Below, one piece after another: positions 1 through 64,000 of a stretch of 64,000 nucleotides of DNA. The notes under the pieces were generated by a model, which had not been told where the DNA came from, did no database searches, and worked only from the letters and a program-made list of their open reading frames with translations. Numbering within the stretch: the stretch's first letter is position 1; each line of letters opens with the position of its first letter. The stretch is from Flavobacteriales bacterium (lineage in GTDB: Bacteria > Bacteroidota > Bacteroidia > Flavobacteriales_F > PHOS-HE28), in assembly GCA_023957375.1 (NCBI GenBank), contig JAMLHB010000002.1:186001-250000 (forward strand). The letters run 5' to 3'. The position numbers were made by a program, and so were the translations under genes.

Positions 1-1635
1 GCCCTTGGCGGATGACCGCCGTTGAAGGTCGCCATTGTCCAAGCTGTTGAACAATTGCCCGCGCAGCGCGGGCTCCAGCCCTACGGACCACGCCGCATTG
101 AAGCGGTACCGCACATACGCCCGGGCCGTGTAGCCGAACACCACCTCGCGGAAGGCCACGTCGTTGAACGGCGTATAGCCGTCGCCGGCGCTGTTGGGCA
201 CCGCTCCGCGCCGCGCGCTCAGCAGCCCGATGGTGGGTCCTCCGCGCAGGCCGATGCTCCAGCGCCCCTGCACGATGTGGACATCGGCGAGCAATGGCAC
301 TTCCACATAGCTCACCCGGTTCACCGCGTCGCGGGCATCGCGAATGTGTTGGTGGTGAAGCACGGTGTCCGTGCCCTGTGCAAGCACATAGATCGTGGTG
401 TCCATCGATTGCCCCGTGTACGTGGGCGGCGTGCCCGCAAGGGTGTCCGTGATCACCAGCACGGCGGTATCAATTCCCGCCAAGTACCAGTACTGCTGAT
501 GGGTGGTCGATGTTGCATCCAAAGCATCCAACCGCAAGCGCTCCGCATATGTGCCGTAGTGCAGCCCGAAGCCCAGGCTGACGTTTCGGCCCGCATGCAT
601 CAACTCCGCGCCGAAACCAGCGCTGGAGGCCTTGCCCAGCGCGGCCGACCATTCATCACTGTTCCTCCCGGAGTACCTGGTGGTGGAGGTGAACACCCCG
701 CCCAAGGCGGTAATCTCCCACGGCGCGCGTTCAGGTACGATGGGGGGCGCAGTTGGTGCAGGGGAAGTGGCCAGCGCTGAATCTGCGGGAGCCGACGGAA
801 GCACGGAAGCAGTGGGGGCTGCCGCAACAGTGTCCTTCCACGCAGCTGCGGCAGGTGATCCGGTGGTGCTTGGACCACCTGCGGGATCTTGCGCCACCAC
901 CAGCCCTTGTTCCATGGCGCCGGGATCGGGGGCTGTGGAAGGCACTTCCGTTGTCGATCCCGTGACGGATGCCAGCTCCGGTTGGAAGGCAGGTGCAGGG
1001 TCCACACTTGAAGTTCCTGCAACTGCTTGCGGCAACGACGCAGCCGTCGCCTCCTCCTCCTGCCTGGCCGTTTCACCGATCGTGCCCAGCGATGCATGCC
1101 GCACCAGGCTGTCCATGCTCTTCATGGTTGCCCGCTGCGTTTCCTCCGGAGAGGCCAAGGGTATTGCTGGTGCATTTGCTGCTTTCAGCGCATGCAGGGC
1201 CTGCACGTTGTGATCCCCGTTCCGGTGCGGAAGAGTTGCCGTTCTGCTTTCCGTTGGCTTGGGCAACACGGTGGTTGCCACATGATTTTCTTCCGGCACT
1301 TCGGCCGCTGTGAAAGATTCCTCCTGGACACCCGGTCTGGGATCATCGCTTCCCACCGCTTGTTGCGTCGCATGTTCCACTTGCCGCACGGGCGCTTCCA
1401 CCGGTAAGGCAACCCCGGCACGCGAAGGTGCCTTGTCCGATCCCTGGCCGGGCAGCAGCATCCAGGCCAACAGCAAGAGCAGTCCGGCTCCCCCGGCCCA
1501 CCAGCCCCACCGCCTGGAACCGCGCCGGGCATCCAGTAGCGCACGGGCCTGCTGCCAGTCCGCATCGCTGTATTCCATGCGGCGATCCTGCAACTTGCGC
1601 CGGGCCAGTTCGTCAAATTCCTCGTTTGTGCTCAT
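1..1635 (-). CDS. Membrane-anchored protein with outer-membrane beta-barrel-like C-terminus, partner of ECF sigma factor (partial)
   Basis: The reading frame is open from an ATG at 1635 to the left edge (545 codons visible, no stop), so the 3' end lies outside the window. Residues 1-42 are charged and predicted cytoplasmic. Residues 43-62 form a hydrophobic membrane span containing WGWWAGGAGLLLLLAWML. Residues 70-300 are a low-complexity Ala/Pro/Ser/Thr/Glu linker. From about residue 304 (WEITALGGVFTSTTRYSG) the sequence has alternating aromatic beta strands with glycine-rich turns, like Bacteroidota outer-membrane beta-barrel (porin family) domains. The start ATG overlaps the stop of the upstream sigma factor as ATGA, which implies translational coupling. 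Sigma factor plus membrane-spanning partner is a familiar Bacteroidota arrangement, so an anti-sigma or signal-transduction role is inferred. No zinc-binding anti-sigma motif is visible. Confidence 0.7.
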   Translation of the reverse strand, partial: MSTNEEFDELARRKLQDRRMEYSDADWQQARALLDARRGSRRWGWWAGGAGLLLLLAWMLLPGQGSDKAPSRAGVALPVEAPVRQVEHATQQAVGSDDPRPGVQEESFTAAEVPEENHVATTVLPKPTESRTATLPHRNGDHNVQALHALKAANAPAIPLASPEETQRATMKSMDSLVRHASLGTIGETARQEEEATAASLPQAVAGTSSVDPAPAFQPELASVTGSTTEVPSTAPDPGAMEQGLVVAQDPAGGPSTTGSPAAAAWKDTVAAAPTASVLPSAPADSALATSPAPTAPPIVPERAPWEITALGGVFTSTTRYSGRNSDEWSAALGKASSAGFGAELMHAGRNVSLGFGLHYGTYAERLRLDALDATSTTHQQYWYLAGIDTAVLVITDTLAGTPPTYTGQSMDTTIYVLAQGTDTVLHHQHIRDARDAVNRVSYVEVPLLADVHIVQGRWSIGLRGGPTIGLLSARRGAVPNSAGDGYTPFNDVAFREVVFGYTARAYVRYRFNAAWSVGLEPALRGQLFNSLDNGDLQRRSSAKG

Positions 1636-2198
1636 GGCAATGCGGTTTTTACAGTAGCCTGAGTGCCCGCCATGCGGGCGATGGCCTGTTGCAACAATTG
1701 GCGGGCATGCGCCACGTGCCACTTGGAGGTGCCTGCACTGATGCCCAGCAGCTCGCCGATCTCCCCATGTTGGTACCCGTCGATCACGAACAGGTTGAAC
1801 ACCTTGCGGGAAGTTTCCGGCACGTGCTGCAACAGTTCCGCGAAGGCTTCCGCCTCCATCGTACGCAGGTAGTCGTTCACTACGCTGCCTGCAGATAGCT
1901 CCATCGGCGCATCCATGGTTTCGTGTGTTTTGCGGTCACGCTCCTTGCGGTAGTGGTCGATCACGGTGTTGATCATGATCCGCCGCACCCAGGCTTCGAA
2001 GGGCACCTCCCGCCGGCGTTTGCCCAAGTTCAGCAGCACTTTCAGGAATCCCTCGTTCATGCGTGCCGACGCATCCTGCCGGTTGTGCTCATAGCGCGAG
2101 CAGATCGACATCATCAGCGGGTACAGGGCCTTGTACAGTTCATGTTCCGCCCGCGGGTCCCTGCGGATGCAATCGGCGATCAGGCGTTCAGGGACCAT
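1632..2198 (-). CDS. ECF-type RNA polymerase sigma-70 factor
   Basis: This 188-residue protein fits the extracytoplasmic-function sigma family. It has a region 2 segment (ELYKALYPLMMSICSRY, then FEAWVRRIMINTVIDHYRK) followed by a region 4 helix-turn-helix (VFNLFVIDGYQHGEIGELL, GTSKWHVAHARQLL). I take the ATG at 2198. The in-frame GTG at 2225 lies inside a perfect hairpin that probably terminates the upstream gene. The stop overlaps the start of the next gene as ATGA, so the two are translated together. Such factors usually respond to envelope signals through a cognate membrane partner, here the adjacent barrel-tailed protein. The target promoters are unknown. Confidence 0.9.
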   Translation of the reverse strand: MVPERLIADCIRRDPRAEHELYKALYPLMMSICSRYEHNRQDASARMNEGFLKVLLNLGKRRREVPFEAWVRRIMINTVIDHYRKERDRKTHETMDAPMELSAGSVVNDYLRTMEAEAFAELLQHVPETSRKVFNLFVIDGYQHGEIGELLGISAGTSKWHVAHARQLLQQAIARMAGTQATVKTALP

Positions 2199-2211
2199 GG
2201 GTGCAATGTGC

Positions 2212-2245
2212 GGAAAGGTGCCCACCGGTTCGCGGGCACCTTTCC
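2212..2245 (-). terminator. Perfect 12-bp hairpin between T9SS gene and sigma factor
   Basis: GGAAAGGTGCCC at 2212-2223 is exactly complementary to GGGCACCTTTCC at 2234-2245, with a 10-base loop. It lies 18 bases past the stop of the upstream minus-strand T9SS gene and just before the sigma factor ATG. There is no clear T-tract, so termination is inferred from position and stem strength. It could also be an attenuator for the sigma gene. Confidence 0.55.
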
Positions 2246-2262
2246 AAAGCTATTGTTCGGTG

Positions 2263-4623
2263 CTACCTGACCTTCAGGAAGCGTTGGATTGCGCTCGTAG
2301 TTCCGTTGCCGATCCGCACCAAGTAGAGCCCTTCGTCCAGGCGGCCGATGGGTAGTTGCAGCTGCTGGTCGCCGCTGTTGAGGCGGTGGTTGGCTCGGAG
2401 GATCACCCGGCCATCGGCGGCAATGATCTCCACGGGCACGAGCCCGCCGAAGTTGCTGGTCACCGCGATGTTCAGCAGTTCATCCGCCGGGTTGGGCCAT
2501 AGGCGCAGTCCGCTCACCGCCGGGGCCTCGGGGATGCTGGTGGGTGTGCCTTGGACCACGTTGAGGGTGAAACCGCCGGAGCGGTCGTCCAACGGGACCG
2601 GGTGCCCGCCGCCCATGGGCGCCATGCCGTTCAAGATGCCGTTCTCATCCACGCTCACAGTGTCGCAGTAGCTGTCGGTGCAGCCGCCGTTCATCGGGTC
2701 GCCGGAAGTCATGGTGAGGCAAAGCAGCCAAGGGCCGGGGCCGTCATAGGTATGGCTGGGGAAGGCTTCGGTGGAGCTGGTGCCGTCTCCGAAATCCCAG
2801 AAGAACTGGTAGGTGCCGTTGCCACCGCTGCTCAGGTTCCACACCCACACTTGATTGGGGATGGGCGTGATGCCGCCTGAAGTGCTGTCGTAAGCTTGAA
2901 TGGCCCAGAAGCTGGCTTCGCAAGGTGTGTTCACCGGAGGATTGATGTTCCCATTGGCATCCACCACCACGCTGTCACAAGTCGAGCACGACCCATTGAG
3001 GGAATCGGTCACATTCAGGCAAACGGAGTACGAACCTGGCGCGGTGAACGTGTGCGATACGGATTCACCCGGTTGTGTTCCGGTGTCGGAGAAATTCCAG
3101 ATGTAGGTCTCTCCGCCGGCGCTGCCCGAGGTGCAGCTCGTGAAGGTAGCGGTGAACGGCGCAGCTTGCTCCATGGTGATGCAGGCGTTGCATCCCGTGG
3201 AACTCGAATCGGGAACACATACGCAATTGATGTTCCAGATGCCGGAAATTGCGGTGCCGGCAATGGTGCATGCCGTGCCGGGCAAGGCACTTCCTCCGGG
3301 AATGCCCATGCAGTCAACCATGCTGCCGCACACGCAGTCGGTCCCGATCACGTCATTCGCCGTCATCGGATCGCCGTCATCACAGGGGGAGCCTATGATT
3401 CCGTACGTGCCCGGGCAATTGTCGGCATTGTTGGACACATAGCCTACAGGTTGCGTGCAAGCGCTGATGGAGATCGCTGGATCACCATAGCCGTCGCCAT
3501 CGGCATCGCCGTACCACAATGGCGTGCCCAGGATATAAATCCCCGAACTGACATCCTGGCAGGGCGCAGTACCCACCACGGTGTACACGTAAAAGCCAGG
3601 TTGGTCCGTGTTCGGGTCGAAGGTGGTGCTGTGCGGGGCGCCCATGAAGGTCCACGTGCCGCCCACATCGGGCGTTCCGCCCAAAAGGGTGAAGAGGTTG
3701 GTGGGGCCCGCCAGGTCACACAGGGAATTGTTTGTCGTGGTGCCTGCATCCGGGCCGGTAAAGGCCGTAACGACCACCGATGAATCCGCAGCCCCGCACG
3801 CATTTGTCACGCTGACCTGGTAGGTCCCCGTAGTTGCCGTTCCGTAGGCATAACCATTCAAGCTATCGGAATAGATGATTCCGGGGCCGCTCCAGGAGTA
3901 CAGCAAAGGGGCTGTTCCCGTCGCGGTTGCCAGCACGAAGAGGCTGTCGTTTGTACAAAGCGTGAAAGGGGCGGTAATACTGGAAATACTTGGGGCCGTG
4001 CAGGGGTTGATGGTGCCGTCTGCGGCCACCACCACATCCTGGCAGGTGTGGCATAAGGTCCCAAGGACGTCCGTTGTGTTCAGGCAGACTACGTATGTTC
4101 CCGGAGCCGTGAACACGTGCGTTGCGGTGCCGCCCGTGACCAGGTCACCTTCGGGTAATTCCCACGTGAAACTATATGGGCCGGTGCCGCCGGAGGCATA
4201 GGCAGTGAGCAGCGCGGTGAAGGGCGCGGTCTGTTCCACGGTGAATGTGGACTGGCAGGAACCGCCGCAATTCAGGACAACATTGATCACGGTGGAGTCG
4301 GGAAAGAAGGAGTTCACAGTGTAGTGCAGCGTATCGGACAACATGGCCCCTTGGCAGGGCGTGCTTACCCGGAACCAGCCTGCCGTGCTGTCCATTTGCA
4401 TGGTGACTGAGAAGCCGCATGTGCCGGGATCCAAAGGCACATCGATGTTGAGCGAAGGCTCTGTACCGAACAGGGTGCCAATGTTGACGGAGCTCCCAGG
4501 CGTACACCCTGGCACGTACCCCGTGATGGTCACCGGGTAGGGAGGTGTTTGGCTGAAGGCCGTGAGCGCCAACAGCGTAGCGCCGGCCATGGCTATGGAT
4601 CGAAACGGACTTTGCATGGTCAT
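2263..4623 (-). CDS. Secreted PKD-repeat protein with T9SS type A sorting domain
   Basis: This 786-residue protein starts at an ATG at 4623, which gives a clean signal peptide (SIAMAGATLLALTAFSQ). Three PKD-like modules lie near residues 121-205, 480-535 and 565-640, with HVFTAPGTYVVCLN, HTFTAPGSYSVCLN and FWDFGDGTSSTEAF signatures. Near residue 370 the motif DADGDGYGDP resembles MopE/thrombospondin-type calcium-binding repeats. The C-terminus (about 705-786) has the T9SS type A pattern LRLWPNPADELLNIAV ... GLYLVRIGNG ... QRFLKVR. Export through the outer membrane by T9SS and cell-surface attachment are inferred from that domain. The gene is followed at close range by a paralog with the same ending, so the pair probably arose by tandem duplication. 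Substrate and role are unknown. Confidence 0.85.
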   Translation of the reverse strand: MTMQSPFRSIAMAGATLLALTAFSQTPPYPVTITGYVPGCTPGSSVNIGTLFGTEPSLNIDVPLDPGTCGFSVTMQMDSTAGWFRVSTPCQGAMLSDTLHYTVNSFFPDSTVINVVLNCGGSCQSTFTVEQTAPFTALLTAYASGGTGPYSFTWELPEGDLVTGGTATHVFTAPGTYVVCLNTTDVLGTLCHTCQDVVVAADGTINPCTAPSISSITAPFTLCTNDSLFVLATATGTAPLLYSWSGPGIIYSDSLNGYAYGTATTGTYQVSVTNACGAADSSVVVTAFTGPDAGTTTNNSLCDLAGPTNLFTLLGGTPDVGGTWTFMGAPHSTTFDPNTDQPGFYVYTVVGTAPCQDVSSGIYILGTPLWYGDADGDGYGDPAISISACTQPVGYVSNNADNCPGTYGIIGSPCDDGDPMTANDVIGTDCVCGSMVDCMGIPGGSALPGTACTIAGTAISGIWNINCVCVPDSSSTGCNACITMEQAAPFTATFTSCTSGSAGGETYIWNFSDTGTQPGESVSHTFTAPGSYSVCLNVTDSLNGSCSTCDSVVVDANGNINPPVNTPCEASFWAIQAYDSTSGGITPIPNQVWVWNLSSGGNGTYQFFWDFGDGTSSTEAFPSHTYDGPGPWLLCLTMTSGDPMNGGCTDSYCDTVSVDENGILNGMAPMGGGHPVPLDDRSGGFTLNVVQGTPTSIPEAPAVSGLRLWPNPADELLNIAVTSNFGGLVPVEIIAADGRVILRANHRLNSGDQQLQLPIGRLDEGLYLVRIGNGTTSAIQRFLKVR

Positions 4624-4719
4624 GGGTTTTCGTGGTGTACCTCCATACACGGCGTTCCGGGTGCAAGGGTTGGGTGCTGCCGTAATTTTTCTCTTCCAGG
4701 AGACGCACCCTGAACGGCA

Positions 4720-4753
4720 AACGGGTGCCCGCGCAACTGCGCAAGCACCCGTT
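4720..4753 (-). terminator. Hairpin between the two tandem T9SS genes
   Basis: AACGGGTGC (4720-4728) pairs with GCACCCGTT (4745-4753), and there is a second inner GCGCA/TGCGC pairing. The hairpin sits just after the stop of the gene starting at 6051 and before the gene starting at 4623. No T-run follows, so intrinsic termination is only probable. Confidence 0.45.
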
Positions 4754-4773
4754 ACCACCAAACGCACAACGAA

Positions 4774-6051
4774 CTATTGCAGTTTCACAAAACGGTGCGT
4801 GACAACGGAATTTCTGGAGCCGATGCGCAGCAGGTAGAGGCCCGGTGCCAAGTTGCCCGTGGCCAAGTGCAACATATTGGCGCCAACCGCCACCGGGAAT
4901 TCGCGCTGCAACACCACGCGGCCCGCATGGTCCATCACGGCAGCAGGCACTGTGCCGCCGCGCAGGCCGGAGAAGCTGATGTGCAGCTCGTCCTGCACCG
5001 GGTTGGGCCACAGGCGGAAGTTGCTGAAGGCCGGAATTTCCGGCATGCCCGTGGGAACGGATTGGATCACGTTGATCGTGAATCCGCCTTCGCGGAGGTT
5101 GGCACTGGCGCCATGATCGTGCAGGATCATGCCGTTCAAGTAGCCGTTGGCGTCCACGCTCACCGTGTCGCAGAAGCTGCTGGTGCAGTTGCCGCTGGTG
5201 ATGGTGAGGCACAGCAGCCAGGGGCCAGGCCCGTTGTAGGTGTGGCTGGGATAGGCCTCCGCGGAGGTGCCGCCATCACCGAAATCCCAGGCGAATTGCA
5301 CGCTTTCATCATTCGGGGTACTGAGGTTCACGGCCCACACCACGTTGGGGATCGGGGCCACCATGCCGCCGCCGTTGGAGGTGTCCTCGTAGGCCTGCAC
5401 CGTCCAGAAACCGGCCTGGCATGCTGCCGTATTGTTGGTGCTTACGGTGCCGTCAGCGGCCACAAACACCGTGTCGCAGGCCACGCTGCTGCATCCCGTG
5501 GCATCGGAGATCTGTATGCAGATGCCGTAAATGCCCGGCTGGGTGAAGGTGAAGGACGGAGCATTCTCCATCACCAGGGCGCCGTTCGGCATGAGCCAAA
5601 TGCAGGAGTAGGGCGGTGTTCCACCGCTGCTGCAACTGCTGAACAAGGCGGTAAAGGGCTGCCCCTGTACCATGCCGATGCATGCTTGGCAGGCATCGGC
5701 ACTGCCGCAGGCCAGGTCCAGCACCACAGTCTGGGTGCCGGTGGCGGCGCTGCCAAAATCATAAACCGCGGAATCACCGGTGATGGTGCCGTTGGTGCAG
5801 CTGGCAAAGGCGAACACATCACCGCTCGCACTGCCTAATGCCAAGCTGGCCGTGAACCCGCAGGTGTCATTCACCGGAACGCTCACCGATTGCGCAGGCA
5901 AAGTGCCTGGTCCTGTTTGCACGGTGACCATGGCGCCCGGGGTGCAGTCGGCCACCGCGCCATGGACCACTACGGTGTATGGCTGTTGGCCGAAGGTGGC
6001 GGCGGAAAACAGGGCGAAGCAAGCGCCGAGAAAGGGGGATCGTGCCTTCAT
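4774..6051 (-). CDS. Secreted PKD-repeat protein with T9SS type A sorting domain (paralog of downstream gene)
   Basis: This is a 425-residue protein. The ATG at 6051 is chosen because it opens a signal peptide (FLGACFALFSAATFGQQ). Two PKD-like modules follow (about 117-207 and 207-307, the latter with FAWDFGDGGTSAEAY and HTYNGPGPWLLCLTITSG). The T9SS type A tail is at 344-425 (NFRLWPNPVQDELHISF, GLYLLRIGSRN, HRFVKLQ). The last 200 residues closely parallel the neighbour at 2263-4623, including CDTVSVDANGYLNGM and the Gly-rich linker before the tail. The longer neighbour differs mainly by extra middle modules. Predicted surface or extracellular protein of unknown binding specificity. Confidence 0.83.
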   Translation of the reverse strand: MKARSPFLGACFALFSAATFGQQPYTVVVHGAVADCTPGAMVTVQTGPGTLPAQSVSVPVNDTCGFTASLALGSASGDVFAFASCTNGTITGDSAVYDFGSAATGTQTVVLDLACGSADACQACIGMVQGQPFTALFSSCSSGGTPPYSCIWLMPNGALVMENAPSFTFTQPGIYGICIQISDATGCSSVACDTVFVAADGTVSTNNTAACQAGFWTVQAYEDTSNGGGMVAPIPNVVWAVNLSTPNDESVQFAWDFGDGGTSAEAYPSHTYNGPGPWLLCLTITSGNCTSSFCDTVSVDANGYLNGMILHDHGASANLREGGFTINVIQSVPTGMPEIPAFSNFRLWPNPVQDELHISFSGLRGGTVPAAVMDHAGRVVLQREFPVAVGANMLHLATGNLAPGLYLLRIGSRNSVVTHRFVKLQ

Positions 6052-6407
6052 GGGTTGTGAAGCTTTGGGGTTAGTGGTGCTTTTCAATGGGTTCAGTGGC
6101 ATTGACCACAAGTGCCGCGAACGTTCCACACCGGCCATCGAAGGTATTGCATCGCGCTCCCCACATGCATGGAAGTCCTGGGCAAATGCCTCGCGTTATA
6201 TACGTTTCCAGCCAACTGCATGCGCACGTTCGGAGTACTGGACATCCTGTGGTATGGGGATACACGCAGAAATCCTTCAAGGGTTGGGTGGCTGCACGGG
6301 CCATGGGCCTTCCGCGCACACCACACGTGCATCATCAATGGACGGGCCGCAGGCCCTCTACCGGCTGCACATTGCCGCCCCGCCATGGGGCGCGCTGGTT
6401 TGGCACG
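6052..6407. other. Intergenic region without a supportable gene
   Basis: These 356 bases separate the T9SS gene from the DUF1287 gene. Short open frames occur on both strands but none has a ribosome site, a recognisable motif or neighbour-like codon use. I see no strong hairpin or repeat. It could hold the promoter of the gene starting at 6051. Confidence 0.5.
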
Positions 6408-6992
6408 TCACCCTCCGTACCGGTAATGCCCGATGATCTTGAAATCGAACAGGCAGTCCTCCAGCACCTGGCCGGCGCCGATGTTGTGTACGATCAGGTT
6501 GCGCTTCCCGTCAAGCGAACGTATCCCGGATACGATACCGATGTGCGTTACCCCTCCGCCGAGGTTCCAGCAGACGATGTCGCCGGGCGCGTAATCCCTG
6601 GCCTCCGTGGAGTTGGGCTCCACCGTTCCGTGCTTGGAGAAGAAGGCCATCAGGTTGGGCACGCGCCGGTGATCGATGTTGCGGTCCGGCTTGGTGAGGC
6701 CCCACTGCTTGGGGTATTCGGCAAACCGGCCCCTCATGTCCTCGTGCACCTCCCGCTGCAGGTCGATGCCCAGCTTGCGGTAGGCACGGATCACCACGTC
6801 CGTGCAAACGCCGCGGTCGGCTGGCACGTCGCCGTTCGGGTAATCCAAGCGGAAATAGGCGGGATCGTACCGGACGTTCTGTTTGGTCAAGGTCAGGGTG
6901 GAATCCGCCAGGCGGTCATAGAAGTTGGCTTGCCCATAAACCGCGGGCCGGAGGAGAAATGCAATCACGAAGGCGACAAGCAGGTGGTGCAT
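6408..6992 (-). CDS. DUF1287 family protein (NlpC/P60-like fold)
   Basis: This 194-residue exported protein starts at 6992 with signal peptide MHHLLVAFVIAFLLRPAVYG. The family signature is dense: RGVCTDVVIRAYRKLGIDLQ with a conserved Cys, VHEDM, PDRNIDHRRVPNL, and YAPGDIVCWNLGGGVTHIG with a conserved His. In NlpC/P60-like proteins a Cys/His pair of this kind forms the active site of a papain-like hydrolase acting on cell-wall peptides. That function is inferred for DUF1287, which has no well-established substrate. A longer open frame extends upstream to 7763, but it only shadows the next gene. Confidence 0.85.
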   Translation of the reverse strand: MHHLLVAFVIAFLLRPAVYGQANFYDRLADSTLTLTKQNVRYDPAYFRLDYPNGDVPADRGVCTDVVIRAYRKLGIDLQREVHEDMRGRFAEYPKQWGLTKPDRNIDHRRVPNLMAFFSKHGTVEPNSTEARDYAPGDIVCWNLGGGVTHIGIVSGIRSLDGKRNLIVHNIGAGQVLEDCLFDFKIIGHYRYGG

Positions 6993-7045
6993 GGCGGAAG
7001 GGTCTGTTGCAGGAACGCTGTTCGGGGCTGCTCCGTATGTGCCGC

Positions 7046-7417
7046 TCAGCGCAGCCCAGCCAAGGTGATGATCGCCGCGCCTAACAGCACTTCCACCACC
7101 ATGACGACATCGAAGTACCGCCCCGCCGACCCAAGCTTGATGCGCGACCAATAGCGGCCCAAGCCCGAAAACAGCACCATGATGCCCAAGCAGTACAGGA
7201 GGCCCCCCAGCGCCCCCACGTGCAGGGCTGCATACGCAAGCAAGAACCCGCCACCGAGGTAGATGCCCGCAAGAAACCGCACCAGGTCGTCCAGCACCAA
7301 TTGCGGTGGCGTGCCTTCGGGCAGGAAGGGCATGGCTCCCTTCCACATCAAGTTGGTTCCCCCGAGAAAGCAGATGATGGCAACAAGGCCAAGCAAGATG
7401 GCTAACGCGGTATTCAT
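7046..7417 (-). CDS. Small four-helix membrane protein, DUF4345 type
   Basis: This is a 123-residue, very hydrophobic protein with four predicted membrane spans (for example ALAILLGLVAIICFLGGTNL and FLLAYAALHVGALGGLLYCL). The conserved segment LDDLVRFLAGIYLGGGFLLA matches my recollection of the DUF4345 family. Its function is unknown. It sits 18 bases after the HXXEE gene on the same strand, so the two may be cotranscribed. Confidence 0.75.
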   Translation of the reverse strand: MNTALAILLGLVAIICFLGGTNLMWKGAMPFLPEGTPPQLVLDDLVRFLAGIYLGGGFLLAYAALHVGALGGLLYCLGIMVLFSGLGRYWSRIKLGSAGRYFDVVMVVEVLLGAAIITLAGLR

Positions 7418-7435
7418 GGATTTCCTGTTTGGCGG

Positions 7436-8080
7436 TTATCGGGGAGGGTTCCTGCGGTCCGTGGGCAGCAGTTGGCCATCCCGGAAGATGAAGGTGGTGT
7501 CGCGGTCGGCCAACCACCCGATCGGCTTGAACACCCCGAAGACATTGATGAGGATGCCCAGTGGAATACCGGCCCAGTAGTCCGCCATGGTGGCTAATTG
7601 ATCGGTGTGGATGATGTGGAAGAAGAAGAAAACGCAAGGCGCGAAGAACAGCCAACAGGTGGCCAGGCCCGCATTGTACAGGGTGCGTCCTTTCAGGTTG
7701 AAAAGGAAGGTATGCGCCACGATGTTGCCCAAGGAGACCAGCATGGCCGACATGCCCAACCAAATAAGCCGATCACCCGCCAAGGCAGCCAGCAAATAGA
7801 GCGTCCAGCCCATGCCCACATTGATCAGCATCGCCGTGTTGGTGTTCAGTGGATAGCGATCCGGTCTGTCGCTGTGGAACATCTTCCTGTTGATCATGCC
7901 CGGGAAGGTCCCCGGAAAGCGGTACTCCTCCACCTGATGAAAAAAAAGGGAGGCCAAGCTCAGCCACATCAGCAGCTGGTAGCTGGAAAGCCCTGCCTGC
8001 GGCCGGAGCACCAGGATGAGCAGCAGCAAACCCAACACACCACCCACATCATACCAATGTTTGCGGAACAAATTCATCAT
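7436..8080 (-). CDS. HXXEE domain membrane protein
   Basis: This protein of about 214 residues starts at the tandem ATGATG at 8080/8077. After a first membrane span (VGGVLGLLLLILVL) comes SLASLFFHQVEEYRFPGTF, which contains the family-defining H-x-x-E-E motif. Further spans and a polar C-terminus follow (WLADRDTTFIFRDGQLLP). HXXEE proteins are small integral membrane proteins of unknown biochemical role. The His/Glu motif in a membrane helix suggests metal binding, but that is inference. In-frame sequence upstream of 8080 lacks coding character. Confidence 0.85.
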   Translation of the reverse strand: MMNLFRKHWYDVGGVLGLLLLILVLRPQAGLSSYQLLMWLSLASLFFHQVEEYRFPGTFPGMINRKMFHSDRPDRYPLNTNTAMLINVGMGWTLYLLAALAGDRLIWLGMSAMLVSLGNIVAHTFLFNLKGRTLYNAGLATCWLFFAPCVFFFFHIIHTDQLATMADYWAGIPLGILINVFGVFKPIGWLADRDTTFIFRDGQLLPTDRRNPPR

Positions 8081-8201
8081 CCTCACATCAACACATGTGC
8101 GCCAGGTGTGGCACATAGCTGTACTCCCACTTGAACAACCGAAGTTCCAAATGGTGTGGCGGACGGCCCACCGCGATCGATCAATTTGTGAGCAGCCGGG
8201 G

Positions 8202-8801
8202 CTACCCCGCACGGAACACGTAACACCCGGCCTCGCTGGGGTGGTCCAGCACCAAGGTATCCGCCGGTTCCTTCCGGATCAATTGGATGATCATGAAATC
8301 ACCCATGGCGGCCACCGTGAAGAACAGGGCGAAAACGAGCAGCTTGGCACTGCCCAAGGCCATGGCCAGCATGGCTGGAGTAAACCCCATGATAATCGCC
8401 GGCATGAGCGCGCCGATGATATACTGCCGTACCCGCAGCGGCTCCTTGCAATGGCAGTACGGGGTGAGCATCTTCCACAACACCCCGAAGCGGATGGAGC
8501 GGAAGCCACGCTTGGCAAAGATGGCCCAGGTGATGCCGTGGACCAGTTCATGCACCACGATGCCGCCCAGCAAAAGGAACATTGCCCATCCACCGGCGGC
8601 GGCACCCAAGCCGTTGTCGAGCGAGGCCTTTATGGTGACCCACGTGTAGCGGTGGCCCCACAGCAGATAGAAGGGCAGCACGTACACCACGGTGATGGGC
8701 AGTAGCCCCAATAGAGCGACGCCATTGGCTTTCCCCAGGTCAATGGTGCGCTTCTCCCGCACGTATCCGGGCAACTCGGGTGCTGCTGTTGATTCCTGCA
8801 T
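8202..8801 (-). CDS. DUF3267 family putative membrane zinc metalloprotease
   Basis: This 199-residue protein starts at an ATG at 8801. The HExxH zinc motif is seen in GGIVVHELVHGITWAIF within a membrane span. A later acidic residue in FTVAAMGDFMIIQLI and a HPSEAGC segment near the C-terminus complete the usual DUF3267 pattern. There are four to five membrane spans. By analogy with site-2-type membrane proteases it may cleave membrane substrates, but no target is known. The start lies only 5 bases from a decayed urocanase fragment, so its native promoter may have been altered by that rearrangement. Confidence 0.85.
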   Translation of the reverse strand: MQESTAAPELPGYVREKRTIDLGKANGVALLGLLPITVVYVLPFYLLWGHRYTWVTIKASLDNGLGAAAGGWAMFLLLGGIVVHELVHGITWAIFAKRGFRSIRFGVLWKMLTPYCHCKEPLRVRQYIIGALMPAIIMGFTPAMLAMALGSAKLLVFALFFTVAAMGDFMIIQLIRKEPADTLVLDHPSEAGCYVFRAG

Positions 8802-8805
8802 GGGC

Positions 8806-8955
8806 TTATTCCAAGGCGTTCCTGACCACGTGGTCCTGCACTTCATTTGCCAAGGTAACCTGCAGCTTCGGCTCCCGCTACTTCACCTCTCGGATGCTCC
8901 ACTGCGCATTCGGATTGCGGGCCCATGCGCGGCGCGCGATGCCGTTGTCTTGCAT
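8806..8955 (-). pseudogene. Decayed 3'-end fragment of urocanate hydratase (copy 1)
   Basis: On the minus strand this stretch encodes NGIARRAWARNPNAQWSIR, identical over 19 residues to the intact urocanase at 13800-15830, then an in-frame TAG, then REPKLQVTLANEV and a native-like stop at 8806. It aligns with urocanase residues 631-676. The fragment begins immediately after the frame-restored stop of the PIN toxin gene (8957). It has no start region or catalytic part of its own, so it cannot encode an enzyme. Confidence 0.8.
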
Positions 8956-8988
8956 ATCATTCGCCTGCTTCCCGCAAGGCGGCAGTTC

Positions 8989-9411
8989 TCAAGGCATCAG
9001 AAAGATGGAAACCGGATGAAACGATCTTCTCGAGAATGGGGCCAACGCCGGGAGATGTCCACTGCGTTTGGCTTTGATCAGGATACCGATCGTACCCGTA
9101 TAGCTCAGTCCTAACCTTTCGGCCACTTTCCGTGCTTTTTGATCGTCGAGGATCAACGTGCTTGCTGCCAGTTCCATGGCCAATGCGATGGCACTGGCTT
9201 CTCCCCGGTCCAAGTGAAGCTCCAGCACGCGCTGCTTGCTCGGATCGGCAGGTTCCAAGACAGTGACCCAATCAGGCAATTCCTCACCGTACTCCTTGGC
9301 AATGACTGGCGTAGTGGTGATCTGCCCATATATCCGCGCCAACAGGGTGAGTTCCCCGATCTTGGAAAGGACGATCAGGCAACTCGTGTCCGCAATGATC
9401 GCCTTAGGCAT
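8989..9411 (-). CDS. PIN-domain (DUF3368-like) toxin, C-terminus frameshifted
   Basis: This is a 140-residue frame with the PIN fold pattern: ADTSCLIVL with the first metal-binding Asp, EASAIALAMELAASTLILDD with later acidic residues, and GLSYTGTIGILIKAK. Such proteins are Mg-dependent RNases in VapBC-like toxin-antitoxin pairs. The family's usual ending (VGPILEKI, GFHLSDAL, ALREAGE) is present, but in another frame that stops at 8957. One missing G around 9045-9048 explains this, so the complete gene would span 8957-9411. The truncated frame keeps all visible catalytic residues. The start overlaps the antitoxin stop by 8 bases, as in typical two-gene modules. Confidence 0.8.
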   Translation of the reverse strand: MPKAIIADTSCLIVLSKIGELTLLARIYGQITTTPVIAKEYGEELPDWVTVLEPADPSKQRVLELHLDRGEASAIALAMELAASTLILDDQKARKVAERLGLSYTGTIGILIKAKRSGHLPALAPFSRRSFHPVSIFLMP

Positions 9412-9634
9412 TGGCCACGTCGTGGGGCAGGTCCGATCCCGGATAGTTGAAGATCGAAACCTTGGCCTTGCCCAAAACTTCCGCGAAGGTGCGTGTGGTC
9501 AAGCCGGCAAGTTCTGCGGCTTGCCCCAATGACAGCTTGCCGTCCTCATACAGCTGGCTGGCAACGATGAAGGCAAGTTCCGTGGCAGAGATGTCCACAT
9601 GTTCCGGGATGTTGAGCGTGAGGGTCCTCATCAT
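9404..9634 (-). CDS. UPF0175 family antitoxin
   Basis: This small protein of about 76 residues starts at tandem ATGs at 9634/9631. It contains ELAFIVASQLYEDGKLSLG and QAAELAGLTTRTFAEVLG, the helix-turn-helix-like core of UPF0175, followed by a short tail ending SIFNYPGSDLPHDVANA. UPF0175 proteins are regularly paired with DUF3368 PIN proteins, exactly as here, where the toxin gene overlaps by 8 bases. The role is inferred: neutralise the PIN RNase and autoregulate the operon. The pair is bracketed by two urocanase 3' fragments. Confidence 0.85.
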   Translation of the reverse strand: MMRTLTLNIPEHVDISATELAFIVASQLYEDGKLSLGQAAELAGLTTRTFAEVLGKAKVSIFNYPGSDLPHDVANA

Positions 9635-9637
9635 TCT

Positions 9638-9645
9638 CAAAGTTA
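9638..9645 (-). promoter_or_regulatory. Bacteroidota-type -7 promoter element (TAACTTTG) of the TA module
   Basis: On the minus strand TAACTTTG matches the Bacteroidota -7 consensus TAnnTTTG exactly. It ends only 3 bases before the first antitoxin ATG, so a transcript starting at the usual distance would be leaderless or nearly so. A matching -33 TTTG at normal spacing is not clear, so this is a tentative call. Confidence 0.35.
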
Positions 9646-9729
9646 GGAACTTTTCCTTCCGTTCATTGGTCACCAAAGTTCAACCATGGCCAACGCAGCA
9701 CTAAATGGAACAGCACACCACCCTCCCCC

Positions 9730-9972
9730 TCACCAAGTGCCGTGGAGGGTTCTTTCCAACAGGTCGTTGCTAGTGTCGTTCGCTAAAGTCACTACCAGCC
9801 GCGGCTCCCGCTTCATCGCCTCGCGGATGCTCCATTGCGCGTTGGGGTTGCGGGCCCAAGCGCGGCGGGCGATGCCGTTGTTGACATCCCAGTGCAGCAT
9901 GGCCTTCAGGCGGTGATCGCTGTCGGCGCTGCCGTCGAGCACCATGCCGTGAGGCTTTGGGTTTGTGGGCAC
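9730..9972 (-). pseudogene. 3'-end fragment of urocanate hydratase (copy 2)
   Basis: An uninterrupted 80-codon frame whose residues 9-80 align with urocanase residues 608-676: GMVLDGSADSD, RLKAMLHWDVNNGIARRAW, ARNPNAQWSIR, AMKREPRL, VTLAN. Only the last 15 residues diverge. The enzyme's NAD-binding and catalytic parts are absent. The preservation of the frame may mean it is a recent duplicate. It lies just upstream of the toxin-antitoxin pair, and copy 1 lies just downstream, so the TA module sits between two direct repeats of the hutU 3' end. Confidence 0.8.
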
Positions 9973-10035
9973 ACCGTAAAGCCGAACCAGGGGATTGGTT
10001 GCATTAAGCGATTACCTTTCGGAATCATTCGACCT

Positions 10036-10914
10036 ATGAAGTATGCCCTGATCTTGGTTTTGTTGTTACTGACCGGGTCGAAGTTTTACGCCCAGGTCGG
10101 ACTCGTCAATGGAGATCTTGAGGATTACATAGATTGCCCCTCTGCACATGGCCAAATGGACTTGGCCGTAGGATGGTTTACCGCGATCATCACACCGGAC
10201 TTCTATAATTGTTCCTTCGTTTCAATTACCCAGTTCCCTTCAACCACCCAAGCGTATTCCGGGCAGGGATGGGCCGGATTTCTCTGCTCGGAAACGCTTC
10301 CGCCCAAAGCCGAGGCCATTGGTCAGCACTTGGCAGCACCGCTCCTGCCTGAGCATGATTACATGCTGAAGTTTGCCGCGAAGATCCCTACACAGGGCGA
10401 CTATATGAACAATTGCGGTGGCATTGCCGTGTACGGCTTCAAGTCGGACTTGGTCCCGTCAACCTCATACACGCACGCCTCAAGCCTGCCGGGCGCCATG
10501 TTCCTGGGTGAGTCGGAGCCGGTTTTGAACGTGAACTGGGAATTCAAGGAGATCGCGCTCAGCATTCCCGACACAGTGTCCCATATTGCATTGACGATTG
10601 CCGCCATTCCCTGGTGCCAGCAATACATTTTTGTGGATAGCCTTAGCCTTACCGAGGTGGACCAGATCGGGATCGTCAGCATCCTGCCCGACCCGGGTAT
10701 TTCGGTGCGTACCGTGCCCGGTACAGGCCAAGTTGGCGTTTATTGCGACCGGGGCATCGAACATCTGGTGATAACCGATGTGCTGGGTCGTATAATTCAT
10801 GAAGCTGCGCATGTCGCTCCTGTCTACACGATAGATCTGGAATACAATGGCATGGCATGGGTGTCTTGTTACACGGGGGGGAGGCGAAAAACAATTGGTA
10901 TTGTGCTGCACTGA
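10036..10914 (+). CDS. Exported protein with N-terminal NGDLEDY-type domain and degenerate sorting tail
   Basis: This is a 292-residue protein. The ATG at 10036 opens a clear signal peptide (YALILVLLLLTGSKFYAQ). The mature protein starts with VGLVNGDLEDYIDCPSA, a pattern I associate with N-terminal jelly-roll-like domains of Bacteroidota surface proteins (NGxFExY...CP). The last 70 residues (HLVITDVLGRIIHEA ... IGIVLH) resemble a shortened T9SS type A sorting domain but lack the PNP motif. It is the only plus-strand gene in the hutU-fragment island and converges on the beta-propeller gene. Function not recognised. Confidence 0.7.
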   Translation: MKYALILVLLLLTGSKFYAQVGLVNGDLEDYIDCPSAHGQMDLAVGWFTAIITPDFYNCSFVSITQFPSTTQAYSGQGWAGFLCSETLPPKAEAIGQHLAAPLLPEHDYMLKFAAKIPTQGDYMNNCGGIAVYGFKSDLVPSTSYTHASSLPGAMFLGESEPVLNVNWEFKEIALSIPDTVSHIALTIAAIPWCQQYIFVDSLSLTEVDQIGIVSILPDPGISVRTVPGTGQVGVYCDRGIEHLVITDVLGRIIHEAAHVAPVYTIDLEYNGMAWVSCYTGGRRKTIGIVLH

Positions 10915-10960
10915 ACACCGGCCATGGTGCCCGCGTTCCGCTTCTTGCCCAGGCTTGGGC

Positions 10961-13408
10961 CTATTGGATCACCAATCGCCGCAGTAACTGGATCTTTCCG
11001 GTGATCACCTGCACCACGTACAGCCCAGGTGCAATGCGGTCCCCCATGTTAAGTTCATGATGAAGAACACCATTCATCACGGTGAGTTGCTCTTGGAGCA
11101 CCCGGTGGCCGGCAGCATCATGGACCAATAACTGAGCATGGCCCCGATGGTTGGCCAGGCCTTCGATGTGAACCGTGGCCATGCCCGTGTTGGTTGGATT
11201 GGGGAAAAGCGCCATCGAAGTACTGTTTTCAGCGTTTAGCGCACTGATGCCAGTGGTGGCCGTATCCAAGCCGAATACTGCAAAACTCTTGCGCCATTCT
11301 CCGGATATGATCTCGAAACCTCCCGCAACGTGCAATCGATCGCTTTCCACGAGCAGGTCCGCAACCCCATAATCGGGTCCAAGGACAGGTGCCCACGAAG
11401 TGGCCTGCCCTGAGGAACGATCCAGTGCCGCCAACTTGCTGCGGGTTTCCCCTCCGATCTCGGTGAATCCCCCGCCAACGTAGACCACACTGTCCTTAAC
11501 GGCCAAGGCAAACACATTACCCTCCGCATTTGGGTTCCATGCAAATGCTTGTCCGGAAGATGCGTCCAGCGCAGCTATTCGGCTTCGTGGTTCCCCGCCG
11601 ATCACGTTGAAATACCCTCCGGCAAATACCGTATCCCCGTACAGGGCCAAGCAGAACACCTTGTTATCCGCGTTGGGGTTCCACGTTGTGGCCAGGCCGG
11701 TTTCGGCATCAAGTTCCGCTATGTAGTTGCGTGCTTGCCCCCCTATGCTGTCGAAACGACCTCCTGCATAAACCGAATTGCCGTTCACCATCAAGGCCAT
11801 GACATCAGGGTACTGGGAATATACGTTCGCATCGGGATTCCAGCCGGTGGCCAACCCCGTTACGGCGTCCAATGCGGCAATGCTGCTTCGCGCCTGTCCG
11901 CCAATGCTGTCGAATTGCCCGCCGGCATACACGGTATTGCCGCTTACCGCCACGGTGGTTACCCACGAATTGGCATGGGGGTCCCAAGATGTGGCTTGCC
12001 CTGTAACCGTGTCCAGCGCGGCTATGTAATGGCGTGATTGACCGCCTATGTCGGTAAATCTTCCACAGGCGTAGATCACGCCATCGTGGAACTCCAAGGC
12101 GTTCACGATGTCCTCGGCATCCGGGTTCCATGAGGTGGCTTTGCCTGTGCTGGCATCCATCGCCGCGACGTGATCGCGTTGGACACGGCCAATGCTGAGG
12201 AAGCTACCAGCGGCATACACGTTGTTGTTGGCTGCCGATATGGCGAATATCGTGCTTGCAGCATCCGGGTTCCAGGAGGTTGGTTGGCCGGTAATGGCAT
12301 CCACAGCGCCGATCATGTTCCGAACCTGCCCGTTGATGCTGGTGAATTGACCGCCGGCATAAACAACCCCGCCATCCACGGCCAGGGCAAGCACTTTGTT
12401 GTTGGCGCTCGGGTACCAGTCGTTTGCCAAGCCGGTTGCAGCATCCAAAGCAGCAAGTCGGTAACGCGCTTGGCCGCCGATCAGTGTGAAATCTCCACCG
12501 GCGTAAACTCTATCGCCGCTACAGGCCAAGGCATACACTGTTCCATTTGGGCTGGGATCCCACGAAGTGGCGTTGCCAACACTGGTGTCCAATGCCGCGA
12601 TCTTCCAGCGCGGTTGTCCGCCGATGGAACTGAAGTCTCCCGCCACGAAAACAGTTCCGCCGCCCATCGCCATGGCATAAACGTTCGGTGATCCCACGGT
12701 CATCATTGCATCCGGATCCCAGACGGTGGCCTGGCCCGTAGTGGTATCCAACGATGCAAAGTAATTCCGCGCCTGCCCACCGATCTGGGTAAAACGCCCT
12801 CCGGCATAGATCCGGCTGCCGTTCACGACCAAGTCGGACACCAGTTCATTTGCGTCGGGGTTCCATCCGCTCACTTGGCCTGTGGCAATGCCCAATGCTG
12901 CAATATGGTTGCGTGCTTGCCCACCGATCTGTGTGAAGCCGCCTCCCACGAACACCACGCTGCCGCTCACGGCCAAAGCGAGCACACTGCTGTTGGCACT
13001 GGGCGCCCAAGGGTGCAGGCTGCCATCCGCATTGATCCGGGCCACATATTGCCGGGGTTGGTTCCCTACCATGGTGAAGGAGCCGCCAATGAACCAACCA
13101 CCGGCACCATCCGCCGCAACGGCATGCACTGTACCGTTCGGCTTGACGAAGGCCGGATCGGGTTGGCCGGTGCTTGGATCTAAAAGGGCTCCGAAAGGCA
13201 AGTTGGGTCCGATGTGATGAAAATTGCCACCAACGTACACCACGCTCCCGGCCTCATTGGAGGTAATGGAATTTACTGTTCCATCGGTAACCCACCAGCG
13301 TTGTTGAAGGGTCTGTGTTAGCCCCGTGCATACCACGTGGAAGCCGATGGTAAAAAGCCACAAACGGTACCCGTGTTTGGCGTAGCAATGGAAAAGAAGG
13401 AACAACAT
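10961..13408 (-). CDS. Secreted beta-propeller-like repeat protein with T9SS type A sorting domain
   Basis: An 815-residue protein with signal-like N-terminus (RLWLFTIGFHVVCTGLTQ). It is built from about 14 repeats of roughly 48 residues, each of the form GGxFTxIGGQARNxIAALD followed by TGxATSWNPDANxxVxALAV. This resembles delta-60/WD-like propellers. The C-terminus has the T9SS pattern MALFPNPTNTGMATVHI, GLYVVQVITG, LLRRLVIQ. Such proteins are usually large surface proteins, and the repeat content suggests a binding or scaffold role, which is inference. It lies between hutU fragment copy 2 and intact hutU. Confidence 0.83.
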   Translation of the reverse strand: MLFLLFHCYAKHGYRLWLFTIGFHVVCTGLTQTLQQRWWVTDGTVNSITSNEAGSVVYVGGNFHHIGPNLPFGALLDPSTGQPDPAFVKPNGTVHAVAADGAGGWFIGGSFTMVGNQPRQYVARINADGSLHPWAPSANSSVLALAVSGSVVFVGGGFTQIGGQARNHIAALGIATGQVSGWNPDANELVSDLVVNGSRIYAGGRFTQIGGQARNYFASLDTTTGQATVWDPDAMMTVGSPNVYAMAMGGGTVFVAGDFSSIGGQPRWKIAALDTSVGNATSWDPSPNGTVYALACSGDRVYAGGDFTLIGGQARYRLAALDAATGLANDWYPSANNKVLALAVDGGVVYAGGQFTSINGQVRNMIGAVDAITGQPTSWNPDAASTIFAISAANNNVYAAGSFLSIGRVQRDHVAAMDASTGKATSWNPDAEDIVNALEFHDGVIYACGRFTDIGGQSRHYIAALDTVTGQATSWDPHANSWVTTVAVSGNTVYAGGQFDSIGGQARSSIAALDAVTGLATGWNPDANVYSQYPDVMALMVNGNSVYAGGRFDSIGGQARNYIAELDAETGLATTWNPNADNKVFCLALYGDTVFAGGYFNVIGGEPRSRIAALDASSGQAFAWNPNAEGNVFALAVKDSVVYVGGGFTEIGGETRSKLAALDRSSGQATSWAPVLGPDYGVADLLVESDRLHVAGGFEIISGEWRKSFAVFGLDTATTGISALNAENSTSMALFPNPTNTGMATVHIEGLANHRGHAQLLVHDAAGHRVLQEQLTVMNGVLHHELNMGDRIAPGLYVVQVITGKIQLLRRLVIQ

Positions 13409-13799
13409 GGCCGATCGGGATGAGTAATTCTTTGGGAATGGACAATCCGAAAGTTAACGGTTTGGATCTCCTGTTTTCCACACTCCAACGTATTAAGCCG
13501 GTAGCAAAGCAGCGGTCCATTCAAGGTTTGGGGCAAGCACGAGTGCAGTGGCAAAACCAATATCCAGTGCATCCTTTCACCATCATCGATCCCGGGTTTG
13601 GAAAGTCTGGGCCTTTATCAACGGCGCAAGTTGGCCAACTATGAACTGAGCTTCCATCCGGATAAGAGAACAGGTCCCGATACGCATCTCTGGTTGCGAT
13701 CCATTTCCGGAAAATCGGAATACCGTTCGTCCAGCTTCATCAGCAAGTTCTGGGTGCGTTTGCAGCCCGCCTTGGTGTGCGGCCGGTTGCTGCTGTCCC
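13409..13799. other. Intergenic region with no convincing gene
   Basis: This 391-base gap lies between the start of the propeller protein gene and the stop of hutU. Minus-strand frames covering 13639-13800 are open but match nothing I recognise and lack a plausible start. The region presumably carries the propeller gene's promoter, and may contain remnants from rearrangement at the hutU 3' end. Confidence 0.4.
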
Positions 13800-15830
<2,031 letters not shown>

Positions 15831-15979
15831 GCATTACAAGCCACGGCTTAGGTGCGGTGGCAATGGCGCGAAGTTCGTTATTGCATGGCTTTGGCCAGCA
15901 CCCGCGTCTTTTGCCAGCGCGGCACCCGGATCGTACTGGGCTGCGAATTGCCCAAGTCCGGGCGCAGGGGATGGGGACG

Positions 15980-17455
15980 TTATTTTTTGGCCACCTTCAC
16001 TACGGCTTTTCCATTCCCCGATGAGAGCGCGATCAAATAGATGCCTGGGTTGCCTTGCAGGGTTAATTCCAATCTTTCAGCCGATGAATATTGTTCGTAC
16101 TGTACTTCCCGCCCTAATGCGTTTCTCACAACGACCGTAACCTCATCGAACGATTTGCCCAACTGAATACTTAATGATCCCGTGGTCGGATTTGGGGACA
16201 AAACAAGATCGGTGTTCAAACTGTTTTCAAGAACACCCACGTTTCCCAACGTATATACTCTAACATGCCCTGCATCAGTTGCGTTCCCGTCATTATAAGG
16301 GGCTCCAATGGCCACGGTATGGGAATCGGGCATGCTTACTGACCAGCCGGATTGGTCATCTGCTGATTCCCCGTTCATGTCAGTTCCTTGTTGCACCCAT
16401 GCCGTACCGTTCCATGCATAGATGCGTACATGTCCGGCTTTGGTTCCGCTTCCGTCATTATCTGGCGCCCCAACGGCCACGGTGTTGGCATCAGGCATGG
16501 ACACCGCGTAGCCGGAATGGTCAAAAGCCGCTTCCCCAACTATCCCTGTTCCCTTTTGCACCCATGCGAATCCGTTCCATGTATAGATGCGCACCGCTCC
16601 GGCTTCGTATCCGTTTCCGTTGGTATCAAGGGCCCCTATGGCCACCGTATTGGCGTCCGGCATGCTCACTGACCAGCCACAATACTCACCGATACCGTAA
16701 CCGTCAATGTCAGTTCCTTTCTGTAGCCATGTAGTGCCGTTCCACGCATAAATGCGCACCTGGCCGTAGTATCCTGTTGGGCTATTGTGGGGAGCCCCAA
16801 TGGCCACGGTATTGGCATCGGGCATGCTCAATGACCAGCCGGATTCGTCACCGGCCGCTTCTGCGTCAATATCCTGACCTTTTTGCACCCATGCACTACC
16901 GCTCCAGTTGTAAATGCGAACATGGCCTGCGGAGTATCCGTTTGCTCCATTGTATGGAGCCCCAATAGCAACCGTATTGGCATCCGGCATGCTCAACGAG
17001 TGCCCGGAATGCTCGTAAGGATATTCTCCGTTGATGTCAGTTCCTTTTTGCACCCAAGCAGCGTCGTTCCATGTATAAATGCGCACATGGCCTGCATTGT
17101 CCGCGCTTCCGTCATTGTAGGGAGCTCCAATGGCCACGGTATTGGCATCGGGCATGCTCACCGACCTGCCAAAGTAGTCCAAGGATTCCTCCCCTACCAG
17201 GTCCGATCCCTTTTGCACCCATTCAGTACCGTTCCATGTGTATATGCGCACATGGCCAGCGTAGTTCCCGTTACCGGTATTGGCAGGAGCTCCGATGGCC
17301 ACGGTTTGGGCATCGGGCATACTTACCGAGTAGCCGGAATAATCATTATCTGCTTCCCCGTCGATATCCGTGCCTATTTGGGTTTGTCCGTTAAGTGTAA
17401 GGGTGCAGGCAAAAAATGCCAAGGTGCATAGAAGCAGGAGTTCACTGGTTCTCAT
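15980..17455 (-). CDS. Secreted seven-repeat FG-GAP-like protein with T9SS type A sorting domain
   Basis: A 491-residue protein, with ATG at 17455 giving signal peptide TSELLLLCTLAFFACTLTLN. Seven tandem repeats of about 55 residues follow, each containing SMPDANTVAIGAPYNDG and AGHVRIYTWNGTAWVQKG. The count matches a seven-bladed propeller of integrin-alpha/FG-GAP type. The tail is T9SS type A (LVLSPNPTTGSLSIQLG, NPGIYLIALSS, VVKVAKK). Base composition is less GC-rich than neighbours. It lies between intact hutU and the displaced hutU 5' fragment, so it is probably cargo of the same rearrangement. Ligand unknown. Confidence 0.83.
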   Translation of the reverse strand: MRTSELLLLCTLAFFACTLTLNGQTQIGTDIDGEADNDYSGYSVSMPDAQTVAIGAPANTGNGNYAGHVRIYTWNGTEWVQKGSDLVGEESLDYFGRSVSMPDANTVAIGAPYNDGSADNAGHVRIYTWNDAAWVQKGTDINGEYPYEHSGHSLSMPDANTVAIGAPYNGANGYSAGHVRIYNWSGSAWVQKGQDIDAEAAGDESGWSLSMPDANTVAIGAPHNSPTGYYGQVRIYAWNGTTWLQKGTDIDGYGIGEYCGWSVSMPDANTVAIGALDTNGNGYEAGAVRIYTWNGFAWVQKGTGIVGEAAFDHSGYAVSMPDANTVAVGAPDNDGSGTKAGHVRIYAWNGTAWVQQGTDMNGESADDQSGWSVSMPDSHTVAIGAPYNDGNATDAGHVRVYTLGNVGVLENSLNTDLVLSPNPTTGSLSIQLGKSFDEVTVVVRNALGREVQYEQYSSAERLELTLQGNPGIYLIALSSGNGKAVVKVAKK

Positions 17456-17601
17456 GTTCACTTTCTTCGCTAACACGAATACACGGCCTTAGCTACGGGT
17501 AAGTTAAGAAGACCTTCGTAAACACCATTGTGGCCGGGGGGAATTGCGCGACACAGGATGGGTTCCTTGTATGCACGCACTCGTTATGCCAAACGGTGCT
17601 G

Positions 17602-17768
17602 TTGCGCGTAGGCGTGTGGCTTACGGATGGATCCAGCGGCCGGGCAAGAGGGAGGACATCGGGAATGCCTTCACGAATGGACTGCTGGAAGAGTTCAAGG
17701 AGTTTGGCGGGTTCGGTGGGCATGCGTTCTGGCGCCGTAGCTTGGGTGCGGGGATGCGAAGTTCGTGA
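17602..17768 (-). pseudogene. 5'-end fragment of urocanate hydratase with upstream DNA
   Basis: Starting at an ATG at 17723, the minus strand encodes a near copy of urocanase residues 9-41: FQQSIREGIPDVLPLARPLD then PSVSHTPTR, against FQSAIREGIPDVLPPARPLD and PSVPHAPKR in hutU. Similarity continues upstream of the start: CGAACTTCG flanked by similar GTGC- and GC-rich stretches occurs before both copies. The frame then runs into unrelated sequence and stops at 17493. It is best read as a partial duplication of the hutU promoter and start. Confidence 0.75.
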
Positions 17769-17922
17769 TTGGGCGGAAAGCGCTTACGGCACAGCCGTTT
17801 CAGGGGAAAGCACCCGCGTTGCAAACGCGGGAGATTGGGGATAATTTGAGCAGGTTAAAAATCTTGATATTAATTGCATTTCATGTCGCTAACGGTTTGA
17901 AATGCGGCAGCACCGGTATCTG

Positions 17923-18771
17923 TCATTTGTTAATTCGTATCCAATATGAACCACCATGTTTCTCAACTTCTTTTAAATTATCATGATTCCAAATCGGAGA
18001 AATTAAATCAGAAAGTTCTTTATCCTCGGAAATGAAATAATTTGGCAATATCGTATCATATCTTTCTGGATCCGCCAATAAATACATGGCCAATCCATAC
18101 TGTTCTGAATAAAATCTATCACACATAAACTGAGGATAATCATATGGCAAATAAATGTCATGAATATGGACTATCACACCCTTTTTCAATCGTGGAAGAA
18201 TCTCCAAATAGAAAACCATCGAATCGGAATTCGGCAAAATCCGGTGCGAGTTATCGACGAACAGAATATCATCTTTATCTAATTCGTTCAAAATGTTAAT
18301 ATCGATGTTTTCAAATGGTTCTCTTATAACCCTGCTAGCCAAATTATCAATTTCTGCACGAGGCATTGGGTCTATTGATATAATCTCAGTCACCAATTTT
18401 TGCTCAGTTTTTGCTTTGTACGCAACTTTTGTTGAGTTTCCTGAACCAATTTCAATGTATCTTTTAGGCTTAAATTCAGAAATAAAGGTGTAAATTCCAA
18501 TAATATCAAGCCCCGGTAAGAAACCATTATTCCATGAAGGTTTGGTTGAATCAGTTTCCTTGCTTGAATCCTGAATTGCCCAAATTTTATCTTTATATGA
18601 TAATGACTTATTTATCAAGTTTCTATATATCTCCCGATTTGCATCAATAATCTTGTATAAAGCCCGATGTGGCGGTTTTCCGTGTCCATATCTTGGCCTG
18701 AAATCTACTTTATACTCAAGAAATAGATTTTGAAACCTTGGGTTCAGAAATCTGTAAATCTGTTTTATCAT
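17923..18771 (-). CDS. Class I SAM-dependent methyltransferase-like protein (AT-rich, probably acquired)
   Basis: A 282-residue protein with the Rossmann SAM-binding motif YIEIGSGNSTKVA, a following acidic loop (ISIDPMPRAEID), DDILFVDNSHR at the motif III position and VHIHDIYLPYDYPQF. These are typical of Methyltransf_24-like enzymes found with surface glycan or secondary-metabolite genes. The substrate cannot be told. The coding sequence is strongly AT-rich (about one third GC by eye) and uses codons such as AAA, ATA and TTA, unlike everything else here. Recent horizontal transfer is the simplest explanation. It stands alone next to the hutU 5' fragment. Confidence 0.8.
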   Translation of the reverse strand: MIKQIYRFLNPRFQNLFLEYKVDFRPRYGHGKPPHRALYKIIDANREIYRNLINKSLSYKDKIWAIQDSSKETDSTKPSWNNGFLPGLDIIGIYTFISEFKPKRYIEIGSGNSTKVAYKAKTEQKLVTEIISIDPMPRAEIDNLASRVIREPFENIDINILNELDKDDILFVDNSHRILPNSDSMVFYLEILPRLKKGVIVHIHDIYLPYDYPQFMCDRFYSEQYGLAMYLLADPERYDTILPNYFISEDKELSDLISPIWNHDNLKEVEKHGGSYWIRINK

Positions 18772-18963
18772 ACTTTAAAGTTCGATTAGTTTTTCAGTGT
18801 CGTTTTTACTATGGTTGCCAACAAGGCACATGCGCAAATCCTCGTCCATTCCACCCTGTGTGGGAAATATACGAAGCTCCCGGTTCCATGGAACGGATGC
18901 AAGGTACTCCAGAGGCCGTGGGTTTGTTGCGCATGCGTTGTTGAAGTTACCTAGGCGAGGCCA

Positions 18964-19797
18964 TTATTCCGGGATCAATTTATTCATCTGTTCCGAGGGC
19001 ACGGCCGCACGCATGGTTTCGGCCCAAGCGGTGCCTTGCAGCAGTCGCTCCACCAAGGCGAGCATGGAGAAGGCCGTGTGGCGCAGGAAACCCGAGGCCA
19101 AACTGACGCGCGCCACGCCGATGGCCTTCAGCACCGCAAGGTCCGGGATGCCGGGCACCATGGTGATGTTCAGCGGCAGGCCCACCTCCTGCACGAGAGT
19201 TTCCATGTGTACGGGGTCCTTGAGCAGGATAGGATAGAGCCCATCGGCACCGGCATCCTTGTAAGCCTTGCCACGCCGGATGGCCTCTTTCAACTTGCCG
19301 TCGTCGGTGAGGGCGCCGCCCTTGATGTACACGTCCACCCGGGCGTTGATGAAGAGCTTCAGCCCTTCGGCATCGGCGGCCTTGCGGATGGCAGCGATGC
19401 TTTTCACCTGCTGCTCCATGGGCTCCATTTCAGCGGCGCCGGGCAGGCTGTCCTCGTAGTTGATGCCGATGATGCCGGTGCCGATGAGCTGCTGGATGTG
19501 CCAGGCAAGCGTGGCGTCATCATCGGCGTAACCGCGCTCAATGTCGGCGGAAACGGGCACCTGCACGGTAGCAGTGATGCGGCGGAGGATCTTCAGCAGG
19601 TCCTCAAAAGGCAATTTTTGGCCATCGCGGTAGCCGTTGCTGAAGGCCATGGCGCTGCTGGAGGTGGCCACGGCAGGCAGGCCGGTGGCCTGCACCAGGG
19701 CGGCGCTGAGCGGGTCCCAGATGTTGGGCAGCAGCAGCGGCATGCCTGCGTGGTGCAACTGGCGGAAACTGGCGATGAGGTCGTTGGTGGAGGTCAT
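18964..19797 (-). CDS. Isocitrate lyase/PEP mutase family protein
   Basis: A 277-residue TIM-barrel enzyme of the PEP mutase/isocitrate lyase superfamily. Visible motifs are LLLPNIWDPLSAALVQATG, the SADIERGYADD metal-binding segment, IGINYEDSLPG and LFINARVDVYIKGG. The usual KKCGH-type catalytic Cys of isocitrate lyase is absent. The protein therefore belongs to the broad group annotated as phosphonomutase-like or carboxyvinyl-carboxyphosphonate mutase-like, and the actual reaction is unknown. The ATG at 19797 overlaps the stop of the DUF5522 gene as ATGA, so the two are coupled. Confidence 0.88.
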   Translation of the reverse strand: MTSTNDLIASFRQLHHAGMPLLLPNIWDPLSAALVQATGLPAVATSSSAMAFSNGYRDGQKLPFEDLLKILRRITATVQVPVSADIERGYADDDATLAWHIQQLIGTGIIGINYEDSLPGAAEMEPMEQQVKSIAAIRKAADAEGLKLFINARVDVYIKGGALTDDGKLKEAIRRGKAYKDAGADGLYPILLKDPVHMETLVQEVGLPLNITMVPGIPDLAVLKAIGVARVSLASGFLRHTAFSMLALVERLLQGTAWAETMRAAVPSEQMNKLIPE

Positions 19798-20012
19798 TTG
19801 CTGGTTGAAGTTTTCTTGCGGTGGGCCGGTGAATTTCCGTACGGACAATGCCGGCAGCCACTTTGGCAACAGTAACCGCGCTTCAGGTGGTACTGTTCGG
19901 TCCACACCACATAGCCTTCCGGTGTGAAGTAGAAGTCTTCCGCGTCGTAGCCCAAGCGCAGCAGTCGCTGCGTGCGCGGGTCATCCGCTGCGGGCGTGGG
20001 ATGTTTGGCCAT
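19794..20012 (-). CDS. DUF5522 small cysteine-rich protein
   Basis: A 72-residue protein starting at an ATG at 20012. The family core reads YDAEDFYFTPEGYVVWTEQY then HLKRGYCCQSGCRHCPYG, with four clustered cysteines (CC-x3-C-x2-C) suggesting metal or iron-sulfur binding. Function is unknown. Its stop overlaps the next gene's ATG, so it is the first gene of a two-gene operon with the PEP-mutase-like enzyme. It is divergent from the LysM protein gene. Confidence 0.85.
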   Translation of the reverse strand: MAKHPTPAADDPRTQRLLRLGYDAEDFYFTPEGYVVWTEQYHLKRGYCCQSGCRHCPYGNSPAHRKKTSTSK

Positions 20013-20142
20013 GGGGTGCACGAAGTTCGGGTTTCGAGGCGTTTTATCAACGATCACGGGTGCAGAGCTCGGTGGATGCAATGTGCATAAGCTTTGGGAG
20101 GCCCTGTAGTTTCGGCCCTTGCAGAATATCGTGCGGTTGAAA

Positions 20143-21123
20143 ATGAAGATCCAACAGGTGTTGAAAACATCCTTGGCGTGTGCCTTGGCGGCGTGGCTGC
20201 TCCCCGTGCTGGCGCAAGCGGGCGCAAAAGACCAAACGCCCGAGCAATACATCGCGAAATGGAAGGAGGTGGCGGTGCGCAAAATGAAGGAGCACGGGAT
20301 TCCTGCGAGCATTACCATGGCCCAAGGCCTGCTGGAAAGCCGAAATGGCAATAGCATACTTGCGGTGAACGGCAACAACCACTTCGGCATCAAATGCACG
20401 CCCGACTGGACCGGTGGCTCCATCTTCTACGACGACGACAAGAAGAACGAGTGTTTCCGTAAATACCGCAGCGCGGACCAAAGTTTTGAAGACCACAGCA
20501 AGTTCCTCCAGCGCCCGCGCTATGCCAACCTCTTCGACCTGAAACCCACCGACTACAAGGGCTGGGCGCACGGATTGAAACGTGCGGGGTATGCCACCGA
20601 CCCGCATTATCCGCAAAAGCTGATCAACCTGATCGAACGCTACCAATTGGACAATCTCGACCGGGGAGTGGATGTAAGCTATGCCAGCAAGGATGCCACG
20701 CCGGGCAAGGCCACCAGCGCGAAACCGGTACGGCACCCCAACCGGAACGACGACAATGTGGTCACCATCGGCAACGCACGGCCCGTGGAGCTTTTTGACG
20801 GGCGGATCAAATTTGTGCGGGCCCGAAAGGGCGAGACCGTGCGCGACATCGCGGAGGAGATCCAGCAGATGCCCGGGCTGGTGGCCGGCTGGAACGACAT
20901 GGCCAAGAGTGGCACCTTGGAAGAAGGCCAGGTAGTGTACATCCAGCCCAAGCGCAACAAAAGCAAGGATCAGGAAAGCTGCATCGCCGAAAAGGGCGAA
21001 ACACTCTGGGGCATCAGCCAGCGCTACGGCGTGAAGCTGAAGAAGCTGGCCAAGTACAACGGCATAGGCATCGCTGACCCCGTGCAGGCCGGGCAGAAGG
21101 TGTGGCTGAGGAAGCCGAGGTAG
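20143..21123 (+). CDS. Glucosaminidase-domain protein with two LysM repeats
   Basis: A 326-residue exported peptidoglycan hydrolase. The signal peptide runs to AQAG. The mannosyl-glycoprotein endo-beta-N-acetylglucosaminidase-like domain (about 30-180) shows ITMAQGLLESRNGNS (catalytic Glu), NNHFGIKC and YATDPHYPQKLINLIERY. Two LysM domains follow (about 225-270 with ARKGETVRDIAEE, and about 280-325 with AEKGETLWGISQRYGV), which bind peptidoglycan. I prefer the ATG at 20143 because it starts the signal peptide. Likely role is cell-wall remodelling or daughter-cell separation. Confidence 0.9.
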   Translation: MKIQQVLKTSLACALAAWLLPVLAQAGAKDQTPEQYIAKWKEVAVRKMKEHGIPASITMAQGLLESRNGNSILAVNGNNHFGIKCTPDWTGGSIFYDDDKKNECFRKYRSADQSFEDHSKFLQRPRYANLFDLKPTDYKGWAHGLKRAGYATDPHYPQKLINLIERYQLDNLDRGVDVSYASKDATPGKATSAKPVRHPNRNDDNVVTIGNARPVELFDGRIKFVRARKGETVRDIAEEIQQMPGLVAGWNDMAKSGTLEEGQVVYIQPKRNKSKDQESCIAEKGETLWGISQRYGVKLKKLAKYNGIGIADPVQAGQKVWLRKPR

Positions 21124-21189
21124 TTCGTAGTTCGGAGCGTCAAGGGCCGTATTGCCACGGCGTGTACGGAATCACTTCGGCCCCGGGGA

Positions 21190-21287
21190 CCTGTGCCTTC
21201 AACAAGTCATCCCCTGTCATTGCGAGGGCCTGTGCATTCAACAAGTCCACCCACCGTCATTGCGAGAACCTGTGCATTCAACAGGTT
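21190..21287. repeat. Tandem repeat of about 39-40 bp (2.5 copies)
   Basis: Two full units (21190-21228, 21229-21268) and a partial third (21269-21287) share CCTGTGCATTCAACAAGTC, each full unit ending GTCATTGCGAG. The unit includes the left half of the common GTCATTGCGAG...GAAGCAATC palindromic repeat, so it probably grew by slippage at that palindrome. It lies directly left of the IS element. Confidence 0.75.
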
Positions 21288-21323
21288 CGAAGCAATCTTT
21301 AATTCAGCGGGATGGAATTAAAG
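21288..21323. repeat. Left part of palindromic repeat and left 9-bp target duplication
   Basis: CGAAGCAATCTTTAATTC (21288-21305), a 9-base spacer, then GAATTAAAG (21315-21323). The continuation GAATTAAAGATTGCTTCG is found at 22549-22566 on the far side of the IS element. Removing the IS and one GAATTAAAG restores a perfect inverted repeat with 18-bp arms. Confidence 0.8.
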
Positions 21324-22548
21324 GGTTAATGGACAAAACGAATGGTCCATTCTTCGAAAAGCCTTGCCTATCATAGGTTAGGGGCGATTCAAAGGTCATG
21401 AACAAAAAAACTGCCCCCACTGCGGTTCGCGCCACACCCAGAAATACGGGGTTGTAAGGAAGGTTCAGCGCTTTAGATGCCATAGCTGCGGCAAGCAGTT
21501 CAGGGGTGGATACCGGGTAAGCGCGAAGGAGTTGTGGTGGGAGTACCAGTCAGGGAAGCAGACCTACGAGCAACTCGCGGCCAAGCATGGCTGTTCGGCC
21601 CGGACCATTCAACGCAGGCTTGACCAGTACGAGGGTGCCGGGCAGGAGCTGACGCAGCCGAGTGAAGCAGTGGTTCTCATGGACACGACCTACTTCGGCC
21701 GGAGCTTTGGAGTAATGGTGTTCCGTGATGCCCTCAGCGGCCAGGTGCTCTATTGGTGTTACGTGAAGTACGAGACCAATCAGTTGTACGCTGAGGGCTT
21801 GGCTCACTTGCGCGACAAGGGCATCGCCATAAAGGCAGTCGTCTGCGACGGTCGAAGAGGACTGCTGCAGTTGTGCTCCGGAATGCCCGCGCAGATGTGC
21901 CAGTTCCATCAGGTGGCGATCATCACCCGCTACTTGACCAGAAGGCCCAAGCTACTGGCCGCTCAGGAGTTGAGGACCCTGGTCCAACTCCTCACCAAGA
22001 CCGACAAGGAGAGCTTCGTAGGCGGGCTTGGACAATGGCACGAACGCTGGGCAGCGTTCCTCGCTGAACGCAGCGTGGAGGCTGCCACCGGGCGGTCACG
22101 CTACACCCACCGCAGGCTGCGCAGCGCTTACCTGAGCCTACGGCGGAACCTCCCATGGCTATTCACTTGGTACGACCACCCTGGGTTGGGCATCCCGAAC
22201 ACCACCAACGCTATCGATGGCATGTTCGCCGGCCTGAAGAACAAACTGCGCAACCACAATGGCCTGTCTGCAACCCGGAAACGCAAGTTCATCGATGAGT
22301 TTTTTAAGGCATGTGGACCTCGAAATGGGAACGGGCAACCATAAGGTTCCCGCTCCCTTCCGATCATTTCTCGGTCATCGGGCTATCCCTGGCAGGTTGC
22401 TCTCCAGCAGAGCCTGCTTCCGTTTGGCCCGACATGCGAAGTTGGGAAATGCCTCACAACACTGGCTCATCTGTTGAAAAACCGACCATTCGTTTTGTCC
22501 ACTTGGACTCAACGTCTCAAAAAGACCATTCTTTTTGTCCATTACTCC
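21324..22548 (+). mobile_element. IS256-like insertion sequence, 1225 bp, with 9-bp target-site duplication
   Basis: The ends carry an imperfect inverted repeat: TAATGGACAAAACGAATGG near the left end, and TAATGGACAAAAAGAATGG read inward from the right end. A second copy of the GGACAAAACGAATGGTC motif lies internal to the right end at about 22483-22499. The 9-base repeat GAATTAAAG flanks both sides (21315-21323 and 22549-22557), matching the 8-9 bp duplications of IS256-type elements. One transposase gene fills the interior. The insertion split a genomic palindrome. Confidence 0.82.
21398..22344 (+). CDS. IS256-like transposase, variant zinc-binding type (apparent 1-nt frameshift near start)
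   Basis: The main frame (open from 21382, no ATG) encodes an N-terminal zinc ribbon CPHCGSRHTQKYG ... RFRCHSCGKQF and a helix-turn-helix (YEQLAAKHGCSARTIQRRL). The catalytic core follows: VVLMDTTYFG (first Asp), AVVCDGRRGLLQ (second Asp), MCQFHQVAIITRYLTRR (C-x2-H), and NTTNAIDGMFAGLKNKLRNH, where the third acidic residue would lie. The only good ATG (21398) is one base out of frame. A run of seven A at 21404-21410 separates them, and eight A would give MNKKNCPHCGS. So this is either an indel, a sequencing error, or programmed slippage. Downstream in-frame starts would lose the zinc ribbon. Confidence 0.8.
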
Positions 22549-22590
22549 GAATTAAAGATTGCTTCGCTCGGGGACTCGCTCGCAATGACG
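22549..22590. repeat. Right part of palindromic repeat (GAAGCAATC / CATTGCGAG type)
   Basis: GAATTAAAGATTGCTTCG at 22549-22566 followed by CTCGCTCGCAATGACG is the inverted counterpart of the sequence at 21257-21305. Such CATTGCGAG...CGAAGCAATC palindromes are dispersed intergenic repeats in several bacterial groups. Here the repeat has served as an IS target. Confidence 0.75.
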
Positions 22591-22655
22591 GTGGGCCCGA
22601 TACGGGCTCTCAGTGGTGGCCGCCGAACTGGCAACGAACTACTGACAACTACGCC

Positions 22656-23873
22656 CTAAGCCCTACTAACCAAGAACCCCGCACGCTCCAGATCTTCCCA
22701 AAACCCCGGATAGGATTTATTCACTACCTCCGGATCCAGGATGGTGACGGCACCACAGATCAGCGCGAGCGGTGCCAGTGCCATGGCCATGCGATGATCA
22801 CCTTGGGGATTGAACGGAGGCGGGTGCCGGTTGGTGATCGGGCCTGAAAGGTGAAAGGTGCCGGCTTCATGATCCGCCTTGCAGCCCAACACCTGCACGG
22901 CATCGGCCACGGCTTTCAACCGGTCCGTTTCCTTCAATGGCAGGTTGTGCAGACCGGTGAACGTGGCGCTGCGGCCAAATGCGGCCATGGTGAAGGCCAA
23001 CGGCTGGAAGAGGTCCGGCGTGCGGACCAGGTCTGCGGCGAAGGGATGTGCCGGTATTTCAGTTTTACCGCGCAGCGCTATTCCTGCGGATGTTGCCTCG
23101 CTGGAAACGGATCCATCAAGCAGGATTCCGATCGCTTCATCGCCCTGCAAGCCGTCCGCCTTCAATCCGCGCAAGCTGACTTCGGATCCCGGTGCCGTTG
23201 CGGCGATCTGGTACCAGAACGAGGCTGCGCTCCAATCCGCCGGAACGTGGAAGGGGGCCGCATGCAATGTTCCGGGGGCTACGTGCAGACCATGGGCATC
23301 TTCATGCAAAGTGGAGCCGAATTGCTTCAGCAGGGCGATGGTCATGCGCACGTAGGGTTCGCTGAGGCGCAGGCCGGTCCATTGCAGTTGCAGGCCTTGG
23401 TTGAGGCAGGGCGCGATGAGCAGCAAGGCACTGATGAACTGGCTGCTTTCCGGGGAATGGAGCGTAATGCATCCGCCCTTCATCTTCCGCCCGTGCACGA
23501 TCAATCCCACCGCTGATTCCGTGATATCGGCGCCCAACACGCGCAACGCCTGCACCAGCGGGCCGTGCGGGCGTTGCAACAGGCGTTCACTTCCGGTGAT
23601 CAAGTGTTCTTCACCCTCCTGCACACAGGCCCAAGCCAGCAGAAAGCGGAAGGTGGTGCCGCCATCGCCGCAGTGCATGTCGCGGGGCCTTTCCATCAGC
23701 GATCGCCGCAGGATGCGCGTGTCATCCGCTTGGCCGAAACCTTCCACGCTTCCGGGATCACCCGCCAGCGAGGCGAGCATCAAGGCCCGGTTGGCCACGC
23801 TTTTGGAGGGAGGCAGTGCAACGGCGGCGCGCAATGGCGCTTCAGGCCTGCGGATGGTGACGGAGGTGGACAT
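22656..23873 (-). CDS. aroA: 3-phosphoshikimate 1-carboxyvinyltransferase (EPSP synthase)
   Basis: A 405-residue cytosolic enzyme joining shikimate-3-phosphate and phosphoenolpyruvate in the shikimate pathway. Motifs in order: LPPSKSVANRALMLASLAG (PSKS), CGDGGTTFRFLLAW (the LGNAGTA-equivalent PEP site), SSQFISALLL, LRLSEPYVRMTIALL, LPLKETDRLKAVADAV, and NPQGDHRMAMALAPLA (DHR). The ATG at 23873 precedes the PSKS motif by the normal distance and lies 32 bases inside aroB, indicating a coupled aroB-aroA operon. Slightly shorter than the roughly 430-residue E. coli enzyme. Confidence 0.95.
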   Translation of the reverse strand: MSTSVTIRRPEAPLRAAVALPPSKSVANRALMLASLAGDPGSVEGFGQADDTRILRRSLMERPRDMHCGDGGTTFRFLLAWACVQEGEEHLITGSERLLQRPHGPLVQALRVLGADITESAVGLIVHGRKMKGGCITLHSPESSQFISALLLIAPCLNQGLQLQWTGLRLSEPYVRMTIALLKQFGSTLHEDAHGLHVAPGTLHAAPFHVPADWSAASFWYQIAATAPGSEVSLRGLKADGLQGDEAIGILLDGSVSSEATSAGIALRGKTEIPAHPFAADLVRTPDLFQPLAFTMAAFGRSATFTGLHNLPLKETDRLKAVADAVQVLGCKADHEAGTFHLSGPITNRHPPPFNPQGDHRMAMALAPLALICGAVTILDPEVVNKSYPGFWEDLERAGFLVSRA

Positions 23874-24969
23874 CGGGAAGCAGCAGCCGGTAATGTTCCA
23901 GCGCCTCCGCCACCTGCACTGCGTTGATCGGCACATCCACTTGGGCGGACCCGATCCCGGTGAGCAGGGTGAAGCGGAACTCGCCGCCGCTGATTTTCTT
24001 GTCGTTGCGCATCAGCTCAAGGATGCGATGGTGGTCTGAAGCCTCGAACCCGAATGCCGGGAACAGGCCCATGAGGTGCTCTTCCACGGCGTTCATCCGG
24101 TCGCGGTCCAACGAGCCGGTGCGCCAGCTAAGCCAGGTGGCGCACACCATGCCGATGGCCACGGCCTCGCCGTGCAGCAGGGTGCGTTGCGGGCTTTCCA
24201 GGGCGAAGGCCTCCAAAGCGTGGCCGATGGTGTGGCCGAAGTTGAGCAGTTTGCGCAGGCCTTGGTCACGGGGGTCAGTGCCCACCACCTGCGCCTTGAT
24301 GGAAGCCGACCGCTCGATCAACGGGGCAAGCACTTGCAGGTCGTGCAGCGGTGCCCTGCGCACCTGGTTCCAGTGGTCGGCGTCAAGCACCAGGCCGTGC
24401 TTGATCATTTCGGCAATGCCATTGAGCACTTCGCGCTTGCCGAGGGTACGCAGGAACGGCGGATGAATGCAGGTGGCCACCGGATCGGCGAAACTGCCCA
24501 CGAGGTTTTTCACCCCGCCCAGGTCGATGGCTGCCTTACCGCCGATGGCCGCATCCACCATGCCCATTACCGTGGTGGGTACATGGATGAAGCGAATGCC
24601 GCGTTTGTAGGTGGCCGCCACAAATCCGCCCAGGTCGGTGATCACGCCTCCACCGAGGTTCACCAGTACAGCTTGCCGGTCGGCATGTTGTTCGGCAAGG
24701 TGCAGCCAAATGGCGCGGCACACCTCTAAGTCCTTGCTGCGTTCACCGGCGCGTACTTGGATGTTGCCCGCGCCCCGCAACGACGGCACCCGTGCCAAGA
24801 GCTCGGGCAGGCACTGCGCCAAGGTGTTTTCGTCGCCCAGGATGTACAATTGGTGCGCCCCGGCATGTTTGGCCATCCATTGCTCCAAGGCATGCAGCGC
24901 ATGTTCCCCCATCCACACCGGGGGGCGATCTGTGATCATTTGCGGTGGCTGCGGGCGAACGGGTGCCAT
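23842..24969 (-). CDS. aroB: 3-dehydroquinate synthase
   Basis: A 375-residue NAD- and metal-dependent enzyme making 3-dehydroquinate from DAHP, the second shikimate-pathway step. Key segments are LGGGVITDLGGFVAATYKRG, VPTTVMGMVDAAIGGKAAID, GGVKNLVGSF, EVLNGIAEMIKHGLV and LNFGHTIGHALE, which supplies metal-ligand histidines, with LLHGEAVAIGMV. The ATG at 24969 is taken as start. Its 3' end overlaps aroA by 32 bases. It is divergent from the proline dehydrogenase gene with 85 bases between starts. Confidence 0.95.
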   Translation of the reverse strand: MAPVRPQPPQMITDRPPVWMGEHALHALEQWMAKHAGAHQLYILGDENTLAQCLPELLARVPSLRGAGNIQVRAGERSKDLEVCRAIWLHLAEQHADRQAVLVNLGGGVITDLGGFVAATYKRGIRFIHVPTTVMGMVDAAIGGKAAIDLGGVKNLVGSFADPVATCIHPPFLRTLGKREVLNGIAEMIKHGLVLDADHWNQVRRAPLHDLQVLAPLIERSASIKAQVVGTDPRDQGLRKLLNFGHTIGHALEAFALESPQRTLLHGEAVAIGMVCATWLSWRTGSLDRDRMNAVEEHLMGLFPAFGFEASDHHRILELMRNDKKISGGEFRFTLLTGIGSAQVDVPINAVQVAEALEHYRLLLPDVHLRHHPQA

Positions 24970-25054
24970 GGCTACTTTTGGCGGCCCGTCCACGGCATGG
25001 TACCGCCGGGTGGAAGGGCGCCCAAAGGAACGAACTTCAAGCACGCGGCGCCAC

Positions 25055-26263
25055 ATGCAGCAAACGGACGTGTCCCGGCCTGCCGGGACCACCCCACTGC
25101 CCGACCTGGGCAACACGGCCACGGCCTTCGCCCACAAGAGCAACAAGGAACTCTGGCAGGCCTACTGGCTGTTCCGCATCATCGGAACCCCTTGGCTGAC
25201 CAACTTGGGCAGCACGCTGACCAAGGCGGCCCTGGCGATGCACCTGCCGGTGAAAGGCATCGTGAAAGCCACGGTGTTCAAGCAATTTTGCGGCGGGGAG
25301 AACATCGGGGAATCATTGATCACGGCGCACAAGCTGGCGGAAAGCAAGGTGGGCACCATCCTGGACTACAGCGTGGAGGGCGAAGGCGACCAGGCCGCCA
25401 TGGACGGAACGGCGGAAGAAATCTTGCGCACCATTGCCGCCGCCAAGGGCAATGCGGACATTCCGTTCTCCGTGTTCAAGCCCTCTGGCCTGATCCGGGT
25501 GGATGTGCTGGAGAAGGTTTCCGCCGGCACCACCCTCAGCCCTGATGAGGCCACCGCCTGGCAACAGGCCCGAGGCCGCGTGGAGCGCATCTGCCAAGCC
25601 GCCCACGACGCTGGTGTTCCCCTGCTGATCGATGCCGAGGAAAGCTGGACGCAGCCAGCCGTGGATGCGCTGGTGACCGAAATGATGGAGCGCTTCAACA
25701 AGGAGCGGGCGCTGATCTATGGCACAGCCCAGATGTACCGGCACGACCGGCTCGCATTCCTGGAACGCGAACTGGAACTGGCCGAGGCCAAAGGCTACCA
25801 TGTGGGCATGAAGCTGGTGCGGGGGGCGTACATGGAGAAAGAGCGTGAACGGGCCGCGGAGAAGGGCTACCCCTCCCCCATCGGTGCCAACAAGGCCGCA
25901 GTGGACGCGGATTACAATGCGGCACTGCGTTTCTGCATGAAACACATCGGCCGCATGGCCGTGCTCAACGGCACGCACAATGAAGAAAGCACATTGCTGC
26001 TGGCGCGATTGATGCAGGAGGCGGGCATCGCGAAGAACGACCCGCGCATCCACTTCGGCCAGCTGCTGGGCATGAGCGACAACATCAGCTTCAACATGGC
26101 CGCGGCAGGTTACAACGTGGTGAAGTACGTGCCATACGGCCCGGTGCGCAAAGTGCTGCCTTACCTGATCCGCCGCGCGGAGGAGAACACCAGCGCCAAG
26201 GGCCAGAGCGGCCGAGAGCTGTCGATGATCGAGGCCGAGCGCCGGCGCAGGGCCACGGCGTGA
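25055..26263 (+). CDS. Proline dehydrogenase
   Basis: A 402-residue FAD-dependent monofunctional proline dehydrogenase of the Bacteroidota type, oxidising proline to pyrroline-5-carboxylate. The barrel motifs are FKPSGLIRVDVLEKVSAG, VPLLIDAEESWTQPAVD, YGTAQMYRHDRL, HVGMKLVRGAYMEKERERA, NGTHNEEST, QLLGMSDNISFNMAAAGYNV and the C-terminal substrate-arginine segment PYLIRRAEENTS. The ATG at 25055 is chosen over a much longer upstream frame that only shadows aroB. The stop is 6 bases from the convergent esterase gene. TACTTTTG at 24972-24979 matches the Bacteroidota -7 element and could serve this gene. Confidence 0.93.
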   Translation: MQQTDVSRPAGTTPLPDLGNTATAFAHKSNKELWQAYWLFRIIGTPWLTNLGSTLTKAALAMHLPVKGIVKATVFKQFCGGENIGESLITAHKLAESKVGTILDYSVEGEGDQAAMDGTAEEILRTIAAAKGNADIPFSVFKPSGLIRVDVLEKVSAGTTLSPDEATAWQQARGRVERICQAAHDAGVPLLIDAEESWTQPAVDALVTEMMERFNKERALIYGTAQMYRHDRLAFLERELELAEAKGYHVGMKLVRGAYMEKERERAAEKGYPSPIGANKAAVDADYNAALRFCMKHIGRMAVLNGTHNEESTLLLARLMQEAGIAKNDPRIHFGQLLGMSDNISFNMAAAGYNVVKYVPYGPVRKVLPYLIRRAEENTSAKGQSGRELSMIEAERRRRATA

Positions 26264-26283
26264 TCGCGGCTAGCGCGCGATCA
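26261..26283. terminator. Perfect hairpin spanning both convergent stops
   Basis: TGATCGCG (26261-26268) and CGCGATCA (26276-26283) form an 8-bp stem with a 7-base loop. The hairpin contains the stop codons of both proline dehydrogenase (plus) and the esterase-like gene (minus). Its position suggests a bidirectional terminator, although T-tracts are missing. Confidence 0.45.
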
Positions 26284-27484
26284 TCAACCGCGCCGTACGC
26301 ACCCTGCCGTCCCGAACTTCCAATACATACAGCCCTTCGGCCAAGGCATCCACTTCCAATGTTGCCGTGCCGGCGGGCCATGCGCGTTCCAACACCTTGC
26401 GGCCACGCCCGTCCAATAGACGCACCGTTGCCGGGGCCTGAAGGTCCACGCGGACCACGCTGGAGGCAGGCTGCGGCCAGGGCAGCAACGGGGTGCTGGT
26501 GGCAGCCACCTCCTCCAGTCCCGTGGCATTCGTGCAGGCAAGGGGTTGGCCGCAGGCCACATTGGCCATGAACTGCACCATGAACGCCAATGCGTTCACG
26601 GGATCGTAGTTGAGGTAGCCCACATGGTCGTTGCCCGGGTATTCCTTGTAGCAATGCGCCAGGCCGATGTGGTCCATCCGCACACTGATGTCGTGATCGC
26701 CGGACACCACGATGCCCGTGGGGAACCCCAAGGCATAGGCTTCCTGCGTGTAGCAAGGCACCACGGCATCGCCCGTTTCATGGATGCCGGCAAAGGGCTG
26801 ATCACCGGGGTGCACCCAGGAGGTGTCCATCAGGGCTCCGCTGAAGCTGAAGCACGCCATGGGCACGCTCGAATAGCCCAAGGGGCCGCTGGTTCCCTCC
26901 ATGCCCCCCAACGTGGCGCTGTCGGCCACCAAGGCGGGCGGCAGTTCGGACGGTTCGTTCATGTAGGTGAGGTGCAGTGCGCCGATGGCGCCGGCGCTCA
27001 CCCCGCCCACGATGATCCTGTTCGGATCGATGTTGTACGGATTGCCTTCCGCAGCGGATTTGCGCAAAAAGCGGATGGCTCCCTTGAGGTCGTGCACGCA
27101 CCGCTGCACGGCATGCATGGTGGTGCTGGTGTTGGGGATGAAGAGGCCCACGCGGTAGTCCGGTGCCACGGCCACGTAGCCCATGCGCGCCAAGTCGGCG
27201 CAAACCGGCCCCACATCAGCGCGTGAACCGGTGATGAATGAACCGCCAAAGGCCAGTACCACCACGGGCCGGGCCTCCAAAGGGTCGTTCGCCGGGGCGT
27301 AGATGTCCATCCGCAGGGCTTGCGGGGATCCGTCCACACCGGTGTTGGTGCCGAACTGTACGGCCGGGATGCTGTCGATCGCGGGAAAGTAGTTGGGCAC
27401 CACGTAGCGTCCCGTGCCGCACTCCTGCGCTTGAAGCAGGAAAGGCACCAACGCACAGGCGGCGGGAAACAGGAATCTCTTCAT
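26270..27484 (-). CDS. Secreted alpha/beta-hydrolase (carboxylesterase-like) with T9SS-type tail
   Basis: A 404-residue protein, with ATG at 27484 opening signal peptide RFLFPAACALVPFLLQAQ. The hydrolase domain (about 45-320) shows RPVVVLAFGGSFITGSRADV (oxyanion region, HGG replaced by FGG), YVAVAPDYRVG, the nucleophile elbow VGGVSAGAIGALHL, and a likely catalytic His in YPGNDHVGYLNYD. The acid is probably in GIHETGDAVVPC. The C-terminal 80 residues form a T9SS type A-like sorting region (TPLLPWPQPASSVVRVDL, GLYVLEVRDGRVRTARLMI). Likely an extracellular ester or polysaccharide-deacetylating hydrolase. Substrate unknown. Confidence 0.85.
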   Translation of the reverse strand: MKRFLFPAACALVPFLLQAQECGTGRYVVPNYFPAIDSIPAVQFGTNTGVDGSPQALRMDIYAPANDPLEARPVVVLAFGGSFITGSRADVGPVCADLARMGYVAVAPDYRVGLFIPNTSTTMHAVQRCVHDLKGAIRFLRKSAAEGNPYNIDPNRIIVGGVSAGAIGALHLTYMNEPSELPPALVADSATLGGMEGTSGPLGYSSVPMACFSFSGALMDTSWVHPGDQPFAGIHETGDAVVPCYTQEAYALGFPTGIVVSGDHDISVRMDHIGLAHCYKEYPGNDHVGYLNYDPVNALAFMVQFMANVACGQPLACTNATGLEEVAATSTPLLPWPQPASSVVRVDLQAPATVRLLDGRGRKVLERAWPAGTATLEVDALAEGLYVLEVRDGRVRTARLMIAR

Positions 27485-27833
27485 CGGTTGATGTGTGAAC
27501 GGCGCGCAATTTATCCGCTTCGCGTGAATACCCCTGCCCTTCCGCTCCCGCAACGTGGCCGAAGCGGCTTGGGCTTTTGGCGGCGGCAAATGACGTTCCG
27601 TCCCCGTTCGCCCATGGTACCGTTTTCAACTTCGATGGCGGGCCGGTCGCCTCCTTTCGGATCATACCCGCTGAAACCATTGCCCCGCAAGTACCGTTAC
27701 AGCGCTCCGGCAAATTGGGCAAGAAGTAGCTGAAAGGCTACGGGAAGCACCGTAAAATGAACTGGTTGCAACCGATCTTGCCCCAACTCGCCTGAAGTTT
27801 GCACCAATCACCACAAACCAAAAAGCAAAAGAC
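27485..27833. other. Intergenic region between divergent genes
   Basis: This 349-base region separates the esterase gene (minus) and the outer-membrane barrel gene (plus). Open frames here show no recognisable motifs. It should hold both promoters. I see no clear match to TTTG/TAnnTTTG at normal spacing. Confidence 0.4.
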
Positions 27834-28547
27834 ATGAACAGGATCATTCTGGCTGGCACCATTTTGTTGACCGGGTTGGCAACCACCAGCACCCAGGCCC
27901 AATACCGTCCTGCGGGCGGCGAGAAAAACCTGGAACTGATGGTAGCCCCCTTGGGCGGCAGCCCGATCACCATGGCGGGCATCAAGTACCGCAGCTTCAG
28001 CTCGGCCAACAAGGCCATGCGCGTTGGCTTGTTCCTGGGCTTTGACAACAAGACCACCGTTACGCAGGACGAGGACAGCCAATCGAAGGCCCTGGAACTG
28101 AAGAAGAAGGAAAGCTCGATCACCATCGGCATCCAGCCCGGCATCGAGAAGCACCTGGCCGGCACCGAGCGCCTGTCGCCCTACTTCGGTGGCTACGTGG
28201 ACCTGAACTACACCACCAAGTCCAAGAAAGATGAAACCGACCTGGTGCTGACCAACGGCACCCACCAGCTGGGTTACGACAAGACCACCAGCGGCAGCTT
28301 GGGCATCGGCGTGAACGCGGTGGCAGGCTTCGATTACTACATCGCCAAGTCCCTTTACCTCGGCACGGAGCTCGGTTTCGGCATCGCCACCACCATGCCC
28401 ATGAAGAGCAAAAGCGAAACCGTGAAGTTGAACGATGACGGGACCGGCACGGCCACCGTCAGCGGCGACGGCAAGAAGGACAACGTGAGCAAGTTCCAGG
28501 TGGGCCCCAACGTGGTGGGCCAACTGCGGTTGGGCTGGTTGTTCTAA
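27834..28547 (+). CDS. Outer-membrane beta-barrel protein
   Basis: A 237-residue protein with signal peptide RIILAGTILLTGLATTSTQA and an alternating-strand pattern with terminal aromatic residue (VVGQLRLGWLF), typical of eight-stranded Bacteroidota outer-membrane barrels. Strands such as MRVGLFLGF, SPYFGGYVDLNY and SLYLGTELGFGIATTM are seen. A charged extracellular loop lies in the middle (LELKKKESS). Function is unknown. It is 30 bases upstream of a lipoprotein gene, so the two may form an envelope operon ending at the terminator at 29484. Confidence 0.85.
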   Translation: MNRIILAGTILLTGLATTSTQAQYRPAGGEKNLELMVAPLGGSPITMAGIKYRSFSSANKAMRVGLFLGFDNKTTVTQDEDSQSKALELKKKESSITIGIQPGIEKHLAGTERLSPYFGGYVDLNYTTKSKKDETDLVLTNGTHQLGYDKTTSGSLGIGVNAVAGFDYYIAKSLYLGTELGFGIATTMPMKSKSETVKLNDDGTGTATVSGDGKKDNVSKFQVGPNVVGQLRLGWLF

Positions 28548-28577
28548 GCACCGCTTTGAAAAAACACGACAGAGGCA

Positions 28578-29465
28578 ATGAACCAAGCAACACAGGCTTT
28601 TCACCAGCTAACGAAGTACGCCTTGCCGCTGGCCGTGGCATCCTTCCTGTTCTCCTCGTGCAGCAAGGAACCGGTGGCCGGTCCGCTCGCCAACACCTCT
28701 TCGGTCTCCCAAACCGAGCGGCAGCACATCCAGGAACTGGCCGGCAAGTTGCCCGCCGTGGGCATCTACAACCGCACCATGGACAAGATCCTGGTGTTCA
28801 AGCGCCAACCGGGGAATTCACGTGAATTCTCCTTCACCACCGCACCGGCGAACGGCATGAACTTCGCCAGCAGCAATGGTGGTGAATGGGTATGGACCGC
28901 TGACGGCGGCATGGCGGTGATCACCGAGCCTTCCGCAGGGCTGGGTGCCGGCGGCGGCACCGTGGCCGCAGGAAGCACCGTGCTGGACATCAACATCGCC
29001 GTATGCTTCGCCGTGGGCGATGACGCCATGGGCGAGGGCCTCTTCGGGCCCGACATGGGAGAGGTGGCCGGTGTGATCGGCATTTCCGGGGATATCGAAG
29101 CCCTGGTAAATGGTGATTTCTCCGACGGGGAGAGCGATCCGTTCCAATACTTCCACGGCTTCGCCTACTATTTCGTGTATGCCGATGAACTCAGCAACGC
29201 GAATTACGAGGTGCTCAACTGGGTGGAAGACCTCGATCAACCCGAGGACGAGCTGCAGGATTTCAGCTTCGCCTTTGTGATCAGCTTCCAGAACGAGGGC
29301 GGCATCTACCTGAGCAAGGACGGCCACATCTCCGTGAACGGCGGCACCATGAACTTCAACGGCAATTACTATGCGGTGGAAGGCGTGGGCTTCTTCGACG
29401 AAGAGGGAGAAGGGGATCCGGAGGTAACGGTGGTGTCCGGGTACGGTGCCATGGGTTGCCAGTGA
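28578..29465 (+). CDS. Predicted lipoprotein of unknown function
   Basis: A 295-residue protein with a lipoprotein signal peptide: hydrophobic LPLAVASFLF followed by the lipobox-like SSC with the modified Cys at about residue 28. The rest is acidic and glycine-rich (VVSGYGAMGCQ at the end). A central stretch, AVGDDAMGEGLFGPDMGEVA, contains many Asp/Glu. I recognise no domain. It follows the outer-membrane barrel gene closely and is followed by a good intrinsic terminator. Confidence 0.8.
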   Translation: MNQATQAFHQLTKYALPLAVASFLFSSCSKEPVAGPLANTSSVSQTERQHIQELAGKLPAVGIYNRTMDKILVFKRQPGNSREFSFTTAPANGMNFASSNGGEWVWTADGGMAVITEPSAGLGAGGGTVAAGSTVLDINIAVCFAVGDDAMGEGLFGPDMGEVAGVIGISGDIEALVNGDFSDGESDPFQYFHGFAYYFVYADELSNANYEVLNWVEDLDQPEDELQDFSFAFVISFQNEGGIYLSKDGHISVNGGTMNFNGNYYAVEGVGFFDEEGEGDPEVTVVSGYGAMGCQ

Positions 29466-29483
29466 TCCTTGACCAATGCATTG

Positions 29484-29515
29484 AAAGGGGCCGCCGGCGT
29501 GGTGGCCCCTTTTTC
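29484..29515 (+). terminator. Intrinsic terminator after the lipoprotein gene
   Basis: AAAGGGGCC pairs with GGCCCCTTT across an 11-base loop, and the 3' arm runs into TTTTT. This is the clearest rho-independent terminator in the window and ends the barrel-lipoprotein operon. Confidence 0.85.
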
Positions 29516-29727
29516 ATTCAGGATTTCCCCGTTGGGGCCGCATCGCCGTTGCAATTCCCGGTATGGCCTGGGATGAGGCGGGCCAAAAGGCCTGCCCATG
29601 TTCACCAGCACCTGCCGATGCATGGCAATGGAACGGGAATGCAATCCTCCTTCCGAGGGATCGATGCCGCAAGCCGTAAATCCCCATAAACGACCGGCCC
29701 GATGTGCAAAACACAGGCACCGGACAA

Positions 29728-29758
29728 TTGCGTTCCTCCGTCATAGCTGCATATTTTG
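29728..29758 (+). promoter_or_regulatory. Candidate Bacteroidota promoter of the giant PKD gene
   Basis: TTG at 29728-29730 and TATTTTG at 29752-29758, separated by 21 bases, approximate the -33 TTTG and -7 TAnnTTTG elements. They lie about 30 bases before the ATG at 29787. Confidence 0.4.
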
Positions 29759-29786
29759 CCGGGAATTGAAAAACCAACCATGGCCA

Positions 29787-32700
29787 ATGCCGAATAGGCG
29801 CATCTTGGGCCTGCCCCTTGCGGCGCTGGTGCTGCTGTTCTGCATGGGCACATCCGTCCGTGCCCAATTGGTGGCACATGCCGGCCCCGATGCCTCCATC
29901 TGTGCAGGTGGCCCCGTAACGCTGGGCGGAGCTGCGGCATCCGGCGGCACCGCACCGTACACTTACCAATGGGCACCAGCTGCGGGCCTCAACAACCCGG
30001 GCATCCTGCATCCGGTGTGCACGGCCACTTCCACGCAAACCTACACCCTTACGGTAACCGACGCTGGCGGAAACACCGCCACGGACCAAGTGGTGGTAAC
30101 GGTGAAACCCACGCCCAACGTGGTGTTGAACTGCACCAATGCCACCACCTCCACCTACGGCGGGGTGCTCACCTTCAGCGTTTGCGGCTTAGGCGCCAAC
30201 CCGTATGCTTTCGACTTTACCGACGCCTCTTCGGCCCAACCGGGCGCCACGTATTCCATCACTTGGGGCAACGGGCAGACCGGATCATACGGCACCAGCG
30301 GATGGAGCGCCACCCAGCAATTTCCCTTCGGGCTCAGCAGCGGCACCTACACGGTGCAGAACCCCGCGCCAAGCAACTGTACCGTCACCGTCCCCTTCAA
30401 TGTCTTTGTGGGCGAAGTGCCGCTGGGCGGCCTGAGCGTGGTGTCCAATTCATCCATTTGCACCGGCGACGCCATCAGCTTCGAGTGGGCCAACTTCGCC
30501 AGCAACCCGCCGGGCACGCTCTACATCGTGGATTACGGGGACGGGGTGATCGACACCTTGATGCAGCCGCCACAAGCGGCGTTCACGCACATCTACACGC
30601 AATCATCCTGTGCGGTGGGCGGCGAATACACGATCAATTGGCGCATCACCAACCCGTGCGATACGCGCACGGGCAGCATTGGCCAGATCCGTGTGTCGGG
30701 GTCGCCGGTGGCGGCTTTCACCCTGTCGCCCAACGACACGGTGTGCGTGAACACCACGGTAACCCTGATCGATAACAGCCAGGGAACGCAAGCGCCCACC
30801 TGCACCGGCCCCAAGCACATCTGGTCCATTACCCCAGCCACCGGCTGGACCACGGGTGGCACCATGGGCAGCACCAACGGGCAGCCCACCCTGCCCAACA
30901 TTTGGACCAGCGGCGCCGCCAACCTCGGAGTGGTCTTCAACACCCCGGGCACCTACACGATCATGGATGTGGTGGGCAACCTCTGCGCGATCGACACGCT
31001 CACCCGGGAGATCTGCGTGGAAGCTCCCCCGCAACCCACCTTCACCCTGTCGCCAGCCACGGGCTGCTCCCCGCTCACCAGCACCACGGTGAACAACAGC
31101 ACCAGTCCCAACAGTTGCCTCACCCGGTACAACTGGGCCACCGCAGTAAACAGCGCGAGCTGCAACAGTGGAGCTTCCGCAACGTTCAGCGGCGGTACCA
31201 ATGCCTCCAGTTTCCAGCCGCAGTTCACCTTCACCGGGGCGGGCACCTATACGGTCACCTTGCAGGCCGTCAACTCGTGCGGCACCTTCCCGGTGAACCA
31301 AGCCGTGTCCGTGGGCGCACCGCCTGAAGTGGCCATCAACCCCCTAAGCGGCGTGTGCACGGGGCAGACCGCACATCCCACGGCTGTCTTCACCGCGTGC
31401 GGAACACCGATCACCGGCTACACGTGGAGCTTTGCCGGTGGCGCCCCATCATCCGCCACCACGCAGGACCCGGGCATCATCACCTTGCCCACGCCCATGC
31501 CCGTATTGATCACCGCCACCGCCAACTCCGCCTGCGGGGCCGGTACGGACAACACCGTGCTGCAAGTCACTGCATTGCCTGCTGCACCCGTGGTGGGCGG
31601 GCCGGTCACCCTGTGTGTGGGCGAAGACCTCCAGCTTTCGGCAACCCCGGTGCCGGGCACCACCTTCCAATGGACGGGCCCCAACGGGTTCAGTTCCACC
31701 CTGCCCAACCCGACCATCGCGAACGTGACCGGCGCGGCACAAGGCGTATACACGGTGAGCGCCAGCGCGGGCGGATGCAGCGGCCCTTCCAGCACGGTCA
31801 CTGTCACCGTAAACCCGGCACCGGTGCTGGGCATTTCACCCACGGCTCCATCGGTGTGCGCCGGCTCGGCCATCACGCTGACGGCCACCGGGGGAAGCAA
31901 CTACCAGTGGGACGTGGGCGGGTCGCCCGCCGGCAATGGCAGTCCCTTCACCTTCACGCCCACCGCCACGGCCGTGGTGGTTCTGCACGGAGATGCCAAT
32001 GGCTGCACGGGTGTCGCCAGCACCCTGCTGACGGTACATCCAATTCCCGCGGTGGATGCCGGTCCCGACCAAACATTCTGTGAAGGCACCCAGCAGCAGC
32101 CGTTGTCGTTTTCCCCTGCCGGGGGAACGTGGAGCGGAAGTTCCCTGGTGGATGCCAACGGCAACTTCACCCCTTCGGCCCAAGGTGTTCATACGCTTAC
32201 CTATTCGGTGGTCAGCCCGCAAGGGTGCCCCAACAGCGACCAGGTGGAAATAACGGTGGCCCCGCCCGCCCTGCCCGCCAATGCGGGTCCGGACACGTCC
32301 GTATGCACCGGCACTGCCCCCGTGCAACTGACGGCCACCCCTGGCGGAGGCACCTGGACCGGGGCTGTTTCAGGCAGTGGCGTATTCACTCCCAGCTCGA
32401 CGGGCAGCTTCACGGCAACCTACACGTATGGAAACGGTAGCTGCACGGTGAGCGACCAGGCCACCATCACGGTGCTGCCCTTGCCGGTGGTCGACCCGGG
32501 CCCCGACCAATCCGTGTGCATCGATGAGCCGCTGTTCGCCTTGGGTGCCATCCCTGCCGGGGGCACATGGAGCGGGGCGGGGATCAACGGCACCAGTTTC
32601 GACCCGCAGGCAGCGGGCGCAGGCCAGCACGCGCTCACATACGCCTACACGGATGGCACCGGGTGCAGCAACAGCGGCACGCGTGTCATCACCGTCAACC

Positions 32701-35700
32701 TGCTGCCGGTGGTGCAGGCCGGCAACGACACCACGTTCTGCGACCAGCCCATTGCGCAAACGTTGGCGGGCCACTCCCCTGCCGGGGGTACGTGGAGCGG
32801 GCCTAACGTCGATCCCATGGGGAGCTTCATGCCCAATGGACCGGGCAGCTTTCCGCTCACATACACCTACACTGACGGCAACGGCTGCACGAGCAGCGGC
32901 CAGATGACCGTAACGGTGATCACCATCTCCAACCCGGCCTCTGCCGGCAACGACACCGCCGTGTGCATCAACAGTGCCGCGCTCCAACTGCTTGGCGCCC
33001 CAAGCGGCGGCACCTGGAGCGGAACAGGGGTGGACGGGGCGGGCCTCTTCCCTCCCGCTTCGGCCGGTATCTTCACCCTAACGTATGGCGTGGGCACAGG
33101 GTCTTGCGTCACCCAGGACCAAGTGCAGGTCACCGTGCACGCCCTGCCGGTGATCATCCTTGACGCGCTGCCTGAAGCCTGCGTGGACGCACCGCCCTTA
33201 GGCTTTACGGCCACACCGGCCGGAGGAAGCTGGAGCGGCACGGGCATCACCGATGCCGCATTGGGCACCTTCGACCCCGTGCTTGCCGGCACCGGCACCC
33301 ATGTCATCACCTATGCTTATACCGATGCCAATGGGTGCAGCAGCAGCCAAACGGCGGATGCCAGCGTGATGCCGTTGCCCGTGGCAGCCTTCAGCCATGC
33401 GCCGATCGCATGCACCAATGTGCCGTTCCCGTTCACCAATGAAAGCACCGGCGCCACGGCGTGGGCGTGGGATTTTGGCGACGGCAACAGCTCGACGGAC
33501 CCATCGCCATCCCACAACTTCCTTGCGGAGGGAACCTATACCGTGACCCTGACCGCAATCACAGGCGCAGGCTGCCAGCACACCACCACGGGCATGGTAA
33601 CCGTATGGGCGGGCCCCTCGGTATCCTTCGGCCTGGACGTGGCTGACGGGTGCGGACCTTTGGTGGTGAACGCCACCAACAACAGTTCCGGTGACGGCCT
33701 CAGCTATGCATGGGATTTCGGCGACGGCAGCACCTTCCCCGGTGAACAACCCGCCCCGCTCACGTATAACGCCAGCCTATACGGCGATACCACGTACCTC
33801 ATCACACTCTCCGCCACCAATTTGTGCGGCACGGTGGATTCTGTCCGCGCCGTTACCGTGCACCCCGCCCCCACCGCGCTTTTCGGCCCCGACTTCAACT
33901 CCGGCTGCTCCCCTTGGCCCGCCACCTTCAGCAACGTCACCATCGGCCAGGCCGACAGCTACTGGTGGGATTTCGGCGACGGCACCACCAGCACCACCAA
34001 CGACAGCTTGGTGCAGCACACCTTTTACGCCAACACCACCGACAGCGTGTACACCATTACCCTGGCCGCCACCAATGCGTGCGGAAGCGATACCGCCACG
34101 TACAGCATCACCGCGCTGCCCAACACCGTGACGGCCTTCTTCAACACGGACACCACCAGTGGCTGTGCTCCGCTCACCGTGGGCTTTACCAACTACAGCA
34201 TCGGAGTGAACAATTGGCACTGGGATCTCGGCGACGGCAACGTATCCACCGCCGGGGCGCTCAGCCACACCTACACCAACCCGGGCACGTACACCGTCAC
34301 CTTCTTCGGCGACAATGGCTGCAGCTTCGACACGGTGAGCGTCGACATCACGGTATTCGCGACGCCACCGGCGTACTTCACCGTGGCCCCGGGGCTGTTC
34401 TGCGCGGGCACGGGGATACAGTTCACCAACAACAGCCCGGCACCGGCGGGGCTGCAATGGGACTTCGGCGACGGCTCCACCTCCACACTCTCCGCGCCCA
34501 CGCACAGCTACGCAGCGGCCGGGACCTACACCGTGACGCTAAGTGTGACCTCCATTGGCACGCCCTGCCCCGCCATGGCTTCACAAACCGTGGTGGTGCA
34601 ACCCACGCCGGAAGCATCCATCACGGCCGCACCGCTCTCGGGCTGCATCCCGTTGGAGGTGCAATTCACCAATACCAGCACCAACGGCAACTTCCAGCAA
34701 TGGGATTTCGGTGACGGCAACACCAACGGAGGCCCCAACCCGGCACACACCTACGCCACGGCTGGCACCTACACGGCGCTGATCGTGGCCGAGCACCTGA
34801 GCGGGTGCACCGATACCGCCGAGGTGGTGATCACCGCGTTCCCACTGCCGCACAGCGCCTTTACCATGGCCGAAGACCATAGCTGCCATTCACCGGCCAC
34901 CGTGCAGCTCACCTCCCAAGCTATCGGGGCCGTTAGCCATGCCTGGGACTTTGGCAACGGCACCTCTTCCGCCCTGAACAACCCGGCTGCCGTGTTCAGC
35001 GGGCCCGGCACCTACACCATCACCCTTACGGTAACCAACCAGTACGGATGTACTGATTCGGCCACGAACACCTACACCGTGCACCCCACGCCGGTGGCCG
35101 CCTTCCTGGCGGAGCCACAACCGGCATGCGCCGGCTATCCCGTGCACTTCCAGAACCAGTCGCTGGAATCCACCTCCTTCCAGTGGGGCTTTGGCGATGG
35201 AGGCACATCGCTGGAAGCCGCCCCTGTGCATACCTATCCCGCCGGCGACTACACCGTCACCTTGATCGCCACCGGTGCCGGCGGTTGCACCGATACCCTC
35301 GTTGTGCCTGGCGCCGTGCATGTGAACCCCACACCCATCGCGGCATTCAGCTACGTCCCGATGCAGAGCACCATCTATGCGCTCCAGTTCCACAACCAGA
35401 GCATGGGCGCCACCGGCTGGACATGGGATTTCGGCGATGGGGAACAGTCGGTGGAATTCGAGCCCTTGCACCTGTTTCCCGCAGGGCCGGGCGACCTCTA
35501 TCCGTTTTGCCTGATCGCGGTGAACGACTTTGGCTGCCCCGATACGTTGTGCCAGCCCGTGGCAGCCGTGAGCGACCCGAACCTATTCGCGCCCAACGCC
35601 TTCACACCGGACCAGGACGGCCTGAACGAAACCTTCCGGCCCATCCTGAACGGGTTTGATAAATGGAGCTACGACTTCTACGTCTTCGACCGTTGGGGGG

Positions 35701-35861
35701 AGATGATCCACCACAACCGCGACCGGTATGCCGCTTGGGACGGCACGTACAAGGGCAAGCCGGTGAAGACCGATGTATATGTATGGAAAGTGGTACTGAA
35801 CCGGGAAGGCGATGAGCGCGTCTATTATGGGCATGTATCGGTGATCAGGGGAACGAATTGA
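29787..35861 (+). CDS. Giant PKD-repeat surface protein with gliding-motility-type (T9SS type B) C-terminus
   Basis: A 2024-residue protein. The ATG at 29787 begins signal peptide LPLAALVLLFCMGTSVRAQ. The N-terminal half carries many Ig/PKD-like modules marked by PAGGTWSGxG and AGxDTxVC. The C-terminal half holds nine PKD repeats with WDFGDG or near variants (for example AWAWDFGDGNSSTD, YWWDFGDGTTSTT, WTWDFGDGEQSVE). The last 95 residues (NLFAPNAFTPDQDGLNETFR, FYVFDRWGEMI, AWDGTYKGKPVKTDVYVWKV) are the T9SS type B / gliding-motility-associated domain, as in SprB-like adhesins. Expected to be a cell-surface adhesin. Its stop overlaps possible early starts of xseA. Confidence 0.9.
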   Translation: MPNRRILGLPLAALVLLFCMGTSVRAQLVAHAGPDASICAGGPVTLGGAAASGGTAPYTYQWAPAAGLNNPGILHPVCTATSTQTYTLTVTDAGGNTATDQVVVTVKPTPNVVLNCTNATTSTYGGVLTFSVCGLGANPYAFDFTDASSAQPGATYSITWGNGQTGSYGTSGWSATQQFPFGLSSGTYTVQNPAPSNCTVTVPFNVFVGEVPLGGLSVVSNSSICTGDAISFEWANFASNPPGTLYIVDYGDGVIDTLMQPPQAAFTHIYTQSSCAVGGEYTINWRITNPCDTRTGSIGQIRVSGSPVAAFTLSPNDTVCVNTTVTLIDNSQGTQAPTCTGPKHIWSITPATGWTTGGTMGSTNGQPTLPNIWTSGAANLGVVFNTPGTYTIMDVVGNLCAIDTLTREICVEAPPQPTFTLSPATGCSPLTSTTVNNSTSPNSCLTRYNWATAVNSASCNSGASATFSGGTNASSFQPQFTFTGAGTYTVTLQAVNSCGTFPVNQAVSVGAPPEVAINPLSGVCTGQTAHPTAVFTACGTPITGYTWSFAGGAPSSATTQDPGIITLPTPMPVLITATANSACGAGTDNTVLQVTALPAAPVVGGPVTLCVGEDLQLSATPVPGTTFQWTGPNGFSSTLPNPTIANVTGAAQGVYTVSASAGGCSGPSSTVTVTVNPAPVLGISPTAPSVCAGSAITLTATGGSNYQWDVGGSPAGNGSPFTFTPTATAVVVLHGDANGCTGVASTLLTVHPIPAVDAGPDQTFCEGTQQQPLSFSPAGGTWSGSSLVDANGNFTPSAQGVHTLTYSVVSPQGCPNSDQVEITVAPPALPANAGPDTSVCTGTAPVQLTATPGGGTWTGAVSGSGVFTPSSTGSFTATYTYGNGSCTVSDQATITVLPLPVVDPGPDQSVCIDEPLFALGAIPAGGTWSGAGINGTSFDPQAAGAGQHALTYAYTDGTGCSNSGTRVITVNLLPVVQAGNDTTFCDQPIAQTLAGHSPAGGTWSGPNVDPMGSFMPNGPGSFPLTYTYTDGNGCTSSGQMTVTVITISNPASAGNDTAVCINSAALQLLGAPSGGTWSGTGVDGAGLFPPASAGIFTLTYGVGTGSCVTQDQVQVTVHALPVIILDALPEACVDAPPLGFTATPAGGSWSGTGITDAALGTFDPVLAGTGTHVITYAYTDANGCSSSQTADASVMPLPVAAFSHAPIACTNVPFPFTNESTGATAWAWDFGDGNSSTDPSPSHNFLAEGTYTVTLTAITGAGCQHTTTGMVTVWAGPSVSFGLDVADGCGPLVVNATNNSSGDGLSYAWDFGDGSTFPGEQPAPLTYNASLYGDTTYLITLSATNLCGTVDSVRAVTVHPAPTALFGPDFNSGCSPWPATFSNVTIGQADSYWWDFGDGTTSTTNDSLVQHTFYANTTDSVYTITLAATNACGSDTATYSITALPNTVTAFFNTDTTSGCAPLTVGFTNYSIGVNNWHWDLGDGNVSTAGALSHTYTNPGTYTVTFFGDNGCSFDTVSVDITVFATPPAYFTVAPGLFCAGTGIQFTNNSPAPAGLQWDFGDGSTSTLSAPTHSYAAAGTYTVTLSVTSIGTPCPAMASQTVVVQPTPEASITAAPLSGCIPLEVQFTNTSTNGNFQQWDFGDGNTNGGPNPAHTYATAGTYTALIVAEHLSGCTDTAEVVITAFPLPHSAFTMAEDHSCHSPATVQLTSQAIGAVSHAWDFGNGTSSALNNPAAVFSGPGTYTITLTVTNQYGCTDSATNTYTVHPTPVAAFLAEPQPACAGYPVHFQNQSLESTSFQWGFGDGGTSLEAAPVHTYPAGDYTVTLIATGAGGCTDTLVVPGAVHVNPTPIAAFSYVPMQSTIYALQFHNQSMGATGWTWDFGDGEQSVEFEPLHLFPAGPGDLYPFCLIAVNDFGCPDTLCQPVAAVSDPNLFAPNAFTPDQDGLNETFRPILNGFDKWSYDFYVFDRWGEMIHHNRDRYAAWDGTYKGKPVKTDVYVWKVVLNREGDERVYYGHVSVIRGTN

Positions 35862-35899
35862 CGGCAAGGCCGGATAACTTGCCGCCCCACCGGGGTGCC

Positions 35900-37276
35900 A
35901 TGGACGAACGCAAGATCTTCACCCTTTCACAGGTCAGCCTCGCGGTACAGCACAAGATCGCGGAGGCCACCGGGGGGCAGGCGTATTGGATCAAGGCGGA
36001 GATCGCGGGGTTCAAAGTGAAGACCCACGCCTATTTGGATCTGGTGGAACACAAGAACGGGGAGCGTGCGGCGGTGATGCGGGCCAACATCTGGGGCTCC
36101 AACCTGCTGCGGATCCGGCAGGAACTGGGTGCGGAGGCGGACAATATCCTGAAGGACGGCGTGGAGGTGCTGCTCCTGGGCCGGGTGACCTACCACTTGG
36201 TGTACGGGTTGAGCATCCACATCGAGGCCCTGGACCTGGCGTTCAACATCGGGGAGATGGAACGGCGCAAGCAGGCTGCGATCAGGGCGCTCAAGGAAGA
36301 GGGACTGTACGATCGGAACCGTTTTGTGCCCATGCCCATGGTGCTGCAACGCATCGCACTGGTCGCCTCCACGGGATCGGCCGCCTATGCGGACTTTATG
36401 CGGCACTTGGAGGAAAATGAGCACGGCTACCGCTTCCATGTTGAGGTGTTTGATTCCGCCGTGCAGGGCGGCATGGCCGCTGGCGAGCTGCGCAAGGCGG
36501 TGTCGATCGTGGATGCCACGCGTTTCGATGCCCTGGTCGTGATCCGCGGCGGCGGTTCCAAACTGGACCTGGAACCATTCAACGACCTGGAACTGGCACG
36601 CATGGTGGCCACATTCCCCCGGCCGGTGCTCACCGGCATCGGGCACGATGTGGACGTGTCGGTGCTGGACCTGATCGCCAAAGGTCCGCACAAGACACCC
36701 ACGGCGGTGGCAGATTTTCTGGTGGACCGGTCGCATTCCTTCGAGATCGCCCTGACCGGCATGCTGGACAAGGTGCACAGCCTGGTGCTGGAGGACTTTT
36801 CCGCACGGCGGGAGGTCTTGGGCACCTACGCGGAGATGCTCCGCACACGGCCGCTGAACCTGTGCCAATTGCAGCGGGGCCAGCTGCACAACGCTGCCAG
36901 CCAATTGGCCAACCGGGTGCAGCAGAAACTGAAGGCCGACGGCCAGTTGATGGAGCATTACAGGATGCGCCTGGCCACTGAGCCCTCAAGATGGTTGCGC
37001 CAAGTGCAGCGCGCAGGCCTGGACCAGCTTTCAGCCAACGTGATGATGCTGGCGCAAAGCCGCATGCAATTGGTGGCCATGAAGTTGAAAGGGTTGCAGG
37101 ACGCGGTGGCGCTGCTCGGCCCGGAGGCCACCTTGGCACGTGGCTTCAGCATCACCCGGTGCGATGGCAGCGCTGTGCTGGATGCGGCTAACTTGCGACC
37201 CGGCGACCGGCTGTCCACCACCCTGTCCAAAGGCACCGTGCATTCCACGGTTGGATCCATCGAACCCCATGGCTGA
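35900..37276 (+). CDS. xseA: Exodeoxyribonuclease VII large subunit
   Basis: A 458-residue catalytic subunit of ExoVII, which degrades single-stranded DNA from both ends. The N-terminal OB fold shows FTLSQVSLAVQHKIAE and AYWIKAEIAGF. The nuclease core shows ALVASTGSAAYADFMRHL, VIRGGGSKLDLEPFNDLELA and LTGIGHDVDVSVLDLIA. A long coiled-coil region follows (about 280-400). ATG 35900 is preferred over an in-frame TTG at 35858 that would overlap the upstream gene. The 3' end overlaps xseB by 8 bases, so the subunits are translationally coupled. Confidence 0.93.
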   Translation: MDERKIFTLSQVSLAVQHKIAEATGGQAYWIKAEIAGFKVKTHAYLDLVEHKNGERAAVMRANIWGSNLLRIRQELGAEADNILKDGVEVLLLGRVTYHLVYGLSIHIEALDLAFNIGEMERRKQAAIRALKEEGLYDRNRFVPMPMVLQRIALVASTGSAAYADFMRHLEENEHGYRFHVEVFDSAVQGGMAAGELRKAVSIVDATRFDALVVIRGGGSKLDLEPFNDLELARMVATFPRPVLTGIGHDVDVSVLDLIAKGPHKTPTAVADFLVDRSHSFEIALTGMLDKVHSLVLEDFSARREVLGTYAEMLRTRPLNLCQLQRGQLHNAASQLANRVQQKLKADGQLMEHYRMRLATEPSRWLRQVQRAGLDQLSANVMMLAQSRMQLVAMKLKGLQDAVALLGPEATLARGFSITRCDGSAVLDAANLRPGDRLSTTLSKGTVHSTVGSIEPHG

Positions 37277-37472
37277 CAAGCCCCTTACCTACGACAAGGC
37301 TTACGCCGAACTGGAGCAGATCATGAACGATCTGCAAGCGGACAAGATCGGCGTGGATGAACTGACGGTGAAGGTGAAGCGCGCGGTGGAGCTGATCACC
37401 TTCTGCTCACAGATGCTGCGCAGCACCGAGGATGAGGTGGGCAAGCTGGTGAAGAAGCTGGGGCTGGCGTGA
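37269..37472 (+). CDS. xseB: Exodeoxyribonuclease VII small subunit
   Basis: A 67-residue helical protein with the family pattern LTYDKAYAELEQIMNDLQA, ELTVKVKRAVELI, FCSQMLRSTEDEVGKLV. It forms the multi-copy helical partner of XseA. Its ATG overlaps the xseA 3' end by 8 bases. Confidence 0.92.
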   Translation: MADKPLTYDKAYAELEQIMNDLQADKIGVDELTVKVKRAVELITFCSQMLRSTEDEVGKLVKKLGLA

Positions 37473-37503
37473 GATCATTGCCCGGCCGCGTACGGGAGGT
37501 GTG

Positions 37504-37896
37504 CTATTTCAACCCTGCGTGGATGGCCGTAAGCGTGGCGGTGCTATCCGTGCGGAAATCACGCAGTGTGGCCGCCATGTAGTGTACTTGCTGGCCACGC
37601 ACGGTGCCATGCACGAAGTAGACTAAGCTGTCCTTGCTGCGGATGCTCTTGCTGAAGTTCACGTCGCAGCTGTCGATCACGGTTTGGCGCAGGTCGGCCA
37701 GTGTCAGGTGCAGGGGTGCCAACTGTGCCTCACCCTGCGGGGTGGCCTTGATGAGCGTGCTTTGCAGGCGCAGCTTCACCCGGTGGTTGGGCATCCAGTC
37801 GGTGTTCTCCAGGCGGTTTCCGTAGATGCCCCACGCCAGCAGGCAGCCCAGGCCGAGGCCGATGCCGAAGAGGGAGAGGCGGCGAGTGAAGGTCAT
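37504..37896 (-). CDS. Small membrane-anchored protein, DUF4258-like
   Basis: A 130-residue protein starting at an ATG at 37896, with one N-terminal membrane span (RLSLFGIGLGLGCLLAWGIY). A compact domain follows, containing LTLADLRQTVIDSCDVNF, YFVHGTVRGQQVHYMAA and TDSTATLTAIHAGLK. The pattern resembles Bacteroidota proteins annotated as DUF4258, but I am not certain. It is convergent with xseB. Its upstream region is a run of short tandem repeats. Function unknown. Confidence 0.6.
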   Translation of the reverse strand: MTFTRRLSLFGIGLGLGCLLAWGIYGNRLENTDWMPNHRVKLRLQSTLIKATPQGEAQLAPLHLTLADLRQTVIDSCDVNFSKSIRSKDSLVYFVHGTVRGQQVHYMAATLRDFRTDSTATLTAIHAGLK

Positions 37897-37906
37897 GAGG
37901 AATAGA

Positions 37907-37945
37907 AAATGTAGAACTTGGAAATGTAGAACTTGGAAATGTAAG
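37907..37945. repeat. Short tandem repeat (GAAATGTAGAACTTG type)
   Basis: Two and a half copies of a 15-base unit (AAATGTAGAACTTGG) lie just before the start of the small membrane protein gene. They are followed at 37973-38012 by GTTGTTCGTTGTTCG-like microsatellite sequence. The repeats could vary spacing to the promoter. Confidence 0.6.
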
Positions 37946-38062
37946 AGGGCAAATGGGAGAGCCTGGTGCGGGGTTGTTCGTTGTTCGTTGTTGGTCCGTA
38001 GGTTGTAGTTCGTTGGGTCCAATCACCGTTTTTGTGCGGGGCCGATGGACCCCCATCAACCA

Positions 38063-39283
38063 TCAGAATGCCGCCAGCATGATGTCCAGGTCTTTGTATG
38101 GCAGTCGGTAGGCTTCTGAGAGGACCTCGCTGGTGAGCGCCCCGTTGTACAGGTACACGCCTTGGCGCAAGCCCATGTTGCGCTTGATCACGTCCTCGAA
38201 GCCGCCCATTTCGCCCATGGTGAGCAGGATCGGGGTGAAGATGTTCGTGAGGGCATAGGAAGCCGTTCGGGGTACGCGGCTGGCCACATTGGGCACGCAA
38301 TAGTGCACCACGCCGTATTTCTTGAAAACGGGATCGGTGAGGGTGGTTTGCTCGCTTGTTTCGAAGCATCCGCCGCGATCGATGCTTACGTCCACGATCA
38401 CACTGCCAGCTTTCATGCGCCCCACAGTGTCCTCGTTCACCACCATGGGGGTACGGCCGTGTTCGGGCCGCAGGGCACCGATGGCCACATCGGCTTGCAG
38501 GAGGGCTTCCTTCAGCACGTCCGGCTGGATCACACTGGTCCAGATGCGCTGGCCGAGGATGCCTTGCAGGCGCCGCAGGCGGTAGATGCTTTTGTCGAAG
38601 ACCTTCACGCTGGCCCCAGCGCCAAGCGCGGCCCGCGTGGCGAACTCGCCCACGGTGCCCGCCCCGATCACTACCACTTCGGCCGGGGCCACCCCGCTGA
38701 TGCCGCCCAGCATGAGGCCCTGCCCGCCCTTGTCGGTGCTGAGGTATTCGGCTGCTATCTGGACGGATGTGTTGCCGGCGATCTCGCCCATGGCGCGGAT
38801 GATGGGGTAGATGCCCTCGCGGTCCTTGATGAAGTCCCACGCCACGGCGGTGAGCTTCTTGGCCATCATGCTGCGCAGGGCTTCGCGGTGCTGGGGGCCG
38901 GTTTGCAGGGCCGAGACCAGGATCTGCTTGTGGTGCAGCAGGGCGATCTCCTCCTCGCTGGGGGCGGCCACCTTCAGGATCAGGTCCGCCTCGTACACTT
39001 CGCGGGCATCTTCGGCCATGCGGGCACCGGCCTCGCTGTAGTCGCTGTCCTGGAACTGGGCGTTGGTGCCCACCCCGCGTTGCATCACGATGTCGTGCCC
39101 GCGGCCGGTAAGCACGGCCACGCTGGCGGGAGTGAGGGGCACGCGGTGTTCCTGCGGCGTGATCTCCTTGGGGATGCCGATCAGCAGCCGCTTGCCCTTG
39201 TGCCCTACCTCCATGGTTTGCTCTTGGGGGAGCATGGATACCTCGCGGGCGAGTTGTTTCAACAGTTCACTGCTGGTGCTCAT
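38063..39283 (-). CDS. ald: Alanine dehydrogenase
   Basis: A 406-residue NAD-dependent enzyme interconverting alanine and pyruvate plus ammonia. Motifs are GIPKEITPQEHRVPLTPASV (substrate Arg/Lys region), GGISGVAPAEVVVIGAGTVG (Rossmann GxGxxG), SVIVDVSIDRGGCFETSEQT, VVHYCVPNVASRVPRTASY and the ALTNIFTPILL helix. It has a longer N-terminus than the roughly 370-residue Bacillus enzyme, as in other Bacteroidota. The start overlaps the 3' end of tsaE by 17 bases, making it the last gene of a porX-tsaE-ald unit. Confidence 0.93.
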   Translation of the reverse strand: MSTSSELLKQLAREVSMLPQEQTMEVGHKGKRLLIGIPKEITPQEHRVPLTPASVAVLTGRGHDIVMQRGVGTNAQFQDSDYSEAGARMAEDAREVYEADLILKVAAPSEEEIALLHHKQILVSALQTGPQHREALRSMMAKKLTAVAWDFIKDREGIYPIIRAMGEIAGNTSVQIAAEYLSTDKGGQGLMLGGISGVAPAEVVVIGAGTVGEFATRAALGAGASVKVFDKSIYRLRRLQGILGQRIWTSVIQPDVLKEALLQADVAIGALRPEHGRTPMVVNEDTVGRMKAGSVIVDVSIDRGGCFETSEQTTLTDPVFKKYGVVHYCVPNVASRVPRTASYALTNIFTPILLTMGEMGGFEDVIKRNMGLRQGVYLYNGALTSEVLSEAYRLPYKDLDIMLAAF

Positions 39284-39728
39284 GGCTATGCCCCTCTGCG
39301 GGCTGTAGTTCGTTCATTCGCAGGATGCGCGTACCGTCCGCTCCCACGCTCATTGCCGCCTCCACCGTGCCGGGCGGGTACAAGCCCTCGCCCAGGGCAG
39401 GCCATTCCACGAAGCAGTAGTGGCCGCTGTCCAGGTATTCGGTAAAGCCGATGCCCTCCAGCTCCTCCGCCTTGTTCAATCGGTAAAGGTCGAAATGGTA
39501 GACCGGTTCGCCGTTTGCCCTGCGGTATTCGTTCACGATGGCGAACGACGGGCTGGATGTGCCCGCTTCCACGCCCAGCCGGGCGCACAGGGCCTTGATC
39601 AAGGTGGTCTTCCCCGCGCCCAACGGTCCGCTGAACGTGAATACGCGGGTCTGCGGGAACGCTTGCAGCAAGGTGGCGGCCGCTTTCCCTGCTTCTTCGG
39701 GCCGGTGCAGCGCGATCGGGGCGTTCAT
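39267..39728 (-). CDS. tsaE: tRNA threonylcarbamoyladenosine biosynthesis protein TsaE
   Basis: A 153-residue P-loop ATPase needed with TsaB/TsaD for t6A modification of ANN-decoding tRNAs. Seen are the Walker A VFTFSGPLGAGKTTLIKALC, TSSPSFAIVNEYR, VYHFDLYRLNKAEE and CFVEWPALGEGLYP. Length is normal. The start is 5 bases after the porX stop and the 3' end overlaps ald by 17 bases, so it is embedded in the operon. Confidence 0.93.
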   Translation of the reverse strand: MNAPIALHRPEEAGKAAATLLQAFPQTRVFTFSGPLGAGKTTLIKALCARLGVEAGTSSPSFAIVNEYRRANGEPVYHFDLYRLNKAEELEGIGFTEYLDSGHYCFVEWPALGEGLYPPGTVEAAMSVGADGTRILRMNELQPAEGHSHEHQQ

Positions 39729-39733
39729 CAGCG

Positions 39734-41287
39734 TCAGCGCGGTTTCAGGTAGGCGATGGGCACCAGCATCTCTTCCATGGAGATCCCTCCGTGCTGGAAG
39801 GTGTTCCGGTAGAAGTTGACGAAGTGGTTGTAGTTGTTCGGATAGACGAAGTAGAGGTCCTTCTTGGCGAAGATAAAGCTGCTGCTCACATTCATGCGCG
39901 GCAGGAAGGCCTGGGCGGGTTCCTTGATGGCCAGCACATCCTTGGCCTCGTAGGTGAGGTTGCGCCCGTTCTTGTAGCGCAGGTTGGTGTTGGTGTTGCG
40001 GTCGCCCACCACTTTGCTGGGCTGTGTGACCCGCACGGTGCCGTGGTCGGTGGTGATCACCACGCGGCCGCCCTTCTCGGCAATGGTCCTCAGGATGTCC
40101 AGCAGGGGGCTGTGCCGGAACCAGCTCAGGGTGATCGAGCGGTAGGCCGCCTCGTCCTCCGCCAGTTCGCGGATCACCTCCATCTCGGTGCGGGCGTGGC
40201 TGAGCATGTCCACGAAGTTGTACACGATGGCATTGAACGGGTTCTCCATCAGATTGCCCACGGTCTCGGCCAGTTTCTTGCCGGCGGCGATGTTGGTGAT
40301 CTTGTGGTAGCTGGTCTTCACCCGCTTGCCGAGGTTCTTGAGCTGCTCGTTCATGAAGTCCTCCTCGAAGGCGTTCTTACTGCCCTCATCGTCCTCGTTC
40401 AGCCATTTCCCGGGGAAGCGCTTCTGGATCTCCCCGGGCATCATGCCCGCAAAGAGTGCATTGCGTGCATACTGCGTGGCCGTAGGCAGGATGGCGTAGA
40501 ACTGCTCCTGCGATTCCACCTTGTACAGCTCGGTGATCACGGGTTCCAGGGTGCGCCACTGGTCCAGCCGCAGGTTATCGATCAGCACCAGGAACAGCGG
40601 GGGTTGCTTCTCGTCGATCAGCGGAGCGATCTTGTTCTTGAACACCTGGTGGCTCTGCATGGGCACGTCGTTGCCCTTGTTGTTCACCCAGTCGATGTAG
40701 TTCTTTTCCACGAAGCGGCTGAACAGGTCGTTGGCCTCGGCCCATTGGCTGCGCAAGATCTCCGTCATGCCCTGGTCCGGATTGCCGCTCAGGTCCAACT
40801 CCCAGCGCACCAGCTCGTCATAGAGCTGCATCCAGTCCTTGGTGCCCAGCCGGTCCCCGAGCCGCATGCTCAGCTTACCGAACTCCTGTTGGTAGCTGCT
40901 GGTGGTCTTTTCGCTCACCAAGCGGCTGCCTTCCAAGTGCTTCTTCAGCGCCAACAAGATCTGGTTGGGGTTCACCGGCTTGATCAGGTAATCGCTGATC
41001 TTGCTGCCGATGGCCTCCTCCATGATGCTTTCCTCCTCGCTCTTGGTGATCATCACCACCGGGGTGTGCGGACTGGCCGCCTTGATGCGGGTGAGCGTTT
41101 CCAGCCCGCTGAGGCCGGGCATGTTCTCGTCCAGGAAAACGATGTCGAACTCCTCCTTGTCCACGGCATCCACGGCGTCTAAGCCGTTGTTCACGGTCTT
41201 CACCGCATAGCCTTTCTGCTCCAGGAAGAGAACGTGTGGTTTCAGCAGTTCGATCTCGTCGTCTGCCCAAAGGATGGATGCTGCCAT
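39734..41287 (-). CDS. porX: PorX-type response regulator with PglZ domain (T9SS regulator)
   Basis: A 517-residue protein with an N-terminal CheY-like receiver (ILWADDEIELLKPHV, phospho-acceptor Asp53 in IVFLDENMPG, VVMITKS, SDYLIKPVN) joined to a C-terminal PglZ/alkaline-phosphatase-like domain (PLFLVLIDNLRLDQW, FVDMLSHARTEM, RVVITTDHGTVRVT). This two-domain architecture and length match PorX, known in Porphyromonas and Flavobacterium to control type IX secretion with the PorY kinase and an ECF sigma factor. The ATG at 41287 is chosen since the receiver begins there. The link to the many T9SS cargo genes here is inference. Confidence 0.93.
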   Translation of the reverse strand: MAASILWADDEIELLKPHVLFLEQKGYAVKTVNNGLDAVDAVDKEEFDIVFLDENMPGLSGLETLTRIKAASPHTPVVMITKSEEESIMEEAIGSKISDYLIKPVNPNQILLALKKHLEGSRLVSEKTTSSYQQEFGKLSMRLGDRLGTKDWMQLYDELVRWELDLSGNPDQGMTEILRSQWAEANDLFSRFVEKNYIDWVNNKGNDVPMQSHQVFKNKIAPLIDEKQPPLFLVLIDNLRLDQWRTLEPVITELYKVESQEQFYAILPTATQYARNALFAGMMPGEIQKRFPGKWLNEDDEGSKNAFEEDFMNEQLKNLGKRVKTSYHKITNIAAGKKLAETVGNLMENPFNAIVYNFVDMLSHARTEMEVIRELAEDEAAYRSITLSWFRHSPLLDILRTIAEKGGRVVITTDHGTVRVTQPSKVVGDRNTNTNLRYKNGRNLTYEAKDVLAIKEPAQAFLPRMNVSSSFIFAKKDLYFVYPNNYNHFVNFYRNTFQHGGISMEEMLVPIAYLKPR

Positions 41288-41486
41288 GGTGGTGTTCGGG
41301 GTCCCTATTGGCCGGGTGGGCGCTGTGGTCGTGTGCATGCCAGGGAAACACGCCCTGCGGGGGAATGTTGCCCGGCATTTGTTACAGGGCGTGAATTTAC
41401 GGGGTGGCGCGTTGTTGTGCCCGTGCAGGCCCGGCACCGGCCTTGGCAGATGCCCAGTACTTTCGGGGCCGGTTCCGCGGTTGTTC

Positions 41487-41542
41487 GTTGTCAGTTGTCA
41501 GTTGTTAGTTGTCAGTTGTCAGTTGTCAGTTGTTAGTTGTCA
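41487..41542. repeat. Eight-copy 7-bp tandem repeat (GTTGTCA/GTTGTTA)
   Basis: Eight consecutive heptamers, GTTGTCA with two GTTGTTA variants in positions 3 and 7, lie between the divergent porX and HD-domain genes. Preceding bases (TTGTTCGTTG) are related. Copy number is likely to vary and could alter the distance between promoter and gene. Confidence 0.85.
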
Positions 41543-41590
41543 GGTGCAGTTGTGAGGCCTAACAACGAGCAACTGCGTACCCCACCCAGC

Positions 41591-42802
41591 ATGAAGATCC
41601 TCAACGACCCCGTGTACGGCTTCATCAGCGTGCCGGACCCGCTGTTGCAGAAGCTGATCGACCATCCGTGGTTCCAGCGCCTGCGCTACATCAAGCAATT
41701 GGGCCTTTCGCACTTGGTTTACCCCGGGGCATTGCACACGCGCTTCCACCACGCCTTGGGCGCCATGCACCTGATGGGCCTGGCCTTGGAGAGCCTGCGC
41801 GGCAAGGGCCATGTGGTAACGGAGGATGAGGGTTTGGGTGCCCACGTGGCCATCCTGCTGCACGACATCGGCCACGGCCCGTTCAGCCATGCACTGGAGC
41901 ACAGCATCGTGGATGATGTGGACCACGAAGTGATCAGTTCCTTGGTGATGGACGCGCTGAACAAGGAGTTCGGCGGGGCATTGGAAACAGGCATCCGCAT
42001 CTTCCGCAACCAGCACCCCAAGCGCTTCCTGCACCAATTGGTAAGCGGCCAGTTGGACATGGACCGCATGGATTACCTGAACCGCGACAGCTTTTATACC
42101 GGCGTGAGCGAAGGCGTGATCGGCGGCGACCGCATCATCAAGATGCTGCAGGTGGTGGATGATGAGCTGGTGGTGGAGGAGAAGGCCATCTACAGCATCG
42201 AGAAGTTCATCGTGGCGCGCCGCCTGATGTACTGGCAAGTGTACCTGCACAAGACCGTGGTGGCCTGCGAGCAGATGCTGGTGCAAACCCTGCGCCGCGC
42301 CAAAGCCCTCGGCCTGCAAGGCGTGCCGCTCTTCGGCTCACCCACGCTGCTGGGTTTCCTGCACGAGCGCCGGGGCCGTCCCTCCTTCAACGACCCTGCC
42401 GTGCTCGCGGACTTCATGCGCTTGGACGACCATGACATCATGGGCGCGGTGAAGGTGTGGGCCGACCACCCCGACAAAGTGCTGGCGCGCTTAGCTTCAG
42501 ACCTGTTGCATCGCCGCACCCTGCGCATCCGCCTGCAGAACGGACCATGGAATGAAGTGCACATCGCTGAGTTGCGCGAAAAGGTGGCCGCACAACTTGG
42601 CATCTCCACAACCGACGCCGCACACTTCGTTATCACCGGCAGCATCGTGAACAACGCGTACGATCCCGGCAAGGACCGCATCGAATTGCGCTACAAGGAC
42701 GGCACGTTGCGCGACATCGCCGAAGCCAGTGACAACCTCGGCATTCAAGCGCTGGCGCGGCCGGTGACGAAGTGGTACCTGGCGTGGCCGCGGTGGATGT
42801 AG
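41591..42802 (+). CDS. HD-domain phosphohydrolase (dGTPase/dNTPase-like)
   Basis: A 403-residue protein with an HD metal-dependent phosphohydrolase domain: FQRLRYIKQLGLSHLVYPGA, HTRFHHALGAMHLM (first His), VAILLHDIGHGPFSHALEHS (HD pair) and SGQLDMDRMDYLNRDSFYTG (last Asp). These belong to the SAMHD1/YdhJ-like branch. Nucleotide triphosphate hydrolysis is inferred, and the substrate is unproven. The ATG at 41591 follows the heptamer repeat. The stop is 1 base from the convergent T9SS gene. Confidence 0.9.
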   Translation: MKILNDPVYGFISVPDPLLQKLIDHPWFQRLRYIKQLGLSHLVYPGALHTRFHHALGAMHLMGLALESLRGKGHVVTEDEGLGAHVAILLHDIGHGPFSHALEHSIVDDVDHEVISSLVMDALNKEFGGALETGIRIFRNQHPKRFLHQLVSGQLDMDRMDYLNRDSFYTGVSEGVIGGDRIIKMLQVVDDELVVEEKAIYSIEKFIVARRLMYWQVYLHKTVVACEQMLVQTLRRAKALGLQGVPLFGSPTLLGFLHERRGRPSFNDPAVLADFMRLDDHDIMGAVKVWADHPDKVLARLASDLLHRRTLRIRLQNGPWNEVHIAELREKVAAQLGISTTDAAHFVITGSIVNNAYDPGKDRIELRYKDGTLRDIAEASDNLGIQALARPVTKWYLAWPRWM

Positions 42803-42803
42803 A

Positions 42804-44021
42804 TCACTCCCTCACCACCATCCGCGTGTCCACCCGATCGTTCGTACGCAACTGGAGGATGTACGCACCGGGATGCAGCTCGGCAAGGTCCAGAAGCACA
42901 GGGCCTTCAGCATTGATGGGGAACCGTGCCGTGCGCAGGAGCCTGCCCATCTGGTCCAGCAGATCCAATTCCGCCGGGCCGTTCAGTTCGGCTCTGATCA
43001 TCACCGGGCCGTTGGTGGGGTTCGGAAAAACGGTGATCGCCGCCACCTCCTGCTTCCCCTCCTCCACCGAAAGCAGTGTGCATGCCTCTTCCACCTCCGC
43101 CCGCGAGGAGCAGCCGGTGGCGTTGCCGGTGATGTTGGCCAGGTTCTCCGGTAGACCCAGGTAGGTGCACAGGTTCTCCGCCGCGCATTGGAACAGGCCG
43201 GGGTTGTTCACGATGATGAGGTTGAGGATGGTGTTGGGATCGATGTTCTCCAGGCCGTCAAGCGACATCAGCCCCGAACTGCCCATCACCCGGAGCACAC
43301 CGTTGATGGAGGTGATGCCGGCGAGCTCCTGTAGGCTGAGGATTGCGGTGTTGCCAATGAGCGACAAGGGCCCGCCGAGCGAGGTGAGCCCAAGGGCCGC
43401 GCTGAGGTCCATCAGTTGCGGGTTGTTCATCAGGTCCAAGCCGCCGCCGATGCTGATGGGCGCCAGGCCTTGCATGCTGGCCAGTGCGGTGTTGTCGCGT
43501 ATGATGAGCGACCCGCTGATGGTCTCAATGCCTTCCAGGCCTTGCAGGTCGGTGAGCCCCGGGCTGTCCGAGATGTCCAGGTAGCTGCCCACGCTGATGA
43601 TGTTCTGCAGGCCCGCAAGGCTGGTGAGGCTGTTGTTCTCGCTCACCTCCATGAGGCCACCCACCGTGGTGAGGCCGGACAAGCCGGACATGTCGGTGAG
43701 CTGGGCATTGCCGGTGATGCCGAGGCTGCCCCCCACGCTGGTGATGTTCTCCAGGCCGGCGAGGTTCGTGAGCTGCGGATTGAGCCCCACCTGCAAGTAG
43801 CCTTCCACGGCGGTAAGCTGGGCCAAGGGGGTGAGGTCAGTGATGTTGCCTTGCCCGATGAGCAGGAAGCCCTGGATGGTGGTACATCCGGGATGGTCCG
43901 TGGGAAAGCTGTTCACCTGGGCCTGGGTGCTGAGGGCGATGCCTTCGGGCAGGCAGCCTTGGGCCTGTGCGAACGAGATGCTGCCGATGGCGCAGACAAG
44001 AAGGGTGAGTTGGCGTAGCAT
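42804..44021 (-). CDS. Secreted leucine-rich-repeat-like protein with T9SS type A tail
   Basis: A 405-residue protein with signal peptide QLTLLVCAIGSISFAQA. It consists of about ten receptor-L/LRR-like repeats (LTDMSGLSGLTTVGGLMEV, LTDLQGLEGIETISGSLII). A Cys-containing cap follows (NNPGLFQCAAENLCTYLGLP), then a T9SS type A tail (ITVFPNPTNGPVMIRAEL, GAYILQLRTNDR). The beta-solenoid is suited to protein-protein binding, which is inference. It is a clear paralog of the next gene (44033-45283): both start CLPxGIA...HPGCT and share the cap. Confidence 0.85.
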   Translation of the reverse strand: MLRQLTLLVCAIGSISFAQAQGCLPEGIALSTQAQVNSFPTDHPGCTTIQGFLLIGQGNITDLTPLAQLTAVEGYLQVGLNPQLTNLAGLENITSVGGSLGITGNAQLTDMSGLSGLTTVGGLMEVSENNSLTSLAGLQNIISVGSYLDISDSPGLTDLQGLEGIETISGSLIIRDNTALASMQGLAPISIGGGLDLMNNPQLMDLSAALGLTSLGGPLSLIGNTAILSLQELAGITSINGVLRVMGSSGLMSLDGLENIDPNTILNLIIVNNPGLFQCAAENLCTYLGLPENLANITGNATGCSSRAEVEEACTLLSVEEGKQEVAAITVFPNPTNGPVMIRAELNGPAELDLLDQMGRLLRTARFPINAEGPVLLDLAELHPGAYILQLRTNDRVDTRMVVRE

Positions 44022-44032
44022 GGCGACAGGGT

Positions 44033-45283
44033 TCAGGGGTGTGACCGTTCGATGATCAAACGTGCCGTGGCGATGCCCTTATCGCCCTGCACCTGCAGCA
44101 GGTAGGCGCCCGGCAGCAGGTGGGCAAGGTGGAGCGTGTGCGCAGCGCCCGTGGCGGCGGTCACACGCTCCTGGTGCACGGTGCGGCCGGCCGGATCGTA
44201 CACGCGCAGATCCACAGGGGGCTGCCAGGAACCCTGCAGGTGTACCACCCCGAGCGATGGGTTGGGAAAGAGCTGCACGGCCAGGCCGGCAGCTGCGGTG
44301 GCATCGGCAATGGAGGTGCTGGCGCACGCGGCCTCCACTTCGGCCACGCTGGCACAGCCGGCCGCGTTGTTGGCAATGGTGGGTTGGGCATCCGGCAGGC
44401 CGAGGTAGGCACAGATGTTCCCCAACGCGCAGTCGGACACGCCCGGCAGGTCCTGCAGCAGCAGTTGGGTGATGGTGGTGGGATCGATGTTCTGCAGCGG
44501 GGAGAGGTCGGTGAGCAGGGGACAATCCTGAACGCGCAGGTAGCCTCCCAAGGCGGTGACACCAGCGAAATCCTCCAGGCTGGCCAGTGCGGCGTTGTCC
44601 TGCAGGTTGAGCGCGCCCCCAATGCTGGTGAGCCCGCTGGCGGCGCTTAGGTCCGTGAGCTGCGGGTTCCCCTTCACCCAGAAGGCGGCGCCTACGCTCT
44701 GGGGCGCGAGGCCGTTCATGCTCTGCAGGGCGGTATTGCCTTCCACCGCGACCGCGCCACCCACGTCCACCAGGCCCTCCAGCCCTTGCAGGTCCGTGAG
44801 TTCATCGTTCAGGCGAATGGAGACGTTCCCGCCGGTGGAGCTCAGCGAGCCCAAGCCTTCAAGACTGGTGAGGCTCTGATTCAGACGCACTTCCAGCAGC
44901 CCGCTCACTGTGGTGAGGTTGGAAAGTGCGGTGATGTCCGCGAGGTTGTCGTTCCCGTCCAGCCTCACGTAGCCCCCCACGCTGGCGAGGTTGTCCAGGC
45001 CGTCGAGCGACTCCAAGCCCAGTGTGAACTCCACCAGCAGATAGCCGCCCACGGAGGTGATCTGCGACAACGGTGTAAGGTCGGTGATGCCGCCTGCGAA
45101 GCCATCGTTGCTGGGCCCGATCTTCAGGAAGCCATCGATCTGGGTGCAGCCCGGGTGGTTGATGGGGAAGGCGTTCACCTCGGATTGCAGGTTGAAGGCG
45201 ATGCCCTGGGGCAGGCAGTTCTGCGCGTGGGCGATCGAAAGGCTTCCGACGCCTGACAGCAGGATGGTGATGATGCGATGCAT
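44033..45283 (-). CDS. Secreted leucine-rich-repeat-like protein with T9SS type A tail (paralog)
   Basis: A 416-residue protein. The ATG at 45283 (HRIITILLSGVGSLSIAHAQ) gives the best signal peptide. Repeats such as LESLDGLDNLASVGGYVRL and LTDLQGLEGLVDVGGAVAV follow, then the cap DLPGVSDCALGNICAYLGLP and the sorting tail VQLFPNPSLGVVHLQG, GAYLLQVQGDKG, ATARLIIE. Layout is the same as the neighbour at 42804-44021, with only 11 bases between stop and the next start. A tandem duplication and shared operon are likely. Confidence 0.85.
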   Translation of the reverse strand: MHRIITILLSGVGSLSIAHAQNCLPQGIAFNLQSEVNAFPINHPGCTQIDGFLKIGPSNDGFAGGITDLTPLSQITSVGGYLLVEFTLGLESLDGLDNLASVGGYVRLDGNDNLADITALSNLTTVSGLLEVRLNQSLTSLEGLGSLSSTGGNVSIRLNDELTDLQGLEGLVDVGGAVAVEGNTALQSMNGLAPQSVGAAFWVKGNPQLTDLSAASGLTSIGGALNLQDNAALASLEDFAGVTALGGYLRVQDCPLLTDLSPLQNIDPTTITQLLLQDLPGVSDCALGNICAYLGLPDAQPTIANNAAGCASVAEVEAACASTSIADATAAAGLAVQLFPNPSLGVVHLQGSWQPPVDLRVYDPAGRTVHQERVTAATGAAHTLHLAHLLPGAYLLQVQGDKGIATARLIIERSHP

Positions 45284-45314
45284 GGTCGTACAAGGATCTG
45301 CGTTCATCCGGGGA

Positions 45315-46325
45315 TCATTCCTTGATCAGGCGGGCCGTGGCCACGCCCTGTTGGCTGCGCACTTCCAAGTGGTGGATGCCGGGCTTCAGCGCAGTGAGGT
45401 CGATGCGGTGCCGGAGCGTTCCACCGGCCGCAGTGCTTCCGTTCATGACTTCACGCCCCAGGGCGTCCAGCACGCGGTAGTGTACTGAACCATGGGCCTC
45501 CAGCTCGATCGTCACGTGGTCGCGCACCGGATTGGGGTAGGTGCGCATGGGCAGCTGCGCTTGTTCGGCGATGGAGGTGGCACTGGAATAGCTTACCAGC
45601 GCGGCCGTGGCACCGATCTCGGTACCGAACTCATCGGTCTCCAGGGAGAAGACGAGCAGCGGGAAGGGGATGCCGCTCTTCACCCAGCGCCACTCCTCGC
45701 GGGAGCTCACCATCTCGAAGGGCACGCCGATGTCCACGCTCAAGGTCTCCACCTGTTGGGCATGGATCCGCAGCACATCGGTGTAGGTGGCATTGGGCAG
45801 GATCAGGGTACCGTAGCCGTCCACGCTCCAGGTGTGCTGCCCCGTGAGCAGGGCCGGGAAGCCTACGAAGTCCTCCGTGGACCCATAGGTGTCCGAGCCG
45901 TTGCTGGTGGCCGTGAGCGGGGTGGTGAAGAAGGTGATGGGGTCGGTGTTGATGCTGCTGACCCCAGCATTGCCGTCGAACACGTGTTCCCCATGTTCGG
46001 TGAAGCCACCGTTGAGATCGAAGAAGGCATGGAGGGTGAAGTCCGCGTCCATTTCGGCGTACAAGGCCATGGTGGCACCGGGGAAATCGGATGCCATCGT
46101 GGTGCTTGCCGCGCTAACCGCCGTGTAGGTGAACTCCCCACCGCTGAACCCGGGTGCAGCGAAGTTCCAGGTGGCGTTCGCGCCGCCCGGACCGGCATCA
46201 CTGATCGGGAAGGTGGGATCGATCACCAGCTGGTCGCCCACGTTCAGGACCACCTGCGGAATGGTGGGCTGCGCGAAAGCGCCGGTGGCAGCGAGGAAGA
46301 GAATTGGGGTAAGGGTGCGGTTCAT
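45315..46325 (-). CDS. Secreted protein with T9SS type A sorting domain, unknown function
   Basis: A 336-residue protein starting at an ATG at 46325, with signal peptide TLTPILFLAATGAFAQ. The central 230 residues (for example PGGANATWNFAAPGF, GQHTWSVDGYGTLILP, LRIHAQQVETLSV) match no domain I know but occur as an extracellular beta-rich domain in Bacteroidota proteins. The last 75 residues are a T9SS tail (PMRTYPNPVRDHVTIELEA, LKPGIHHLEVRSQQG, ATARLIKE). It lies 31 bases upstream of the LRR paralogs on the same strand, so the three may be coexpressed. Confidence 0.8.
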   Translation of the reverse strand: MNRTLTPILFLAATGAFAQPTIPQVVLNVGDQLVIDPTFPISDAGPGGANATWNFAAPGFSGGEFTYTAVSAASTTMASDFPGATMALYAEMDADFTLHAFFDLNGGFTEHGEHVFDGNAGVSSINTDPITFFTTPLTATSNGSDTYGSTEDFVGFPALLTGQHTWSVDGYGTLILPNATYTDVLRIHAQQVETLSVDIGVPFEMVSSREEWRWVKSGIPFPLLVFSLETDEFGTEIGATAALVSYSSATSIAEQAQLPMRTYPNPVRDHVTIELEAHGSVHYRVLDALGREVMNGSTAAGGTLRHRIDLTALKPGIHHLEVRSQQGVATARLIKE

Positions 46326-46379
46326 GGTGTGGGGGTTGCTGGTAATGTTGTGATGCGGGTGAGGAAACGCACCCGTAGC

Positions 46380-46398
46380 GTCGACCCATCGGGTCGAC
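46380..46398. terminator. Hairpin GTCGACCC-ATC-GGGTCGAC
   Basis: A perfect 8-bp stem with a 3-base loop lies between the barrel gene stop (46480) and the next T9SS gene start (46325). It is followed on the plus side by ATTTTCGT, and GTCGACCCA recurs at 46429. It probably ends transcription of the barrel gene. Confidence 0.45.
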
Positions 46399-46479
46399 AT
46401 TTTCGTATCGTTCCACAGCAACGTGTTGTCGACCCAAGGGACGACGGTACAGGTGCATGGGTGAAGATTTTGCGTTCCA

Positions 46480-48129
46480 TTAGAAGCGCATGCGATACCC
46501 TACGGTACCGCGTGTTTCGGTGAATGCCTGAAGTCCTTCGCGCCGGATGTTGCCGGCGCTGAGCATCAGCGCGTGCCGGTCGCTGAGGCGGTAGTTCATG
46601 CTGAAGTGGGTGCTGTGGATGTCGTCCATGCGGTCTGGCAGTTGGCTGCGGTTCCAGGTGTGGGTGAGGCGCAGCAGCAGTTTGTCCTTCTTCAGCATGC
46701 GGGTAGCACCCACCGTGGCGCCATAGCGCTCGTTGGTGGTGAGCAGCGCGCTGTAGTCGTTGTAGTTGGCGCCCAGCACCAGGCCCCAGCGGCTGGCCAG
46801 CCAGCGCAGCTGGTACTGCAGATTCAGGTTGATGAGGCGGTTGCCCAGGTCGGTGGGCCCATCGCTGCGATCGCTCAGCTGCTGGTAGCCGGTCATCAGG
46901 CTCCAACTGTGCTGCCGCTTGGCATCGCCGTACTGGTACAGCGTGGCCACGTTCACCTGATGGTTCACCTGATCGATGAGCACCGAATCGGCGAAGAGCG
47001 TATCCAGCAGCAGCGTCTGGTAGATGCTGAAGTTGGCGTAGTTGAGGTTGACCGACACGCGTGTGGAGGGTCGATACGCCACGTTGGCAGAGCCGATGTT
47101 GCGTGCGGTTCCGGCGAAGCGGCGATCGCTGAGGTTGTTGCGCTGCACGCCGAACTGCCCGCTCAGTTGCAGCTTGTCCTTCGCCAGAGGAAAGGCGGTA
47201 CGCAAGGTGATCTGCTCCACATCACTGAGCAGGTAGTTGGCACCCAGCGTACGGAAGCCGGGCTGCACCATGCGGTACTGTACACCGGAGGTGAACTTGT
47301 CCTTCACGTAGTCCAGGCCCACGGCACCCGCACCGGCCAGGTTGCTCGCGTAGTTGAAGCCCAGTTCGCCCACGATGGGCCGGTCGGCATAGATGTCCTC
47401 ATCCAGCCGGGGCGCGTTGAGGTCGTGCGTGTAGGCACCCACGGCCAGGTCGGCATCCAGCACCAGGCGGTCCTTGGCGAACTGCACGCGTGAGCGTAGC
47501 CCAAGGGTGGTGCTGGCCTGTGGCGTGATGCGTTGCAGCGTGTCCAGCAGGGGCAGCGAGCTCACATCGTCCGCGGCGCGGAAGAAGGTCAGGTCGAAGG
47601 TGTTCTTCCTGCCCAGCCCCAGGAGGGCGCCGTAGCCCATGCGCTTGTACTGGGCCACGCCGTAGCGGTTCTCATCGGCGCGCTGGGCTTGTTGCAGCAT
47701 GCCGTACATGGCGCTGAAGCGGAAGGCCTTGGGCCGTAGTTCCACCCCACCACCAAGGAAGGTGATGTTGTTCAATGTGAACTCCGAGAAGCGCAGGTTG
47801 CGGTGCCCGGCATGCAGCTTCACCCACTTGTACTCGGGGCTTACACCGAAGCGAGTGAAGGGTTGGGAGAAGTTGCTGCCTTGCCGACTGATGGCTACGG
47901 AGAACGGCAGGTTCCATCCATAGATCGACAGGTTGAGCGTGCCGCTGAGCGAATAGCCGAGCGGTTGCTGGCGCGCATTGATGCCGTTCATCTGGTAACC
48001 ACTGAGCGTTCCTCCCAATGCGCCGGAGATGCGCACGGGATCGGCGTTGGGGTCCACGGTCTGCCCTTGCACAAGCCCCGGCAACAGGGCTAGCGCTATG
48101 AACCAGGGAGTGTGCCGCGCGCGATCCAC
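46480..48129 (-). CDS. Large outer-membrane beta-barrel protein divergent from the TANFOR operon
   Basis: About 549 residues from a GTG at 48129, which gives a compact signal peptide (RARHTPWFIALALLPGLVQG). An ATG at 48201 would add 24 residues before it. The mature protein is built of amphipathic strands ending in aromatic residues (LSGTLNLSIYGWNLPFSVAI, GRKNTFDLTFFRA, SVNLNYANFSIYQTLL) and closes TRGTVGYRMRF with a terminal Phe, as expected of an outer-membrane barrel of 20 or more strands. Length and pattern suggest a transport or anchoring pore. It shares a 175-base divergent region with the TANFOR-type gene, so a functional link is inferred. Confidence 0.75.
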   Translation of the reverse strand: MDRARHTPWFIALALLPGLVQGQTVDPNADPVRISGALGGTLSGYQMNGINARQQPLGYSLSGTLNLSIYGWNLPFSVAISRQGSNFSQPFTRFGVSPEYKWVKLHAGHRNLRFSEFTLNNITFLGGGVELRPKAFRFSAMYGMLQQAQRADENRYGVAQYKRMGYGALLGLGRKNTFDLTFFRAADDVSSLPLLDTLQRITPQASTTLGLRSRVQFAKDRLVLDADLAVGAYTHDLNAPRLDEDIYADRPIVGELGFNYASNLAGAGAVGLDYVKDKFTSGVQYRMVQPGFRTLGANYLLSDVEQITLRTAFPLAKDKLQLSGQFGVQRNNLSDRRFAGTARNIGSANVAYRPSTRVSVNLNYANFSIYQTLLLDTLFADSVLIDQVNHQVNVATLYQYGDAKRQHSWSLMTGYQQLSDRSDGPTDLGNRLINLNLQYQLRWLASRWGLVLGANYNDYSALLTTNERYGATVGATRMLKKDKLLLRLTHTWNRSQLPDRMDDIHSTHFSMNYRLSDRHALMLSAGNIRREGLQAFTETRGTVGYRMRF

Positions 48130-48304
48130 AGCGGGAAAGTAGCGGGCAGAAAATGTGTAACACCTCCGGAAAGCCGTGCCGATACGGCCATTTCTCACCA
48201 CGGGCTAAGTGGTGATCGGGAACGGCTCAATGGATCGCGCCAACGGCTCAATGGCACGCGCGTACAGCTTGCCCGTGCAGGCGGATCCGGTCATCTTCGT
48301 TGGC

Positions 48305-51300
48305 ATGCGAAGCATCCTGCAACACCTCCTGAAAGGCCGCTTGGCGGGGCTGCTGATGACCCTGTTCGCTGCTGCTTCGGCCCACGCCCAACCGTTGCCC
48401 ATCAGCGTGTCGTTGGTGCTGGCACCGCCCTACCCCCTGCATGCCGACGAAGTGCTGGACATGGGCGACAACACGCTGATCAGCCTGCAGAACAACAACC
48501 CCTTCGAGAGCTACACGCTGTACTTGGGCAGTGAACTCGATGGCAGCAACGGCGTGAACATCCGGACCCGCCCCGAGGCGCGGCCGCAAACGCCGATCGA
48601 ACTTGCTCCCGGTGCCTCGCTCCTGCTCAGTGGCACCGAGCTGCAGGCCTTCTACAACAACTACAACGAAAGCGATCTGCTCTACAGCGGCATCACACTG
48701 GAGGACCTGATCAACGACAACGCGCTGCCCGAAGGCCTTTACACGCTGTGCGTTCGCGCCTACGACTTCCTCACCGGCCTACCCCTGAGCGGTCCTTCGC
48801 CCCTGGGTTGCTCGGCACCCTTCGTGGTGGTCACGGCCGACCCGCCCATCATCACCTCCCCCACCAACGGCCAAGAGCTGCCCTACACGGATCCCGCCTT
48901 CTTCACCATCACCTGGATACCCCCATCGGTGAGCGCACCCGACCTGGTGTACCGGCTGGAAATGATGGACATCACCGGGCTGCCCATCAACCCCTACGAT
49001 GCCTTCCTCACCGGCAACATGCTGCAGTTGAGCGAGCTCGACATCCCCACCAACTTCTTCCTCTACGGCATGGAATATCCGCAGCTGCTGGACGGCCACG
49101 AGTATGCCGTGCGCGTGCGGGCCTACCGCCAGTTCGGCACGCTCAACATCCTGAACAACGGCTGGAGCGATGTGGTGGTCTTCACCTACGGAACACCCGG
49201 TGCTGCCGACCCCTTCGGCAATGATGACGACGTACTGCCACCACCTCCACCGGTCGACCAAGGCAGCGTGGTGCTGACCGATGGCGCCTTCCCCGGCACC
49301 TACGATTGTGCATCACCCTGCAATGTGGCCGTACCGCCCGCCACCGACCTGAAGCAGGACCTGCGCATGGGCGACCTGGTGACCATGGGCCACTTCATTC
49401 TGGCCATCACGCAGGTGAGCGGCAGCGGCACCTTCAGCGGTGAAGGCGTGATCCAGCCCACGGGCTACCTGCCCATCGGCATCAAGGTGCAGTTCAGCGG
49501 CCTGCAGGTGAACACCAGCGATGTGGCGGTGGCCGGCCAGGCGGAGGCGATGCTGCGCTCTGGCTCGTGGATCGACGCGACGTGGGCCGACCTGAGCACC
49601 AACATCCGCAACGTACGCTTCAGCCGCAACCGCGATGTGGCGTGGCAGCAGGCCACCGATCCGCAGTGGTACATCGACCAAGCGGCCACGGTGATGCAGA
49701 ACACCGGCAGCACCCTGCCCTTCAGCATCGGCCCGGAAAGCGGCCGCCTGCAGGTGGTGGGCATGCACTTCTTCCCCGATCGTGCAGCTTACAACGTCGC
49801 GCATATCCAACGCCTCGCTGATGATCTGGAGGAGCCGCGCTACCTGAGCTTCCTGGGGAAGAACTTCTGCCTTACGCCCGGCGGGCCAGCAGTTGGCGAG
49901 GACCAGGCGGTGTTGGAGCTGTTGGAGGAAGTCCGATTCAAGATGACCGAAGAAGTACGCCTCGCCTTCGATCCCGCTAATGCACAGGGGGCTGGCACGC
50001 GCGCCACCTTCGATTGCAACGGATTGGTGCGCGTGGAGGTGCAGGGTCGCGCCCTCTTCGACCCCGTGCTCTTCAAGCCCGTGAACGCGGCCGGGCAGAC
50101 CACCAACGACACGCTCTTCGCGGCCTTCGCCGTGCAGTACGTGGAGTGGGGTGATTGGCAGGCCATGCTCGACTTCAATGCGATGGGGCAGGGCGCCGCC
50201 AATGTGGTGGGCTTCCAGTACCGGGAGCTGGAGGGCTACACCATGCAGGTGCAGCAGGCCTACATCGACCACAGCATCAGCAGCAACCTGCAGGGCATGC
50301 AGTTCCCAGAAGGGCACCCCGGTGTGGGAACGCCCGAGTGGGAAGGCCTCTACATCGAGCGTGTGCAGGTGGTGATGCCGCGCTGGGCCAACCGCACCGA
50401 CACGGCCGGTCATCGTGCCACCTTCGCCGGGCGCGACCTCGTGATCGATGACACCGGTTTCAGCGGACAATTCGCAGCGAACGGTGTGCTGCCGCGCAAC
50501 AGTGGCCTGCTGGACAACTGGAACTTCAGCATCGACACGCTGCACTTCGAGATCGTGGCGAGCAGTCTGGTGGGCGGTGCGCTCGTGGGCAACCTGCGCC
50601 TGCCTATCGCCGACGAGGACCTCATCTACGTGGCATCGGTGGACTATGCGGGAAACAACACCCTGCACAGCTTCGCGCTGGCCGCCGAGAACGACTCGCT
50701 GAGCTTCGATGTGTGGCACGCGCGCTTCATCCTGGAAGGCAACAGTGGCCTTGCCATCACGCTGGGAAGTGGTGCGCCTTTGATCGAGGCCACCCTCAAT
50801 GGACGCATCTCCTTCGCATCGCTGATCGGTGACATCCCCAAGAACGAGCTCACGGACATCACCATCGAGCAACTGGTGGTGCGCAACCGGCCGAGCTACA
50901 TCTCCATCGGCAACTTCGGCACAGGTCTCAGTCCCACCACACTTGCCGTTGCTGGCTTCGGTGTACTGGTGGACCAATTGGACTTCGACGGCAGCGACAT
51001 GAACAACGCCAAGCTGCTGATCGGCCTGGGCATGGACCTCAGCAAGGGCGTGATGCCGATCTCCGGTGGCGTAAGCATGTTCATCAAGAACCGCATCGAA
51101 GCGCTGGACAGCCTGGTGGTGACACGCGAAGGCACCGAGATCGGATCCATCTACGTGGAAGCCGATGTAACGGGCGTGAAGATGAAGGGCAGTGTGGGCT
51201 TCTTCAATGACGACCCAAAATTCGGCAGTGGCTTCGATGGCAGCCTGGACCTCACCTTCCTGGATGCCACCACCGTGCAGGGCAGCGTGCTCTTCGGCAA

Positions 51301-54256
51301 TGTGCCGGAGAACAATGCCACCACCGACTACTGGTACGCCTTCGGCATGGTCGGTCTTTCCACGCCCTTCCCGCTGGCCACACCACTGGACCTCTACGCC
51401 TTCGGTGGCGGCGCTTATTGGAACATGGAACTGAACGGATCGCCGCCCGGTCCGCGCACCATGTCGCAGCAGAACGTGAACCCGCGCAACCTCTTCAACG
51501 TGAAGAAGAACACCGCCGGCATACAGGCGGCCGTGATCCTGGGCCTCACTCCGGAGAGCACCACCTTCAACGCCGACGCCACGCTCACCGTGCAGTTCGA
51601 CATGGGTACCGGTGGACTTGGCCTGATCGCACTGAACGGCAACGGCTATGTGATGGAAGCCATCGAGACCGCCAGCGAAGCGACCGCCATGGTGTACACC
51701 ACACTGGAGGTGATGTACAACTTCAGCACGCGCACCTTCAGTGCCGACCTGGTGCTGAACGGCAAGGTGCCCAAGGCCACGCCGCTCTTCGATGTGAACG
51801 GCCAGCTGAGCTTCTACCGCTCGCCCACGCTATGGTACTTCAAGGCCGGCACTCCACAAAACCCCATCGGTCTGGGCATCGATGTGTATCCTTTGAGCGC
51901 AACGGCAGGAGCCTACTTCATGACCGGGCAGCAACTGCCACCCCCGGTGCTGCCGGCGGCCGTTCAGGACTTCTTCAACTTCACGCCCAACATGATGGGC
52001 AACCTCGCCCAAGGGCTCGGAATCGGGTTCATGGCGGGTGCACACATCGCGGCCAAGGGCGACTTCACCGCCGTGGGCACCGGCCTGGTGGTGGACGTAC
52101 TCTGTGGCGCCGACCTCGCCATGATGAGCTACGAGCTGTGCACCTGCAACGGCAGCACGGACTTCGGGATCAACAAGTGGTACGCTCAAGGCATGGCCTA
52201 CCTCATCGGTGGTGCTCGCCTCACGGCCTTCACGGCGGACATCGCGAGCATCCAGGTGGGCATCATCGTGGAAGCTGCGTTCCCGCGCCCCAACTACGTG
52301 CATGGCATCATCCGCGCCGAGGCCGAAGTGCTGTGGTGGGATGAAGACATCGAGGAGGACTTCACCGTGGGCACACCGTGCGACATGCAGCCGCTGCCCA
52401 ACGCCAACGTACTGATCCAACGCTTGGAACTGGAGTTGGAATCACTGGACATGATCGCTGGTGTAACGCCCAGCCACATGTCCTCCTTCGTGCCGCTTAC
52501 CGCACGCCCGGTGATCAACTGGCACGTGAAGCAGGGCGAGCAACGCGAGTATGTCTACCCCAATGGCATGGGCGGGCTCATCCAGAAGAAATACCGCTTC
52601 AACCTGGGGGCCAAATGGCTGCGCCAGAACGACCAAGGGAGCTTCGTGGAACAGAGCAATTTCCAGATCGACCAGGACACCGAGAACGACACCTGGACAC
52701 TACGCCTGGTGACCTCATCAGGAGCACCATCACAGATGAACGGCTCGCGCGGGTACAAGGTGCGCGCCACGGCCGCCATCGAAGAATGGGTGGGCACGGG
52801 GTGGCAGCCCGCAGTGTACCAACAAGGGTCGCAGGCCGGGCAGCCGATCCGCCAGCAGCGCGAGCACTTCTTCACCACCACCACCAGCCTCACCGAGCTC
52901 GACCGGCTCACCATCGACTACACCAAGCCCTACCCGCGCCAGCGTTTCCTGCCCTACAACGACCTGCCGCAGGGCATCATCAAGTTCAACATCGACCAGC
53001 AGCCGCGCTTCCAGGACTTCAGCGATTGCGGCTTCGACCTGCTCATGCGCCTCACGCGCATCGATGGCCAGGGCACGCCGGTGGAAGTGCCGGTGAACCG
53101 GGACTACGAGCTGAAGGTGCTCTTCGACATGCCCGCATTGCAGGCCGAGAAGATCTACGACATCAGCATCGTGGCGCGGCGCGAAGCAACACCCACGCAG
53201 CTGCAGAACGAGACACGCCCCGCCTGCCAGTTATCGCCCGGCAACCTGCAACTGCTGATGCCCAACGTAGCGAACGTGAACACGGCGGACCACCAGGCCA
53301 CGGCAAGCCTTGCCGGCTATGCAGGCATGCAACAGTACACCGCGATCGATCCCACGGCCGCCATGGCGGCAGCGGGCATCGAAGGCAAGGTGACGCAGGA
53401 GAAAGTGTTGCACACCATCCACTTCCGCACCAGCAAATACGCCACGGGCGCGGCCAAGCTGAACAGCATACAGCCGGTGGGGGTCACCGCTTCCACGGCT
53501 TATCTGCCGCACTACATGAACAGCAACAACACCTACCTGGGTTGGGCCACGGTGAAGGACCTGAGCATCGCGCTCACCGCCGGTGAAGGCTTTGACCGCT
53601 ATGATGTGCTGGGCCATCCCTTCGTGGCCAGTGGCAGCTTCACCTCCCCCGTCTACGAGTTCGGCAGCGACCACTGCACCTTCGATGGCAGGTATGGCAA
53701 TGCGTGGACGGGCCGCGTGTGCAACGAGATCTACGGCCTGGTGCAGCAGGGCAACGGCATGGGAAGTACGGGCGGTGGATCGCCCTTCAACCCCGCGCAA
53801 GCGGCCGCGGCCGGCTTCGTCGGTTCCCTACCGAAGTTGGGCAAGGTGGACCTGCGCACGGATGCCACGGCCCCAGCCGGCATCAAGCACCTGCAGCCCC
53901 TGCTCAGCGATGCGGAAGTGGGGCTGAGCGGATCCACGACCACCGCCAGCACCACGCCCACTTCCTTCCCCATCTTCCAACCGCCCTACGACCCATTTGC
54001 GCCCACCATGCCCATCCAACCCGCACCGGCCACCACGCGCCTGGAGCTGGTGTGGCGCCCCGAGCGTGCCGCCTACGAGGCCCTGTCCTTGATCCAGAAC
54101 AACAGCCTCGGACTGCCCAAACCGCCACCCGCGTACCAGTTCCCGCGCATGACCGACGGCAACTACCCGCTGCACATCCGTTTGAACAACATCTCGAACA
54201 GCATGGTGGAAAGCACCTCGGGAAGCCGCACGCTGCAACTCAACATCGACCTGTGA
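48305..54256 (+). CDS. Giant TANFOR-type surface protein
   Basis: A 1983-residue protein starting at an ATG at 48305 with signal peptide RLAGLLMTLFAAASAHAQ. Residues 25-310 match the N-terminal architecture I know from TANFOR-domain proteins: ISVSLVLAPPYPLHADEVLD, ALPEGLYTLCVRAYDFLTG, CSAPFVVVTADPPIITSPTN, FTITWIPP, VYRLEMMDITGLPINPYDAF, LLDGHEYAVRVRAY. A long repetitive beta-rich middle follows (for example LVVTREGTEIGSIYVEADVT). A C-terminal region rich in YEF...CTFDGRYGNAWTGRVCNE follows without a visible T9SS sorting tail. Probably a very large cell-surface or periplasm-spanning fibre. The family's biochemical role is unknown. First gene of a four-gene operon. Confidence 0.75.
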   Translation: MRSILQHLLKGRLAGLLMTLFAAASAHAQPLPISVSLVLAPPYPLHADEVLDMGDNTLISLQNNNPFESYTLYLGSELDGSNGVNIRTRPEARPQTPIELAPGASLLLSGTELQAFYNNYNESDLLYSGITLEDLINDNALPEGLYTLCVRAYDFLTGLPLSGPSPLGCSAPFVVVTADPPIITSPTNGQELPYTDPAFFTITWIPPSVSAPDLVYRLEMMDITGLPINPYDAFLTGNMLQLSELDIPTNFFLYGMEYPQLLDGHEYAVRVRAYRQFGTLNILNNGWSDVVVFTYGTPGAADPFGNDDDVLPPPPPVDQGSVVLTDGAFPGTYDCASPCNVAVPPATDLKQDLRMGDLVTMGHFILAITQVSGSGTFSGEGVIQPTGYLPIGIKVQFSGLQVNTSDVAVAGQAEAMLRSGSWIDATWADLSTNIRNVRFSRNRDVAWQQATDPQWYIDQAATVMQNTGSTLPFSIGPESGRLQVVGMHFFPDRAAYNVAHIQRLADDLEEPRYLSFLGKNFCLTPGGPAVGEDQAVLELLEEVRFKMTEEVRLAFDPANAQGAGTRATFDCNGLVRVEVQGRALFDPVLFKPVNAAGQTTNDTLFAAFAVQYVEWGDWQAMLDFNAMGQGAANVVGFQYRELEGYTMQVQQAYIDHSISSNLQGMQFPEGHPGVGTPEWEGLYIERVQVVMPRWANRTDTAGHRATFAGRDLVIDDTGFSGQFAANGVLPRNSGLLDNWNFSIDTLHFEIVASSLVGGALVGNLRLPIADEDLIYVASVDYAGNNTLHSFALAAENDSLSFDVWHARFILEGNSGLAITLGSGAPLIEATLNGRISFASLIGDIPKNELTDITIEQLVVRNRPSYISIGNFGTGLSPTTLAVAGFGVLVDQLDFDGSDMNNAKLLIGLGMDLSKGVMPISGGVSMFIKNRIEALDSLVVTREGTEIGSIYVEADVTGVKMKGSVGFFNDDPKFGSGFDGSLDLTFLDATTVQGSVLFGNVPENNATTDYWYAFGMVGLSTPFPLATPLDLYAFGGGAYWNMELNGSPPGPRTMSQQNVNPRNLFNVKKNTAGIQAAVILGLTPESTTFNADATLTVQFDMGTGGLGLIALNGNGYVMEAIETASEATAMVYTTLEVMYNFSTRTFSADLVLNGKVPKATPLFDVNGQLSFYRSPTLWYFKAGTPQNPIGLGIDVYPLSATAGAYFMTGQQLPPPVLPAAVQDFFNFTPNMMGNLAQGLGIGFMAGAHIAAKGDFTAVGTGLVVDVLCGADLAMMSYELCTCNGSTDFGINKWYAQGMAYLIGGARLTAFTADIASIQVGIIVEAAFPRPNYVHGIIRAEAEVLWWDEDIEEDFTVGTPCDMQPLPNANVLIQRLELELESLDMIAGVTPSHMSSFVPLTARPVINWHVKQGEQREYVYPNGMGGLIQKKYRFNLGAKWLRQNDQGSFVEQSNFQIDQDTENDTWTLRLVTSSGAPSQMNGSRGYKVRATAAIEEWVGTGWQPAVYQQGSQAGQPIRQQREHFFTTTTSLTELDRLTIDYTKPYPRQRFLPYNDLPQGIIKFNIDQQPRFQDFSDCGFDLLMRLTRIDGQGTPVEVPVNRDYELKVLFDMPALQAEKIYDISIVARREATPTQLQNETRPACQLSPGNLQLLMPNVANVNTADHQATASLAGYAGMQQYTAIDPTAAMAAAGIEGKVTQEKVLHTIHFRTSKYATGAAKLNSIQPVGVTASTAYLPHYMNSNNTYLGWATVKDLSIALTAGEGFDRYDVLGHPFVASGSFTSPVYEFGSDHCTFDGRYGNAWTGRVCNEIYGLVQQGNGMGSTGGGSPFNPAQAAAAGFVGSLPKLGKVDLRTDATAPAGIKHLQPLLSDAEVGLSGSTTTASTTPTSFPIFQPPYDPFAPTMPIQPAPATTRLELVWRPERAAYEALSLIQNNSLGLPKPPPAYQFPRMTDGNYPLHIRLNNISNSMVESTSGSRTLQLNIDL

Positions 54257-54258
54257 CC

Positions 54259-56268
54259 ATGGCGCAACGAACGATGCGAACGGCACTGCTTCTCCTCGCG
54301 CTTGCTGCGATCACAGCAGCACATGCCCAGGTGGAAGACCTGCACATCACGGCACGCAAGGCCGACGGCAACGTGCTGGTGAAGTGCATGCCCACGAACG
54401 CGAGCACCTGGTACAGCATGATGCAGAACGGTGCAACGGTGGTGGTGGAAGGCCGGGCGCCGATCACCCTGCGGCACGGTACTCCGGAAGCCTTCGCGGC
54501 CACCAACGTCGATGCAGGCTGGAAGGAAACACTCGCGCTGCTCGCGAACGAGATACCCGCCCCTGCGGTGAACGAGAAGGACCTCGATGCCGTGGTGAAA
54601 GCGGGCAAGGACTTCGATCGGCACTACCTCGCGTGGATCCTGCTCACTTCTTACGAACCCGCTCTTTCACGCCTCTCCGGTTTCCAGTTCGAGCTGCCGG
54701 ACGATGGCCGCGACATCAGCGGAAACGTACGCGTGGAAGGGCTTCCGGAGCAGTCGTTCAGGTTCGATCATGCCACACTGCGCAGCGATCTGGAAGGTAT
54801 TCCCTTCGAGCTCTTGCCCGGCGACAAGGCCGCCACACTGCGTTGGTCGCACGCCCCGCTGCGTGGGCATGCAGTGGCCTACCTCATCGAACGCAGCACC
54901 GATGGAAAGCGATTCGATCCCATCGGCGCACCGGTGGTGTACGACCGCAAGAGCAAGGGTGTGGGCGATGATCCCCTCGGCATGGAATGGGTGGATCCCC
55001 TGCCCGCGAACGATGAGACCTGGCACTACCGCCTGGTGGCCTTGGACGCTTTCGGCATGCGCTCGGTGGACAACACCGTGCTGCACGTGACGCCGCGCGA
55101 GGACCCTGCACTGCCGCCTTTCTCGGCCGTGCGCATCGAGACCGCATCGGACGGCAGCTCCACCTTGAGTTGGAGCTACCCGATGCCTGCTGGCTTGAAA
55201 GGCTTCCAAGTGATCCACAGCACACAGGGACCACTGGGGCCTTACGCAATCTCACACGCGGAACCGCTGCCAGCGTCGGCACGCAGCTTCACCCACCAGT
55301 GGGATGTGCAGGACGATGTACACTACCGCTTGGTGGCGATCGATAACGAGGGCCAGGCGAAGGCATCGGACCTGATCTACCGCGCAGTGGCCGATGAGAT
55401 CCCGCCGAATGTGCCCGAAGGTGTGCAGGTGGAGGTGGACAGCACGGGCCAGGTGACGATCCACTGGCGGCCTGTGCAGGACAGGGACCTGAAGGGCTAC
55501 CGCGTGTTCAAGAGCTTCCAGGCCGATCGCGGTTTCGTGCAACTGACCCGCGTGCCCATCGCCGACACGCTCTTCACCGACACGCTCTCCCTGCAACGCC
55601 TGGACAAGCAGGTGTACTATCAGGTGGTGGCGCTGGACGGCAGCTACAACCAGAGCGCGCCCTCCGCCACCGCAGTAGGACGCATGCCCGATGTACTGCC
55701 GCCGTCCGCACCCCTGCTCACGAAGGCCGAAGTGGACCGGGAGCACCGCGTCACGCTGGCCTGGCGGCCAAGCAGTTCACCCGATGTGGCCTACTACAAA
55801 TTGCAGTACCGGGATGCCAGCGACACGCTCTTCCAAAGCCTGCGCATGGCCACACCCGCGCAACACGAGATCCAGGATGCCGGCTTTGCGCAGGTGCCGC
55901 ACTGGCGGGAGTACCGCGTGCTGGCCGTGGACAGCGCGGGCAACGTTTCGGAGAGCAACCTGCGGCGGGCGGTACGGCGCGACCGAACGGCTCGTCCGTC
56001 GGCACCCAAGGAATTGCGTGCGACCGTGGAGGACGGCAGTGTGATCCTGAGCTGGACCTTGGACCCCGCCACAGAGGTCAGCCATTTATTGGTGTACCGC
56101 CAACAAACGAACGAGAGCAGACCCGTTCTGGTGGACCGCGCGAAGGCCCTGGCCTGGACCACTTCGCCGATGCCCGCGAAGGATGGCGACATCTACCGTG
56201 TGCAAGCCGTTAGCGAACGCGGTGCAAAAAGCCCCTTCAGCGAAGCGGTACAAGTACGGATACCTTAG
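54259..56268 (+). CDS. Exported fibronectin type III repeat protein
   Basis: A 669-residue protein starting 2 bases after the TANFOR gene stop, with signal peptide RTALLLLALAAITAAHAQ. An N-terminal domain of about 180 residues is followed by four to five FN3-like modules marked by LRWSHAPLRGHAVAYLIERS, WHYRLVALDAFG, LSWSYPMPAGLKGFQVI, VTIHWRPVQDRDLKGYRVF, VTLAWRPSSSPDVAYYKLQY and VILSWTLDPATEVSHLLVYR. No sorting tail is seen, so it may stay in the periplasm or with the TANFOR protein. Tight spacing implies a complex or shared pathway with the neighbour. Confidence 0.83.
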   Translation: MAQRTMRTALLLLALAAITAAHAQVEDLHITARKADGNVLVKCMPTNASTWYSMMQNGATVVVEGRAPITLRHGTPEAFAATNVDAGWKETLALLANEIPAPAVNEKDLDAVVKAGKDFDRHYLAWILLTSYEPALSRLSGFQFELPDDGRDISGNVRVEGLPEQSFRFDHATLRSDLEGIPFELLPGDKAATLRWSHAPLRGHAVAYLIERSTDGKRFDPIGAPVVYDRKSKGVGDDPLGMEWVDPLPANDETWHYRLVALDAFGMRSVDNTVLHVTPREDPALPPFSAVRIETASDGSSTLSWSYPMPAGLKGFQVIHSTQGPLGPYAISHAEPLPASARSFTHQWDVQDDVHYRLVAIDNEGQAKASDLIYRAVADEIPPNVPEGVQVEVDSTGQVTIHWRPVQDRDLKGYRVFKSFQADRGFVQLTRVPIADTLFTDTLSLQRLDKQVYYQVVALDGSYNQSAPSATAVGRMPDVLPPSAPLLTKAEVDREHRVTLAWRPSSSPDVAYYKLQYRDASDTLFQSLRMATPAQHEIQDAGFAQVPHWREYRVLAVDSAGNVSESNLRRAVRRDRTARPSAPKELRATVEDGSVILSWTLDPATEVSHLLVYRQQTNESRPVLVDRAKALAWTTSPMPAKDGDIYRVQAVSERGAKSPFSEAVQVRIP

Positions 56269-56316
56269 AGTAAGGGCGGCTCGGGATACCTTGCCGAACG
56301 AGCGGTAACGAAGACC

Positions 56317-59300
56317 ATGCGAGGACTTGTCCGGATAGCCCTGTTGCTGAGCTGCCTGCTCGTTGGCGGTCTGGTGCGTGCGCAGTTGCCGCCGGGCTGG
56401 TCCTTCAGCAATCCGCTCATCATCGGTGCGGAACAGGGCCTGCGCTCCACGACCATCCGGCAGGTGGTGCAGGACGAGGAAGGCTTCCTCTGGATCGCCA
56501 CGGCAGGTGGACTTCACCGCTTCGACGGACACCACATGCAGGTCTTCCTGCCCGATCCGCAGGACAGCACCACGCTGCCTTCGGCGGACATCACCGCACT
56601 GGCGCTGCAGGATGGCGTGCTCTGGGTGGGCACTGCCGATGCAGGACTGTTGCGCTTCGACCGGCGCACGCACCTCCACACGCAATACAAGCACCAGCCA
56701 ACGGACCTGCGTGCCTTGGATGGCGATCGGGTGAACTGGTTGATGGTGGACCGCAAGGGCCAGCTCTTCGTGGGCACCAACTTCGGAGCCATCTGCCTGT
56801 TCCGGCAGACCAGCGGCGACTTCGATCGCATCGCCTTCCCCCAGCACCCGGACCTCTATGTGGATCGCACCCGCACCCGCACCCATGCCATGGTGCAGGA
56901 TGTGCAGACCGATGACACCTACTGGATAAGCACCTCAAATGGCCTTCTGAAGCTCAGTGCCGGGAATTGGGAGATGCAATTCCTGCTGATGCACGAGCCT
57001 GTAACGGCGCACAACCTGGACAAGCGCACCAACAATTTCCGCAGTGTGGTGCAATGCCCCAATGGCCACCTGTTCCTGGGCACCTGGGGGGCCGGCGTGG
57101 TGCGCTACGAGCCACAGCGGGATCGCTTCACGCGCTATTCGATCCTGGAGGACGGTGCCATCCGCCAGTTCACCAACACCTACAACGCCGTGATGCGGGG
57201 GCCTGACGGCACCTTGTGGGCGGGCAACAACACCGCCGGCCTTGCGCTGCTCGACACCAACACCGCCACCATCCGGCACCTGCATGCCGACACGGTGCCC
57301 GGCATGGAAGGCATGCGCGCACAGGGCGTCTGGCACATGCATTCCACCAGCGGCGGCGACCTGCTGGTCATCACCCGGCAGGACGTCCGGCTCTTCAGCC
57401 CCCTGCGCCAGCACTTCGCCACCTGGACCTTCGAGGCCGCTTTCAAGCACTACGTGGGCCGCAAGGGCATCACCGCCGTGCTTCCCCTGCCGGACGGCAC
57501 CGCGCTCCTCGGTGGCACGGGCCTCGACGGGCTTTACCGGATCGACCCGTCGACCCGCAAAGTGCGCTACCTGCCGCCCCCTGCGGACGTTTGGAACGAA
57601 GCGGAACGGGAGCACTTCTCGGTGTACGGCTTGCTCCCGTTCGGCCCGGAGAAGGCATTGGCGGTGAGTTGGAACAAGCTGTACGTCGCGGACCTGCGCA
57701 CCGGCACCATGGAGTTGGCCGAAAGCCCCTTCAACGCACGCGCATGGAACACCTTCTTCCTCGGTATCGAACGCCACTCATCTGGCGACATCTTCATCCT
57801 GGGCCGGCACGATGGCTTGATCCGCTTGAGCGCCGACCTGCGCCAGATGCGCCAGTACCTGCCCATTCCGGGGGACAGTGGTTCCATCGGCCATGGGAAC
57901 TACCTCTATGCCGCGGCCGAGGACGGAACAGGACGCCTGTGGGTGGGCCATGAAAAAGGCTTCTCGGTGTTCGACCCGCTCACTGAGCGCTTCGAGAATT
58001 TCGATCCCACCGGCCGAACCGACTCCCTGGCCACCTTGAGGAGCGTGGTGAACGTGGCGCGGGATGCACGCGGCAGGATCTGGCTCGCCGATGCACAGCA
58101 TGGTCTTGTGGTGATGGACGACCCTACCGCAAGACCATTCGCCATGCGCACCCTGCAACACGGCGAAGGCCTGCTGAACGCACAGGTACACGGACTTGTG
58201 CCGGACGACGATGGCGGCATGTGGATCATGGGGGCCTCTGGTGTGGAGCACCTGATGGCCGACGACAGCTCCGTAGGATACCGCACCGCGCAAGGGCTGC
58301 CGAGTACGGCCACGCCGGGTGCTTTGGCCTTGTTACTGGGCGGAAGGCTCATCGGCGCTTCGGGTCCCAAGGTGTTCTGGGAGCAGGTCGAAGGCGTTGC
58401 TGGACTTGGAACACCATTACCTGTTCACATCGCTTCCGTGAAGGTCTTCGAACGCGAGTTGGATCCGCTCGCCACCTACCGAAGCTGGAGCGAGCTGCGT
58501 TTCCGGCACGACCAGAACTTCTTCAGCATCCTGCTTTCAGCCATCGATCCGCGCGGCATCCATGCCCACCGCTTCGAGTACGAACTCCATCTCTTCAGCG
58601 GAGGCTGGATCGATGCCGGATCGGACCGCGTAGCCGTGTTCACCAACGTACCCAGCGGCGACTACACCTTCCGCGCACGCGCCGTGGCCGCTGACGGTTC
58701 GGTGTTGGGCCAGCTTGAAATGCCGCTGGTGATGGTGCCGCCCTACTGGGAGACCTGGTGGTTCCGCAGCGCCGTGGTGTTGGCCGCCCTCGCATTGATC
58801 TACGCCTTCTACCGCATCCGCATCAACGCCATCCGCAAGGAAGCACGCCTCACCACCGTCTTCAACAAACGCCTGGCCGATGTGGAGCTCACCGCCCTGC
58901 GCGCGCAGATGAACCCGCATTTCCTCTTCAACGCTTTGAACAGCATCCGCCACCATGTGCTGAACAGTCGGCCGGAAGAGGCCGATCGTTACCTGAGCAA
59001 ATTCGCGCGGCTCATCCGCCTGATCCTGGACCACAGCGACCAGCGCACGGTGCCACTCGCGGATGAACTGCAAGCCCTGCGCCTCTACCTCGAATTGGAA
59101 GCCTCCCGCTTCGACGACAAATTCAGCTTCCACATCCAGGTGGATCCGTCCATCGATGCCAGCACCACGATGATCCCGCCCTTGCTCATCCAGCCCTATC
59201 TGGAGAACGCCATCTGGCACGGCCTGATGCAGAAGAGCGAGGGCGGCGAACTGGTCCTGCGCATCGGGCGCGATGGGCACCGCCTGCGCATCGAGGTGGA

Positions 59301-59511
59301 GGACGACGGCATCGGTCGTGCAAAGGCCGCCGAGATCAAGAGCCGCAGCGCACTGAAGAAACGCAGCATGGGCATGTCCATCACCCAGCAACGCCTCGCC
59401 ATGATCGAGAAACAGCAAGGCATCCATTGCGACCTGCAGGTAGAGGACCTGGTGCTGCCCGATGGCGGACCCGGCGGCACACGCATCACACTCCTGATAC
59501 CCCTTACCTGA
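56317..59511 (+). CDS. Propeller/Y_Y_Y sensor histidine kinase (LytS-type)
   Basis: A 1064-residue inner-membrane sensor. After signal peptide GLVRIALLLSCLLVGGLVRA, a periplasmic part of about 780 residues contains two-component regulator propeller repeats (VVQDEEGFLWIATAGGLHRF, LWVGTADAGLLRFD, RLWVGHEKGFSVFDP) and a Y_Y_Y-type segment (FEYELHLFSGGWIDAGSDR, SGDYTFRARAVAADG). A membrane span lies near residues 812-832 (FRSAVVLAALALIYAFY). The cytoplasmic His-kinase part has LRAQMNPHFLFNALNSIRHH with His868, and the ATPase motifs IQPYLENAIWHGL and VEDDGIGRAKA. It has no receiver domain, and its partner is the next gene, 1 base downstream. Confidence 0.92.
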   Translation: MRGLVRIALLLSCLLVGGLVRAQLPPGWSFSNPLIIGAEQGLRSTTIRQVVQDEEGFLWIATAGGLHRFDGHHMQVFLPDPQDSTTLPSADITALALQDGVLWVGTADAGLLRFDRRTHLHTQYKHQPTDLRALDGDRVNWLMVDRKGQLFVGTNFGAICLFRQTSGDFDRIAFPQHPDLYVDRTRTRTHAMVQDVQTDDTYWISTSNGLLKLSAGNWEMQFLLMHEPVTAHNLDKRTNNFRSVVQCPNGHLFLGTWGAGVVRYEPQRDRFTRYSILEDGAIRQFTNTYNAVMRGPDGTLWAGNNTAGLALLDTNTATIRHLHADTVPGMEGMRAQGVWHMHSTSGGDLLVITRQDVRLFSPLRQHFATWTFEAAFKHYVGRKGITAVLPLPDGTALLGGTGLDGLYRIDPSTRKVRYLPPPADVWNEAEREHFSVYGLLPFGPEKALAVSWNKLYVADLRTGTMELAESPFNARAWNTFFLGIERHSSGDIFILGRHDGLIRLSADLRQMRQYLPIPGDSGSIGHGNYLYAAAEDGTGRLWVGHEKGFSVFDPLTERFENFDPTGRTDSLATLRSVVNVARDARGRIWLADAQHGLVVMDDPTARPFAMRTLQHGEGLLNAQVHGLVPDDDGGMWIMGASGVEHLMADDSSVGYRTAQGLPSTATPGALALLLGGRLIGASGPKVFWEQVEGVAGLGTPLPVHIASVKVFERELDPLATYRSWSELRFRHDQNFFSILLSAIDPRGIHAHRFEYELHLFSGGWIDAGSDRVAVFTNVPSGDYTFRARAVAADGSVLGQLEMPLVMVPPYWETWWFRSAVVLAALALIYAFYRIRINAIRKEARLTTVFNKRLADVELTALRAQMNPHFLFNALNSIRHHVLNSRPEEADRYLSKFARLIRLILDHSDQRTVPLADELQALRLYLELEASRFDDKFSFHIQVDPSIDASTTMIPPLLIQPYLENAIWHGLMQKSEGGELVLRIGRDGHRLRIEVEDDGIGRAKAAEIKSRSALKKRSMGMSITQQRLAMIEKQQGIHCDLQVEDLVLPDGGPGGTRITLLIPLT

Positions 59512-59512
59512 C

Positions 59513-60274
59513 ATGCTCAGCGCCATCCTCATCGACGACGAGCGCCACTGCTGCGAGACCCTGCGCTACCTGCTGGAAAAACATCCGCAGCGTGTTCGGG
59601 TGGAAGCCGTGTTCCAGGATCCGAAGAAGGCACTGGCACACCTTCGTGAACATCGTCCGGATGTGCTCTTCCTGGACATCGAAATGCCCGGCATGAACGG
59701 CTTCCAGCTGCTGGAACAACTCGACGGCGCACATGGCCAGGTGATCTTCACCACCGCCTACGATCGTTTCGCTGTGAAGGCCTTCAAGGTGAACGCCATC
59801 GACTACCTGCTGAAACCCATCCAGGAGGACGAGCTACTGGCCGCACTGGAGAAGGTGGAGGCCCAACGCGGCAACGGTGACCATGCCCTGCCCGCCCTGG
59901 AAGAACGCATGCGCCAGCTGATGCAGGACCTGCAAGCACCGGTGCGCAAAGGCCAGCGCATCGCCTTCAGCACCGTGCATGGGCTGGACCTGGTGGAGGC
60001 GGACGACATCATCTGCTGCCAGAGCGAGAGCAACTACACCCGCATACACCTTACCGGCGAACGGCGGATCCTGGTGAGCAAGACGCTGCGCGAAGTGGAG
60101 GAGCAACTGCCCGCCGACCGCTTCCTGCGCGTTCACCACAGCTACGTGGCGCACATGGACCACGTGCAGAAGTACCTGCGTGGCGATGGCGGCACCCTGG
60201 TGATGGACAACGGCATGGAGGTGAAGGTGTCACGGAACCGGAAGGAGGAGGTGGTGGAGCGCTTGGGGGGATAG
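59513..60274 (+). CDS. LytTR family response regulator
   Basis: A 253-residue regulator. The receiver domain (1-120) has IDDERHC, phospho-acceptor Asp55 in DVLFLDIEMPGMNG, VIFTTAYDRFAVKAF and DYLLKPI. The C-terminal LytTR DNA-binding domain (about 155-250) shows DIICCQSESNYTRIHL, ILVSKTLREVEEQLP, FLRVHHSYVAHMDHV and VKVSRNRKEEV. The start is 1 base after the kinase stop, so this is its cognate partner. It probably regulates the TANFOR/FN3 operon and the divergent barrel gene, though no binding site can be named. Confidence 0.93.
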   Translation: MLSAILIDDERHCCETLRYLLEKHPQRVRVEAVFQDPKKALAHLREHRPDVLFLDIEMPGMNGFQLLEQLDGAHGQVIFTTAYDRFAVKAFKVNAIDYLLKPIQEDELLAALEKVEAQRGNGDHALPALEERMRQLMQDLQAPVRKGQRIAFSTVHGLDLVEADDIICCQSESNYTRIHLTGERRILVSKTLREVEEQLPADRFLRVHHSYVAHMDHVQKYLRGDGGTLVMDNGMEVKVSRNRKEEVVERLGG

Positions 60275-60569
60275 GCACTACCTCGGGCTTACTCAACCTG
60301 TGGAAACTCCACCGCCTTTGCCGGGTCAGCTACCCAGCAGCCGATACAGCAGAAGGAAAATGAGGACGGTGCCGAAGCATCCACCGCCGAACTTGCAAAC
60401 TGCGCCACCAGCGAGAGGGCCACGGGAAAGGTTGTACAAGGGGGTGTGTTCTGCGGATATCTCCTTGCTGGGACAGAGGAGGTATGGAAGGTCGCAGGGC
60501 CAATTAACATGGCTTGCCAGCACCATCGGTAAAGCAGCGTATCGTTCCGTTCAAGCGTTCCTTTGTGGC
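60275..60569. other. Intergenic region between LytTR and SDR genes
   Basis: No strong gene is visible in these 295 bases. A minus-strand frame at 60326-60526 ends in a hydrophobic segment (FGTVLIFLLLYRLLGS) and could be a tiny membrane protein, but its upstream half lacks coding character and a ribosome site. It is left unannotated. Confidence 0.35.
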
Positions 60570-61376
60570 ATGAACGCATCGATCCCCCCTGCAGAAGCAG
60601 GCCACGCCTCCATCATCCTCATCACCGGAGCAACTGCCGGCTTCGGCGAAGCTACCGCACGACGATTTGCTGCCGAAGGCTGGCGAGTCATCATCACCGG
60701 TCGCCGACGCGATCGTTTGGAAGTGCTGAAGCGCGAACTGGAAGGCCTGCACGGGACCATCGAGGGCGGTACGGTGGTGCATGCCCTGCGCTTCGACGTG
60801 CGCAACCGGCAAGAGGTAGCGCGTGCCATTGCGGCGCTGCCCGCCGAGTGGAGCGCCATTGATGTGCTGGTGAACAACGCCGGGCTGGCCTTGGGCCTGG
60901 CGGCCTTCCCCGAGGGCGACCCGGACGACTGGGACACCATGATCGACACCAACGTAAAGGGGCTGCTGTACGTGAGCAAGGCCGTGGTGCCGGGCATGGT
61001 GGCGCGGGGAAGCGGCCACCTCATCAACATCGGCAGCATCGCCGGCAAGGATGCCTATGCCAAGGGCAACGTGTACTGCGCCACCAAGCATGCCGTGGAC
61101 GGCCTCTCCAAGGCCATGCGCATCGACCTGTTGCCCCCCGGCATCAAGGTGACCCATGTGGCGCCCGGCGCAGTGGAAACGGAGTTCAGCCGGGTACGCT
61201 TCCACGGGGACCGGGAACGCGCCGAACAGGCCTACGCGGGCTTCACGCCGCTCACGGGCAAGGATGTGGCGGTCGTGGTGTTCTTCGCCGCCACCCAACC
61301 CCCGCACGTGTGCCTCAACGACATTGTGGTGACGCCCACCGCGCAGGCCAACAGCACGACAATTTTTCGGAAGTAG
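60570..61376 (+). CDS. Short-chain dehydrogenase/reductase (YdfG-like)
   Basis: A 268-residue NAD(P)-dependent oxidoreductase with the SDR pattern: LITGATAGFGEATARRFA (cofactor TGxxxGxG), RRRDRLEVL (Arg favouring NADPH), VLVNNAGLALGLAAF (NNAG), INIGSIAGKDAYAKGNVYC (catalytic Ser and the Tyr of YxxxK) and TKHAVDGLSKAM. The sequence PGAVETEFSRVRFHGD, typical of the YdfG/serine 3-dehydrogenase group, follows. Physiological substrate not determinable (3-hydroxy acids such as L-allo-threonine are known for relatives). The start is the ATG at 60570. Upstream in-frame sequence is non-coding in character. Confidence 0.92.
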   Translation: MNASIPPAEAGHASIILITGATAGFGEATARRFAAEGWRVIITGRRRDRLEVLKRELEGLHGTIEGGTVVHALRFDVRNRQEVARAIAALPAEWSAIDVLVNNAGLALGLAAFPEGDPDDWDTMIDTNVKGLLYVSKAVVPGMVARGSGHLINIGSIAGKDAYAKGNVYCATKHAVDGLSKAMRIDLLPPGIKVTHVAPGAVETEFSRVRFHGDRERAEQAYAGFTPLTGKDVAVVVFFAATQPPHVCLNDIVVTPTAQANSTTIFRK

Positions 61377-61481
61377 CGGCGAAAAGGAGGAACTGCGGAT
61401 GTAGCAGGGATCTGGGGTGGCCGCGAACCGACCACAAGGACCGGGTGTTGTGTAATTGGTCCATCCGGCCGCCCAACGCCA

Positions 61482-62021
61482 TGAGAAACCTGCTTCCCGC
61501 CCCGGCGCTGTTCGCGGCGCCCATCCTGCTGGCGCTTACTGCCAATGGCCCCGTGCAACGCCCCCGCGCCAGTCCCCCCCGCCACCGCCACCTACAACAA
61601 GGGCAGCCTGAAGATCGAAGTGAATTACAGCAGGCCGTACAAAAAGGGCCGCGAGATCTTCGGCAAGCTGGTGCCGTATGGCCGTGTGTGGCGTACCGGG
61701 GCGAACGAAGCCACCACCTTCAGCACAAACCAAGCATTGAACATTGCCGGAAAGACCCTTCCCGCGGGCAAATACACGCTGTGGACCATCCCTCACGCGG
61801 ACAAGTGGCAGGTGATCTTCAACAAACAGATGTACAACTGGGGCATCAATATGGAAGGCGATGCCAGCCGCGACCCCGCCGATGATGCGTTGGAAGTAAC
61901 CGTACCGGTGGAAACCGTGAAGCATCCCGTGGAGCAGTTTACCATTCAACTAGTGGATTCCAAGGTGCCGACGCTGGAGCTGACCTGGGATCTTACGCGG
62001 GTTTCCGTGCCGCTGGAGTAG
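61482..62021 (+). CDS. DUF2911 family exported protein, frameshifted at a C7 tract
   Basis: The ATG at 61482 encodes a signal peptide (RNLLPAPALFAAPILLALTA). The DUF2911 domain (TATYNKGSLKIEVNYSRPYK, VPYGRVWRTGANEATTF, LPAGKYTLWTIPHADKWQVI, FNKQMYNWG) is in a different frame. That frame is open at 61545-62021 and has a poor ATG of its own. The frames meet at seven C residues (61574-61580). Six would join them as RASPPATATYN, the usual family sequence. So either the gene is broken, the assembly has an extra C, or the tract is slippery. DUF2911 proteins are periplasmic or lipoproteins of unknown function. Confidence 0.82.
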
Positions 62022-62026
62022 GGGGA

Positions 62027-62160
62027 GTGTCCGATGTCTGCTGTCCTTTGTACTATGCTGGCTGTCCTATGCCCTATGTCTGCTGTCCGAAGTCTTATGC
62101 GGTGACCGTGCATAGGACATCGGACAGCCAGCATGGGACAGCCGGCATCGGACAGCAGAC
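62027..62160. repeat. Imperfect direct and inverted repeat cluster
   Basis: Variants of GTCCGATGTCTGCTGTCC and ATGCTGGCTGTCCTATG occur in the left half. Their complements (CATAGGACATCGGACAGC, CAGCATGGGACAGCC, CATCGGACAGCAGAC) occur in the right half. The region can fold into several alternative stems, and could terminate DUF2911 transcription or vary in length. Confidence 0.65.
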
Positions 62161-62209
62161 CAGCGTCAGCGCTCCCCGGCACTACCTTCGTCCCTTCAAA
62201 CTTCAGCAG

Positions 62210-62479
62210 ATGAACGGCAACTGGGCCAAGATCCTCCTCTTCAGCATCCTCTTCCTGGTGCTGGGCTTCATCCTCGGTCGTGTCTGCGGCAACTGCGGCG
62301 GCGGCAAATGCGGCCCCGGCGAGATGCGCGGCGGTGGTTGCGCCATGCACGGCGACATGGGCGGCGAGGCTTGCATGCACGGCAACAAGGGCAAGTGCTG
62401 CAGCATGAAAGGCGATCCCGCCATGGACCACCACGGCATGGAAGGTGGCAAGGTGGACAGCACCGCCGCACCCAAATAA
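62210..62479 (+). CDS. Cys/His/Met-rich single-span membrane mini-protein
   Basis: An 89-residue protein with one N-terminal membrane helix (KILLFSILFLVLGFILG). The soluble tail has about eight Cys plus His and Met clusters (GNCGGGKCGPGEM, GGGCAMHGDMGGEACMHG, KGKCCSMKGD, MDHHGMEGG). Such composition is typical of metal (copper, zinc or iron-sulfur) binding, but I know no family for it. It sits 10 bases upstream of the beta-flower-like repeat protein, likely in one operon. It is real rather than spurious because its helix-plus-tail organisation and ATG with upstream spacing fit, but it has no confirmed homolog here. Confidence 0.65.
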   Translation: MNGNWAKILLFSILFLVLGFILGRVCGNCGGGKCGPGEMRGGGCAMHGDMGGEACMHGNKGKCCSMKGDPAMDHHGMEGGKVDSTAAPK

Positions 62480-62489
62480 CCTTCAGTTG

Positions 62490-62936
62490 ATGTGCTGGCG
62501 CATCGGTCTTGTTGCGTTGCTTGCCGCCGCCATGGTGGGCACGGCACATGCCCAGCGCATCGAGAATGCATCACGCAGCACCATCGGCTACCTGAACGCG
62601 GACGGGCGCATCGAGAACAGTTCGCGTTCCACCGTGGGCTACATCACCGGCAACGGGCCGGACTGGCGGATCGAAAACGCCTCGCGCAGCACCATCGGGT
62701 ACATCAGCGTGCGCGGCAATAACGGTTACACCGTCGAGAACGGCTCCCGCAGCACGGTGGGCTATGTGGAGAAGAACGGTGACGGCTGGCGGGTGGAGAA
62801 CAGCAGCCGGAGCACCATCGGCTACATCGACGAAAAGGGCCGGGTGGAGGACGCCTCCCGCAGCACGCAGGGCTATGCTCCGGGCCTTCCGGCGGCGTGG
62901 GTGGCGGTGCATTTTTTCTTCTTCCGGTTTCCGTAG
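62490..62936 (+). CDS. Exported six-repeat beta-flower-like protein
   Basis: A 148-residue protein, with ATG at 62490 and signal peptide [20 protein letters not shown]. The rest is six tandem repeats of about 16-21 residues, each [13 protein letters not shown] or a close variant ([33 protein letters not shown]), spaced by Asp/Gly-rich turns. The end is hydrophobic: [13 protein letters not shown]. The repeat looks like the 4-fold beta-flower domain found in Bacteroidota proteins (IGYI-type blades), but with six blades. Function unknown. Close spacing to the Cys-rich mini-protein suggests an operon. Confidence 0.75.
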
Positions 62937-63027
62937 CACCGGCCGTGCAGGCTGCCCCCTGCCCCACTGCTTGCGTGACACGGTTATCTTCGCAGGCCCT
63001 CGGGAAGGTTCCCGGGCCGATCGCAGG

Positions 63028-64000
63028 ATGCAATTCTCAGCCGCACAGATCGCCGAGCTCCTAGAAGGGGACGTGGACGGCGACGCCCAAGTGCTGGTGA
63101 ACGACCTGGCCAAGATCGAAGAGGGGAAACCCGGTTCGCTGACCTTCCTGGCCAACCCGAAATACACGGACCTGCTGTACTCCACCGGGGCCAGCATTGC
63201 CGTGGTAGGGCGTGATTTCCGGCCCTCCCAGGCGCTGCCCAAGCACCTCACCCTGGTGCGTGTGTCCGATCCGCGGGCCTGCTTCAGCCGCTTGCTGAAG
63301 ATGAACGAAGGCCTGAGCTACAACAAGCGCGGCATTGAACAACCCAGCTTTGTAAGCCCCAAGGCCAAGGTGGCCCCTGGTGCCTACATCGGGGCATTCA
63401 CCTACATCGGCGAGGGTGCGGTGATCGAAGAAGATGCCAAGATCTTCCCGCATTGCACCGTGGGCGACAACGCGCGGATCGGCAAAGGCACCCTGCTCCA
63501 CCCCAACGTCACCGTGTACCACCACTGCATGGTCGGCGCCAACTGCATCATCCACAGCGGCGCGGTGATCGGGGCCGACGGCTTCGGCTTCGTGCCGAAT
63601 GAAAAAGGCGAACAGGAGAAAATGCCCCAGGTGGGCAACGTGATCATCGAGGACAACGTGGAGATTGGCGCCAACACCACCGTGGACCGGGCCACGCTGG
63701 GGCACACCGTGATCCGCAAGGGCGCCAAGCTGGACAACCTGATCCAAGTGGGGCACAACGTGGAGATCGGCGCCAATACCCTGGTGGTGGCCCAAGCGGG
63801 GATCGCAGGCAGCACCCACGTGGGCGAGCAAAGCCAAGTGGGCGGACAGGTGGGCATCGTGGGCCACCTGCACATCGGTCGCCGCGTGAAGATCGCCGCC
63901 CAGAGCGGCATCGGCTCCAACATCCCCGATGATGCCGTGGTGCAGGGCTCGCCCGCCTTCCCCATCGGCGAGTACAAGCGCAGCTACGTGCATTTCCGCA
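63028..64000 (+). CDS. lpxD: UDP-3-O-(3-hydroxyacyl)glucosamine N-acyltransferase (partial, right edge)
   Basis: The frame is open from ATG 63028 to the window end (324 codons, no stop), so the 3' end is missing but most of the enzyme (usually about 340 residues) is present. It performs the third step of lipid A synthesis. The N-terminal uridine-binding domain shows [20 protein letters not shown] and [20 protein letters not shown]. The left-handed beta-helix has hexapeptide repeats ([19 protein letters not shown]). The catalytic His is in [18 protein letters not shown], with [14 protein letters not shown] nearby. Confidence 0.93.

Follow-up and report, generated by a model that had tools for sequence, protein, structure and literature searches.

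Can a single protein chain carry a signal from the bacterial cell surface, through both membranes, to a sigma factor in the cytoplasm? The question is raised by a locus in a Flavobacteriales bacterium with a genome of 3.83 Mb. It lies at the start of the window, the whole stretch of 64,000 nucleotides that was analysed (C2:186001-250000). An earlier note on this DNA had described an ECF sigma gene overlapping the gene for a protein that would bridge the inner membrane and an outer-membrane barrel. The features of the two genes are as follows.

1632..2198, minus strand: ECF sigma factor gene, 188 amino acids (Pfam regions 2 and 4, TIGR02937 above cut-off)
1..1635, minus strand: putative dual-membrane anti-sigma gene P0001 (545 of 555 codons in the window; whole gene at L004:3968-5635, minus strand; ATGA overlap)
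1510..1635, minus strand: residues 1-42 of P0001, two short helices, predicted to be cytoplasmic and proposed as the sigma-binding part (conservation, alignment A4, orthologue model)
1444..1509, minus strand: residues 43-64, single predicted transmembrane helix with the N-terminus inside (hydropathy, positive-inside count, orthologue model)
730..1443, minus strand: residues 65-302, predicted disordered, A/P/T/S-rich periplasmic tether (length drift, composition, low pLDDT)
1..729, minus strand: residues 303-545 of the predicted barrel domain, which spans 303-555 (10 predicted strands, membrane-barrel matches, alternating hydrophobicity)

The upstream gene encodes an ECF family sigma factor, as regions 2 and 4 both exceed their Pfam cut-offs: Sigma70_r2 (PF04542) at 46.4 bits (cut-off 24, E 3.6e-12) and Sigma70_r4_2 (PF08281) at 41.5 bits (cut-off 25.7, E 1e-10). 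Only general ECF models of Pfam and NCBIfam exceeded their cut-offs, and TIGR02985, a Bacteroidetes subfamily, was dropped at 59 bits against a cut-off of 126. A DNA search with positions 1-2198 against the same genome returned, besides the stretch itself, only two short sigma-like matches. The sigma stop and the partner start share the sequence ATGA, as the earlier note had stated, and this overlap of 4 bases recurs in all 28 assessable sequences, the present one and 27 orthologues. That count leaves aside L041, in which the frame is split, and L050, a paralogue-type locus with an overlap of 26. The sigma gene is directly upstream of the partner gene in 30 of 30 same-genus loci, the present one included.

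The last 10 codons and the stop of P0001 fall outside the window and were taken from the same contig (L004). This supplied the 3′ end that had been missing, and the full protein has 555 amino acids, ending in IQLSLTYRLR. In an alignment of 28 sequences, comprising P0001 and 27 same-genus relatives down to 32% identity (L041 and L050 omitted), the N-terminal head is 43-44 residues long, with residues 1-40 at 2.88 bits per column, and the barrel region has 252-255 residues at 2.79 bits. The stretch between head/span and barrel (65-300) varies from 193 to 297 residues and averages 1.29 bits. Since the two ends are constrained in length and the middle is variable, they appear to be joined by a tether of drifting length. 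In P0001 this tether is about 240 residues long, poorly conserved and rich in A, P, T and S, close to the low-complexity linker of some 230 residues first described.

The near-invariant residues of the head are F7, D8, R12, K14, R18 and W27. It has no match in Pfam or NCBIfam, and a search of PDB sequences with the head profile yielded no convincing solved relative. The PDB sequence matches of the head and barrel profiles, which were to designed TIM barrels, a sulfotransferase, spectrin, a viral peptide and an antibody, were judged spurious. After the head comes one hydrophobic stretch, at 44-61, whose inner flank is positively charged. In the 12 residues flanking the span, lysine plus arginine average 4.9 before it and 1.2 after it; the excess is on the N-terminal side in 27 of 28 same-genus sequences (1 equal) and in 61 of 65 members from outside the genus (2 equal, 2 lower). 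Because of this excess the N-terminus should face the cytoplasm. Hydropathy, the positive-inside count and a modelled helix at 43-64 all agree with the cytoplasmic N-terminus and single span proposed at the outset.

Structural models were built on two orthologues, L053 at full length (4 sequences) and L051 for the barrel domain. A scan for close relatives yielded 3 loci, which allowed modelling alignments of 3 or 4 sequences. The L053 model has helices at 3-17 and 24-38, a membrane helix at 43-64, disorder over 61-300 with pLDDT of about 21-34 across most of it, and ten long strands within 305-554; mean pLDDT is 44 and pTM 0.34, with block confidence up to 87. The L051 model also has ten long strands (mean pLDDT 52, pTM 0.51). 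All 50 Foldseek matches listed for the latter are outer-membrane proteins, at TM-scores of 0.46 or less by query length. With a second structural aligner, the best row for the full-length model was a porin of a Legionella machine (Z 18.3), and NspA aligned at Z 18.1 across residues ~300-555 (rmsd 2.5, 154 residues aligned). The best OmpA rows reached Z 16-18 and the NMR entries Z 13-14. What is shared with OmpA and NspA is the barrel fold, and at 4-14% sequence identity in those rows the likeness is one of fold only. The NspA- and OmpA-type proteins that match best are eight-stranded barrels, against ten strands in the model; OpcA and Pla, with ten strands each, match it at only about Z 10. 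The span and the ten strands are predicted, with the strand number and the closure of the barrel still provisional.

Were the C-terminal domain a soluble periplasmic beta-barrel or sandwich, P0001 would be an anti-sigma factor of the ordinary inner-membrane type, its long stalk carrying a sensor in the periplasm. Soluble PsbO barrels do match the model, at Z about 10-11, the same range as the membrane barrels OmpX, Ail and OpcA, and overall model confidence is low. P0001 also scores below the Pfam outer-membrane barrel cut-off (OMP_b-brl_2, PF13568, cut-off 27), at 15.6 bits, as does L051 at 13.4, and it was therefore not assigned to this family by sequence. Pfam gave P0001 one other row, a viral turret domain at E 0.11, which was regarded as a chance match. 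Against a soluble domain, the orthologue L053 passes the same cut-off at 31.0 bits, and members elsewhere (L059, L083, L097 and L115) also exceed it. The top structural rows are membrane barrels at Z about 16-18, above PsbO, and the matches listed by Foldseek for the barrel domain point the same way. The hydrophobic/polar alternation in the strands is higher than in all of 2000 shuffles, and most orthologues end in a terminal strand such as LSLTYRLR. A soluble domain is accordingly quite improbable; it was one of the two outcomes that the earlier note had named as fatal to its proposal, and it did not appear. The barrel-like C-terminus is borne out by models of low confidence whose best structural matches are membrane barrels, and these models give good grounds for regarding the domain as an outer-membrane barrel.

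Sequence and models thus give the pairing of sigma and partner, the four parts of the chain, its orientation and its barrel fold. On the best reading, P0001 is a single chain that begins in the cytoplasm with a region for sigma binding and ends in an outer-membrane barrel, and the four-part anatomy and the membrane-barrel matches support the central proposal that one chain links the cytoplasm to an outer-membrane-type domain. The earlier note had thought such a signal path unusual, and here it has been overtaken by a published precedent, the Dma family (PMC13088901). As described there, the Dma proteins of Bacteroides thetaiotaomicron start with an anti-sigma domain, cross the membrane by a helix and continue through a long disordered tether into a C-terminal barrel; their genes adjoin an ECF21 sigma gene (PMC13088901). 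Deletion of dma2 raises vesicle production, an effect that requires das2 (PMC13088901). The present locus, also from the Bacteroidota, shares the head (here a putative sigma-binding one), the single membrane helix, the disordered tether, the barrel and the adjoining ECF sigma gene. Since the anatomy is equal part by part it was filed as Dma-like, a likeness judged by the published description of Dma. We put the probability that the locus is a sigma/anti-sigma pair of this dual membrane-spanning kind at roughly 0.8. There are also differences from Dma: the named relatives of the present locus are Flavobacteriales/Bacteroidota metagenome genomes, a type IX cargo gene stands next to it in place of BT_1557, and no vesicle phenotype is known for it.

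How such a pair would work, from the binding of the sigma factor and the placement of the barrel in the outer membrane to the signal and the target genes, we infer as follows. The two-helix cytoplasmic head would hold the ECF sigma factor inactive, while the single helix would anchor the partner in the inner membrane with its N-terminus inside. The flexible tether of about 240 residues would cross the periplasm, and the C-terminal barrel would sit in the outer membrane. The trigger could be a docked ligand or surface protein, failed insertion into the outer membrane, or strain or cutting of the tether. A change in barrel or tether would then free the sigma factor, which would turn on its genes.

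In the FecA-FecR-FecI system a surface event controls an ECF sigma factor through an inner-membrane protein, with a separate receptor, and FecR is a positive co-factor for FecI. There the receptor and the inner-membrane protein are separate, whereas here both membrane parts appear to belong to one chain. An ordinary FecR-type unit was dropped from consideration, as no FecR row appeared in Pfam at E up to 1; a scan of the neighbouring proteins found no TonB-dependent receptor. The gene order is the same as in the FecI/FecR arrangement, and the sign of control cannot be read from sequence, so that the partner might be a positive co-factor required for sigma activity and not a simple inhibitor. 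The closest described relatives argue the other way: they inhibit, and loss of dma1 or dma2 raises vesiculation via das1 or das2 (PMC13088901). A positive role is therefore unlikely.

Two further systems bear comparison. In Dma3, as here, a sigma factor and an outer-membrane-spanning part act as a unit, but the sigma domain lies within the chain, while here it is encoded by a separate, overlapping gene (PMC13088901). In the PorA-PorXY-SigP system of Porphyromonas gingivalis, a surface protein with a type IX CTD influences an ECF sigma factor (PMC7712824). Of the links found between an ECF sigma factor and type IX cargo, it is the nearest one described; it works via a two-component system, and the passages on it describe no dual-membrane chain (PMC7712824). 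The present locus thus adds a member to a known, little-studied form of surface-to-gene signalling, and the path is no longer unprecedented.

Profile A4, which covers head and span, was used to follow the head beyond the genus; it includes the head rows of P0003, P0005 and L050, whose matches are by construction. At E 0.001 it matches 129 of the 198 Bacteroidia genomes sampled. A phylum sample gave 31 matches in 118 genomes, divided between 26 of approximately 29 Bacteroidia and 5 of approximately 89 from other classes; two of these five have strong scores and a sigma gene upstream. The sigma gene was directly upstream in 70 of 70 A4 loci examined, 65 of them outside the genus. The 70 are a non-random set, 30 being those that the search gave and 40 chosen from the non-genus matches next in the list, with some near-copies from one genus. 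A further set of 25 loci, from which L126-L128 were removed as repeats of earlier places, gave 22 further places with mostly weaker matches. A clear sigma gene was present in 18 of these 22 and a weak one in L164; L163 and L172 had none, and L165 was not relocated. L172 encodes a protein with a head-like N-terminus, and the 6 kb examined there showed no sigma gene. The strict pairing at 65 of 65 non-genus loci examined supports binding of the sigma factor by the N-terminal head, and the simplest reading of the sequences is that the head is the sigma-binding part.

The same head appears with other outer ends. Three further sigma/partner pairs are present in the same genome, with partners P0003, P0004 and P0005. 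P0003 has a barrel-like end, only weak similarity to P0001 (E 1.27) and no Pfam match; its relative in genome G028 matches residues 416-554 of P0001 (E 1.8e-7). P0004 ends in CHU_C, and P0005 in two PKD domains followed by CHU_C. The CHU_C of P0005 barely reaches the Pfam cut-off, and both P0004 and P0005 fall under the cut-off for NCBIfam type B. A4 matches P0004-type relatives in G015 (2.8e-8) and G007 (4.0e-6) but, at E 0.001, missed P0004 itself, whose head was recognised by eye. Within the genus, the sigma gene is upstream in 12 of 12 P0005-type loci examined and in 11 of 12 P0004-type loci by script, and the twelfth, that of the present genome (L141), which the script missed through a start artefact, has one on inspection.

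Among the 65 members from outside the genus, domain counts at E 0.001, which is not the Pfam cut-off, were 26 for OMP_b-brl_2, 11 for OMP_b-brl (overlap between the two not separated), 3 for PKD_4 and 3 for CHU_C. Three members, L112, L119 and L123, combine PKD with CHU_C; in L119 the CHU_C is under the Pfam cut-off. L121 (1175-3016) ends in a PorP/SprF type IX barrel. In the sigma partners L121:1175-3016 and L101:2003-3025 several head motifs appear to precede the span, which is located near residue 149. In the sigma partner L107:71-2725, CarboxypepD-like, TonB Plug and VWA/YfbK domains stand behind the same head. L018:1706-2785, also a sigma partner, has two head motifs recognised by eye at its N-terminus, and CHU_C, a type IX type B domain, is its only Pfam match. 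Seven of the 65 (L086, L102, L111, L113, L118, L120 and L122) are short, with 221-293 residues and no Pfam match, and because they carry no recognised outer domain the head may sometimes occur without an outer-membrane end. Pfam also gave no match for L101, which contains masked letters, or for the longer L106 and L114. PorP/SprF, PKD plus CHU_C, or CHU_C ends on such heads were not found in the literature searched, the 2024 Dma1 paper in PNAS lying outside its scope.

These variants bear on a different view of the N-terminus, namely that the first 64 residues are a long, cleaved signal peptide and the product a free outer-membrane barrel whose gene is merely co-transcribed with the sigma gene. 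A charged N-region followed by one hydrophobic stretch does resemble a signal sequence, and the overlap makes co-transcription expected. A signal peptide would have no need of a head as conserved as the barrel, which is what the 28-sequence alignment gives for positions 1-40. Nor does this view fit the recurrence of similar heads on PKD plus CHU_C, CHU_C and VWA-type ends, with a sigma gene adjoining in the examined loci, or the W27 column, which is invariant in the alignment of the 65 divergent non-genus members. A cleaved signal peptide is on these grounds very improbable.

The spread of the head bears on a wider gap. In a coevolution study, only 6% of Bacteroidetes ECF sigma factors had a class I anti-sigma domain nearby, and the reasons suggested were broken gene order or other modes of control, such as other classes of anti-sigma factor (PMC7406223). 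The head profile, with its matches in 129 of 198 Bacteroidia and a sigma gene at 65 of 65 non-genus loci, is a candidate for filling part of that gap. The studied examples described so far in the literature consulted, Dma1, Dma2 and Dma3, are all from a single gut species (PMC13088901). A head of some 42 residues with an invariant tryptophan would provide a handle for asking what signal each sigma factor answers to.

A possible signal is suggested by the gene upstream of the sigma gene.

2263..4767, minus strand: PKD protein with a T9SS type A sorting domain, upstream neighbour (PKD_4 and Por_Secre_tail in Pfam, TIGR04183 above cut-off; start codon uncertain)

A second, tandem PKD gene with a T9SS type A sorting domain lies at 4774-6138 on the minus strand, and the C-terminal parts of the two products are alike by eye. 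The last 290 residues of the upstream PKD protein match a same-strand gene 61-107 bases before the sigma gene in 26 of 29 orthologue loci, the present one included. The three loci lacking this gene have at most 211 bases of room, and all 23 with at least 448 bases have it. In L050, which is of the P0003 type, the type IX match is downstream and not upstream, and the second barrel-type unit of the genome (L017) has a PKD protein downstream, its type A domain just above the NCBIfam cut-off.

Outside the genus the association was followed with a type IX profile built from the present genus. Sigma gene and partner were relocated in 58 of 60 non-genus loci (54 from the set of 70, 6 from the further places); the two that were not, L207 and L224, encode tandem-head proteins that fail the distance rule, and a sigma gene adjoins both. 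A type IX-type gene was directly upstream in 10 of the 58 loci and directly downstream in 1 (Fisher p 0.008, relatedness ignored). The ten fall in six families, four of them in one, and 21 of the 22 type IX-type genes in view at the non-genus loci are on the same strand. Downstream of P0001 is an inorganic pyrophosphatase gene, which is found in 10 of 30 loci, though there is more room on that side in most. Farther downstream, beyond the start of the window, L004:929-3061 (minus strand) encodes a protein that carries a GEVED domain and a type A sorting domain for type IX secretion.

The association is correlative and hints at a link to type IX cargo. Because cargo domains are part of the chain in some units and are encoded by an adjoining gene in others, a functional link is suggested; barrel units that follow directly on the gene of a type IX-secreted PKD protein were not found in the literature searched. 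It is conceivable, although we hold it as a tentative and rather doubtful extension, that Bacteroidia have a modular class of trans-envelope sensors in which one head and span carry varied outer ends, part of the class monitoring type IX secretion. In barrel units the PKD cargo encoded upstream would dock on the barrel from outside. Where PKD/CHU_C or PorP/SprF domains are in the chain, export itself would put tension on the tether and so free the sigma factor. The type IX neighbourhood supplies a first signal that can be tested, and together with the wider modular class it is the part of specialist interest that reaches beyond a single locus.

Between the PKD cargo gene and the sigma gene lies one more conserved element.

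2212..2245, minus strand: conserved hairpin ending 13 nucleotides before the sigma start (position, folds in relatives, paired changes)

The hairpin is strong, and no run of T follows it at the window locus. It is a candidate terminator, attenuator or leader element. Its arms covary: in 24 hand-trimmed sequences from the 29 upstream stretches, with L034, L035, L037 and L040 left out for their other shapes and L028 as a near-copy, 11 of the 12 pairs have changes on both sides.
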